From IMG/VR virus record IMGVR_UViG_3300025941_000064, positions 1 through 36,466 of that record: a DNA stretch of 36,466 bases. One strand, 5' to 3'. Shown piece by piece: positions 1 to 36,466 of this stretch. The notes beneath the pieces were generated by a model. The model was given only the letters and a program-made list of their open reading frames with translations. It made no database searches and had not been told where the DNA came from. The stretch is from a virus. Within the stretch, counting starts at the first letter, position 1, and each line of letters opens with the position of its first letter. Both the position numbers and the translations under genes were made by a program.

Positions 1-162
1 CGTTAGTGCCGGTGGCGGATGCCGCGCCGTTAGTGCCGGTGGCGGATGCCGCGCCCTGATCGCCGGTGGCGGATGCCGCGCCCTGAGTGCCGGTGGCGGA
101 TGCCGCGCCCTGAGTGCCGGTGGCGGATGCCGCGCCGTTAGTGCCGGTGGCGGATGCCGCGC
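1..162. repeat. 27-bp coding tandem repeat, six full units in view
   Basis: Six consecutive 27-bp units occupy 1-27, 28-54, 55-81, 82-108, 109-135 and 136-162, followed by a degenerate unit. Units share the core GTGCCGGTGGCGGATGCCGC and differ mainly at the first eight bases (cgttagtg, cctgagtg, cctgatcg). That switches the last two residues of each 9-residue protein repeat between TN, TQ and DQ. The near-identity at DNA level, including third positions, indicates recent unit duplication. The array continues beyond the left edge. Confidence 0.95.
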
Positions 163-550
163 CCTGATAGCCGGTGGCGTGACCACCTTCTTCAACCGTT
201 GCTCTATCAGTGACCCACTTCACGGCTTCCTTGACGAGATCAGACATTCCGATCTGTGCGCCGACCTTGAGTATTTCTGCGGCCGTCTTTTCGTTGTCAT
301 CGGTATGCATCGTGCCGGAAAGCTCGACGCGGTGATAAACGGAAAGACCAGGCGCATAATACTGGAAGACGGAAAGCGGATGCCCGGTAATGGCGTGGAA
401 GCCACCTTCGCAGGCCTCGACCTTTCCTTCATGCTTTTCGGTGCGGCCGACTTCAAACTGATAGCCGCGGCATTTCAGGCCGGTGTCAAAGCCCTTGATT
501 GCCGTTACGGTCTTGACGACTTCCGGCGTGATTTCTTTCTTCTTTGCCAT
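1..550 (-). CDS. DUF7666-like protein with GAASATG tandem repeats (partial, C-terminus off the window)
   Basis: The reading frame opens at the ATG at 550 (minus) and runs off the left edge, giving about 183 residues. A GAGGGG Shine-Dalgarno lies just upstream. The N-terminal ~115 residues (MAKKKEITPEVVKTV, then GFDTGLKCRGYQFEVGRT, CEGGFHAI) resemble a small globular domain common in phages and bacteria (DUF7666-type, from memory). After that the protein becomes a nearly perfect 9-residue repeat, GAASATGTN, GAASATGTQ or GAASATGDQ, encoded by 27-bp DNA repeats. The repeat tract is probably an extended beta structure. Its function is unknown. It is the last visible gene of the leftward operon. 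The repeat number cannot be determined because the tract is cut by the window edge. Confidence 0.85.
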   Translation of the reverse strand, partial: MAKKKEITPEVVKTVTAIKGFDTGLKCRGYQFEVGRTEKHEGKVEACEGGFHAITGHPLSVFQYYAPGLSVYHRVELSGTMHTDDNEKTAAEILKVGAQIGMSDLVKEAVKWVTDRATVEEGGHATGYQGAASATGTNGAASATGTQGAASATGTQGAASATGDQGAASATGTNGAASATGTN

Positions 551-579
551 AAGATTGCCCCTCGGAATTGGAATTTGTG

Positions 580-972
580 TTATTTGGACGCGATGATGTC
601 GGTCGACCGATATGGAGAAATTTCGGGAATGCGATACAACGGCATGCCTCGACGAGGACGGAGAGCCGGGACGACATCAGATGACTGCTCGGAAACGAAA
701 TCTGCCCATTCCAGAGCCGCATGCTTTCCATGTGTGGTGCGAACGTCTTCGATCTGCTTCGAGATTTCGGTGAACAGAAAGTCTTCGATGACAAAACCGC
801 TGTTGATCCGGCTCGGGCGCTTCAACGTCTTCTCTCCGATATTGATGGACGCGACGTAGAAATAACTGTCGTCTTCACAGTCGCTCTCAAGTGTCGCCGT
901 TCCCTGAATGAGGATGTCATCGCCATAGCCTGGAAGCTTCACTTCGAAGAAATCGTATTGAGCGGTGGTCAT
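580..972 (-). CDS. Conserved hypothetical protein, leftward operon
   Basis: This gene encodes 130 residues beginning MTTAQYDFFEVKLPGYGDD. The start at 972 has a strong GGAGGA Shine-Dalgarno 8 bases upstream, and its ATGA overlaps the stop of the upstream gene, so translation is probably coupled. The first half looks like beta-strands (VKLPGYGDDILIQGTATLES, YFYVASINIG) and the middle has an amphipathic helix. The C-terminal ~30 residues are rich in Arg and Pro. No catalytic motif, signal peptide or membrane segment is visible. I do not recognise the family. Confidence 0.75.
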   Translation of the reverse strand: MTTAQYDFFEVKLPGYGDDILIQGTATLESDCEDDSYFYVASINIGEKTLKRPSRINSGFVIEDFLFTEISKQIEDVRTTHGKHAALEWADFVSEQSSDVVPALRPRRGMPLYRIPEISPYRSTDIIASK

Positions 973-1184
973 TGAACTTCCTCCATTTTCACAGCCGAGG
1001 CTTTAGCCATCCGCCGCATACGGGCCTGATCGCCAACCCACTGGTCTGAAGCTTGAGATTTCGTCATTCCTGAACCGGAACACACAAAGCAGCGAGCCGA
1101 TCCAAAGCCATATGGAAACGGAACCCTTGTCAGGGTCTTTCCAGTTCCAGAGCAGAGATTGCATGTGGAGAGGGCTGCCATCAC
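969..1184 (-). CDS. Small DnaJ-type zinc-finger protein
   Basis: This 71-residue protein has two CxxCxGxG-type motifs: CNLCSGTG near residue 8 and CFVCSGSG near residue 32. Together they form one DnaJ/RNase E-like four-cysteine zinc site. The remainder is basic and helical (DQARMRRMAKASAVKMEEV). Such miniature zinc proteins are frequent in phages, but their partners are unknown. The start overlaps the end of the deoxyribosyltransferase-like gene (TGATGATG; a second in-frame ATG lies at 1181), and the end overlaps the next start, so it sits inside a translationally coupled chain. Confidence 0.75.
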   Translation of the reverse strand: MMAALSTCNLCSGTGKTLTRVPFPYGFGSARCFVCSGSGMTKSQASDQWVGDQARMRRMAKASAVKMEEVQ

Positions 1185-1618
1185 GAACCGGCCTTCAGAG
1201 CAGCAAGAACCTCATCAGCCGACACACAGATATGGTTTGCCATTAGAGCCATCAGCTCGGGCTCTTCGCCGTCATGTGTCCAGATGATCAAGCGCTTGCC
1301 GCGACCGGCGAACCAACCACCTTCAAGGTGAGCCGACCGACCGCAAGGCAGAAGGAGGACGCAGGTGTCAGCCCATTCCATGCCGCGGAAGTCATTCATG
1401 TAGCCGCGAGCAGCAATTGGATGAGTAGTCAGCAATTCGCGATATTTGGATGCCTTCCAACCCAGCCAGTCCGGATCAATCTCAGACCATGCGAAACCGG
1501 GGACACCGTTAGGCGGGTTTTTGAAGTCGTAAACTTCATGACCTGCTTGGCGAAGAGTTACGACTGCTTCGCTTTGCAGAACGTTTCGCCAACTAGATGC
1601 GAGATAAATTCTTGCCAT
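1181..1618 (-). CDS. Nucleoside 2-deoxyribosyltransferase-like protein
   Basis: This 145-residue protein has the Rossmann-like plan of the nucleoside deoxyribosyltransferase/TIR-like superfamily. It opens with the strand MARIYLASSW followed by a helix (VVTLRQAGHEVYDF). A central MEWADTCVLLLPCG leads into SAHLEGGWFAGRGK, where the Glu (residue ~98) fits the family nucleophile position. An RLIIWTHDGEEPELM strand and loop follow. Known members cleave the N-glycosidic bond of deoxynucleosides; others act on NAD-related nucleotides or are binding proteins. The substrate here cannot be assigned. A good AGAGGA Shine-Dalgarno precedes the start. It may salvage nucleotides or act against host nucleotide-signalling defence; the latter is speculation. 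Confidence 0.75.
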   Translation of the reverse strand: MARIYLASSWRNVLQSEAVVTLRQAGHEVYDFKNPPNGVPGFAWSEIDPDWLGWKASKYRELLTTHPIAARGYMNDFRGMEWADTCVLLLPCGRSAHLEGGWFAGRGKRLIIWTHDGEEPELMALMANHICVSADEVLAALKAGS

Positions 1619-1660
1619 CGGTCGTATCCTCTGTTCAGAGCATCCGTTTCGGGGGTGGGG

Positions 1661-1936
1661 TTAGGAGGTGGCTTTGAGGATCGCCGCTCGGGCCGTATCG
1701 CAAAGCTTGTGGGCGCCTTCATCTTCGTTAAGCCAGTCGACGAGTAGCTCGGCTACCCGGAGCAGATCAGGTGCTGCGGCAATCAGCTTGGCTCTGGCAA
1801 GATTGATTTCTGGCTTCACGATCTCAGGCATCTTTGCGATCGGAAATTCCATCTTGTCGGTATCGGGATAGATGCCGAGGAAATCGCCCTCGACTGACTG
1901 CGATACTTTCCATGGGCCCTGAATTACTTTCGTCAT
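1661..1936 (-). CDS. Small conserved phage protein
   Basis: This protein has about 91 residues, beginning MTKVIQGPWKVSQS and containing an ARAKLIAAAPDLLRVAELLVDWL helix. That helix is typical of small early proteins in many phages, whose function is unknown. An ATG at 1945 is in frame, but its AGGG Shine-Dalgarno touches it directly. The same AGGG is well spaced (9 bases) from the ATG at 1936, which I therefore prefer. The protein probably has an N-terminal beta-sheet and a C-terminal helical hairpin. No catalytic residues are evident. Confidence 0.7.
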   Translation of the reverse strand: MTKVIQGPWKVSQSVEGDFLGIYPDTDKMEFPIAKMPEIVKPEINLARAKLIAAAPDLLRVAELLVDWLNEDEGAHKLCDTARAAILKATS

Positions 1937-1979
1937 ATACGTCATCCCTGCGTTCTGGTTTTACCGGGGTGGGTGGTGA

Positions 1980-2654
1980 TCAGGAGGAGAGAGCGTTAGC
2001 CTTTGCAGCGATGCCCTTTGCCGAGTAGATTGCGTTGTTCGTGATCTTGCGCTGCCATGCACCGTTCTTCGGTGACCAGTTCCAGGCCGCGCCCTTCAAT
2101 TCCGAGATAATTTCAGGAGAAGGCTTGCCGTCGAAAATGATCTGCAGGCGCTCAATATCGTGATTGGCGACGATGAGAACTTCACCGATTGTGAATTCCT
2201 CCTTGCCAGTCTTAGCACCAGCAGGCCTTTCGACAGGCGCAGCACCCACAGCCTTGATTGCCTTGATCGAGGCAGCGAGCGCGCGATCCTGCCAGTCGTA
2301 AAGCTCCTTGGCCTTGTTCTCATAGGAGCGCCAAATCTTCTCTTGACGCTGGACAGGGAAGTTCGCTGGTCCGGTGATCATCGTCGACATCATGCGGCCG
2401 CGAGAAGACCAGACGACCGATAGGCGCTTGATATAATTCTCACGATAACGCTCGGACTGTGCGACCGCTTCAACCATACGGTCTTCAGTGTCGGCGACAG
2501 CAGCAAGTTTGTCGTTGAAGTTGGTAATATGCGCGACATACTCGGCGACTTCGCTTTCGCCGCGGCGCTCTGGCGAATGGCTCGTTCCAGCGTGGGCACG
2601 GATTGCAAGCTGTAAGCTTACGTCTGATGCTTCCGGTTTTCTGAACTGCGCCAT
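1980..2654 (-). CDS. Early protein with C-terminal WSP/AWQR module, first gene of the leftward operon
   Basis: With the start at 2654 it has 224 residues; an AGGA lies 8 bases upstream, and in-frame ATGs also occur at 2663, 2669 and 2750. The 2750 ATG lies inside an operator and upstream of the predicted transcription start, so it is rejected. The central ~120 residues are helical (VADTEDRMVEAVAQSERYRENYIKR) and look DNA- or partner-binding. The C-terminal ~60 residues hold the recurrent phage/plasmid module: IFDGKPSPEIISELKGAAW, then WSPKNGAWQRKITNNA. Its biochemical role is not known to me. Transcription would start from the leftward promoter at 2733-2760. Confidence 0.75.
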   Translation of the reverse strand: MAQFRKPEASDVSLQLAIRAHAGTSHSPERRGESEVAEYVAHITNFNDKLAAVADTEDRMVEAVAQSERYRENYIKRLSVVWSSRGRMMSTMITGPANFPVQRQEKIWRSYENKAKELYDWQDRALAASIKAIKAVGAAPVERPAGAKTGKEEFTIGEVLIVANHDIERLQIIFDGKPSPEIISELKGAAWNWSPKNGAWQRKITNNAIYSAKGIAAKANALSS

Positions 2655-2732
2655 TTCCCTCATCCTCATCTTTCGCCCCGGTTCGCTACTTCGCCGTTCG
2701 GCGGGCTCAGTCGGTGCGGTGTTGATGAGGGA

Positions 2733-2760
2733 AGAATACCATTTTGGCATTGCTAGTCAA
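2733..2760 (-). promoter_or_regulatory. Leftward early promoter (PL-like)
   Basis: On the minus strand a -35 TTGACT (2760-2755) is followed after 16 bases by TATTCT (2738-2733). Transcription would begin near 2726, about 70 bases before the first leftward gene. The operator at 2736-2750 fills the spacer and the operator at 2760-2774 touches the -35, which is the arrangement expected for repressor control. Confidence 0.6.
2736..2750. promoter_or_regulatory. Operator, left cluster copy 1
   Basis: ATACC-ATTTT-GGCAT is an inverted repeat with 5-base arms and a 5-base spacer, with one arm mismatch. It matches the sites at 2760, 3974 and 4032. It lies between the -35 and -10 of the leftward promoter. 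Confidence 0.65.
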
Positions 2761-2777
2761 TACCGACTTGGTATAAA
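2750..2777 (+). promoter_or_regulatory. Rightward promoter of the left control region
   Basis: TTGCTA (2750-2755) and TATAAA (2772-2777) are 16 bases apart. The predicted start of transcription lies near 2784-2786, at the ATG of the small rightward gene. The operator at 2760-2774 overlaps the -10 box. Confidence 0.5.
2760..2774. promoter_or_regulatory. Operator, left cluster copy 2 (perfect arms)
   Basis: ATACC-GACTT-GGTAT has perfectly complementary arms. It overlaps the -35 of the leftward promoter and the -10 of the rightward one, so one bound dimer could block both. A further half-site TTGGTAT at 2781-2787 runs into the ATG of the next gene. Confidence 0.7.
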
Positions 2778-2785
2778 TATTTGGT

Positions 2786-3133
2786 ATGAGCAAAAGACAC
2801 GATACCGAAACGGACAGAATCAGAGCGCTACGGAAGAAATACCCACCTGTCGAGGTGGCTCCGTTTCTCAGAATGCAACGACGCTGGATAAGGCGCGTGA
2901 ACCAGATGAGCCATCTCACCCACGTTCAACGATGCGCGGCCGTATTCATTGGCGCGTTTGGAACGCCAGACAGACCGTTTTGCGCGGCTGGGATGGATTA
3001 TATCTGCAGGAATGTGGGGTGCGAAAGGACGGCAGTTCACCTAGCTGTAAAGAAGCTTGAGGCGATCCATTGGATGGAAGTCGATCGCAAAACACGCGCC
3101 GGGAATGTCTACCGGATAGCGATCCCATTTTGA
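2786..3133 (+). CDS. Winged-helix DNA-binding protein (replication or regulatory type)
   Basis: This 115-residue protein starts in a basic tail (MSKRHDTETDRIRALRKKY). It continues into a helix-turn-helix/winged-helix region: a helical RRVNQMSHLTHVQRCAAVFIG, then AAGMDYICRNVGCERTAVHLAVKKLEAIHWMEVDRK and a wing ending GNVYRIAIPF. The 'new host gene, recognition helix, wing' pattern resembles phage replication-initiator or GntR/MarR-like wHTH proteins. No Shine-Dalgarno precedes the ATG, and the predicted transcription start is within two bases of it, so the mRNA may be leaderless. The gene lies alone between two minus-strand genes, under operator control. Confidence 0.7.
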   Translation: MSKRHDTETDRIRALRKKYPPVEVAPFLRMQRRWIRRVNQMSHLTHVQRCAAVFIGAFGTPDRPFCAAGMDYICRNVGCERTAVHLAVKKLEAIHWMEVDRKTRAGNVYRIAIPF

Positions 3134-3140
3134 TTTTATT

Positions 3141-3173
3141 GTTGTTCTGGAACAACCAATTACGTGTTGTTCC
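3141..3173. repeat. Overlapping palindromes GTTGTTC/GAACAAC
   Basis: GTTGTTC-TG-GAACAAC (3141-3156) is a perfect palindrome. Its right arm also forms a second perfect 8-bp stem, GGAACAAC (3149-3156) with GTTGTTCC (3166-3173), around a 9-base loop. The two hairpins exclude each other. The element lies in the convergent gap between the winged-helix gene and the repressor. It may be a bidirectional RNA end or a protein site; neither strand shows a classic U-tract directly after a stem. Confidence 0.6.
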
Positions 3174-3202
3174 CCACCAACACTATATAGACGGGGGCTG
3201 AT

Positions 3203-3218
3203 ATAGACGGGAGTCTAT
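3203..3218. terminator. Weak inverted repeat with trailing T-rich run
   Basis: ATAGAC-GGGA-GTCTAT is followed on the plus strand by TTTTCTTCTT. A 6-bp stem is weak for an intrinsic terminator, but it sits just after the winged-helix gene and before the convergent repressor gene. A direct repeat ATATAGACGGG (around 3184 and 3201) overlaps it. Confidence 0.3.
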
Positions 3219-3272
3219 TTTCTTCTTATATCCGCTTAAGAGGTAGGAGAGGAGGATACAGGAGGGAAGGGT

Positions 3273-3956
3273 TCAAGCATTCCCAGCAAGGGCGATGTAG
3301 TGAACCGTCTCCACAGCTGAGGCAGGAAACCGAAGTTCTTTGGGCGGGTTGAATTGCTCAAGAACGAGCTCGATGCTGTTATGACGAATGAACTTTTTCA
3401 CATACGCCAGGAGTGGGCCGTGCTCTTCCATTCGAAGTTGCGCTATGACGTAGTCACCCTTTTTTACTCGTCGCTTGGGATCAACGAAACAGATTTCGCC
3501 ATCCTCATATCTGGGCGACATTGAGTCACCTGCAACTTGGACTGCATAGGCCCCCGAAATATCAGAGAGAACAGGGGGAGCCATAACCTCATACAAAATA
3601 CTTCCATTCATGAGGAATTCTCCGTCGACGCCGCCGACAGCTTGCCCAAATACAGGTATCTTTCGGCCTAAGCCGATCACATTATCCCTAATTTTTGCAT
3701 TTGGAAGTTCAAAAACATTGGAACCAAAATTAGTTATATCGGAAGTTTCAATATTCTCCGCAGGGCTCTCATCCGGCCAGCCAAATAGCAAAATTTCTGC
3801 GGTCACATGCAAAGGGCCGCAAAGGCGTTCAGCCCACTCCTTCGTGAGTTTACGATCTCCAGTCTCTAGTCGCTTGATCTGAGGTTGTGAGGTGCCTACA
3901 GCCTCGGCCAAACTGGCCTGAGACATTCCTAGCTTTTCCCTTAACTCTTTGATCAT
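3273..3956 (-). CDS. Prophage repressor, HTH plus S24 LexA-like domain (CI-type)
   Basis: This encodes 227 residues from the ATG at 3956, which has GGAAG 6 bases upstream. An ATG two codons earlier (3962) has no room for a ribosome site. An N-terminal Cro/CI helix-turn-helix (GMSQASLAEAVGTSQPQIKRLE, residues ~10-33) binds DNA. The C-terminal S24 domain begins near IPVFGQAVGG and holds the catalytic Ser in VAGDSMSPRYEDGE and a Lys in AYVKKFI. The usual Ala-Gly self-cleavage pair is not obvious; QAVGG is the nearest candidate. It is flanked by operator clusters on both sides, so it most likely maintains lysogeny and represses the leftward and rightward early promoters. RecA-stimulated cleavage is inferred from the family. 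Confidence 0.9.
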   Translation of the reverse strand: MIKELREKLGMSQASLAEAVGTSQPQIKRLETGDRKLTKEWAERLCGPLHVTAEILLFGWPDESPAENIETSDITNFGSNVFELPNAKIRDNVIGLGRKIPVFGQAVGGVDGEFLMNGSILYEVMAPPVLSDISGAYAVQVAGDSMSPRYEDGEICFVDPKRRVKKGDYVIAQLRMEEHGPLLAYVKKFIRHNSIELVLEQFNPPKELRFPASAVETVHYIALAGNA

Positions 3957-3973
3957 ATTCATCTTCCGAACTT

Positions 3974-3988
3974 ATGCCATCGTGGCAT
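3974..3988. promoter_or_regulatory. Operator, right cluster copy 1 (perfect arms)
   Basis: ATGCC-ATCGT-GGCAT has perfectly complementary arms and belongs to the RTRCC-N5-GGYAT family. It lies 12-18 bases upstream of the repressor start codons, so occupancy could provide autoregulation. Confidence 0.7.
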
Positions 3989-3997
3989 TTTTATCAA

Positions 3998-4018
3998 AAT
4001 CCAATTTGGTATAAATAT
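3998..4018. promoter_or_regulatory. Degenerate operator overlapping a TATAAAT box
   Basis: AATCC-AATTT-GGTAT (3998-4012) matches the operator family in its right arm only. TTGGTATAAATAT at 4006-4018 is a 13-base exact match to 2768-2780 in the left control region, where it carries the rightward -10 box. This is probably the -10 region of the rightward (PR-like) promoter. No strong -35 is visible. Confidence 0.45.
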
Positions 4019-4031
4019 CGCTTGATTTACG

Positions 4032-4046
4032 ATGCCATTTTGGTAT
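4032..4046. promoter_or_regulatory. Operator, right cluster copy 3
   Basis: ATGCC-ATTTT-GGTAT has one arm mismatch. Its middle matches the operator at 2736 (same ATTTT spacer). A further half-site TTGGTAT (4052-4058) runs into the ATG of the Cro-like gene, mirroring the left cluster. Confidence 0.65.
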
Positions 4047-4056
4047 CGTGTTTGGT

Positions 4057-4293
4057 ATGACCCTAGATGAATATTTCAAAGCCCAGGACCCGAAGGTCTC
4101 ATACGCCGAATTCGCTGACAGGATCGGCGTTACCCAAGCGGCGATCAGTCGATATGTGGACGGGAAGAGGTTTCCGTCTCCTGAACTAATCCGCAAGATC
4201 CATGAGGCTACGGATAGGTCAGTGACGGCCAATGATTTGTTGAAGGGCTTTGAAGAGGCGCAACAAAAGCGCTCGCGGGAGACCGCAGCATGA
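4057..4293 (+). CDS. Cro-like helix-turn-helix protein
   Basis: This encodes 78 residues from the ATG at 4057; a GTG three codons earlier (4048) is in frame but less likely. VSYAEFADRIGVTQAAISRYVDGKRFPSPELIRKIHEAT is a clear lambda-Cro/CI type HTH (YdaS/Cro-like), with a short C-terminal tail. It is divergent from the repressor and starts next to the same operators. By position it is the Cro counterpart, competing for operators to commit to lytic growth. No Shine-Dalgarno is visible. It is the first gene of the long rightward operon, and its stop overlaps the next ATG. Confidence 0.85.
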   Translation: MTLDEYFKAQDPKVSYAEFADRIGVTQAAISRYVDGKRFPSPELIRKIHEATDRSVTANDLLKGFEEAQQKRSRETAA

Positions 4294-4799
4294 TCAACGT
4301 CGCCGGCTTCCCGCTCTGCGCCAAGCGTCTGCAGTTCCAGCGGGCCAAGCTCAACGAAGTAGGCATGACATCCTATTGGGCCGCAGTCTGTGTTGCATCC
4401 GATATCGATGACGAGAAACTGGTCGCTTTCGGCGGCTTCGACTTCAACGATATGTCCGAGGACAATGGCCGGAAGCTGCTCGGACGACTTGAGCAGTTCA
4501 TCTCTGCCGGTCTCGATGCCAAAAAGGCGAAGAGCGACACAGGCAGCCTCACGGCCGCTGAAATGAGCGTTCGGGCTTTCCTCGGCGCTAATGGTGTCAA
4601 GGTGTCGAAGCTCTCTGGTATCGATGATTATTGGACAGCCGCACGGGCGCTGTGGGGCGACAAGATCGAAGCAAGCCCAAAGGTTCGCGACGCTTACACG
4701 CTCGCATTCCAGATCAACCGTATCGTCAAGAAACAACGGTCTAGGCTTGCTCGCGAAAACTATTCCAATCTTGCCGAGGAGTGGAGGGCGCGCAAATGA
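4290..4799 (+). CDS. Hypothetical early protein
   Basis: This protein has 169 residues (MINVAGFPLCAKRLQFQRAK). The ATG overlaps the Cro-like stop (ATGA), so translation is probably coupled. The sequence is a mixed alpha/beta protein ending in a basic helical tail (RIVKKQRSRLARENYSNLAEEWRARK), which could contact nucleic acid. No catalytic motif, membrane segment or known domain is recognisable. Confidence 0.65.
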   Translation: MINVAGFPLCAKRLQFQRAKLNEVGMTSYWAAVCVASDIDDEKLVAFGGFDFNDMSEDNGRKLLGRLEQFISAGLDAKKAKSDTGSLTAAEMSVRAFLGANGVKVSKLSGIDDYWTAARALWGDKIEASPKVRDAYTLAFQINRIVKKQRSRLARENYSNLAEEWRARK

Positions 4800-5254
4800 C
4801 ATGGTCATTCGAGATTTCCACAGCGCCCAAAGGCCGCAACATCACGGTTATGCGCACCGCTCGCAGCAAAGACGGCGTCACCCGTTTCCCGGTGGAGGAA
4901 TTCGAGCCGGATCATGTGTGGCTGGCGACGAAATGCGGGAAGGTGCTCAAGAGCTACTGGATCCCCGAGACCGCGAAGAATGAGGGCCGCTGGGCTGGCC
5001 TCGGCACGAAAGAGCAGCCTGTCGCATGGCAGCTGTACGTGGTTCCGGCGCATCCGAACTCTGTTTCGGATCTCGGGCTGAACATCGTCACCAAGCATAC
5101 CGAAATTTCCAATTCCAAAACCGCTGCAGCCACCGATATCCCAGAGGCCCGGACTCCTTTGGGCCACATCAAGGCTGTGACGGGCAAGAGCGGGGCAGGC
5201 GCTGTCGAATCCGTCTGCCCCGCATCGATCGATGATGTGGGAGGCGGCGCATGA
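4796..5254 (+). CDS. Hypothetical early protein
   Basis: This protein has 152 residues from the ATG at 4796, which overlaps the preceding stop and is preceded by GGAGGG. A GTG at 4781 is also in frame. The N-terminal half looks like a beta-rich domain (FEISTAPKGRNITVM, then EFEPDHVWLATKCGKVLKSYWI). The C-terminal half is low-complexity, rich in Ala, Gly and Ser. The family is not recognised. Confidence 0.65.
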   Translation: MTWSFEISTAPKGRNITVMRTARSKDGVTRFPVEEFEPDHVWLATKCGKVLKSYWIPETAKNEGRWAGLGTKEQPVAWQLYVVPAHPNSVSDLGLNIVTKHTEISNSKTAAATDIPEARTPLGHIKAVTGKSGAGAVESVCPASIDDVGGGA

Positions 5255-5415
5255 AGAACCGTGAACCGGTAGGCCATGATTGGCTCGAAGACTTCCGCGA
5301 TCGCTTTGCCGACGAATTCCCAGACGAACCCGAAAACGCCGTCGCACGCCGCGCTGTTGAGCGCAACGTTGCGGCAGATCGCAAGCAGACTGAAAGACCG
5401 GGGAGAGTGGCATGA
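5251..5415 (+). CDS. Small highly charged protein, 54 aa
   Basis: The ATG at 5251 overlaps the upstream stop, and the TGA at 5413-5415 overlaps the next ATG. The protein (MKNREPVGHDWLEDFRDRF, then DEFPDEPENAVARRAVERN) is charged and probably helical. It has no known domain. Support comes from the unbroken ATGA coupling on both sides. Confidence 0.55.
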   Translation: MKNREPVGHDWLEDFRDRFADEFPDEPENAVARRAVERNVAADRKQTERPGRVA

Positions 5416-5765
5416 ATTGCAATTTCCGTATTGGTCAGAAGGTAATTTACGTCTGTAACCAGCAACCGGACGATTTCGTCCGTGAGGCTAAGGCCATGTG
5501 GCTTTCCAATGGCCTCATCATTCCCGAAGAGGGGCACGTCTATACGATACGTGACCTCCGCGATGGGATGAACCGCCGCGACGGTGTTATTCCGGTAGTG
5601 CTTCTCGAGGAGATCAGGAACCGGGAAGTTCCCCTCTTTGGCGGCAGGTATGGCGAACCAGGTTTCAGCTATGAGAGTTTCCGACCCGTCGTCGATCGCA
5701 AGACGGATATCTCGTGCTTCAAAGCCATGCTGAACTACCGGCCAAAAGTCGTGGTGATCTCATGA
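5412..5765 (+). CDS. Conserved hypothetical protein with SH3-like N-terminus
   Basis: This protein has 117 residues. FRIGQKVIYVCNQQPDD followed by GLIIPEEGHVYTIRDLRDG, VIPVVLLEEIRN and FSYESFRPV has the strand pattern of small SH3-like or 'GQKVVCI...Y.I' phage proteins. The ATG overlaps the previous stop and the stop overlaps the next start. The cellular role is unknown. Confidence 0.7.
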   Translation: MNCNFRIGQKVIYVCNQQPDDFVREAKAMWLSNGLIIPEEGHVYTIRDLRDGMNRRDGVIPVVLLEEIRNREVPLFGGRYGEPGFSYESFRPVVDRKTDISCFKAMLNYRPKVVVIS

Positions 5766-5938
5766 CCGCGGCAATCCTTGAATTTTCCGCCTTCGCAATC
5801 ATCGCTCTGAACTTCATCGTCTGTGTCCTCGCAGTCGTCCGTCCTTGGCTTAGAGAAGCGTTTCGCAGGCAAGAACGTCAATCGGCTGTCATCCTCCAGT
5901 TCGCGCGTCCTGGCCGCCGTGGAGGTCGCCATGGGTGA
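5762..5938 (+). CDS. Small single-pass membrane protein, 58 aa
   Basis: MTAAILEFSAFAIIALNFI continues into VCVLAVVRPW, forming one hydrophobic helix, followed by a strongly basic tail (REAFRRQERQ to RRGGRHG). By the positive-inside rule the tail should be cytoplasmic. The ATG at 5762 overlaps the preceding stop, and a downstream GGAGGT inside this gene serves the next one. The function is unknown; small early membrane proteins in phages often act in superinfection exclusion, but nothing specific shows that here. Confidence 0.6.
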   Translation: MTAAILEFSAFAIIALNFIVCVLAVVRPWLREAFRRQERQSAVILQFARPGRRGGRHG

Positions 5939-6140
5939 TTTCCTTCTTGGGCTGCAATGGGCCGGCATATCATTCGGCATTTGCGTCCTTGTCCTAGTGG
6001 TTTGGCGCATCGGCGCTTTCTTCGTCAGGCTTGCCTACGGCCCGTCGCTGCAGGGCGATGAAGTCGGAGCGCCCGAGGGAGATGCCCGCAATTTCCGTCT
6101 TCGCACCGTCGATGACGACAAGCTTTGGGAGGATCTGTGA
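5931..6140 (+). CDS. Small single-pass membrane protein, 69 aa
   Basis: The ATG at 5931 is preceded by GGAGGT at ideal spacing and overlaps the end of the previous membrane protein in another frame. Residues ~3-35 (LGLQWAGISFGICVLVLVVW, then RIGAFFVRLAYG) form a membrane helix. The rest is a soluble acidic tail ending DDDKLWEDL. It may form a pair with the preceding membrane protein. It lacks a lipobox, and its early location argues against spanins. Confidence 0.6.
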   Translation: MGDFLLGLQWAGISFGICVLVLVVWRIGAFFVRLAYGPSLQGDEVGAPEGDARNFRLRTVDDDKLWEDL

Positions 6141-6358
6141 TGTCTGCATCCTCTCAGCCAATGACAGCTCTCGATCTGTTCCGTCGCGGATACGATACTT
6201 TTTCCATCTCAATTACCCTTGGGATCACCGAAGCAAAGGCGCTTGAGCAAGTTTCCAGCCAGCGCAGCGCGATGCTTCGTCGAGGTGATCCATACATGTC
6301 TCACCGCTTTCCAGGCGGTGATCCGAATTATCAGTCTTCGTCTGTCGGCGTTGGCTGA
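6140..6358 (+). CDS. Small HTH-like protein, 72 aa
   Basis: The start at 6140 overlaps the preceding TGA (TGATG). TALDLFRRGYDTFSISITLG, then ITEAKALEQVSSQRS, reads as a compact sigma-70-region-4/terminase-small-type helix-turn-helix: a 'genus of tasks, IS-x-x-LGIT-E-A' pattern. A Gly/Ser/Pro-rich tail follows. It could be a DNA-binding adaptor. Confidence in function is low. Confidence 0.6.
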   Translation: MSASSQPMTALDLFRRGYDTFSISITLGITEAKALEQVSSQRSAMLRRGDPYMSHRFPGGDPNYQSSSVGVG

Positions 6359-6413
6359 ACTCCTTTCGTGTGCGCCGCTCCTGACGAGGAAGAACTTATC
6401 AGGAGCGGCAGAC

Positions 6414-6854
6414 ATGAAGTGTTCAGAAACTCAACATTTTGTAACCAAATTTAAAACAGGGAATGAGGCGAAAGCGATGTCGTTAGTTGACGCATATAGC
6501 CCCGAAGAAGCGCGAATTGTCGCGGAAAAGATGTTCAGACGTGAATGCTCAGGCTGGGGCGATGAAGAACGCGCCCTCGCCAAGGTTGCTCGGCAGTGCG
6601 GTATGTCGGCGATCAGTTTCAAGAGGCTCATGAAGGGGCAGCGAAAGGTTGTCGATGTCCTGCTCTGCAAGCGCATCAGGCTCGCCTATCTCAACCTTTG
6701 CCACTCTCTAATGGCGCAAATCCAGAACGACATACAGGCTATCGAGGAGACGTTCGGACATGACGCTGTGGCGGATTTTATGGACGAAGTGGAGGATCTG
6801 GATGCGCGCGTCAATGCTGCGAAGGCAATGGCGCAAAGATCACTCCGAAGCTAA
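6414..6854 (+). CDS. Putative DNA-binding protein, early operon
   Basis: This encodes 146 residues from the ATG at 6414, which has an AGGAG Shine-Dalgarno 8 bases upstream. The frame is open further upstream, but that overlaps the previous gene without support. Residues ~45-85 (ERALAKVARQCGMSAISFKRLMKGQRK) resemble a helix-turn-helix. The C-terminal half is a long acidic helix (IQNDIQAIEETFGHDAVADF, DEVEDLDARVNAAKAMAQRS), possibly a coiled coil for oligomerisation. Such proteins are common in rhizobial prophages, but their function is not known to me. Confidence 0.7.
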   Translation: MKCSETQHFVTKFKTGNEAKAMSLVDAYSPEEARIVAEKMFRRECSGWGDEERALAKVARQCGMSAISFKRLMKGQRKVVDVLLCKRIRLAYLNLCHSLMAQIQNDIQAIEETFGHDAVADFMDEVEDLDARVNAAKAMAQRSLRS

Positions 6855-6872
6855 CGAAAAGGATGATAAGCA

Positions 6873-7463
6873 ATGACAGCAGCACAGATTGGCGATAATC
6901 AGAAAGCGGAAAGAGAACGGCGTGTCACGCTCGCTCTCTATCATCGGAACGACAGGGATCTTGACGCCCAAGCCGGTCTGATCGCGGCGAAGAAGAAGGA
7001 AAACCGCTTGAACGCAAAAGCGTCCGGCATTCCTTCATCGCAGCTTGATCACCTCCTGAAATCATTCAAGGCAGAAGATCAGCAGAAGCCGGTCGATAAG
7101 CTTAAGCGTGACATGGAGAACCTGGCCTATCTCGGCCTCATCCCCGATCCCACCATCAAAGGCGATCTATTCACTCGCGTTGATCGGGTCGACAGCGAGG
7201 GCATGATCCGGGCCAAGGGGTTCTTCGCCGGCCTGAATGGCCTTGACCGCGTCTCCGGTTACGACGGCGGCAGTTCCGACGACAAGCTATTTTTGGAAAG
7301 CTACGACGCGGGTCGGAAGGAATACGACACCGTTCTTCCCGATGTTCTCGCCCGGGCGCAGGCGGCGGCTTCCAAAGAGGAGCCAGCATCGGAGGGAGAC
7401 CCATTTTCCAACTCCGACGACAGCGCTGAATGGGCTTCTGCCGCTCCGCAAGTTTCTCACTAA
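6873..7463 (+). CDS. Conserved early protein, possibly GapR-like N-terminus
   Basis: This protein has 196 residues with an AAGGAT Shine-Dalgarno. The N-terminal ~70 residues are a charged helical segment (DAQAGLIAAKKKENRLNAKA, then SGIPSSQLDHLLKSF). It loosely recalls the GapR/DUF2312 plan of a coiled coil followed by a short 'G.....LR..IR' helix. The middle (ESYDAGRKEYDTVLP) resembles ribosome-modulation-type 'Y..G...' motifs. The C-terminus is acidic and low-complexity. The GapR comparison is an impression, not an identification. Confidence 0.65.
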   Translation: MTAAQIGDNQKAERERRVTLALYHRNDRDLDAQAGLIAAKKKENRLNAKASGIPSSQLDHLLKSFKAEDQQKPVDKLKRDMENLAYLGLIPDPTIKGDLFTRVDRVDSEGMIRAKGFFAGLNGLDRVSGYDGGSSDDKLFLESYDAGRKEYDTVLPDVLARAQAAASKEEPASEGDPFSNSDDSAEWASAAPQVSH

Positions 7464-7521
7464 TTCTCTCCCGAAGCTCGCGCTCTCCTCCTCCCGGCGC
7501 GGGCCAACTACTCGGACGCGA

Positions 7522-7905
7522 ATGTCCGAGATTTTCTCTCCCAGCGGTGACATTATGACGATCCATTCCAGACAATCATTCTCTTGCCCAGCATGCGGAC
7601 ACGGCATCGGAGAGGCCGCCTCAGTCGACCACGTGAAAGAGGCGATAACGGCTCCAGCGCATCGCATCATATTCGAAGCCCTTTCCCGCAAGGTCGGATC
7701 TTCTGTAAGGCGCGATATGCTCCTCAATCGCATTTACGGCGATCGGCCGGATGGCGGCCCAGAGCACGCCGATACCATCCTCAAGGTTCAGGTCAGTCAG
7801 TTGCGACGGAAGATAGAACCATATGGATGGACGATCTCCGTTTCTAAAGGCGGTTCCGGCCAACTGGCGCAATGGCGCCTTATCCCCACCACCAAGAGCG
7901 CGTGA
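7522..7905 (+). CDS. Zinc-ribbon plus OmpR/PhoB-type winged-helix protein
   Basis: This has 127 residues from 7522, or 116 from the ATG at 7555. An N-terminal half zinc ribbon (SFSCPACGHGIGEAASVDHV) precedes a clear OmpR-family effector domain: HRIIFEALSRKVGSSVRRDM, LLNRIYGDRPDGGPEHADTI, then LKVQVSQLRRKIEPYGWTI and a C-terminal hairpin. The response-regulator receiver domain is absent, so it cannot be phosphorylated like CtrA. It would bind DNA constitutively. It lies directly upstream of the GcrA homologue, which suggests joint action on host-type promoters. Confidence 0.8.
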   Translation: MSEIFSPSGDIMTIHSRQSFSCPACGHGIGEAASVDHVKEAITAPAHRIIFEALSRKVGSSVRRDMLLNRIYGDRPDGGPEHADTILKVQVSQLRRKIEPYGWTISVSKGGSGQLAQWRLIPTTKSA

Positions 7906-7912
7906 GGCCATC

Positions 7913-8602
7913 ATGCTCGGCAGACCATTCAAATGGACTGATCAGAACCGTGAACAAGCCCGAATGATGTGGGAGAGAAACTGCAGCATGTCGGAGATAG
8001 GCAGCGTCTTAGGAATTAGTAAGGGCGCGGTGTCTGGCTACACGGGACGCAATCGTGACCTCTTCCCCACGCGCGCTTCAAAGCCGAAAGAGGTTCGCCC
8101 CGTTGTCGAGCCCAAGCAGCGGCTCCCTTGGACGCAAGAGCGCTTGTTAAAGGCTGCAGCTCTTTACGCAAGAAACGAAACCATCGCGTCCATGGCGAAA
8201 AGCATGGATGTCTCAACAGCAGCGATGGGCGACGTCGTCAAGCGGTATCCTCGGCATTTTCCAGAGCGTGCCAGACCCAATAGCGGGGCTTCGGCCAAGA
8301 CATCGGTTCTATCCCGTCGAACCGAGAGGGAAGCGCGGGCATCTGAACGGTCTCAGCGTGGCTTTGACAGTTCGATCTTTGCCATCCCAGGCGTTCCTAG
8401 CGTTCGTTTTATCGATCTCGCGGCCAATGAGTGCCGTTTCCCCATCTCAAGCGCTGATGGCCCTTCAGGAGCTTCCATGGCGTGCTGTGGAGCGAAGACC
8501 AATGCCTCGGTGTATTGCGGCCATCACATGAAAATCTCGCGCGGTGACGGCACCAGAAGCGAACGGCGTGCTCTCAATGGGATTGGAGGGCATCAGGCAT
8601 GA
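7913..8602 (+). CDS. GcrA-family cell-cycle regulator homologue
   Basis: This protein has 229 residues with a GTGAGG ribosome site. The N-terminal FKWTDQNREQARMMWERNCS, then MSEIGSVLGISKGAVSGYTG, is the GcrA-type helix-turn-helix. A second similar block (LPWTQERLLKAAALYARNET, SMAKSMDVSTAAMGDVVKR) follows at residues ~62-100. The C-terminus has the GcrA signature CRFPISSADG, then CCGAKTNASVYCGHHMKI, with paired Cys and His. Chromosomal GcrA acts with sigma-70 at GANTC-methylated promoters in alphaproteobacteria. A phage copy could steer host or phage transcription through that route (inference). The duplicated HTH is unusual. Confidence 0.85.
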   Translation: MLGRPFKWTDQNREQARMMWERNCSMSEIGSVLGISKGAVSGYTGRNRDLFPTRASKPKEVRPVVEPKQRLPWTQERLLKAAALYARNETIASMAKSMDVSTAAMGDVVKRYPRHFPERARPNSGASAKTSVLSRRTEREARASERSQRGFDSSIFAIPGVPSVRFIDLAANECRFPISSADGPSGASMACCGAKTNASVYCGHHMKISRGDGTRSERRALNGIGGHQA

Positions 8603-9207
8603 AGATTTTCGGTTTCGATCCGTCCAAATCCACCGGCTGGGCAATTTTTAGCCCCGAGCAGCAGAAGATCGATCGGAACTACTCGCATGTGAAATGCGGG
8701 GTATTCCAGATGCCGGACAAGGCCGACCACTATTACACCGGCGACCAGATCGGCTTGAAGGTGGCGGCATTGATCCGAGAGCATGGCAAGCCTGATTTTG
8801 TTGTCCTCGAAGAGCAATCGCTTGCGAAGATCGGTAACACGAGCGCTGATGCCCTCATTTATCCGTGGGTGGCAACGACCGCCATTGTTGCCACGATTGC
8901 CAACTTTGGCATACCCTACGGCACGCTGCCGCCTGGCACTTGGCGCAAGAGTTTCTACGGCCAGCAGTTCAAGCCACCTATCGACAGCAAGGGCAAGAAG
9001 GATTGGAAGGCGGCCGCTGTCAGCCAATGCGAACTGATAGGCATCAAGCTCCCGACACAAAAGACCCTATCGCATAATGCCGCCGAGGCTTGCGCGCTGG
9101 CGATCTGCTGGGGCGTCCGGGACATGAAGGTGCACGCCGGCCGGTACCAGCAGCCGCTTATGGATCTCCGCATGCAGCGCAATGAGCGCGCGGGAGTGGC
9201 AGCATGA
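8599..9207 (+). CDS. RuvC-like Holliday junction resolvase
   Basis: This protein has 202 residues. It shows the RNase H-fold acidic motifs of the RuvC superfamily: FGFDPSKSTGWA (Asp7), FVVLEEQ (Glu71/72) and HNAAEACALA (His159, Glu163). It would cut branched DNA during replication, recombination or packaging. Phage relatives of this compact kind are found next to replication genes. The ATG overlaps the GcrA stop (ATGA), and the stop overlaps the methyltransferase start. No truncation is apparent. Confidence 0.85.
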   Translation: MKIFGFDPSKSTGWAIFSPEQQKIDRNYSHVKCGVFQMPDKADHYYTGDQIGLKVAALIREHGKPDFVVLEEQSLAKIGNTSADALIYPWVATTAIVATIANFGIPYGTLPPGTWRKSFYGQQFKPPIDSKGKKDWKAAAVSQCELIGIKLPTQKTLSHNAAEACALAICWGVRDMKVHAGRYQQPLMDLRMQRNERAGVAA

Positions 9208-9782
9208 GGCTATTCCCAGATCTATGGCCCTTTGGTGACCTGCAGCCGCATTCCTTTGATTTCATCATGGCCGATCCTGCTTGGACCTATCGCATGTATT
9301 CCGAGGCAGGCGAGGCGAAGTCACCTCAAGCGAAATACCGGACCATGTCGATTGACGAGATCAAGCGGCTACCGGTCCTCGACCTTGCTGCGTCAGACAC
9401 GCTCCTATGGCTCTGGGCGGTCAATCCCATGCTGCCGCAGGCACTGGACGTCATGCGAGCGTGGGGCTTCGAGTTCAAGACGGCCGGCACATGGCTGAAG
9501 ACGACCAAGCACGGAAAGATCAATTTCGGAACCGGCTACATCCTTCGTGGCTCTAATGAGCCTTTCCTGATCGGAACGCGTGGCAGTCCACGCACAGCAA
9601 AGAATGTTCGATCGGGGTTCACCGGCCTTATCCGTGACCATTCCCGCAAGCCAGAGGAAGCCTATGCTGCTGCAGAACGGCTGATGCCTAATGCAAACAG
9701 GCTTGACCTGTTCAGCAGAACTGACCGCAAGGGCTGGACCGCGTGGGGTGATGAAGTCGGAAAATTTGGAGAAGCGGCATGA
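9204..9782 (+). CDS. MT-A70 family adenine-N6 DNA methyltransferase
   Basis: This protein has 192 residues. The catalytic motif appears as ADPAW (residues 23-27) rather than DPPW. It is followed by the family blocks YRTMSIDEIKRLPV, LLWLWAVNPMLPQALDVMRA, NFGTGYILRGSNEPFLIG and FSRTDRKGWTAWG. The family transfers methyl from SAM to adenine N6. No restriction endonuclease partner is adjacent, so this is an orphan enzyme. It likely protects phage DNA or modulates methylation-sensitive transcription. The DPAW variant should be checked for activity. The start overlaps the resolvase stop. Confidence 0.9.
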   Translation: MRLFPDLWPFGDLQPHSFDFIMADPAWTYRMYSEAGEAKSPQAKYRTMSIDEIKRLPVLDLAASDTLLWLWAVNPMLPQALDVMRAWGFEFKTAGTWLKTTKHGKINFGTGYILRGSNEPFLIGTRGSPRTAKNVRSGFTGLIRDHSRKPEEAYAAAERLMPNANRLDLFSRTDRKGWTAWGDEVGKFGEAA

Positions 9783-11218
9783 ACGCCCAACCCCGCGACT
9801 TCATGGACAAGATCACCGAGCAGGATGTGCTCGAGGCCGAGCAGACCGTCTTGTCCTGCTTTATCGCCCGCAACGAGCTGATCGGCGAATGCGGTCTTGT
9901 CGCTGACGACTTCCTTGAAGGACTGCATAAGTCGATCTTTGCGGCGGCGCTGCAGCTTCATGCCGGCCATCAGCATATCAATGCGGTCTCACTCAAGCCG
10001 TTCGTCCCAAAGCAGATCGAAGGGCTCGACATCTCGCCGGCTGCCTATCTGGCTCGGTTGATGACCTCTGGCCTGAGCCCTGCGACCGCTAACCGCTACG
10101 AGGCAAGCCTTCAGATCATCAAGGGCATGACGCTGGCCCGTGAGCTTGGACGCGAGGCTGAGTTCGCGTCCACCGTCGCCAAGGAAGGCCACAGTCTGCT
10201 TACACTAGGCGATGAAATTGAGCAGTTGGAACAGCGGCTTAAGGACATGCGGGCGCGATTTGCGGAAACGACGGCAATTGTATCGCCCGGCTCTTCCTAT
10301 CTCAGCGCCTTTCAAGCCTCATCCAGGCGCGACGGTGTCATCGGAGTACCGATCGGGCTACCCGAGATCGCAACTGTTCTGTCGGAGCCAGTGTTCGAAG
10401 CCGGCAACCTATATGGGTTGCTATCGTCAAGCGGTGAAGGAAAATCTTCCCTGACGATGCAGCTCATCTACCACGCGATCCGCGCCGGCCATCCGGTTCT
10501 CTTCCTCTCCTACGACCAATCTCCAGCCCAATGCGTTCGGCAGATGATCGCGCAGGTATACGAGATCAGCGTCACCCAGCAGCGCGAGCCCATGCGGCTG
10601 ATGAGCCAGAAGGAACAAGACCGGTGCGTCACCTTTGCCAATTGGATCAACCAGCAGCCCTTCGAGATCATCCGCTGCCGGAGAGAGGGCATTGACCGGC
10701 TCGTCGCCTACGCGCGGCGCTTCATCAAGCAGAAAGCCAACGGCAGAACACCTTTCATCGTAATTGACCATATCGGCAAGGTTAAGCCGAAGAACGACAA
10801 GCTCTCGGCAGACCGAATCTCCGGCGACATCACGGTTGAACTGAAGGCCCTGGCCGATGAAGGGGCCGCATCGGTCCTCATTCTCAACCAGCGCAATGGC
10901 GAGAGCGGCAAGCGCCAGAACCCACGCCCGATCGCCAAGGACCTTTATGGCGGTGAGAACGCCCGCACCGACTACGATGCAGTGATGACCCTATACAGGC
11001 CCGAGAAATACAAGAAGGAAATGGAAAAGGTGGCAGCCACCCCGCAGGACTGGAAGATCATCAACTCGGTATTTGGGTCAGACATTGAGGGGATAGCCGA
11101 AATCGCCGCGATAAAGGTCAGGTTTGGCGATCCGTCGCTTGTTGAGCGCGTGAAGTTTGAGGCGGATTTCACCCGTTATGTCTCTATGCAGCCCGAGCGG
11201 CCTCCGGAGTTGTTCTGA
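9779..11218 (+). CDS. DnaB-type replicative helicase
   Basis: This protein has 479 residues. The N-terminal DnaB domain spans ~15-110 (VLEAEQTVLSCFIARNELIG). A linker leads to a RecA-like ATPase with Walker A SSSGEGKSS (Lys222), a LFLSYDQSP sensor segment and Walker B FIVIDHIG (Asp330). VLILNQRNGESGKR and LYGGENARTDYDAVMTLYRP match the late DnaB motifs. It should unwind DNA at the phage fork as a hexamer. No separate primase or loader is evident nearby; the DnaA-like protein at 12676 may help recruit it. Confidence 0.9.
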   Translation: MNAQPRDFMDKITEQDVLEAEQTVLSCFIARNELIGECGLVADDFLEGLHKSIFAAALQLHAGHQHINAVSLKPFVPKQIEGLDISPAAYLARLMTSGLSPATANRYEASLQIIKGMTLARELGREAEFASTVAKEGHSLLTLGDEIEQLEQRLKDMRARFAETTAIVSPGSSYLSAFQASSRRDGVIGVPIGLPEIATVLSEPVFEAGNLYGLLSSSGEGKSSLTMQLIYHAIRAGHPVLFLSYDQSPAQCVRQMIAQVYEISVTQQREPMRLMSQKEQDRCVTFANWINQQPFEIIRCRREGIDRLVAYARRFIKQKANGRTPFIVIDHIGKVKPKNDKLSADRISGDITVELKALADEGAASVLILNQRNGESGKRQNPRPIAKDLYGGENARTDYDAVMTLYRPEKYKKEMEKVAATPQDWKIINSVFGSDIEGIAEIAAIKVRFGDPSLVERVKFEADFTRYVSMQPERPPELF

Positions 11219-11868
11219 TGATAGCTGCTCTCTATGTCCAGAAGAATGGTTCCTACTATGGGCTAGATGGCGTTGATCCTTGGGATGAGGAACGTGATGC
11301 GCGCAAGTATGCCGGCCCTTGGCCTGTCGTCGCTCATCCACCCTGTCAACGCTGGGGAAAGATGTGGTTCGGCCAGCCATTGGCCGTAAAGCTTACAGGC
11401 GAGCGCAAGAAGCTTGGAGACGATGGTGGGTGCTTTGAAGCAGCGCTTGCGACCGCTCGCCAGTTTGGCGGCGTCATCGAGCACCCGTGGGGCTCACTGG
11501 CGTGGCCACACTTCGATCTGAATACACCGGATCGCGCCGGCGGCTGGATAATGGCCGACTTCCTTGGCGGATGGACTTGCTGTGTAGAACAAGGGCAATA
11601 CGGGCACTATGCGCGCAAGCCAACGCTGATCCTCGCCTATGGTGTCAAGCTGCCGTCTCTGCGGTGGGGATATCGCCGCGCAAACCTTGATCCTGCAGTG
11701 GTCGAGCGAATGGGCATCGATAGAGCTAAACGGCTCGGCGAAGTAGGCGCCCGCGGCGGCGGAACGGATAGCTCCCCGCGGATTGGTACGCCCGATCCTT
11801 TCCGAGACCTTCTCATTTCAATGGCTGCCAGTGTGCAGCGGCCAGACGTCTTGGAGGCAGCCGAGTGA
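11218..11868 (+). CDS. Conserved phage protein with PPCQ motif
   Basis: This protein has 216 residues; its ATG overlaps the helicase stop (TGATG). The region VVAHPPCQRWGKMWFGQP resembles motif IV (PPCQ) of C5-cytosine methyltransferases. The SAM-binding motifs of a full enzyme are not apparent. The remaining conserved-looking blocks are GGCFEAALATARQFGGVIEH, GWIMADFLGGWTCCVEQGQY and a C-terminal TPDPFRDLLI. I know this as a widespread phage protein of unknown biochemistry. Cys and Trp are enriched. It may be a nucleotide- or base-modifying enzyme; that is inference. Confidence 0.75.
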   Translation: MIAALYVQKNGSYYGLDGVDPWDEERDARKYAGPWPVVAHPPCQRWGKMWFGQPLAVKLTGERKKLGDDGGCFEAALATARQFGGVIEHPWGSLAWPHFDLNTPDRAGGWIMADFLGGWTCCVEQGQYGHYARKPTLILAYGVKLPSLRWGYRRANLDPAVVERMGIDRAKRLGEVGARGGGTDSSPRIGTPDPFRDLLISMAASVQRPDVLEAAE

Positions 11869-12167
11869 ACAAAGTCGACTTCGGAACCCACCGCCGCCCG
11901 ACAGGATGGATAGCCTGGTACCGTCTCTATCACCACGGCGAGAACCGCGTTCTTCGCGAGGGCATCCACGACATCATCTTCGGCACACAGGCAGAAGCGG
12001 AAACCGCCGCCAAGGCTGAGTTCCTTCGCCAGATGAATAGCCCAATCGTATCGGAGACGTTGACAGGCCCGACGACGAAGCGGGCGCTGGCCAAGGCGAG
12101 GCTGGAGAAACTGTTTCAGGGCGGGGGCAAAGTGATCGAGATCGAGCGTAGGAGGGCCGGGGCATGA
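11865..12167 (+). CDS. Hypothetical protein, 100 aa
   Basis: The GTG start at 11865 overlaps the previous stop (GTGA). The protein begins VNKVDFGTHRRPTGWIAWYR and continues to a helical, basic C-terminus (TTKRALAKARLEKLFQGGGK). The N-terminal part looks like a small beta-sheet domain with a helix (TQAEAETAAKAEFLRQM). The family is not recognised. Its end overlaps the next ATG. Confidence 0.65.
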   Translation: MNKVDFGTHRRPTGWIAWYRLYHHGENRVLREGIHDIIFGTQAEAETAAKAEFLRQMNSPIVSETLTGPTTKRALAKARLEKLFQGGGKVIEIERRRAGA

Positions 12168-12679
12168 GCTATGTGCAAGAGCTTCTCAATTTATCTCCAT
12201 GGATTCGCGTGGTCGCAAAGCCCTTCGCTGACGATGTTGAGAATATGCACTGGATCTCAACGCCAAAAGGAGATGAAGGCAATGAGTGGTGCTATGGCTG
12301 CGGCAGCGCAAAAGTCGAAGAATTGCGCACGGCAGATCCTGAACATGCTGACGACTATTTTCTAGATGGTGGGTGGGCCATCGAAGATGATTCCTCTTGC
12401 TGGTGTGAAGGATGTGGTGCTCGGTTAAACTCCATCATGACGGACTATTGCGCAGCGTCGGAGTTAGACCACTATGTCACATATGGCGTCACTCCGTTCT
12501 GCGCCGAAATCGCCTATGACCTCTCCGAGCTGATCGATCACTTCGATTATCAAACAGAGAAATCAGATCCGCGCAATATTGCCGATTGCATCCATCTCGC
12601 TCGCTCTTTCCTAGCCGGATACTACCACCAAGAGATCGTCCAGCCGAGCCAATGGGCCGATGATGGAGGCCGAGCATGA
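12164..12679 (+). CDS. Hypothetical zinc-binding protein
   Basis: This protein has 171 residues. Two cysteine clusters, WCYGCGSAK (residue ~43) and CWCEGCGARL (residue ~83), can together ligate one zinc. The rest is acidic and helical (FCAEIAYDLSELIDHFDYQT, NIADCIHLARSFLAGYYHQE). No enzyme motif is visible. It is translationally coupled to both neighbours. Confidence 0.65.
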   Translation: MSYVQELLNLSPWIRVVAKPFADDVENMHWISTPKGDEGNEWCYGCGSAKVEELRTADPEHADDYFLDGGWAIEDDSSCWCEGCGARLNSIMTDYCAASELDHYVTYGVTPFCAEIAYDLSELIDHFDYQTEKSDPRNIADCIHLARSFLAGYYHQEIVQPSQWADDGGRA

Positions 12680-13392
12680 TGCATATCGAAGCTAGACTAA
12701 TTGCCCACTACAAGCGCGTAGACAAGCGTCTGGGCAAGATCATATCTCCGTCCGTGAAGCTGGTAGCCACTGAAGCTCTGCCGAGCGCTGCTAAGCCCTC
12801 AAAGGCTCCTACCGGCCTTACGCCTCATGAACGCTACGTTTGGAAACGCTGCGAGGAATTCGGCGTCGAGTACGATGTCATCATCGGCAAAGCCCCATCG
12901 CGAGACTACACCACTATCCGGCAATTGATCTGGTACGAGCTTCATTCCAAGTTCAAGATATCCAATGCCAGGATTGGCGCTCTCATGACCAACCGTCATC
13001 CCAGCACCATATTGGACGGCATTCACCGGATAACAGATCGACTGGAATCCGCCGGCCATGATCTTCTCCCGGACGTTCGAAGATTGTTGGATGAGCAGAA
13101 AATCCATGACCGCATCAAGGCGGCATATTCTGTCAAGACTCCAATCTCATTGATTGAAGCACGACACGGTATTGATCGCCGGGCCATTGCTCACGTCGCG
13201 GCTATCATGCGCTGGACGCAACAGGCTGAGAAAAGCACCGAGCCCCGCTATAGGATAGCTCAGATCAGGCGTGAATATTATGCCGGCGTGAAAATCGCCA
13301 TGATTTGCAAAAGGCATCGGCTGACCGATAAGGCGTTCTGGAATCTGCGCAAGAAATTGGGTTGGGAAATTCGGCCGAAGGTGCAGGAATGA
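12676..13392 (+). CDS. DnaA domain-IV-like DNA-binding protein
   Basis: This protein has 238 residues. Residues ~75-120 (SRDYTTIRQLIWYELHSKFK, ISNARIGALMTNRHPSTILD, GIHRI) follow the DnaA C-terminal box-binding domain: 'R...R....YL...' , 'S...IG...G.RDHSTV..' , with H-P-S-T in place of D-H-S-T. A second HTH-like stretch lies at ~165-220. The ATPase region of DnaA is absent, so it binds but cannot remodel an origin. It is probably the phage origin-recognition or helicase-recruitment protein, or a decoy for host DnaA. Confidence 0.75.
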   Translation: MMHIEARLIAHYKRVDKRLGKIISPSVKLVATEALPSAAKPSKAPTGLTPHERYVWKRCEEFGVEYDVIIGKAPSRDYTTIRQLIWYELHSKFKISNARIGALMTNRHPSTILDGIHRITDRLESAGHDLLPDVRRLLDEQKIHDRIKAAYSVKTPISLIEARHGIDRRAIAHVAAIMRWTQQAEKSTEPRYRIAQIRREYYAGVKIAMICKRHRLTDKAFWNLRKKLGWEIRPKVQE

Positions 13393-13844
13393 GCGAACGC
13401 GCCCGCGCCATGTTCAAGGAATTAGGCATAACTGTCGTCCCGGCCAACGTAGCGCCGGCCGTTGGACAGACGCGGGCAATCGTGACATTGGAGCGTATCA
13501 TAAAGCGCCATGGAGAGGCGCACGCGAGGTTCGTGGTCATGACGCTGGCGGACACTTCAAACTCGAAGGGAACGATCGACGAGACGACGCTGTGGTGTGT
13601 GAGCGATGTCCTCAGAGCTGCCAAGAAGAATTTTCCCGATCTGATCGAGAACGACACGGAATCATGGTTTCAGTTCTGGGACGCCATTCCCCTCGGATGG
13701 CTCGAATTCTGGTGTCTCGATCTGGAGGGGATCATATCCAAGCGTCATGCTCTTGCCGGCATGTGCTATGAGAGGCTTCGTCGCCGCTTCGGCGATCTGG
13801 CAGTTCAACCTGATCTTTTGGATGACAGACGGAGTGCAGCATGA
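13389..13844 (+). CDS. Conserved hypothetical protein, early operon
   Basis: This encodes 151 residues from the ATG at 13389, whose ATGA overlaps the preceding stop. MFKELGITVVPANVAPAVGQ leads to helices VTLERIIKRHGEAHARFVVM and TTLWCVSDVLRAAKKNFPDL. A Trp-rich acidic segment follows (ESWFQFWDAIPLGWLEFW). The all-helical pattern is compatible with a small regulatory or replication accessory protein common in rhizobial prophages. I cannot assign a function. Confidence 0.7.
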   Translation: MSERARAMFKELGITVVPANVAPAVGQTRAIVTLERIIKRHGEAHARFVVMTLADTSNSKGTIDETTLWCVSDVLRAAKKNFPDLIENDTESWFQFWDAIPLGWLEFWCLDLEGIISKRHALAGMCYERLRRRFGDLAVQPDLLDDRRSAA

Positions 13845-14515
13845 CACGAGACCAGATTGAAGAGCTTTTCATCCAAGCGGCCGAAACGGATCACAGGCTG
13901 CCCGATACGGCTCGTCCAGCGCGTTTGAAGGCTCAAGCTATCCAGTACTATCATTCGCAAGCCGACGTCGCTGGGTGGGGCGCTGAGCGATATGCCGAGG
14001 AACGGGCAGACTTCCTCTCTCACAAGACAACCCGGATACGAACTTCAGACGTCACTAAATGGGAACTGGCGAATGCCCTGATCGTCCTTGTCCCCAGACC
14101 CAAAGATCGTCACTGCCTCTGGCATTGGGCTATTGCCAAGGCTGGGGGAAAATCTTTCAGTAAGTGGTGCCGGGAAGGGTTCAAGGATGTATCGGGCAAC
14201 CTTGTTAAGTTCAGCCGGAACTATGCTCTCGAAAGAAAAAACCGGGCAATATTAGAAATAACATTAGCTTTAGATGGTAAGCCATTGCAGCATAACGAAA
14301 ACGGCCGTTCTGCCACCTTGCGGCGTACCGGCAAAATAAGCGATAAAGACGTCATACTCGCAAGTGACGTGCCCACATATTGGAGAGCCCCAGACGCGAG
14401 GCCGATGGCCTGCGATTTTGACAAGGGACTTCAAAGCTTCGAGTGGGCCGAACTGCAGAACGAACGCCGCCGGCAACGTGACGCTGAAAAGCGCAGACGG
14501 CAGGTAGCCGCATAA
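13841..14515 (+). CDS. Conserved HTH-type protein (DUF6362-like)
   Basis: This protein has 224 residues. Residues ~2-120 (LFIQAAETDHRLPDTARPAR, TTRIRTSDVTKWELANALIV, then LWHWAIAKAGGKSFSKWC) follow a plan seen in DUF6362-type phage proteins: an N-terminal 'A..T...LP' segment, a long helix and an HTH-like core. The C-terminus is very basic (ERRRQRDAEKRRRQVAA). This is the last gene before the 650-base noncoding region. The DUF attribution is from memory. Confidence 0.7.
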   Translation: MTRDQIEELFIQAAETDHRLPDTARPARLKAQAIQYYHSQADVAGWGAERYAEERADFLSHKTTRIRTSDVTKWELANALIVLVPRPKDRHCLWHWAIAKAGGKSFSKWCREGFKDVSGNLVKFSRNYALERKNRAILEITLALDGKPLQHNENGRSATLRRTGKISDKDVILASDVPTYWRAPDARPMACDFDKGLQSFEWAELQNERRRQRDAEKRRRQVAA

Positions 14516-14680
14516 GATTGCTGTACGCGGGTGCAGCACTTCCCCTTAACCGGGGCGCCGATAAGCCAAGGATACGGGTGTCGCCGAGGCCCTTGGAGCC
14601 AATTTGAGGCGTGGCGTCTCAACCGCGAAGGGCCAATGCGTAATAATCGGCCCAACAATTCTAAGCTTAGGCTTCAATGA

Positions 14681-14743
14681 GTGTGGTGGGGTTCGAGTCC
14701 CCCTCGCTGACCGAGCTAAGGTAGCAATACGGTTCGAATCCGT
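14681..14743 (+). other. Two tandem tRNA T-arm look-alikes without tRNA bodies
   Basis: GGGG-TTCGAGT-CCCC (14688-14702) and ACGG-TTCGAAT-CCGT (14729-14743) both match the universal GGTTCRANTCC T-arm. They are only 41 bases apart, too close for two complete tRNAs. No matching 5' acceptor strand, D-arm or anticodon arm could be built around either. They look like T-loop motifs inside the structured RNA, or remnants of tRNA 3' ends. Confidence 0.6.
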
Positions 14744-15117
14744 TCCTGCTTGCAGGTTCTTTGCCAACGTGGAGTTGGGGTCTGGCGGCCGGGGAAGACC
14801 GGCAATGAATTCGAGGCGGATGCCTCAACAAAAACAGAACCCGCGCCGCCTCTCGTAGAAGCGCACCGTTGCGGGTCATTAATCGGGAAGGCGAGGGGTC
14901 TGCCGTAGATAGGAGCGGCAGCTTAAACGAACCAGAGCGACTGGACGCCTTTTCTTCTCGATACCTATTCCTCCCAAGGGGAAGCGGTATACCCGAACGG
15001 GTTAGCCTCGGTTTAATGCGCCGGACTGGTGGCTGGATGGAATCGACGCATCTGCGGTTTTTGTCGCGAACCGTCATCAGATAGCAAAAATGCGAGCCTC
15101 GCGATTGAGGGATTTTC

Positions 15118-15150
15118 AGCCCGATCGGCATAACTGCTGGTCGGGCTTTA
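15118..15150 (+). terminator. 13-bp intrinsic-terminator-like hairpin
   Basis: AGCCCGATCGGCA pairs with TGCTGGTCGGGCT across a TAAC loop, with two G-U pairs. TTTACTGTTT follows. It would end transcripts of the noncoding region 17 bases before the next ATG. The T-run is interrupted, so partial read-through is plausible. Confidence 0.7.
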
Positions 15151-15166
15151 CTGTTTGGAGAGTGTG

Positions 15167-15343
15167 ATGTTTGAGCGCTTGATCAAGGTCGCGGTCGATA
15201 CCGTAACGCTTCCTGTCGCTGTGGCCGCAGATGTTGTCACCCTCGGCGGCGCGCTTATGGATCGCGATGAGCCCTACACCGTCTCGAAGGCCAAGCGCCT
15301 CGGCAAGGAAGTAGGAAACGTCGTCAAGGTTATCGTGGAGTAG
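15167..15343 (+). CDS. Small conserved phage protein, 58 aa
   Basis: The ATG at 15167 has GGAGAG upstream. The protein (MFERLIKVAVDTVTLPVAVA, ADVVTLGGALMDRD, then KRLGKEVGNVVKVIVE) resembles small phage/prophage proteins with a 'VDTVTLPV..VADVVTLGG' core, a mildly hydrophobic segment and an amphipathic tail. It may be membrane-associated. The function is unknown. It is the first gene after the noncoding region. Confidence 0.65.
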   Translation: MFERLIKVAVDTVTLPVAVAADVVTLGGALMDRDEPYTVSKAKRLGKEVGNVVKVIVE

Positions 15344-15361
15344 CGAGATGATAGAGCCAAG

Positions 15362-15529
15362 ATGACCGAACGCGAGAAGCAGATCGAACTCGAACACCTC
15401 GTCGCCGTTCTAAAGCAAGAGGGTATGCCTCATCCAATGTGGATGGGTATCCTCGCAGGGCCGGCGCTCAACGCGACGCTCGGGGATTGCCGGAAGTTGG
15501 TTACCGTGGCGAGGAAAGTAAGCAGGTAA
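15362..15529 (+). CDS. Small hypothetical protein, 55 aa
   Basis: ATG at 15362, stop at 15527-15529, 3 bases before the TerS start. The protein (MTEREKQIELEHLVAVLKQE, GMPHPMWMGILAGPALNATL) is a helix followed by a Met/Pro/Gly-rich turn. The compact spacing and good codon use support it, but it is too short for family assignment. Confidence 0.5.
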   Translation: MTEREKQIELEHLVAVLKQEGMPHPMWMGILAGPALNATLGDCRKLVTVARKVSR

Positions 15530-15532
15530 AGC

Positions 15533-16018
15533 ATGCCAGTCCTGAAAAATGCACGGCATGAGAAGTTCAGTCAGCTCCGTGCCCAAGGCAAGACCCAGGA
15601 CGAGGCATACGAACTCGCCGGCTTCAAGCCAAGCAGGGCTCACGCGTCGAGACTGGCAGCAAATGGCAGCATTCAGGCGCGGGTAATAGAAATACAAGGC
15701 CGCGCCGCCGAACGGGCTGCTGTGACCATACAGAGCCTCACCGACGAGCTTGAAGAGGCTCGGGCATTGGCGCTAGCCGAAAAGCAGTCCAGCGCTGCTG
15801 TGACGGCTACATTGGGTAAAGCCAAGCTCCATGGTCTGCTTGTCGACAAGAAGCGTTTGGAGGGACCTGAAGGCGGCCCGGTCCAAATCGACCTAAATGG
15901 GTATTCGCTTGAACAACTCCGTGTCTTCAAAAGCGTTCTCACTGAGCTTGCCGGCGCATCCGGCAGTGATGTTGAGGCAGGTGGAAGCGGAGATCGCGAA
16001 GAGGATAGCGCAGGCTGA
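15533..16018 (+). CDS. Terminase small subunit
   Basis: This protein has 161 residues. KNARHEKFSQLRAQGKTQDE, AYELAGFKPSRAHASRLAAN is the typical TerS N-terminal helix-turn-helix ('K..AY..AG'), which binds the packaging site. A central helical oligomerisation segment (LTDELEEARALALAEKQSSA, KAKLHGLLVDKKRLEGPEGG) and an acidic tail follow. It sits immediately before TerL, with overlapping ends. TerS rings recognise phage DNA and regulate TerL. Confidence 0.85.
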   Translation: MPVLKNARHEKFSQLRAQGKTQDEAYELAGFKPSRAHASRLAANGSIQARVIEIQGRAAERAAVTIQSLTDELEEARALALAEKQSSAAVTATLGKAKLHGLLVDKKRLEGPEGGPVQIDLNGYSLEQLRVFKSVLTELAGASGSDVEAGGSGDREEDSAG

Positions 16019-17558
16019 ACGTGATCTGATCGCCAAGGATGCGGAGCGCATTCGGGCGAGATGCCAGACCTTGGCGGGATTCGTTCGTGAAGCCTGGCAT
16101 ATCCTCGAGCCTCGGGCCAAATATCGGCATAACTGGCATATCGACGCGATCTGCGCTCACCTTGAAGCGGTGACGGATGGCCGGATAAACCGGCTGCTGA
16201 TCAACGTGCCGCCGGGGTCGTCTAAATCTCTTCTGGTGTCGGTTATGTGGCAGGCGTGGGAGTGGGGGCCGCGTGGCCTCAGCTCCATGCGGTATCTGAC
16301 GACGTCGTTCAACGACGGCCCGGTCAAGCGCGACACACGTAAATGCCGCGATCTGATGCTGTCGGATTGGTATCGCTCGCTCTGGCCTGAAGTCGAACTC
16401 AACAGGACGGGGGAAACCTCGTTCTCCAATACTGCCACAGGGACTCGAGAGGGTGTTGCCTTTGGCTCTCTGACATCCCAACGTGGCGACAGGCTGGTGA
16501 TTGATGACCCTCACTCGACGGAGACCGCGGAAAGCCCGGCCGACCGGCTGGCGACGACCCGCAAGTTTCGCGAGGGCGCGCAGAACCGGTTGAACGACCA
16601 AGAAGCATCGGCGATCGTCGTTATCATGCAGAGATTGCATGAAGAGGATGTGTCTGGTGTCATCGCTGAAATCGGGATGGAATATGTCCATCTGATGTTG
16701 CCGATGGAGTTTGACCCAGAACGTGCTTGCTCGACAGAGATTGGCTTCAGTGATCCGCGAACATTCGATGGCGAGCTGTTAGATCCGGTCAGGTTCCCTC
16801 AGGAAGCCGTCGACAAGCTGAAGCGGGACATGGGCAGTTATGCCTATGCCGGGCAGTATCAACAGCGCCCCACGCCTCGCTCTGGCGGTATGTTCCAGCG
16901 GGGAGACTTTGAGGTCGTCGAAGCCATCCCGGCCGGTGCCAAGCGTGTCAGGGCATGGGATTTTGCGGCATCGAAGGATAAGCCAGGCAAGCAGCCTGAT
17001 TGGACCGTTGGTCTCGAGATGGCCTACATCAATGGCATTTTCTATGTCGAAGATGTCGATCGCGGGCGTTGGTCACCGAACGAAGTCAACATAAAACTGA
17101 AAAACCATGCATCTCAAGACGGGGTTGATGTAACGGTTCGCATGCCTCAAGACCCTGGCGCTGCTGGTAAGGCCGACGCCGAGACCAAAGTCAAACTGCT
17201 GGCTGGGCATTCGATCAAGGTTGTTTCACCAACAGGTGATAAGTCGACGCGGGCTCGACCCGCATCCGCTCAAGCCGAGGCCGGGAACATCAAACTGCTT
17301 CGTGGAGAATGGAACACGGTGTTCCTCGACGAACTCTGCACTTTCCCGAATGGTCAGTTTGATGACCAGGTCGATGCCTTTGCTGATGCATTGAATGAGC
17401 TAGCGTTGGGTGGAAACGGCCCTGGTATGGCTCTCTTCGAGCTGACGCGCCAGCAGGCCGAGGCAAAGGCGAATGAAGCGCGACCCGAGGCTATCAAGCC
17501 TGAATACGCACCCGGCTCCGTAGAGCATGCAATGGCCGCGATGGGCGGCAATCAATAA
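15969..17558 (+). CDS. Terminase large subunit
   Basis: This encodes about 529 residues from the ATG at 15969; the frame is open back to 15897, deeper inside TerS. The ATPase has Walker A VPPGSSKS (Lys86) and Walker B RLVIDDPHS (Asp179-Asp180). The C-terminal RNase H-like nuclease begins RVRAWDFAASKD (Asp331) and continues to NGQFDDQVDAFADAL. It is the motor and nuclease that cuts concatemers and packages DNA into proheads. The length is normal for the family. The exact start is uncertain because no clear ribosome site precedes 15969; translational coupling to TerS is likely. Confidence 0.9.
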   Translation: MLRQVEAEIAKRIAQAERDLIAKDAERIRARCQTLAGFVREAWHILEPRAKYRHNWHIDAICAHLEAVTDGRINRLLINVPPGSSKSLLVSVMWQAWEWGPRGLSSMRYLTTSFNDGPVKRDTRKCRDLMLSDWYRSLWPEVELNRTGETSFSNTATGTREGVAFGSLTSQRGDRLVIDDPHSTETAESPADRLATTRKFREGAQNRLNDQEASAIVVIMQRLHEEDVSGVIAEIGMEYVHLMLPMEFDPERACSTEIGFSDPRTFDGELLDPVRFPQEAVDKLKRDMGSYAYAGQYQQRPTPRSGGMFQRGDFEVVEAIPAGAKRVRAWDFAASKDKPGKQPDWTVGLEMAYINGIFYVEDVDRGRWSPNEVNIKLKNHASQDGVDVTVRMPQDPGAAGKADAETKVKLLAGHSIKVVSPTGDKSTRARPASAQAEAGNIKLLRGEWNTVFLDELCTFPNGQFDDQVDAFADALNELALGGNGPGMALFELTRQQAEAKANEARPEAIKPEYAPGSVEHAMAAMGGNQ

Positions 17559-17572
17559 GGATATCTGCCCAA

Positions 17573-18973
17573 ATGCCGCCACTGACGCCCGGTGCCAATC
17601 TGACGCCTTTGTCATTCAGCACCTATGCGACGTTCCAGCCGTCTAACGGTAAGTTCGCGCCAGGCATGCCGCCTGAGGCCGTCGATAAGCAGCCCATTCG
17701 GTTGCTCGACTTCCCGACTGGTGTCAACCTGCAGTACACGCCGCGTGCCTATGAGCCGTTTGGCTTTCCGGCGCTGCGCAGCTTTGCCAATGTCGAATTG
17801 GTACGCCTCGCGATCGAGACCCGTAAGGATCAGATCGAGCGCCACGACTGGCGCATCAAGAAGATCGGCGCCAAGAAGACAGACCCGACGAACCCGGACA
17901 TCCGTGCCGTCACCAAGTTCCTGCGTAAGCCGGACGGTCAACACCACTTCGCGACATGGATGCGTATGGTGATCGAGGATCTGTTGGTCCTGGATGCGCC
18001 TGCGATCGAGAAGCGTCGTAACCGCGGCGGCCAGTTGATCGGATTGGATGTGGTTGACGGTGCGTCGATTAAGGTTTTGATCGATGAGACCGGTCGTCGT
18101 CCTATCGCGCCGGCACCAGCTTATCAACAGGTCATCAAGGGTGTGATCTGGGCAAGCCTGACCACGAATGACCTGATCTATGAGCCCCGCAACAGGCGCT
18201 CAGCTCATCTATACGGTCTGTCGCCGGTCGAGACGATCATTGTCACCATCAATACGCTGCTTCGTCGCCAGACGGCACAGCTCGCTCATTTCACGGCGGG
18301 TAACGTCCCGGCTGGCCTGATAAACGCCCCTGACGGCTGGACACCAGACCAGATCAAGCAGTGGCAGGATTGGATGGATGCCCGCTTGAGCGGGAATGAG
18401 TACGAGAAGGCAAAGCTCCTATGGGGGCCGGCAAGCGCGAAATACCAGGCATTCAAAGAATCTCCGATCAAGGATGAGTTCGACGAGTGGCTGGCCCGTA
18501 TCGTCGCATTCGCCTTCTCGCTGCCACCGACGCCGTTCATCAAGCAGATGAACCGCTCGACGTCGGAAGCCGATCAGGACCGGGCCATGCAGGAAGGTCT
18601 TGCGCCTCTCCTGACGTGGTGCAAGCGCCAGATAGACGATGTCATCCAGGAAGAGCTTGGTTTCCCCGATCTCGAATTCTCATGGGAAGCGCCGGCCGAT
18701 ATCGACCCGAAGACGCAGAGCGAGATCGACGACAGGGACGTCAAGAACGGCAAGAAGACGTTAAACGAGGTTCGCGACGGCGCTGGCCTTGATCCCTATG
18801 ACGAGCCGCTTGCCAGCCAGCCGTTGGTCTATACGGCCAATGGGTTCGTGCCGCTGACAGCCTATGACGATGCGCGGCAGGACAAGGCGGACGCCGTCAG
18901 TGCGGCCGCTGATGCCGCCAATACATCCGAAAGTCCCGGCAATGCTGGCGGTGACAAGGAGAATGAGGAATGA
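17573..18973 (+). CDS. Portal protein, HK97 type
   Basis: This protein has 466 residues. The core SFANVELVRLAIETRKDQIE, EDLLVLDAPAIEKRRNRGG, LYGLSPVETIIVTINTLLRR and RIVAFAFSLPPTPFIKQMNR matches the HK97-like portal fold (clip, wing, stem helix). An acidic Ala-rich tail ends the protein. Twelve copies form the DNA channel at one vertex. It follows TerL directly with 14 bases between. Its ATGA overlap with the next gene indicates coupling. Confidence 0.85.
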   Translation: MPPLTPGANLTPLSFSTYATFQPSNGKFAPGMPPEAVDKQPIRLLDFPTGVNLQYTPRAYEPFGFPALRSFANVELVRLAIETRKDQIERHDWRIKKIGAKKTDPTNPDIRAVTKFLRKPDGQHHFATWMRMVIEDLLVLDAPAIEKRRNRGGQLIGLDVVDGASIKVLIDETGRRPIAPAPAYQQVIKGVIWASLTTNDLIYEPRNRRSAHLYGLSPVETIIVTINTLLRRQTAQLAHFTAGNVPAGLINAPDGWTPDQIKQWQDWMDARLSGNEYEKAKLLWGPASAKYQAFKESPIKDEFDEWLARIVAFAFSLPPTPFIKQMNRSTSEADQDRAMQEGLAPLLTWCKRQIDDVIQEELGFPDLEFSWEAPADIDPKTQSEIDDRDVKNGKKTLNEVRDGAGLDPYDEPLASQPLVYTANGFVPLTAYDDARQDKADAVSAAADAANTSESPGNAGGDKENEE

Positions 18974-19257
18974 CCATGCGCCTTATGCCTCCTAGTAACG
19001 GCCTCAATAACCCGATCACCGTCAATGGGCGCAAATATACCTGCGTCGCCGACTCCACCCTCGATGTGCCGGACGCAGATGCATTCGTGATGCTTGCCAA
19101 TGGTTGGATCTCGACGGCTGGAGGTGGCGCCGCCGTGACTGCCTCTCGTCCGGTCAATCCGCCGATCGGCACGCAGTTTCATGACACCACACTCGGCAAA
19201 ATCATCACATGGGACGGCAAGAAGTGGCGCGACTACAGCACCGGCGCCGCGGTATAA
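18970..19257 (+). CDS. Small virion-associated protein, paralogue of the 25432 gene
   Basis: This protein has 95 residues; the second ATG (18976) is equally possible. MRLMPPSNGLNNPITVNGRK, VPDADAFVMLANGW and a C-terminal GTQFHDTTLGKIITWDGKKW form a beta-rich protein. Its N-terminal ~45 residues share the MPP, ITVN.R.Y, VPD.D and LLANGW landmarks with the gene at 25432. It is probably a head decoration or small structural component. No catalytic motif is present. Confidence 0.7.
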   Translation: MTMRLMPPSNGLNNPITVNGRKYTCVADSTLDVPDADAFVMLANGWISTAGGGAAVTASRPVNPPIGTQFHDTTLGKIITWDGKKWRDYSTGAAV

Positions 19258-19274
19258 TCGAAGGAATCACAATC

Positions 19275-20936
19275 ATGAAGCTCTTTGCCGCCTTCTCCAA
19301 GGTCGAGGACAATGCTGACGGTACGCTCTCGATCGAGGGTATCGCATCCACCGAATCCGTTGACAGCGATGGCGAGGTTGTGAAGGCTGCGGCGATCGAG
19401 GCCGCTATCCCTGATTTCATGCGCTACGGCACTGGTGCGATGCGCGAGATGCATCAGCCGCTTGCCGCCGGCACAGTGGATAAGGCAGAGGTGATCGACG
19501 GCAAGACGCTGATCTCCGGTACCGTTGTCGACCCTGTCGCCATTACCAAGGTCAAGGCCGGCGTCTACAAGGGCTTTTCGATCGGCGGCAAGGTGACGGG
19601 ACGTGACGAGCTGAACAAGAAGCATGTGACCGGCGTCAGGCTGGTGGAAATCTCTTTGGTGGACCGCCCGGCCAATCCCGAGGCCGTCATCAGCATGTGG
19701 AAGACGGAAGTTCTCGAAGAGGAAAGCGAAAACCTCGAAAAGGATGAGACGGCCGAACAGGTCGAAGAGGTTGTTGTCGTTCCTCCGAACAAGGGTGACG
19801 ACTTCGAACAGGTCTGGCGGTCCAACCGCGACCAATCCCTTCACCTGAAGAAAGCCGATCTGATCGCCCATCACAAGGCGCTTGACGACGCTGAGGCCCT
19901 GGCTGCCCTGACCGGCGATGCCATGGGCAAGCTTGGCGAGATAGAGGCTATCACCAAGCGTGATGTCTCCACCGAGGAACGCAAGAAGGACGCCAAGGAC
20001 GGTCACGCCTTGCCTGACGGATCCTTCCCGATCGACAGTGTCTCGGATCTCGAAAACGCCGTGCAGGCCTATGGACGGGCCAAGAACAAGGCAGCAGCCA
20101 AGCGTCATATCATCCGCCGTGCCAAGGCGCTCGGCGCCACAGACAAGCTTCCTGAAGGCTGGACAAGCTCTACCGAGAAGGCGGAAGGCGAGGGCGACCT
20201 CTCCAAGGCGCTGTCTCTAGAATGCGTCGCCGACATGCTCCAGCTTCTCGCCTGGATGGATAGAATGGAAGATTCCTACGAGGCCGGCTATTTCTGGCCC
20301 GAGGCCGTCAACCCGTCCGACGAGATGAAGACCCGCTTCGGCGCTCTTCTGGTCGAATTCGGCGATCTGATCGCTCAGTCCCTCGATATGGTCCTTGGCG
20401 CCATGAGTGAAGAGGAAGCCGCAGAGGCGATCCAGCGTGGCGATCTGGTGTTGGGTATCGTCAAGGCCGGTGCCCGGCACTCACGCTCCGATATGGCCGA
20501 TCTACAGGCTGCCCATGACGCATTGGTTAAGCTTGGCGCTGACTGCGGAATGGAAAAGCATGAAGAGGCCGAAGGTCTGGAAAAGACGGAAACATCAGAC
20601 GACCTGAACAAGGCCCTCGAAGACAATGCCCTTCTAAAGAAGGCTTATGATCTCGTCGTCTCACGGCTTGATGAGATCATCCCGACCATCACGGATCTTG
20701 CCAAGAGCAAGGACGAGATGGCGAAGGAAATCGAAATTCTGAAGGCACAGCCCCTACCGGCAAAGACCGCCGGCCCCATGGCTGTGTCGAAGGAAACCGA
20801 CACGATCGGCGCCACTGCCGAACCGGTCATGACCAAGGCGGAAGCCAGAAAAATGCTTGATGAACTTTCACCGGAGGAGAGAGCGTTCGCGCTCGTAAAA
20901 CTCGCTCGCGAGAATCCCATCAGCGTCAGTCGCTAA
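19275..20936 (+). CDS. Prohead serine protease fused to scaffold
   Basis: This encodes 553 residues from the ATG at 19275 (AAGGA upstream). The N-terminal ~150 residues are a XkdF/HK97-type S78 protease: HGE-like GAMREMHQP (His60) and VRLVEISLVDRPANP (Ser127, Asp130). A middle block holds the recurring phage sequence LPDGSFPI, GRAKNKAAAKRHIIRRAKAL, GATDKLPEGW (DUF6582-like). Then comes a long, charged helical region and a C-terminus rich in Glu and Lys that suits a scaffold. Such fusions shape the prohead and then digest themselves. Confidence 0.85.
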   Translation: MKLFAAFSKVEDNADGTLSIEGIASTESVDSDGEVVKAAAIEAAIPDFMRYGTGAMREMHQPLAAGTVDKAEVIDGKTLISGTVVDPVAITKVKAGVYKGFSIGGKVTGRDELNKKHVTGVRLVEISLVDRPANPEAVISMWKTEVLEEESENLEKDETAEQVEEVVVVPPNKGDDFEQVWRSNRDQSLHLKKADLIAHHKALDDAEALAALTGDAMGKLGEIEAITKRDVSTEERKKDAKDGHALPDGSFPIDSVSDLENAVQAYGRAKNKAAAKRHIIRRAKALGATDKLPEGWTSSTEKAEGEGDLSKALSLECVADMLQLLAWMDRMEDSYEAGYFWPEAVNPSDEMKTRFGALLVEFGDLIAQSLDMVLGAMSEEEAAEAIQRGDLVLGIVKAGARHSRSDMADLQAAHDALVKLGADCGMEKHEEAEGLEKTETSDDLNKALEDNALLKKAYDLVVSRLDEIIPTITDLAKSKDEMAKEIEILKAQPLPAKTAGPMAVSKETDTIGATAEPVMTKAEARKMLDELSPEERAFALVKLARENPISVSR

Positions 20937-21008
20937 CGCCTAATCCTTAACAATCCGGTTCAACTTCATTTGCACCTGGCTTGACGCTGGGTCGCGAAAG
21001 GATTCCTC

Positions 21009-22601
21009 ATGCCCACCGAAAACAAAGAGACGGTCGAAGACCTGATCAAGTCGGCGCGTGTCAACCCGTCCGAAGATATTGCCCGTCGCATCGTGACAGA
21101 AGCAGGCGGCGGCCAGTCGTCCGAAATGATGGCTCAGGTCCTCAAGGGCCTTGGCGTTGCTGACGACATCATTCAGAAGACGATCTCGACCTCTACCGGT
21201 CTTGTCGCCTTCGACCTCCAGGCCCCGGCCAAGAACCTCTATCCGGTCGCAACCCCGATCCGTAACCGTCTGCCGCGTGTCGGCGGTGGCACCGGCACGG
21301 CCACCAACTGGCGCCAGGTCAACGCAATCATCGGCTCCGGCTTCGATGCGATGGGCTGGATTCCGGAAGGTCAGCGCTCCGGTCAGATGTCCTACTCGAC
21401 GTCGAACAAGTCTGCTTCTTACTGCACCCTCGGTGAAGAAGATGCGATCACCTACGAAGCCATCAACGCGGCTCGCGGGTTCGAGGACGCTCAGGCCCGC
21501 ATGACTATGCGTCTCCTGCAGAAGACTTTCCTCAAGGAAGAGTTCGCCGTCATGGGCGGCAACAACTCTCTGGCTCTCGGCACTCCTACAGCTCCGACGC
21601 TGTCTGCCGCTGGCTCCGGTGCTACGCTGCCGGCGCTGACCTATTCGGTTATCGTCGTGGCGCTCTCGGTCGAAGGCTATGCCAACTCCTCGAAGGTTAC
21701 TGGCGCCCTTTCGATCCCGACCACGAAAACCATCACTGGCGCTGACGGCAAGACCTTCAGCCTCAGCGGCGGCTCTTCCAACAAGTCTGCTGCTTCCACG
21801 CAGGCAGTCACCCTCGGCCAGACCCTGTCGGCTACTGTTCCGGTTGTTACCGGTGCCGTCGCCTATGCATGGTTCACCGGCGCGGCGGGTTCGGAAAAGC
21901 TCGAAGCGATCACCACCGTCAACAGCGTTACCTTCTCAGCTCCGCTGAATGGCACGCTGCAGGCTGCGACCACTGTCACCGCTGACAACTCCACCAACGC
22001 TACCGCGTTTGATGGTCTGCTGACGGCCGGCTTCAAACCCTCCAACGGTGCGCAGGTCATCACCTTGCCGACCGGTACGGCGGGCGTCGGCACTGTACTC
22101 ACTGCGTCCGGCAAGGGGTCGGTCAATGAAATCGACACGCTCCTCCTGAACATGTGGAATGCATATCAGGTCAGCCCTTCGGTGATTTACGTCAATGCCC
22201 AGGAACTGAAGAACATCACGACGAAGTGCCTCACTGGCTCTTCGGCGCCGCTCCTTCAGTACTTCAAGGATGCCAACAACGCGGAGTATCGTCTCGCAGC
22301 AGGCGGCACGATCGAGTTCTACTTCAACCCGTTCATGCTGGACGGTGGCATGAAGATCCCGATCAAGATCCACCCGAACCTGCCAGCCGGTACCATCCTT
22401 GCATGGGCCGAAAATCTGCCGCTGCAGTATCAGTCGAACGAAGTTCCGAACGTCGCCGAAATCAAGGAGCGTCAGAGCTTTTATCAGATCGACTGGCCCA
22501 TCGTTACCCGCCAGCGCCAGGTCGGTGTCTATGTTGAGGAATGCTTGGCTATCTACGCGCCTTTTGGCGTGGGAATTTTGACGAATATTGCCAATGGATA
22601 A
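21009..22601 (+). CDS. Major capsid protein with Ig-like insertion
   Basis: This encodes 530 residues; AAAGGA precedes the ATG. The HK97-fold N-arm and E-loop (FDLQAPAKNLYPVATPIRNR, SYCTLGEEDAITYEAINAAR) run to ~190. Residues ~192-325 are a Thr/Ser/Ala-rich beta insertion (PTLSAAGSGATLPALTYSVI, AVAYAWFTGAAGSEKLEAIT) typical of Ig-like surface decoration. The C-terminal half (LLLNMWNAYQVSPSVIYVNA, IPIKIHPNLPAGTILAWAEN) resumes the capsid fold. This order fits the protease fusion upstream. It is the major shell subunit. Confidence 0.85.
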   Translation: MPTENKETVEDLIKSARVNPSEDIARRIVTEAGGGQSSEMMAQVLKGLGVADDIIQKTISTSTGLVAFDLQAPAKNLYPVATPIRNRLPRVGGGTGTATNWRQVNAIIGSGFDAMGWIPEGQRSGQMSYSTSNKSASYCTLGEEDAITYEAINAARGFEDAQARMTMRLLQKTFLKEEFAVMGGNNSLALGTPTAPTLSAAGSGATLPALTYSVIVVALSVEGYANSSKVTGALSIPTTKTITGADGKTFSLSGGSSNKSAASTQAVTLGQTLSATVPVVTGAVAYAWFTGAAGSEKLEAITTVNSVTFSAPLNGTLQAATTVTADNSTNATAFDGLLTAGFKPSNGAQVITLPTGTAGVGTVLTASGKGSVNEIDTLLLNMWNAYQVSPSVIYVNAQELKNITTKCLTGSSAPLLQYFKDANNAEYRLAAGGTIEFYFNPFMLDGGMKIPIKIHPNLPAGTILAWAENLPLQYQSNEVPNVAEIKERQSFYQIDWPIVTRQRQVGVYVEECLAIYAPFGVGILTNIANG

Positions 22602-22630
22602 CAATGACTTACGAGGTCATTTATGATATA

Positions 22631-22660
22631 GTTTGTCCCAATGTCACCACTGGGACAAAC
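22631..22660 (+). promoter_or_regulatory. Perfect 10-bp inverted repeat before the HNH gene
   Basis: GTTTGTCCCA (22631-22640) and TGGGACAAAC (22651-22660) are exact complements around a 10-base loop. The repeat lies 30 bases after the capsid stop and ends 3 bases before the preferred ATG of the endonuclease (22664). It could act as a 3' RNA end for the capsid message, a translational block on the endonuclease, or a protein-binding site. No U-tract follows. Confidence 0.7.
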
Positions 22661-22663
22661 CTC

Positions 22664-23224
22664 ATGGAATTGAAGATATGTAAGCAGTGCAACGCGACTA
22701 AATCAGTTGCAGAATTTCATCTGCGTCGAGAGACGGGCAGATACAGAGCTGAATGCAAGGCGTGCTATCGGGCTGCCGTTACTGCTAGGCGCGATCCGGT
22801 CGATAACAGAGCTAGAGTGAAGGCTTGGCAACTAGCCAATCCAGACAAGCGCAAGGTGCAAACCAAGCGGATCTATGAACGCTTGCGGGGTGATATCGCT
22901 AGATGGGCGGCATCAAACCTTCGGACGTCACGTGCCTACTGTAAGAAGCGCGGCCTACCCTGCACGATAACTGGTGCGGACGTTGCGGTCTTGTTCGATG
23001 TGCAGAACGGCAAGTGCGCCCTAACAGGCCGCACGCTGGTCTTCGGCTCCAAGGGGCAGCAGCGCGACAGTCTTTCCATAGACCGAATTGAACCGGCGCT
23101 CGGATATGTGAATGGCAACGTCCGGCTTGTCACCTACCAAGCAAATATGGCTCGCGGCATGTTCTCAGACGAAGAGCTAGTGAGCTTTTGCCGCGCCATC
23201 CTGAAAATAGGAGCATTAGAATGA
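22664..23224 (+). CDS. HNH homing-type endonuclease
   Basis: This encodes 186 residues from the ATG at 22664; an ATG at 22604 is in frame. The N-terminus is a four-cysteine zinc ribbon (KICKQCNATKSVAEFH, ECKACYRA). The C-terminal nuclease shows CALTGRTLVFG, SIDRIEPALGYVNGNVRLVT, YQANMARG, an HNH variant with Asp and Asn at the usual positions. Such free-standing endonucleases often sit in phage head operons as selfish genes. It interrupts the capsid-to-connector order, and its base use looks less GC-biased than its neighbours. The stop overlaps the next ATG. Confidence 0.85.
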   Translation: MELKICKQCNATKSVAEFHLRRETGRYRAECKACYRAAVTARRDPVDNRARVKAWQLANPDKRKVQTKRIYERLRGDIARWAASNLRTSRAYCKKRGLPCTITGADVAVLFDVQNGKCALTGRTLVFGSKGQQRDSLSIDRIEPALGYVNGNVRLVTYQANMARGMFSDEELVSFCRAILKIGALE

Positions 23225-23646
23225 AGAAACTGAAAGCCCCGATCGGTTCGGAAGGCGCTAACATTGGCACGACGCTGTTCAAGCTCGATGCAGACGGGAA
23301 TGTGACCGTTCCAGACGACGCGGCACAGACACTGGTCGGGGTCGGTGGCTTCGAGATAATCTGTGACGTTCCTGATGCGCCTAATGGCCAAACAGTTCTG
23401 CGCTCGGCTATCGGGCCGCAGTCCTGCTCCTTCGGCGACCAGAGTTTTTCGACAGACGAGAACGGCTTTATCACCGTACCGACCGTGATGGCCGAGCAAC
23501 TGCTGAGCCATGGCTTTGTCATCCCCGCATCTGTCGTGGGAGCCCCGGTAGAGCCTGCCGCCCCAGATGTGATCGACATTCCAGCCGTTCCGCTTGGCGA
23601 GAAGCCTGCTGATATCCCGGTCGCTCCTATCCAGACAGCAGAGTAA
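23221..23646 (+). CDS. Small head-associated protein
   Basis: This encodes 141 residues from the ATG at 23221, which overlaps the endonuclease stop. MKKLKAPIGSEGANIGTTLF, KLDADGNVTVPDDAAQTLVG and GFITVPTVMAEQLLSHGFVI read as two repeated beta-hairpin units. The C-terminal ~45 residues are Pro/Ala/Val-rich and flexible. Its position between capsid and connector genes suggests a minor head or cement protein. The family is not identified. Confidence 0.65.
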   Translation: MKKLKAPIGSEGANIGTTLFKLDADGNVTVPDDAAQTLVGVGGFEIICDVPDAPNGQTVLRSAIGPQSCSFGDQSFSTDENGFITVPTVMAEQLLSHGFVIPASVVGAPVEPAAPDVIDIPAVPLGEKPADIPVAPIQTAE

Positions 23647-23652
23647 TCCATC

Positions 23653-24240
23653 ATGGCGGCTGGTGATCTCGTGACGCTGACGCAGGCATACGCCTGGCTC
23701 GGCATCACCGCAGGAAGTGACGACACGAACCTGCAGTTCGCCATCAGCGCCTATTCACAGCTGATCTCGACATGGTGTAGCCGTAATTTCGCTCAGGCGA
23801 GCTATTCCGAGGTTTATGACGGCCATGGCGGGTCGCGCCTGATGGTCCGCAATTGGCCGATCACTGCGGTTTCATCACTTGCCATCAATGGTCAGTCGAT
23901 CAGTTTGGCTAATGGCCCATTGGGCTCTGGATATCTCTTCAATGATCGCAGCGTGGTTATGAACGACTGCAATCAGTTCTGGCGCGGGTTCCAGAACATC
24001 GCCATCAGCTATACGGCTGGGTTCAGCCCAATCCCGATGGATCTGCAACTGGCCTGCCTGGAATGGATGAAGGCCACTTATCTGCTCCGCAGCGAGCCGC
24101 TGACGGCGACGTCGCGCCGCGCCGGGGATACGGAAGAGAAATACGCGAGCCCGGTCACGATGCTCCTTGGCGAGGCCGCTCCGATGCCGCCGACCGTCTA
24201 TGCCGTTCTTAGCCAATATCGCGACACGTTGCCGGTCTGA
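23653..24240 (+). CDS. Head-tail connector (adaptor) protein, gp6-like
   Basis: This protein has 195 residues. LVTLTQAYAWLGITAGSDDT, NLQFAISAYSQLISTWCSRN and FQNIAISYTAGFSPIPMDLQ, LACLEWMKATYL match the helical gp6/Ad1 adaptor family ('L...YL.I...D...L...I..A...'). The ring docks under the portal. It is followed two bases later by the head-closure gene. Confidence 0.8.
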   Translation: MAAGDLVTLTQAYAWLGITAGSDDTNLQFAISAYSQLISTWCSRNFAQASYSEVYDGHGGSRLMVRNWPITAVSSLAINGQSISLANGPLGSGYLFNDRSVVMNDCNQFWRGFQNIAISYTAGFSPIPMDLQLACLEWMKATYLLRSEPLTATSRRAGDTEEKYASPVTMLLGEAAPMPPTVYAVLSQYRDTLPV

Positions 24241-24242
24241 CT

Positions 24243-24602
24243 ATGGGAAGCTTTCTCTATCCGAGGACTATCGCGGTCACCCGACCGCAGGGACAAACCG
24301 GCGTCGGTAATGTCGGCTATAGCGGCGTCATGGAAGGCACCGAAACGCATGTCGTTGACAGCATCCCAGCGAACATCCAAGCAAAGACGACGATGGCGAG
24401 GGTTCCGAATGGCTCACTGCCGGCTCAACCGCCTGGGCCGATCGTCTGGCGCGTCTTCATCCCGTTGAACGCTGTGGCGATGGGCGTGATCAAAGACAGG
24501 GATATTGTCACAGATGACTTGGGCGACCGCTATCAGGTGGAAGCCGCATATTGGAATTCCATGGGGTGGAACCTCGCCTGCATCCGGCTTGAGGCGCACT
24601 GA
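24243..24602 (+). CDS. Head closure (stopper) protein
   Basis: This protein has 119 residues. VVDSIPANIQAKTTMARVPN, SLPAQPPGPIVWRVFIPL, DIVTDDLGDRYQVEAAYWNS, MGWNLACIRLEAH is a beta-barrel pattern similar to Hc1/gp16 stopper proteins. It would close the portal channel after packaging and receive the tail. The TGATG overlap with the next gene indicates coupling. Confidence 0.65.
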   Translation: MGSFLYPRTIAVTRPQGQTGVGNVGYSGVMEGTETHVVDSIPANIQAKTTMARVPNGSLPAQPPGPIVWRVFIPLNAVAMGVIKDRDIVTDDLGDRYQVEAAYWNSMGWNLACIRLEAH

Positions 24603-25417
24603 TGGCTGACATTTCGGACGTTGAGAAAGCGGTCGCGGCTCTCGTCTCGACTGCCTTGTATCCGAATGGAACATCGAGCCCTTCAGCGATAACCGCTCCT
24701 TGCAAGGTGATGCGCGGATGGCCGGTACCAGGGCAGCTCGATACGGACCTGAAGGCAGGCGTTCTGACCGTCTCGGTCTTCCCGATGGCGATGGAGCGGA
24801 ACACCACGCGGTTCACGACTGATCCGCAGACATTGAACATTCCGTCACCGACGATCACCGCGACTGTTGCCGGGCAGACGATCACCTTTGCCGGCACGAT
24901 TACCGCGCCTCAGAACGTTGGGGTGACACTCGGAGACTGGCAGCCGGCCAACCAGACTTATGTCTACCCAGCGACATCAAGCGACACCATGACCACGATA
25001 GCAGCTGGCCTAGCGGCTCTTCTGGTGGCAGGCGGGGTCGCGGCAACGTCTAGCGGCCCGGTGCTCACTTTGCCTGCCACGGCCATTGCCTCGGCGATTG
25101 TCGGCGTGTTCGGCACGGTGTGGCAGGAATTCAAGCGCCAAGAGCGGGCCGTGATGGTTTCTCTCTGGTGTCCAAGCCCAGACATGCGCGACTTGGCCGC
25201 GCCGATCATTGATCTGGCCCTGGTGCAGAATGAACATTTACTGCTCGGCGACGGGTCTGGGGCGCGCATGGTCTACCAGCGCACCATGATCTCAGACGAA
25301 CGCCAGACCGTCGAAATCTACCGTCGCGACCTGATCTACATGGTCGAGTACGGCACGAGCGTCACCACGACATACCCGCAGATCATTTCCACCGAGGCCG
25401 TCATATCCACCTTCTGA
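24602..25417 (+). CDS. Neck/tail-completion protein with inserted beta domain
   Basis: This protein has 271 residues. The ends (ISDVEKAVAALVSTALYPNG at the start, RAVMVSLWCPSPDMRDLAAP and YRRDLIYMVEYGTSVTTTYP at the end) resemble tail-terminator/completion proteins. Residues ~80-165 (ITATVAGQTITFAGTITAPQ, NVGVTLGDWQPAN, SSDTMTTIAAGLAALLVAGG) are an inserted beta-rich domain. It follows head-closure, as tail completion genes usually do. The precise class (neck or tail terminator) is uncertain. Confidence 0.65.
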   Translation: MADISDVEKAVAALVSTALYPNGTSSPSAITAPCKVMRGWPVPGQLDTDLKAGVLTVSVFPMAMERNTTRFTTDPQTLNIPSPTITATVAGQTITFAGTITAPQNVGVTLGDWQPANQTYVYPATSSDTMTTIAAGLAALLVAGGVAATSSGPVLTLPATAIASAIVGVFGTVWQEFKRQERAVMVSLWCPSPDMRDLAAPIIDLALVQNEHLLLGDGSGARMVYQRTMISDERQTVEIYRRDLIYMVEYGTSVTTTYPQIISTEAVISTF

Positions 25418-25431
25418 AGGAGCATTGAACC

Positions 25432-25668
25432 ATGCACGTTATGCCTCCGACGAGTGGCCCATACAGTGCCAGCGCCATCACGGTTAACAGCCGGTCTTAC
25501 ACTCCCGTCACAGGACAGGCGCAGACCGTACCGGATCAGGACGGAATGGTTCTTCTTGCTAATGGTTGGACGCAGGTCGCATTTGCCGTCGTCACGGCGA
25601 TCTCGCAGGCTGCCTACAACGCGATCTCACAGCCAGACCCCAATACCCTCTATGTGATCACGGGTTAG
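25432..25668 (+). CDS. Small virion protein, paralogue of the 18970 gene
   Basis: This encodes 78 residues with an AGGAG ribosome site. MHVMPPTSGPYSASAITVNS, VPDQDGMVLLANGW and a tail SQPDPNTLYVITG match the 18970 protein in the first ~45 residues only. The C-terminal parts differ. It is probably a small surface or decoration module. It stands in a run of short structural genes. Confidence 0.65.
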   Translation: MHVMPPTSGPYSASAITVNSRSYTPVTGQAQTVPDQDGMVLLANGWTQVAFAVVTAISQAAYNAISQPDPNTLYVITG

Positions 25669-25671
25669 AAA

Positions 25672-25830
25672 ATGGCCGTCTATCTCGGAAGCACATCCGT
25701 CACGAAAATGTATCTCGGCTCAGTCGCCGTCACCTCACTGAAGTTCGGCTCGACGAGCGTTGCCTTCTCTGGTGCCTCGACTGCCGGCCAGCCGATCGGT
25801 CTACTTCTAGCCCTGACCAAGGCCAGCTAA
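25672..25830 (+). CDS. Small repeat protein, 52 aa
   Basis: ATG at 25672, stop at 25828-25830. The sequence consists of three ~10-residue repeats, VYLGSTSVTK, MYLGSVAVTS and LKFGSTSVAF, then a hydrophobic tail (IGLLLALTKAS). The beta-strand repeat 'YLGS..V' is common in small phage tail or decoration proteins. Too short for the usual length cut-offs, but codon use and position support it. Confidence 0.6.
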   Translation: MAVYLGSTSVTKMYLGSVAVTSLKFGSTSVAFSGASTAGQPIGLLLALTKAS

Positions 25831-25849
25831 CCCTCTTGGAAAATCGCTC

Positions 25850-26905
25850 ATGAAGCCGCGTGTTCTCTTTGTTCTCAAATACAGAGAACAGCCTTATGAC
25901 GTCTGTGCCAAGGATTGGTCCTATAGCGGCTCAGGCAAGCCCCTGTGCAGCGGTTTGTTCAATTCCGCCAGCATGGCATGCGACATGCTCAAGATGCTCG
26001 GCTACGAGGCTGAGATCATCCATGTCACCGATGGGAATGACATCCATCGGGAATGTGTGAGGTTCAAGGCCGATATCTGCATCATCGAAGCCTTCTGGTG
26101 CCCGCCCTACAAGTTCGGGGATCTCCTAAAGGCATTACCGAAGACCCGCTTCATCGTCCGCAATCACAGTGAAACGCCGTTCCTATCTTCCGAGGGGATA
26201 GCCTTCGGATGGATGAAGGAATACGCGGAATTTCCCAATGTGTGGATCGCCCCGAACTCCATGCGGATGTTCGGCGACTCCCTTGCAATGGGTATCCCGC
26301 TCAACAAATTGCGCTGTCTGCCGAATTACTACTCCCATGACAAGAAGCATCCGATCGGAAGCAAATGGGCTTCCCTCGGCGAGTTGAATGTCGGGTGCTT
26401 CGGTGCCGTCCGTCCGCTCAAGAACGTCATCATTCAGGCGCTAGCGGCCATCCAGTTCGCGCGGGACAATGATGTCCACCTCCGCTTCCATATCAACGGG
26501 AACCGCGTGGAAGGCAATGGCGGCCCGATCCTGAAGAACTTGCGGCACATCTTTGAAAAGAGCGGCGGTTCAGAGCTTATCGAGCATGACTGGATGGACT
26601 CACAAGACTTTCGAAGCCTGATCGGCACGATGGATCTGGTCACGCAGGTCAGCCTATCCGAGACATTCAATATCGTCCTGGCGGATGCGGTCTTCGCCGG
26701 CGTTCCTGTGGTCGGATCGGCCGAGGTGCCATGGCTGGTGAGCTGTTGTGCCGCCCGTCCCAACTCTCGCCCCGATATCGAGAGGAAGATCTACAAGGCG
26801 CTCGGCTTCTGGTCGAAGCGTCTCGTCAAGCGCAACCAGTCCAATATCGAGAAGTACAACGCACATTCCATAGCTCAGTGGAACAAAGTCCTTTTGAGCC
26901 TCTGA
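25850..26905 (+). CDS. GT-B glycosyltransferase (group 1 type)
   Basis: This protein has 351 residues. The N-terminal Rossmann half (MKPRVLFVLKYREQPYDVCA, NSASMACDMLKMLGYEAEII) and the C-terminal half (LNVGCFGAVRPLKNVIIQAL, LIEHDWMDSQDFRSLIGTMD, ETFNIVLADAVFAGVPVVGS) follow the glycosyltransferase family-4-like plan. The Glu of 'SETFN' lies where the nucleotide-sugar Glu is expected. It should transfer a sugar to an unknown acceptor, perhaps a virion protein, phage DNA or the host envelope. Located among structural genes, it is likely expressed late. Confidence 0.8.
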   Translation: MKPRVLFVLKYREQPYDVCAKDWSYSGSGKPLCSGLFNSASMACDMLKMLGYEAEIIHVTDGNDIHRECVRFKADICIIEAFWCPPYKFGDLLKALPKTRFIVRNHSETPFLSSEGIAFGWMKEYAEFPNVWIAPNSMRMFGDSLAMGIPLNKLRCLPNYYSHDKKHPIGSKWASLGELNVGCFGAVRPLKNVIIQALAAIQFARDNDVHLRFHINGNRVEGNGGPILKNLRHIFEKSGGSELIEHDWMDSQDFRSLIGTMDLVTQVSLSETFNIVLADAVFAGVPVVGSAEVPWLVSCCAARPNSRPDIERKIYKALGFWSKRLVKRNQSNIEKYNAHSIAQWNKVLLSL

Positions 26906-26918
26906 GGGAGTCGACGCC

Positions 26919-27584
26919 ATGACTAGCAATATCGCCGTAACGCCGGGTACCGGTGCGAACATCGCAGCAGATGACATCGGCGGTGGCTTGCTGGCGCAGC
27001 GTGTCAAGCTTGCTCTTGGCGCGACAGGTACTGGCGTCGACCTTGCTGCCGGGCAGGCTACGATGGCCAGTTCAGTGCCTGTCACGATTGCCAGTAATCA
27101 AACCACATTGCCGGTCAGTCAGGTCACCTCGTCCTTTGATGTGGTGAATTCCTTCACCAGGTCGGCGAACACGACCGCATATCCGGCAAATAGCGTGGTC
27201 GGAGGCGCTCTGACATTCGCCAGCGTCGGTCCATCAGCCGCGGCTATAATGGTGACTGGCGCGCAGCTTGAAATCGATGTCGCTGCGATCCCTTCTGGCA
27301 TGACATCGTTCCGTCTTTATCTCTACAACGTCACGCCGCCATCAGCTCTGGCCGACAATGCGGCATGGGATCTGCCATCGGGTGATCGCGCTTCTTTCCT
27401 CGGCTATATCGACCTTGGAACGCCGGCCGATCTTGGTTCGACCCTCTACGTCGAGGCGAGCAATCTCAATAAGCAGCTGCGTTTGGCTTCGGCGAACATC
27501 TTCGGTTATCTCGTCACAAATGGCGGGTACACACCTGGATCGGGAGACCCATTCAAGATCACGCTTCACACTGTGTCGGTGTGA
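26919..27584 (+). CDS. Structural protein of unknown role
   Basis: This protein has 221 residues. The N-terminal third is Ala/Gly/Thr-rich (VTPGTGANIAADDIGGGLLA, VPVTIASNQTTLPVSQ). The C-terminal part is a beta domain (MTSFRLYLYNVTPPSALADN, FLGYIDLGTPADLGSTLYVE). The layout is typical of phage surface or tail-associated proteins with a flexible N-terminal linker. No catalytic motif is visible. It precedes the hydrolase by 3 bases. Confidence 0.7.
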   Translation: MTSNIAVTPGTGANIAADDIGGGLLAQRVKLALGATGTGVDLAAGQATMASSVPVTIASNQTTLPVSQVTSSFDVVNSFTRSANTTAYPANSVVGGALTFASVGPSAAAIMVTGAQLEIDVAAIPSGMTSFRLYLYNVTPPSALADNAAWDLPSGDRASFLGYIDLGTPADLGSTLYVEASNLNKQLRLASANIFGYLVTNGGYTPGSGDPFKITLHTVSV

Positions 27585-27587
27585 CGC

Positions 27588-28763
27588 ATGGCACTTTCGC
27601 CCTCTAGAAAACGCGCGCTTATCAAGCCGCCGGCGTTCCCGGCTGGCCTGTTTAACTTCGGCAACCCGTCTACCCAGTTCACCAAGTGGAAGACCGGTGT
27701 TGCCCGCGTCAAGGCGGGGGCTGGACGGGCTCGTATCGTCATCTGCGGCGATTCCACGTCGTGGGGCGAGGGTGGCGGCGATAGCGGCACAAACAACCGC
27801 GTCAACGCCAAGGAGCGCTGCTGGCCAACCATAATGGCGAAGCAGCTTTCCTTGCTGGGCATTCCGGCCAACTATGAGAACCTATATGCATCCGGCGGCA
27901 ATACCGGCATCACGGCAATATCTGATTTCCAGAACGCCTATAAGACTGGCTTCAACGTAACGGCAGGCTGGACATTCTCGGCCTCCACAGCGGCTGGTGG
28001 ATGTCTGTTCACCAATACGACAGACACGACGGGTGTCATTTCTTACACATCCCAGATCGCGGTCGACAATTTCGAACTGTGCGACCTTCAGGTCTCTACC
28101 GGTGGTATAATCACTTACAACATCGATGGCGGCACGGAGACGCAGCTTAACCAGGCGAACGCAACGACGGTCTTTCGTAAGACAGTCATTCCTTGCGGCT
28201 CGGTTGGCACGCATACGCTCAATATCAAGCGTATCTCTGGAAATGCCTTCTTCATGGGTGCCCGTGCCTGGAACAGCACCGTATCGCAGGTAGACGTTCT
28301 CAATCTGGGTCGTTGCTCGAGCCAGACATCTGACTGGATCGTGAACTCAAATGCATGGTCGCCGCTAAATTCGCTTCAGGATCTGTGCTCGACTGCCGAT
28401 CTGGTTGTTATCGCGCACACCATCAATGACGGCCTGAACGGTGCGACAGACGCTGCCTATCTGGCAAATCTTGTCACGATAAGGGCCGCATGCGCTGCCG
28501 GGGGAGCCAATGTTCTCTACGCCACAGGCAACCCGTCAAACGTGGCAACGATAACGGCAGCAACGCAGGCTCGTATCCTCGCTGACCTGAAGGCGAGAGC
28601 CGTAGCGGATGGCCTGCCGATGGTCGATCAGAACGCGCGATATATCGATTGGTTCTCACTCAATCAGCGCGGATGGATGTTCAACAACAATCATCCAAAC
28701 ACCTCCGGCTATGCAGATTGGGGCTCGTTCATGGGCTCACTGCTGGCCGCATATTCTGCTTGA
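27588..28763 (+). CDS. SGNH/GDSL hydrolase, virion-associated
   Basis: This protein has 391 residues. Block I is ARIVICGDSTSWGEG (Ser56), block III DLVVIAHTINDGLNG (Asn-Asp), block V FNNNHPNTSGYADW (His), giving a complete SGNH esterase set. Residues ~110-230 hold an inserted beta-rich region (SYTSQIAVDNFELCDLQVST). Members de-esterify surface polysaccharides or lipids. In a virion this often means removal of acetyl groups from capsular or O-antigen sugars during adsorption. Its neighbour glycosyltransferase suggests a host-envelope theme. Confidence 0.85.
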   Translation: MALSPSRKRALIKPPAFPAGLFNFGNPSTQFTKWKTGVARVKAGAGRARIVICGDSTSWGEGGGDSGTNNRVNAKERCWPTIMAKQLSLLGIPANYENLYASGGNTGITAISDFQNAYKTGFNVTAGWTFSASTAAGGCLFTNTTDTTGVISYTSQIAVDNFELCDLQVSTGGIITYNIDGGTETQLNQANATTVFRKTVIPCGSVGTHTLNIKRISGNAFFMGARAWNSTVSQVDVLNLGRCSSQTSDWIVNSNAWSPLNSLQDLCSTADLVVIAHTINDGLNGATDAAYLANLVTIRAACAAGGANVLYATGNPSNVATITAATQARILADLKARAVADGLPMVDQNARYIDWFSLNQRGWMFNNNHPNTSGYADWGSFMGSLLAAYSA

Positions 28764-28794
28764 ACATAAACCCCTAAGCCATTCAGGAAACACC

Positions 28795-28995
28795 ATGAAA
28801 GCCCTGACAGTTACGGAACCCTTCGCGGGATATGCGAAGGGCGACCAGATCACTGATGCCCAGAAAATCACCGACGTGCTGCTGAGTAATCCGAACCAAG
28901 TAGTCAACGTCATTCTTCCCGATCCTGAACCCGCTCCCGCGCCAGTCGCAAAGCCCGCACCTGCCGCGCCGGTTTCAGACGCTCCGCAGGTCTGA
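28795..28995 (+). CDS. Small Pro/Ala-rich protein, 66 aa
   Basis: The ATG at 28795 begins MKALTVTEPFAGYAKGDQIT, followed by KITDVLLSNPNQVVNVILPD and a Pro-Ala-rich tail (PEPAPAPVAKPAPAAP). The N-terminal ~45 residues look like a compact 'F.GY..GD.ITD...I..V' domain frequent in small phage structural proteins. The extended tail may anchor it in the virion. It precedes the sheath gene. Confidence 0.65.
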   Translation: MKALTVTEPFAGYAKGDQITDAQKITDVLLSNPNQVVNVILPDPEPAPAPVAKPAPAAPVSDAPQV

Positions 28996-29026
28996 ATTCT
29001 CCATCCACCATAGAAGGGGCAGTTAG

Positions 29027-30556
29027 ATGCCGATTTTTCCACAAGGGTCGCTGAACACGACTGCCCTGACAGTGCCGGGCGTGTATGTCCAGATCGTGCC
29101 GCCACAGTTCCTGATCAACGGCGTGCCGTCCAATATCCTCGGGCTTGTCGGTACCGCGACGTGGGGCCCGGTCGGGTCACCGCAGATCGCCGGCAACCTC
29201 GGGCAGTTCACGGCGCTGTTCGGCCCCTATGCCAACCGTCTGTTTGATATGGGCACGTCAGCAGCCATTGCTTTCCAGCAGGGCGCAACGGCAATCATGG
29301 GCGTCCGGGTGACTGACGGAACGGATGTGGCCGCGACGATCGTGGTCCAGTCAACGTGCATCACCTTCACCTCGAAATATTCCGGCACATTCGGCAACCA
29401 GATTGTGGTTTCGGTCGGCCCCGGGTCGGCTGCCGGCACCTTCCAGGTGAAAATCGCAGCGCCAGGGCTTGCCCCCGAAATCTTCGACAACATCGCCGGT
29501 TCCGCCAACGCGCTCTGGGTTGCCATGGCGGCCGCGATCAACAGCGGCACGGCGCAGCGCGGACCTTCGCAGATCATCGTCGCGACCGCCGGCGCCGGCA
29601 CAACTGCCCCGACTACGGCATCCTATACACTGGCATCCGGTACAGATGGCACCACCACGATCACCGGCACGACGATGCTCGGCGTCGATACGGTGCCGCG
29701 CAAGGGCATGTACGCGCTCCGCGGCAAAGGATGCTCAATCGGTTTGCTCTGCGACCTGACGGATTCCACCACATGGGCCACGCAGGTCACGTTCGGGCTT
29801 GGCGAAGGCGTCTATATGGTGACATCGACCGTATCGGGCGATAATCCGACCACGGCTGCCACGACCAAGAGCACGGCCGGTGTCGACAGTTATGCCATGA
29901 AGATCATGCTTGGCGACTGGTGCTACTGGAACGATACTCTGAACGGAGTCCCGCAACGCCTTGTTCCGCCTTCTGCTTTCGTAGCCGGCAAGCTCTCTGC
30001 ACTATCGCCACAGAACTCGACGCTGAACAAGCAAATCAACTCGGTCGTCGGGACGCAGAAGTCGGCGACGGGTGTGCCCTATACCTCGGCCGATATCCAG
30101 GTTCTGGCAGCGGCCGGCATCGATGTAATCTGCAATCCGGTTCCGGGTGGCAATTACTTCGGCTGCGCCCTTGGTCACAACTCGTCTTCCAATGCGGTCA
30201 TCCACGGCGACAACTACACCCGCATGACCAACTACATCGCCACAACGCTGAACTCGGCGATGGGCATCTATGTCGGTCTACTGAACTCGCAAAAGACCCA
30301 GCGCCAGGCCAAGGTCACGCTGGACAGCTTCCTCGCCAATCTTCAGCAGCAGGAGTTGATCGGCTCGTCCGATGGCAGTGTGCCGTATTTCGTCGAGATC
30401 GATGCGGCCAACAACCCTCAGTCCCGCGTGGCGCTCGGCTACCTGCAGGCCAACGTCCAAGTCAAATACTTCTCGATCATTGAATACTTCCTCATCAACC
30501 TCGAAGCGGGCCAGTCGGTGCAGATCACCTCGACCGGCGTCAGCTTCGCTATCTAA
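29027..30556 (+). CDS. Contractile tail sheath protein
   Basis: This protein has 509 residues. LTVPGVYVQIVPPQFLINGV, ILGLVGTATWGPVGSPQIAG, DMGTSAAIAFQQGATAIMGV and the C-terminal SRVALGYLQANVQVKYFSII, EYFLINLEAGQSVQIT match the phage sheath family, including the conserved C-terminal strand exchange region. It is the clearest evidence for a contractile tail. Internal ~100-200 residues form a variable outer domain (GTDGTTTITGTTMLGVDTVP). AAGGAG follows for the tube gene. Confidence 0.9.
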   Translation: MPIFPQGSLNTTALTVPGVYVQIVPPQFLINGVPSNILGLVGTATWGPVGSPQIAGNLGQFTALFGPYANRLFDMGTSAAIAFQQGATAIMGVRVTDGTDVAATIVVQSTCITFTSKYSGTFGNQIVVSVGPGSAAGTFQVKIAAPGLAPEIFDNIAGSANALWVAMAAAINSGTAQRGPSQIIVATAGAGTTAPTTASYTLASGTDGTTTITGTTMLGVDTVPRKGMYALRGKGCSIGLLCDLTDSTTWATQVTFGLGEGVYMVTSTVSGDNPTTAATTKSTAGVDSYAMKIMLGDWCYWNDTLNGVPQRLVPPSAFVAGKLSALSPQNSTLNKQINSVVGTQKSATGVPYTSADIQVLAAAGIDVICNPVPGGNYFGCALGHNSSSNAVIHGDNYTRMTNYIATTLNSAMGIYVGLLNSQKTQRQAKVTLDSFLANLQQQELIGSSDGSVPYFVEIDAANNPQSRVALGYLQANVQVKYFSIIEYFLINLEAGQSVQITSTGVSFAI

Positions 30557-30569
30557 GGAGCCCTGACCA

Positions 30570-31016
30570 ATGCCAGTCAATACCGGTTTCGGCACCCTCA
30601 ATATCGGCAAGGATATCCAGTTGGACGTCACACTGCCGAATAACCAAGTGCTGCAGTTCAATTTCATCACGGCGTTCAACGCCAAACAAAACACGAAAAA
30701 GCTCGACAGCAAGGGTTTGGACGGCGTCAACCGCTTGGCCCAGATCCCGGATACATGGTCCGGCGATTTCACGATCGATCGCGCCAGCAGCAATCTCGAC
30801 GATTATTTCGCCGCGGTCGAGGCCGGCTATTACGCCAATGGCACGCTAAACGCCGTCCGGATCACCGAAACCAAGACAGAAGCCAACGGCGTCATCACAC
30901 AGTACCGTTATGACGGTGTGGCGCTCGCATATACGGATGCCGGGACATGGACCGGTGACGCTTATGTGAAGCAGAAGCTCACCTTCGATGCCTCCAAGAA
31001 AATCAAGGTGCAGTGA
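30570..31016 (+). CDS. Tail tube protein
   Basis: This protein has 148 residues. NTGFGTLNIGKDIQLDVTLP, GVNRLAQIPDTWSGDFTIDR, NLDDYFAAVEAGYYANGTLN and DAGTWTGDAYVKQKLTFDAS match the tube/major tail protein of contractile phages. It lies directly after the sheath. It polymerises into the rigid inner tube around the tape measure. The stop overlaps the next start. Confidence 0.85.
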   Translation: MPVNTGFGTLNIGKDIQLDVTLPNNQVLQFNFITAFNAKQNTKKLDSKGLDGVNRLAQIPDTWSGDFTIDRASSNLDDYFAAVEAGYYANGTLNAVRITETKTEANGVITQYRYDGVALAYTDAGTWTGDAYVKQKLTFDASKKIKVQ

Positions 31017-31402
31017 TCATGGCCGCAAAGCTCACAATTACCAAGGCTGCTACGCCTTCTGAGGAAGTGATCGAGGACGCCAACCGCGTCCATCACGTCA
31101 CAGATGCGAAAAACCGCGTCATCGGCATTCGCAAGATGAACATGAACGTCCGCCGCCGCGTGCTGAAGGTCATCTCGGGTGAGATGGCCAGCCGTCCGCA
31201 ATATCTCGGCATGGTCATGGTCGCCGCTTGCGTGGTCGAGATCGACGGTGAAGAAATCCACCTACCAGCCTCGGAAATGCAATTCGATGCGCTGATTGAT
31301 CGCTTGGACGACGATGGTTTCCAGGCGATTGGAAAGGCCATTAAGGAACAATTCGGGGTCGGCGAAAGCACAGATGATCTGAAGGCCCTCGCGGGGGAAT
31401 AG
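31013..31402 (+). CDS. Tail assembly chaperone, upstream (E/G-like) product
   Basis: This protein has 129 residues. ITKAATPSEEVIEDANRVHH, VRRRVLKVISGEMASRPQYL and DRLDDDGFQAIGKAIKEQF give the small helical chaperone expected between tube and tape measure. It ends at TAG 31400-31402, directly after a CGGGGGA slip site, and a longer frameshift product is predicted. It should coat the tape measure during tail assembly. The start may be the second Met (31019). Confidence 0.8.
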   Translation: MIMAAKLTITKAATPSEEVIEDANRVHHVTDAKNRVIGIRKMNMNVRRRVLKVISGEMASRPQYLGMVMVAACVVEIDGEEIHLPASEMQFDALIDRLDDDGFQAIGKAIKEQFGVGESTDDLKALAGE

Positions 31403-31572
31403 CAGCCGACCCGGAGTTTAGGAACTCATTGTTCCTCGTGAAGAACGGCGTTCCCTATGACGTCGCCTTCAGCCTCGGGCCGGCGGAAAAACTCGCACAT
31501 CTCGTCGCGCTTGGCGAAGATGCACACAATATATTCGACTGGGAATCGCTGACCTGGCGAAGGAGAGATTGA
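31013..31572 (+). CDS. Tail assembly chaperone, -1 frameshift fusion (E'/GT-like)
   Basis: A -1 slip at GGG (31394-31396, in G-GGG-GAA) lets ribosomes read GGA ATA GCA onward and continue to the TGA at 31570-31572. The fusion has about 186 residues. The added 58 residues contain NSLFLVKNGVPYDVAFSLGP, AEKLAHLVALGEDAHNIFDW, typical of the downstream chaperone segment in this gene position. A GAGTT-TAGG-AACTC hairpin (31414-31427) lies downstream of the slip site and may stimulate it. The downstream frame has no good independent start. This is the classic phage tail-chaperone arrangement. Confidence 0.75.
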
Positions 31573-32054
31573 TGGCCGATTTCACATTGGAAAGCATGGC
31601 CGCCCATCTATTCGAAGTGGCCGCCGCGATGCCTCTCGCGCATCACAACGCCCTTGCTCAGGCCGCACACATCGTCGAGACAGAGGCAAAGGCCGAGATC
31701 GGGCACTATCAGGGCTCGGCAGGCCCTTTCGCAGCGTGGGCACCCCTCAAGCCCGAAACCATCGCTCAAAAAGCCAATGGCGACACGCCGCTGCTTGAAA
31801 CTGGCGAGATGCGCGACAGTATCGGCACAATCATTGCCGAGACAGAGGCTCACGTCGGCTCCAATGACGACAAGGCTGTTTGGCAGGAACTTGGAACGTC
31901 TCGTGGCATCCCGCCTCGGTCGTTTCTCGGCGGCGCTGCGGTGCGCAAGTCGGAAGAGGTGAGGGATGTCATCGGTCATACGATGGTCGCCGCGCTGATC
32001 AAGCCAGCGACTTCCTTCGCCAATGGTGCCGTAGTGACGATCCCAATCCCTTGA
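31572..32054 (+). CDS. Phage virion morphogenesis/gp10-like tail protein
   Basis: This encodes 160 residues from the ATG at 31572, which overlaps the frameshift-product stop (TGATG). It shows AHIVETEAKAEIGHYQGS, WAPLKPETIAQKANGDTPLL, ETGEMRDSIGTII, VWQELGTSRGIPPRSFLGGA. The 'LL.TG.MR.SI' and 'PPRSFL' landmarks are those of HK97-gp10/P2-gpS-like tail completion proteins. It probably acts at the head-proximal end of the tail. Confidence 0.8.
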   Translation: MADFTLESMAAHLFEVAAAMPLAHHNALAQAAHIVETEAKAEIGHYQGSAGPFAAWAPLKPETIAQKANGDTPLLETGEMRDSIGTIIAETEAHVGSNDDKAVWQELGTSRGIPPRSFLGGAAVRKSEEVRDVIGHTMVAALIKPATSFANGAVVTIPIP

Positions 32055-32055
32055 T

Positions 32056-32781
32056 CTAGGGTATAGTCTGAAGGTTCGTCTCTGGGACTGGGATAGGGGC
32101 CGGTCTCAACTGCCTGGCAAGCCGGCTCGCAATGAAGAAAAACGGACCAGCCATACCGATGAGCATGATGATGATCGGGAGCGGCCCATTCTTCATCATC
32201 TGCGCTTCAGTCGCAGCAACGATCAGGATGCACGCCGCCATCATGCATCCGAGCATGAGACTGATGTAAAAGAAGAAGCGAAGAACGCCAGACGGGCGCG
32301 ATCGCGGGACGTCACCAAGAGACGTAGCCCCGGATCTGACTGCTTCAGCCAATCCTTCAGAATCAGTCAGGGCAACTGGCAGGCCAAGATTTAGAGCCGC
32401 CTGCCTAACGGCCTCGAAAGCCACGTCGGGCGAGACATCGAACCATTCACCGGCTAAACGATGTGGGTCCAGTATCCGATGCGCTTCGGCCTCGATCATG
32501 CGCCCGTCGATATCAGTGGCGAGCACATTGGCAAGCCTCAATTGATCCGGCGAAGCGGTTTGAAGTGATGCGAGGCGCATTTGGGGGTTGGTGGAATAGC
32601 CGACTTTCACTGTGCCGGTCTTGCTGGCGATCACATAGATATAGGACAGATTGGAAGACGATTGTGGCGGCGATATCCGCTGTTGCTGACGTCTCCCGGT
32701 GAGATCTGAAAGCGGCATACTAATCCCGGCTCGCAGGCCAAACGGCAATCGTGGCCCGCGAAGCCAAACTCTCATACCCAT
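32056..32781 (-). CDS. GIY-YIG-like (T5orf172/MUG113) domain fused to membrane helices
   Basis: This encodes 241 residues from the ATG at 32781 (GAGGA seven bases upstream); a Met at 32718 is also possible. Residues ~46-130 (SYIYVIASKTGTVKVGYSTN, PQMRLASLQTASPDQLRLAN, EAEAHRILDPHRLAGEWFDV) match the T5orf172-type branch of the GIY-YIG superfamily. Two membrane helices follow (VLRFFFYISLMLGCMMAACI, LPIIIMLIGMAGPFFFIASR). It is antisense within the tail operon, ends one base from the upstream gene's stop and overlaps the tape-measure leader. It looks like an acquired accessory gene, perhaps membrane-localised exclusion or a selfish nuclease. Confidence 0.8.
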   Translation of the reverse strand: MGMRVWLRGPRLPFGLRAGISMPLSDLTGRRQQQRISPPQSSSNLSYIYVIASKTGTVKVGYSTNPQMRLASLQTASPDQLRLANVLATDIDGRMIEAEAHRILDPHRLAGEWFDVSPDVAFEAVRQAALNLGLPVALTDSEGLAEAVRSGATSLGDVPRSRPSGVLRFFFYISLMLGCMMAACILIVAATEAQMMKNGPLPIIIMLIGMAGPFFFIASRLARQLRPAPIPVPETNLQTIP

Positions 32782-32849
32782 CCAGCAATCCTCATGGTCA
32801 AAACGTCGATGATGATGCGCTCATCCCACGGAAAAGTCGAGATATAGCA

Positions 32850-34640
32850 ATGGATGTGTGGAAAATTGGCGTCGCGATCAGCCTGGCTAACGGCATGTCG
32901 CCGGTCATTGCTGTTATTGCCGCCGATCTTCTTGGTCTGAAAGGCAGGGTTGGTGAGGTCGAGCGCGCCTTTACCGGCTGGAATACCGCCCTCATGGGCA
33001 CTGTCGGCATTCTTGCCGGGACGGCGATGCTAGCCGGTGTTGCCAAGCTTATCGAGCATGGCGATGAACTGGTCCATGTGCAGCAGCAGATGGCGGCGGC
33101 CGGCGTCAACCAGGTCGATGTCGCCAAGGCAACCGCAGATTCGTGGAAGGTCGCGGCTCAATACGGCCTGAAGGTTTCCGATGTCCTGTCGGATATCAAG
33201 GAAGCCCGCATGGTGTTCGGATCGACCGAACATGCGATGGATTTCATCGGGCCGCTCGAGCAGATGCGCGTCGTGCTTAACGCCACGACAGAAGGCTCAG
33301 GAAACAAGGCCGCAGATGCCGTCTATGAAATGGCACGAGCCGGGGAGTTAAAGGGCTTGCAAGGCCCCGATCAGTTCATGTCCTACTTCGACATGATGAC
33401 CAAGGCTATCACGGCATCAGGTGGCAAGGTTGACCCAGCGGCATTTCTGAAGGCGACACAGTACGGCCGTCTCGCCTCTAAGGGTTGGGATGAGGAATTC
33501 TATACCAAATATCTGCCTTCGATGATTCAAGAAATGAATCCAAGCCAGACCGGCACGGCCCTGATGTCGCTGTTCGGAACGACAATTCAAGGAAAGGTTT
33601 CCAAGCGCTCCCTTGGGATGATGGAAGACCTCGGCTTGATCGAGGACCAGAGTAAAATTACGTTCAATAAGCTTGGCGATCCAATGGGGATGAGCCCCGG
33701 TGCCATCAAGGGCACCGACCTGATGACCAAAGACCCGTACCGTTGGGCTCAGGAAATCCTCAAGCCGCTAGTGGAGGCCAAACTCGGACACGACGTCAAG
33801 GCCGGCGATGAGGACGCCATCCAACTTTTGGGCGGAATGTTCGGTAACCGGACTGCCGCTCAAGCGATAGCCACACTTTTGCTCGAGGGTAATCGCATCA
33901 ACAAGGATGCCGGTCTCATCAGTGGTGCTCAAGGCGTTGGGGCTTCAGACGCAATGCTTGCGAATGATCCGAAGACGGTGATGAAGAATTTCACCTCGGC
34001 ATGGGACAATCTCTTGACAGCCTTTGGCTCACCGCTGGTTCCTGTCGGTATTCAGGCAATGAACTCCGTCGCCAACGCGATGAAATCAATCACCAGTTTT
34101 GCCGTCGCACACCCGGAAGCCATCAAGATCATCGGTGAAGCGATCATCGGCATTGGCGTTGCTCTCGTCGGCCTTGGCGCTGCAGCCGTTATAGGAGCCG
34201 CAGTCGCGATTGTTGGGCCTGTCACGGCCGCCGTGGCCGCAGTTGGAGCGATTATTGCCAGTGTGGCGGCGTTTAACTGGCAAGGGATTACCGGCGTCCT
34301 GACCGGCATCTACAACGCGATATCTGACTTCATCACGAAGATGACCGGGCTTGCCACCAGCATGTTCGGGACAGGCGCTATCCCTAGGCCGAAGGATGGT
34401 GCACCGGCTCCGACGTGGCAGGCGCCAACCGGAGGTGGCCGCGGCGTCCTTCACCCGACCAACTATCCGATGAACGGCGGCGGCCCGCCTCCTGTCATCC
34501 ATACCGCAATCAACATCGATGGGCGCCGGCTCGCAACCGCTGTGAGCACGCACATGGCCCGTAACGGCTCGTGGAGCGGTTCGTCATCGACTTTCGATGG
34601 TCAGGCTATGCCGGCTCCGACTGACGTTTCCTACATCTGA
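32850..34640 (+). CDS. Tail tape measure protein
   Basis: This encodes about 596 residues from the ATG at 32850 (MDVWKIGVAISLANGMSPVI); the open frame begins at GTG 32751. It has long helices, a hydrophobic segment near the C-terminus (IKIIGEAIIGIGVALVGLGA, VIGAAVAIVGPVTAAVAAVG) and a Gly/Pro-rich tail. It follows the chaperone pair and tail proteins, and precedes the P2-U-like gene. It sets tail length and is probably ejected with DNA. The antisense gene overlaps the region before 32781, so the start needs care. Confidence 0.85.
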   Translation: MDVWKIGVAISLANGMSPVIAVIAADLLGLKGRVGEVERAFTGWNTALMGTVGILAGTAMLAGVAKLIEHGDELVHVQQQMAAAGVNQVDVAKATADSWKVAAQYGLKVSDVLSDIKEARMVFGSTEHAMDFIGPLEQMRVVLNATTEGSGNKAADAVYEMARAGELKGLQGPDQFMSYFDMMTKAITASGGKVDPAAFLKATQYGRLASKGWDEEFYTKYLPSMIQEMNPSQTGTALMSLFGTTIQGKVSKRSLGMMEDLGLIEDQSKITFNKLGDPMGMSPGAIKGTDLMTKDPYRWAQEILKPLVEAKLGHDVKAGDEDAIQLLGGMFGNRTAAQAIATLLLEGNRINKDAGLISGAQGVGASDAMLANDPKTVMKNFTSAWDNLLTAFGSPLVPVGIQAMNSVANAMKSITSFAVAHPEAIKIIGEAIIGIGVALVGLGAAAVIGAAVAIVGPVTAAVAAVGAIIASVAAFNWQGITGVLTGIYNAISDFITKMTGLATSMFGTGAIPRPKDGAPAPTWQAPTGGGRGVLHPTNYPMNGGGPPPVIHTAINIDGRRLATAVSTHMARNGSWSGSSSTFDGQAMPAPTDVSYI

Positions 34641-34648
34641 GGCGAATA

Positions 34649-35416
34649 ATGGTCAGTCTGGTCCTCGGCGGGATAACGTTTCAGAATTTTGAGATTCCGG
34701 AGCACATAAACTTCGGCGGCAGCCAGCATGCGGTCGTCCACAAGCTGATCGGCGGCAACCGTGTCGTCGATGCCATGGGACCAGATCCTGACGACGTCAG
34801 TTGGTCGGGACGGTTCCGTGGCCCTGGCGCGATGGAGCGGGCGCAAGCCATCGACGCCATGCGGGCAGCCGGTGGTCAAGTCACCCTTTCCTACATGAGC
34901 ACATTCCTTGTCGTGCTCATCACGGACTTCAAGGCAGACCCAGAGCGCGTCTATGAGATCCCGTACAAGATTACCTGCACGGTAGTCAGCGATCTCATCA
35001 ATGACGCTCTGGGGGCCGTTGTCGATAGCTTGGATGTCATCGTCAGCAATGCGCTTACGATCGCATCATCCTTTACGTCTGGCGGCACGTCATCGGCGCA
35101 AGTGTCGACGGCTGCGGCAGTCGGAACGGTATCGAGCGCCGTCAGTGCGGCCGGGACGTTACAAGGTGCTTCTTCTGCCGCACTGACTGCGGTCTCTTCC
35201 ACCGTCTACACGGCAGTGTCGACCATCGACGGGATAGCAACTGGCCTTGACGCCACTCTCGGCGTCGGAACCGGAACAGATGCCGGGGTCGATCCTGACC
35301 AGATGACATCGTTCATTACCTCGCAGCTTCAAAACTGCACCGATGAATCAGCGGCGCTGTTCTCGAAAGACAATATCAACCTGATCGGCAAGAACCTCGC
35401 GCTGAACCAAGGGTGA
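34649..35416 (+). CDS. P2 gpU-like tail/baseplate protein
   Basis: This protein has 255 residues (GAGG ribosome site). The N-terminal ~110 residues (VLGGITFQNFEIPEHINFGG, VVDAMGPDPDDVSWSGRFRG, TLSYMSTFLVVLITDFKADP) resemble the gpU/DNA-circulation N-terminal fold that follows tape measures in P2-like phages. The long Ala/Ser/Thr-rich C-terminal part (ASSFTSGGTSSAQVSTAAAV) is low-complexity, perhaps an extended helical stalk. It is likely part of the tail tip or hub. Confidence 0.7.
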   Translation: MVSLVLGGITFQNFEIPEHINFGGSQHAVVHKLIGGNRVVDAMGPDPDDVSWSGRFRGPGAMERAQAIDAMRAAGGQVTLSYMSTFLVVLITDFKADPERVYEIPYKITCTVVSDLINDALGAVVDSLDVIVSNALTIASSFTSGGTSSAQVSTAAAVGTVSSAVSAAGTLQGASSAALTAVSSTVYTAVSTIDGIATGLDATLGVGTGTDAGVDPDQMTSFITSQLQNCTDESAALFSKDNINLIGKNLALNQG

Positions 35417-35419
35417 CGC

Positions 35420-35641
35420 ATGGCCTCGCAAAGCTCTATCCCGGCCGTGGTGACCAATCGTGTCATCACGGTAGCCGGCGGCAATCTGTACGCTCTCGCG
35501 GCCCAATATCTAGGCGATGCCACGAAATGGTATCAGATCGCCAAGGCCAACGGTCTGACGGACCCGATGATAGTTGGTGTCGTGACGCTGACGATCCCGC
35601 AGAGTTCGATCACTTCAAACGGCGGCATTCTGGGAGCTTGA
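35420..35641 (+). CDS. Tail protein X-like, LysM fold
   Basis: This protein has 73 residues. VTNRVITVAGGNLYALAAQY, LGDATKWYQIAKANGLTDPM, VVTLTIPQ follows the LysM pattern of P2 gpX-like hub proteins. It lies between the U-like and D-like genes, exactly where X is expected. It probably staples the hub or baseplate. TGATGTG links it to the next gene. Confidence 0.8.
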   Translation: MASQSSIPAVVTNRVITVAGGNLYALAAQYLGDATKWYQIAKANGLTDPMIVGVVTLTIPQSSITSNGGILGA

Positions 35642-35642
35642 T

Positions 35643-36466
35643 GTGACTTTCAGGCAGCCGCGCGCCTTCATCATCGTGAATGGCGAGACGCTTAATTGCA
35701 TCAGCGTCGAAGTCAATATGTCGAAGACGCACAAGTCCGATACATTTCACTGTGAAATCCCGTTTGGCGCCCTACCGGCCTCCATGGACGCGGCGTGGTG
35801 GTCTGAGCAAGGCGATATAGCCGTGCAGGTCCAGTTTCAGCTAGACGCCATAAGCGGGGCTGTGCAGGTCTTTGACGGGAAGGTCGATAAGGTCGGTCAT
35901 AACTTCGATCAGCGCATTCTCAGCGTGCAGGGAAGGGACAAGTCGGCAGACCTGATCGACAATAAGTCGACGGAGAAGTTCAATAACCTATCGCCAGACC
36001 AGATCGTCAAGCAGATAGCGTCACGCCGCGGCATCACCGTTGACGCAGACGCCGTATCATCCAAGGGCGGCAAGATCTTCCAGATCGACTATGCCAAGCT
36101 TACCCATCGGGCTTCGGAATGGACGGTGATCACACAACTCGCCGATTTGAGCGGGATGGTCGCCTACATGACGGGCGGCGTGCTGTACTTCAAGCCGATC
36201 GATGAGCAGTTGCCAGTCCTGGACGTGGTTTATGTGCCGCCAACTGCTGCGAGTTACGCCAACGGCAATTTCATGACGCTGAAGACGTCGAGGAACCTCA
36301 TCCTCGGCCGTCCGGTGAACGTGAAGGTCCAGACATGGAACCACAAGGAAAGCAAGCGATACGAATATCAGTCCTCTGATTACTCAGGGTCTGGTGAGCC
36401 GCTGAACTATGAATACACGGTTCCCGGCCTTACCGGCGATCAGACACAAAAGCTGGCGGAAAAGCG
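35643..36466 (+). CDS. Late control D/hub protein (partial, right edge)
   Basis: The start is GTG at 35643, overlapping the previous stop region; about 274 residues are visible before the window ends. FRQPRAFIIVNGETLNCISV, DKVGHNFDQRILSVQGRDKS, ADLIDNKSTEKFNNLSPDQI, VKQIASRRGITVDADA and AKLTHRASEWTVITQLADLS match the GpD/gp44 hub family ('GRD.S..L.D..', 'S..QI...IA...G'). It forms the central hub under the tube. The C-terminus lies outside the window. Confidence 0.85.
   Translation, partial: MTFRQPRAFIIVNGETLNCISVEVNMSKTHKSDTFHCEIPFGALPASMDAAWWSEQGDIAVQVQFQLDAISGAVQVFDGKVDKVGHNFDQRILSVQGRDKSADLIDNKSTEKFNNLSPDQIVKQIASRRGITVDADAVSSKGGKIFQIDYAKLTHRASEWTVITQLADLSGMVAYMTGGVLYFKPIDEQLPVLDVVYVPPTAASYANGNFMTLKTSRNLILGRPVNVKVQTWNHKESKRYEYQSSDYSGSGEPLNYEYTVPGLTGDQTQKLAEK

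Follow-up and report, generated by a model that had tools for sequence, protein, structure and literature searches.

Positions 14516-15150 of the window, that is the whole 36,466-base stretch of a virus record analyzed here, appear to hold an exchangeable array of short RNA cassettes. One of these, cassette C, appears homologous to the RNA antitoxin of AbiF yet has no AbiF gene beside it, and we lean, with modest confidence, towards the view that it disarms host AbiF. The relatives of the window are prophages and viral contigs, whose named hosts belong to the Rhizobium lusitanum/rhizogenes group and to Sinorhizobium. Comparison with these relatives shows a modular array with covarying stems, homology of cassette C with AbiF-linked RNAs, and the lack of an Abi_2 gene in the records searched. 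The module letters used below (Rfam names apart) are labels coined in the present analysis.

The interval lies between a phrog_37864-like gene with its stop at 14515 and an ORF (phrog_33676) that starts at 15155, followed by TerS (start at 15533) and TerL (start at 15897). As the first-pass annotation had noted, the interval is the only long gap in the window that has no plausible gene. Its noncoding character, also claimed there, held up: no ORF of 55 or more amino acids in 14516-15115 displays coding-like third-position GC, and the short frames on both strands matched nothing in Pfam or PHROG. Because domain matches are absent and the composition is not coding-like, we rejected a protein-coding gene in the interval. 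Rfam scans of the window returned nothing relevant, and neither ARAGORN nor Rfam RF00005 called a tRNA in it. BLASTn against phage and plasmid collections matched mainly the C-module region in Sinorhizobium plasmids, and a Xanthomonas phage shared 29 bases. The array could not be assigned a promoter. Elsewhere in the window, positions 12676-13392 encode a phage protein whose DNA-binding domain is that of the bacterial DnaA C-terminus (Bac_DnaA_C); a DnaB-like helicase is encoded nearby, at 9779-11218.

The + strand of the interval folds better than its shuffles (z = -4.0 and -3.1 in two runs), and the - strand does so more weakly (z = -2.4). Because some coding stretches of the window match or exceed this (z = -5.15 at 6001), folding energy alone proves little, and we set it aside as proof of structure. 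An earlier count of at least nine perfect stems stands only in part: most of them are short, and an ungapped inverted-repeat search (pairs of at least 7 nt within 120 nt) returned seven pairs, two of them perfect. Rather, the evidence for structure is covariation in homologues, which reveals many small modules and not one ornate RNA. The earlier proposal of a structured interval sited before TerS is supported, with the structure on the + strand. The 13-bp terminator-like hairpin said to end the interval is likewise present at 15118-15147, with 11 Watson-Crick and 2 G-U pairs (z = -6.8). With the UUU that follows, it forms element T (15118-15149, + strand), which closes the array and is the sole + strand terminator-like site in the interval. 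T closes the same slot in many phages and prophages, whatever stands 5' of it, and is also found elsewhere in genomes, away from terminase genes (L106-L108).

We read the slot in relatives by means of the conserved hairpin T and the phrog_37864-like flanking gene. The first-pass annotation had proposed aligning homologous intervals and searching them for covariation; this was done, and it was positive for several modules. The homologous intervals show no continuous alignment; rather, they contain short modules in differing sets and orders, and T is the only element common to the slots compared. The window reads A, E, E, two T-arm-like motifs, E, C, S, B, X, T. In L260 the order is tRNA-Gly-like, A, E, E, S, T; in L105, C, E opened into a YrlA-like stem, S, B, D, T; and in L002, tRNA-Gly, YrlA-like stem, DUF3800-VII, S, C, T. 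L005 carries three tRNA or tRNA-like genes, E, B, D, X, T; L112 carries several tRNAs, a Y-like stem, S, B, D, D, T; and the S. meliloti plasmids carry E, S, S, C. When the interval was compared by BLAST with 148 Rhizobium genomes, 20 matched, module by module, and cassette C is absent from most arrays. Judged from these comparisons, the contents of the slot are shuffled, gained and lost between rhizobial phages and prophages while enclosed by the same flanking gene and T.

This mosaic bears on the earlier suggestion that the interval is one large RNA of about 635 nt like GOLLD or ROOL. The interval resembles these RNAs in being long, noncoding, structured and phage-borne. It differs from them in that it has no Rfam match (GOLLD and ROOL included, at E up to 10) and consists of separate, shuffled small modules, of which homologues share only some; on these two grounds we rejected a single GOLLD/ROOL-like RNA. 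That the interval is a single large RNA with several domains, belonging to a new class and with branches swapped between phages, is very improbable. All modules do share one direction between one gene and one terminator, and L260 preserves part of the order (A ... E ... S ... T). However, modules occur singly and also alone outside arrays, other orders are seen (C precedes E in L105 and follows S in L002 and L086), the interiors of module S fail to align between copies, and tRNAs interrupt the series. Array copies on S. meliloti pSymB (L086, L087) are flanked by two copies of the sRNA ar35 (RF02346).

Among the window's modules, all on the + strand, module A (14516-14612) comprises a hairpin at 14519-14538, a CCCC/GGGG hairpin and a CCAAGG/CCTTGG helix. 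It recurs at 78-91% identity in the prophage slots L260-L263, L265 and L095, and its long helix exists across prophages in fully paired variants (CCAAGG/CCTTGG, CCAGAG/CTCTGG, CCAACG/CGTTGG). Alignment A4 has 8 cells changed on both sides, compared with 2.9 in shuffles; it comprises seven sequences only, and its first hairpin is misaligned in some rows. Folded alone, module A does no better than its shuffles (z = -0.64). In module S (14883-14961), an 8 bp stem, UCGGGAAG/CUUCUCGA, closes a branched interior that varies between copies; the module folds with z = -2.95 (1 of 200 shuffles). Its closing stem occurs in ten distinct versions; 95% of their cells are paired and three pairs have changed on both sides, which is modest evidence because the two arms were chosen by eye. 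Since the stems of A and S change in step, both modules seem to be maintained as structures. Directly 3' of S lies module B (14961-14990), a hairpin AUACC[UAUUCCUCCCAAGGGGAAGC]GGUAU that also adjoins S in L005, L006, L090, L093-L095, L100, L105, L109, L111 and L112; a pattern search of Rhizobium genomes found it in three places only, in two genomes.

The three E hairpins are simpler. The first (14599-14625, UUGAGGCG/CGUCUCAA, z = -2.2) is of the AATTYGARGC..GCYTCAAC type seen in other arrays, a kind that opens into a YrlA-like stem in L002, L105 and L112. The second (14655-14681, AAGC UUAG GCUU) has a 92% identical piece in the L112 array and is present in L260 as well, and the third (14806-14830, GAGGC GGAU GCCUC, z = -2.7) has a 96% identical piece in L099; the order E, S, T is also that of L260. 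Positions 14683-14745 hold two motifs resembling a tRNA T-arm, GGTTCGAGTCC at 14690 and GGTTCGAATCC at 14731. They are the only two matches in 36 kb, where 0.24 are expected, and may be tRNA relics. Intact tRNAs or tRNA-like genes occupy the same slot in L002, L003, L005, L090, L112 and L260, and these, like the two T-arm motifs, would fit a degenerate tRNA cluster, that is tRNAs, relics and incidental hairpins kept for translation or as recombination fodder, with an abiF hairpin acquired by chance. We consider this quite unlikely, because the window has no callable tRNA, the A and S stems are kept as structures, and C is fully or nearly fully paired in the slot copies L105, L252 and L258. Known phage tRNA clusters resemble the array in the tRNAs of its relatives' slots and in the enrichment of orphan C hairpins near phage tRNAs (see below); they differ in that most modules of the array are not tRNAs.

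Sister arrays contain further recurring RNAs. A YrlA-like match (RF02553) scores 37.9 bits in L002 and 39 bits in L105, below the cut-off of 69, and covers the stem only, without the tRNA-like part. The DUF3800-VII RNA (RF02967) reaches 34.8 bits in L002, just below its cut-off of 36.2, and is recognized in L103 by near-identical sequence. The window differs from these sister arrays in that neither family was found in it. The D modules (L109, L101, L085, L141) are a recurring unnamed RNA type, for which L109 and L101 gave no Rfam match: a closing stem of about 7 bp, a hairpin GGCGTGGAAGGACACGC or similar, a variable part, and CCGGTATCAAGCCCGG beside the 3' strand, a shape like that of a tRNA without its anticodon arm. 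In the sister array L112, positions 1951-1989 weakly match the type-III hammerhead ribozyme (26.7 bits against a cut-off of 48.5), and by eye the hammerhead-like core CUGAAGA...GAAA...UUC is complete, with plausible stems I-III.

Element X (15014-15116, + strand) stands apart from the other modules. It is nearly identical in four records (the window, L005, L090 and L259), and together with the adjoining T it is about 91-94% identical in the latter three. Because it folds no better than its shuffles (z = +1.6), X lacks support as an RNA structure, and a DNA-level role near the terminase genes is possible. A packaging (cos/pac) or other DNA-level site beside TerS, X in particular, would suit both this folding at chance level and the fact that X plus T is the best-conserved DNA piece. 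As a reading of the interval it has very little probability indeed, since X is absent from most phages with the same slot and T also occurs away from terminase genes.

Cassette C (14839-14876, + strand) is by far the best-supported module of the interval, as judged by its homologues. Its predicted architecture consists of a 7 bp outer stem, a 3 bp inner stem, a CUCUCnnnGAA loop and GCGCACC. In the window copy all 10 pairs of the abiF fold form and the conserved CGCCUCUC...GA.GCGCA core is present; it thus has the GCCUCUC loop, GA, GCxCA and outer stem by which the structure and core of abiF RNA are recognized. Even at E up to 10, the window copy goes unreported by the Rfam abiF model (RF03085, cut-off 37 bits), and we therefore regard it as a divergent member of the family; in sister slots the same model scores 52.5 (L105), 52.5 (L094) and 42.8 bits (L071). 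Because Rfam misses the window copy, we scanned viral contigs for the conserved core and obtained matches in at least 119 contigs. Complementary 7-8 bp stems of varied sequence flank 98 of 137 core matches (all loci, among the matches listed).

From 23 equal-length distinct versions, with the window left out, we built model R1; 22 of its rows are orphan phage or prophage hairpins and one comes from an S. meliloti plasmid. Each of the seven outer pairs covaries, with 40 cells changed on both sides compared with 11 in shuffles. The pairing percentage of this alignment is inflated because its rows were pre-filtered for outer-stem pairing (the 98 of 137 that passed); its variety of stems is not. 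R1, whose training rows include close relatives of the window copy (the S. meliloti plasmid, L101 and L102), finds cassette C as its single match in 36 kb, at 53.9 bits and E = 2.2e-10. We abandoned the view that the C stems of phages are letter-for-letter copies of host AbiF stems, as ACCCGCC is the commonest stem everywhere. In three different contigs (L115, L140, L171), a shared motif like CTCGGCCAGnGATGAGCCGGGCG(T/A)AACTA stands 5' of the C hairpin.

Rather than acting against host defence, the modules, C among them, could regulate or process the early/late transcript of the phage itself. In favour of this, T is a strong terminator 5' of the late genes, many C hairpins elsewhere precede a T-run and could terminate transcription, and AbiF RNAs may attenuate their own gene as well (PMC12373285). 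Yet cassette C in the window is followed by CATTAATC, with no T-run, and a terminator needs no invariant CGCCUCUC..GA.GCGCA core, which is kept while the letters of the stem vary freely. The content of the slot also varies between phages, unlike a fixed switch. We thus hold such a regulatory role to be unlikely.

The genomic setting of R1 matches separates two kinds of copies. In 148 Rhizobium genomes R1 has eight matches, five AbiF-linked and three orphan. The five linked copies (L253-L257) lie about 40 nt 5' of an AbiF start codon; the downstream gene of L253 matches Abi_2 at 193 bits, and those of L254-L257 were assigned to AbiF by matching N-terminal sequence. The three orphans (L105, L252, L258) have no downstream AbiF, and all sit in the prophage slot studied here. 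Across Hyphomicrobiales, where AbiF is uncommon (Abi_2 in 11 of 397), an R1 match lies just 5' of the gene in 5 of 11-12 Abi_2 loci: L240, L241, L243 and L250, from the 11 loci found, and L114, to which Rfam abiF had first led and which matches Abi_2 at 182 bits. AbiF is present in at least 5 of the 148 Rhizobium genomes, as found through the RNA. This scarcity in hosts counts against an anti-AbiF role of cassette C.

On the phage side, the window record contains no Abi_2 gene, and its cassette C does not have the position upstream of AbiF that otherwise marks an abiF RNA. Nine virus records related to it and two records of S. meliloti plasmids yielded no Abi_2 either. The four array-carrying host genomes tested also lacked it, which, for the decoy reading, is a further point against. 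All 50 of 50 viral contigs carrying a C hairpin were likewise free of Abi_2, with the qualification that many of the viral records searched are fragments and an AbiF gene may lie elsewhere in the phage. C hairpins with intact, freely varying stems occur in at least about 80 viral contigs. In one prophage (L116), an orphan abiF RNA (37.7 bits) lies between T7-like capsid assembly and major capsid genes.

AbiF is a HEPN ribonuclease toxin, and the abiF and DUF3800 motifs reportedly go back to Weinberg et al. 2017. In C. difficile, an abiF-motif RNA binds AbiF and neutralizes it in trans, that is, it acts as an antitoxin; mutations that break its structure abolish neutralization, and compensatory ones do not (PMC12373285). 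A structural study, as summarized in PMC12737573, gives one bound RNA per AbiF monomer. Based on this precedent, we infer the following sequence of events. The + strand cassettes would fold independently within an array closed by T. Cassette C would be transcribed during infection and its RNA would bind host AbiF, in place of or besides the host antitoxin. AbiF would then stay inactive, and abortive infection would fail. By analogy, the other cassettes probably mimic or replace host RNAs, such as the tRNAs, Y-RNA-like and DUF3800-associated RNAs of sister arrays.

Cassette C shares with abiF RNA (RF03085) the 7+3 bp fold, the CUCUC loop, GAA/GAU and the GCGCA core, and differs in that it has no linked AbiF gene and sits by itself among the RNAs of a phage array. 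The closest functional parallel is pseudo-ToxI of phage phiTE, which blocks ToxIN and suppresses abortive infection (PMC3475682): it too copies the RNA antitoxin of a host and is carried by the phage with no toxin alongside. The ToxI pseudoknot, however, is another RNA family, cassette C is one among many cassettes, and the activity of pseudo-ToxI was shown in phiTE whereas cassette C is known here from its sequence. An abiF RNA has also been annotated in a phage, the cyanophage S-CREM1 (51.6 bits; PMC9964418). This is a single Rfam annotation, and the accessible text of that report discusses no absence of AbiF, decoy role or array.

The DUF3800-VII RNA may, though less certainly, be split in the same way as AbiF RNA, gene-linked in the host and orphan in phages, with DUF3800 as a candidate defence protein. 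In host record L292 it scores 54.1 bits and adjoins a DUF3800 gene (Pfam DUF3800, 7e-10), whereas in the phage arrays L002 and L103 it is an orphan; none of the array-bearing records holds a DUF3800 gene. Orphan C hairpins of viral contigs also lie near tRNAs: 14 of 76 loci are within 500 nt of one, compared with 4.3 for random positions, and none of 2000 random draws reached 14. This pattern suggests that phage 'tRNA islands' also hold orphan partner RNAs. In L224, an orphan C hairpin lies among about 25 clustered tRNAs and a tmRNA, and in the viral contig L133 an orphan AbiF-type hairpin lies just 5' of an apparent tmRNA gene start. Tentatively, and somewhat on the doubtful side, the slot as a whole could be a dedicated, exchangeable RNA anti-defence island that disarms host systems reliant on RNA partners. 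Its contents would then comprise the AbiF antitoxin, the DUF3800-associated RNA, the Y-RNA-like stem, tRNAs and unnamed families (A, S/B, D).

AbiF, its abiF RNA and phage RNA mimicry are already known, and in the open-licence literature searched no phage RNA other than pseudo-ToxI is described as mimicking a defence antitoxin. As far as that literature goes, the modular RNA array is new, as is the window cassette as a homologue of AbiF-type antitoxins. The same holds for the clean split in Rhizobium between AbiF-linked and slot-linked copies and for the apparent abundance of orphan phage copies. RNA antitoxins are the partners of HEPN toxins, the presumed evolutionary source of Cas13. If the slot is indeed an anti-defence island, orphan AbiF-antitoxin mimics would be a widespread form of phage counter-defence. 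If the cassettes are active decoys, RNA mimicry would be a common, overlooked anti-defence strategy, and the unnamed neighboring modules would be candidate RNA partners of unknown host systems. Odd noncoding gaps near the tRNA clusters of phages would thereby become a directly testable question.
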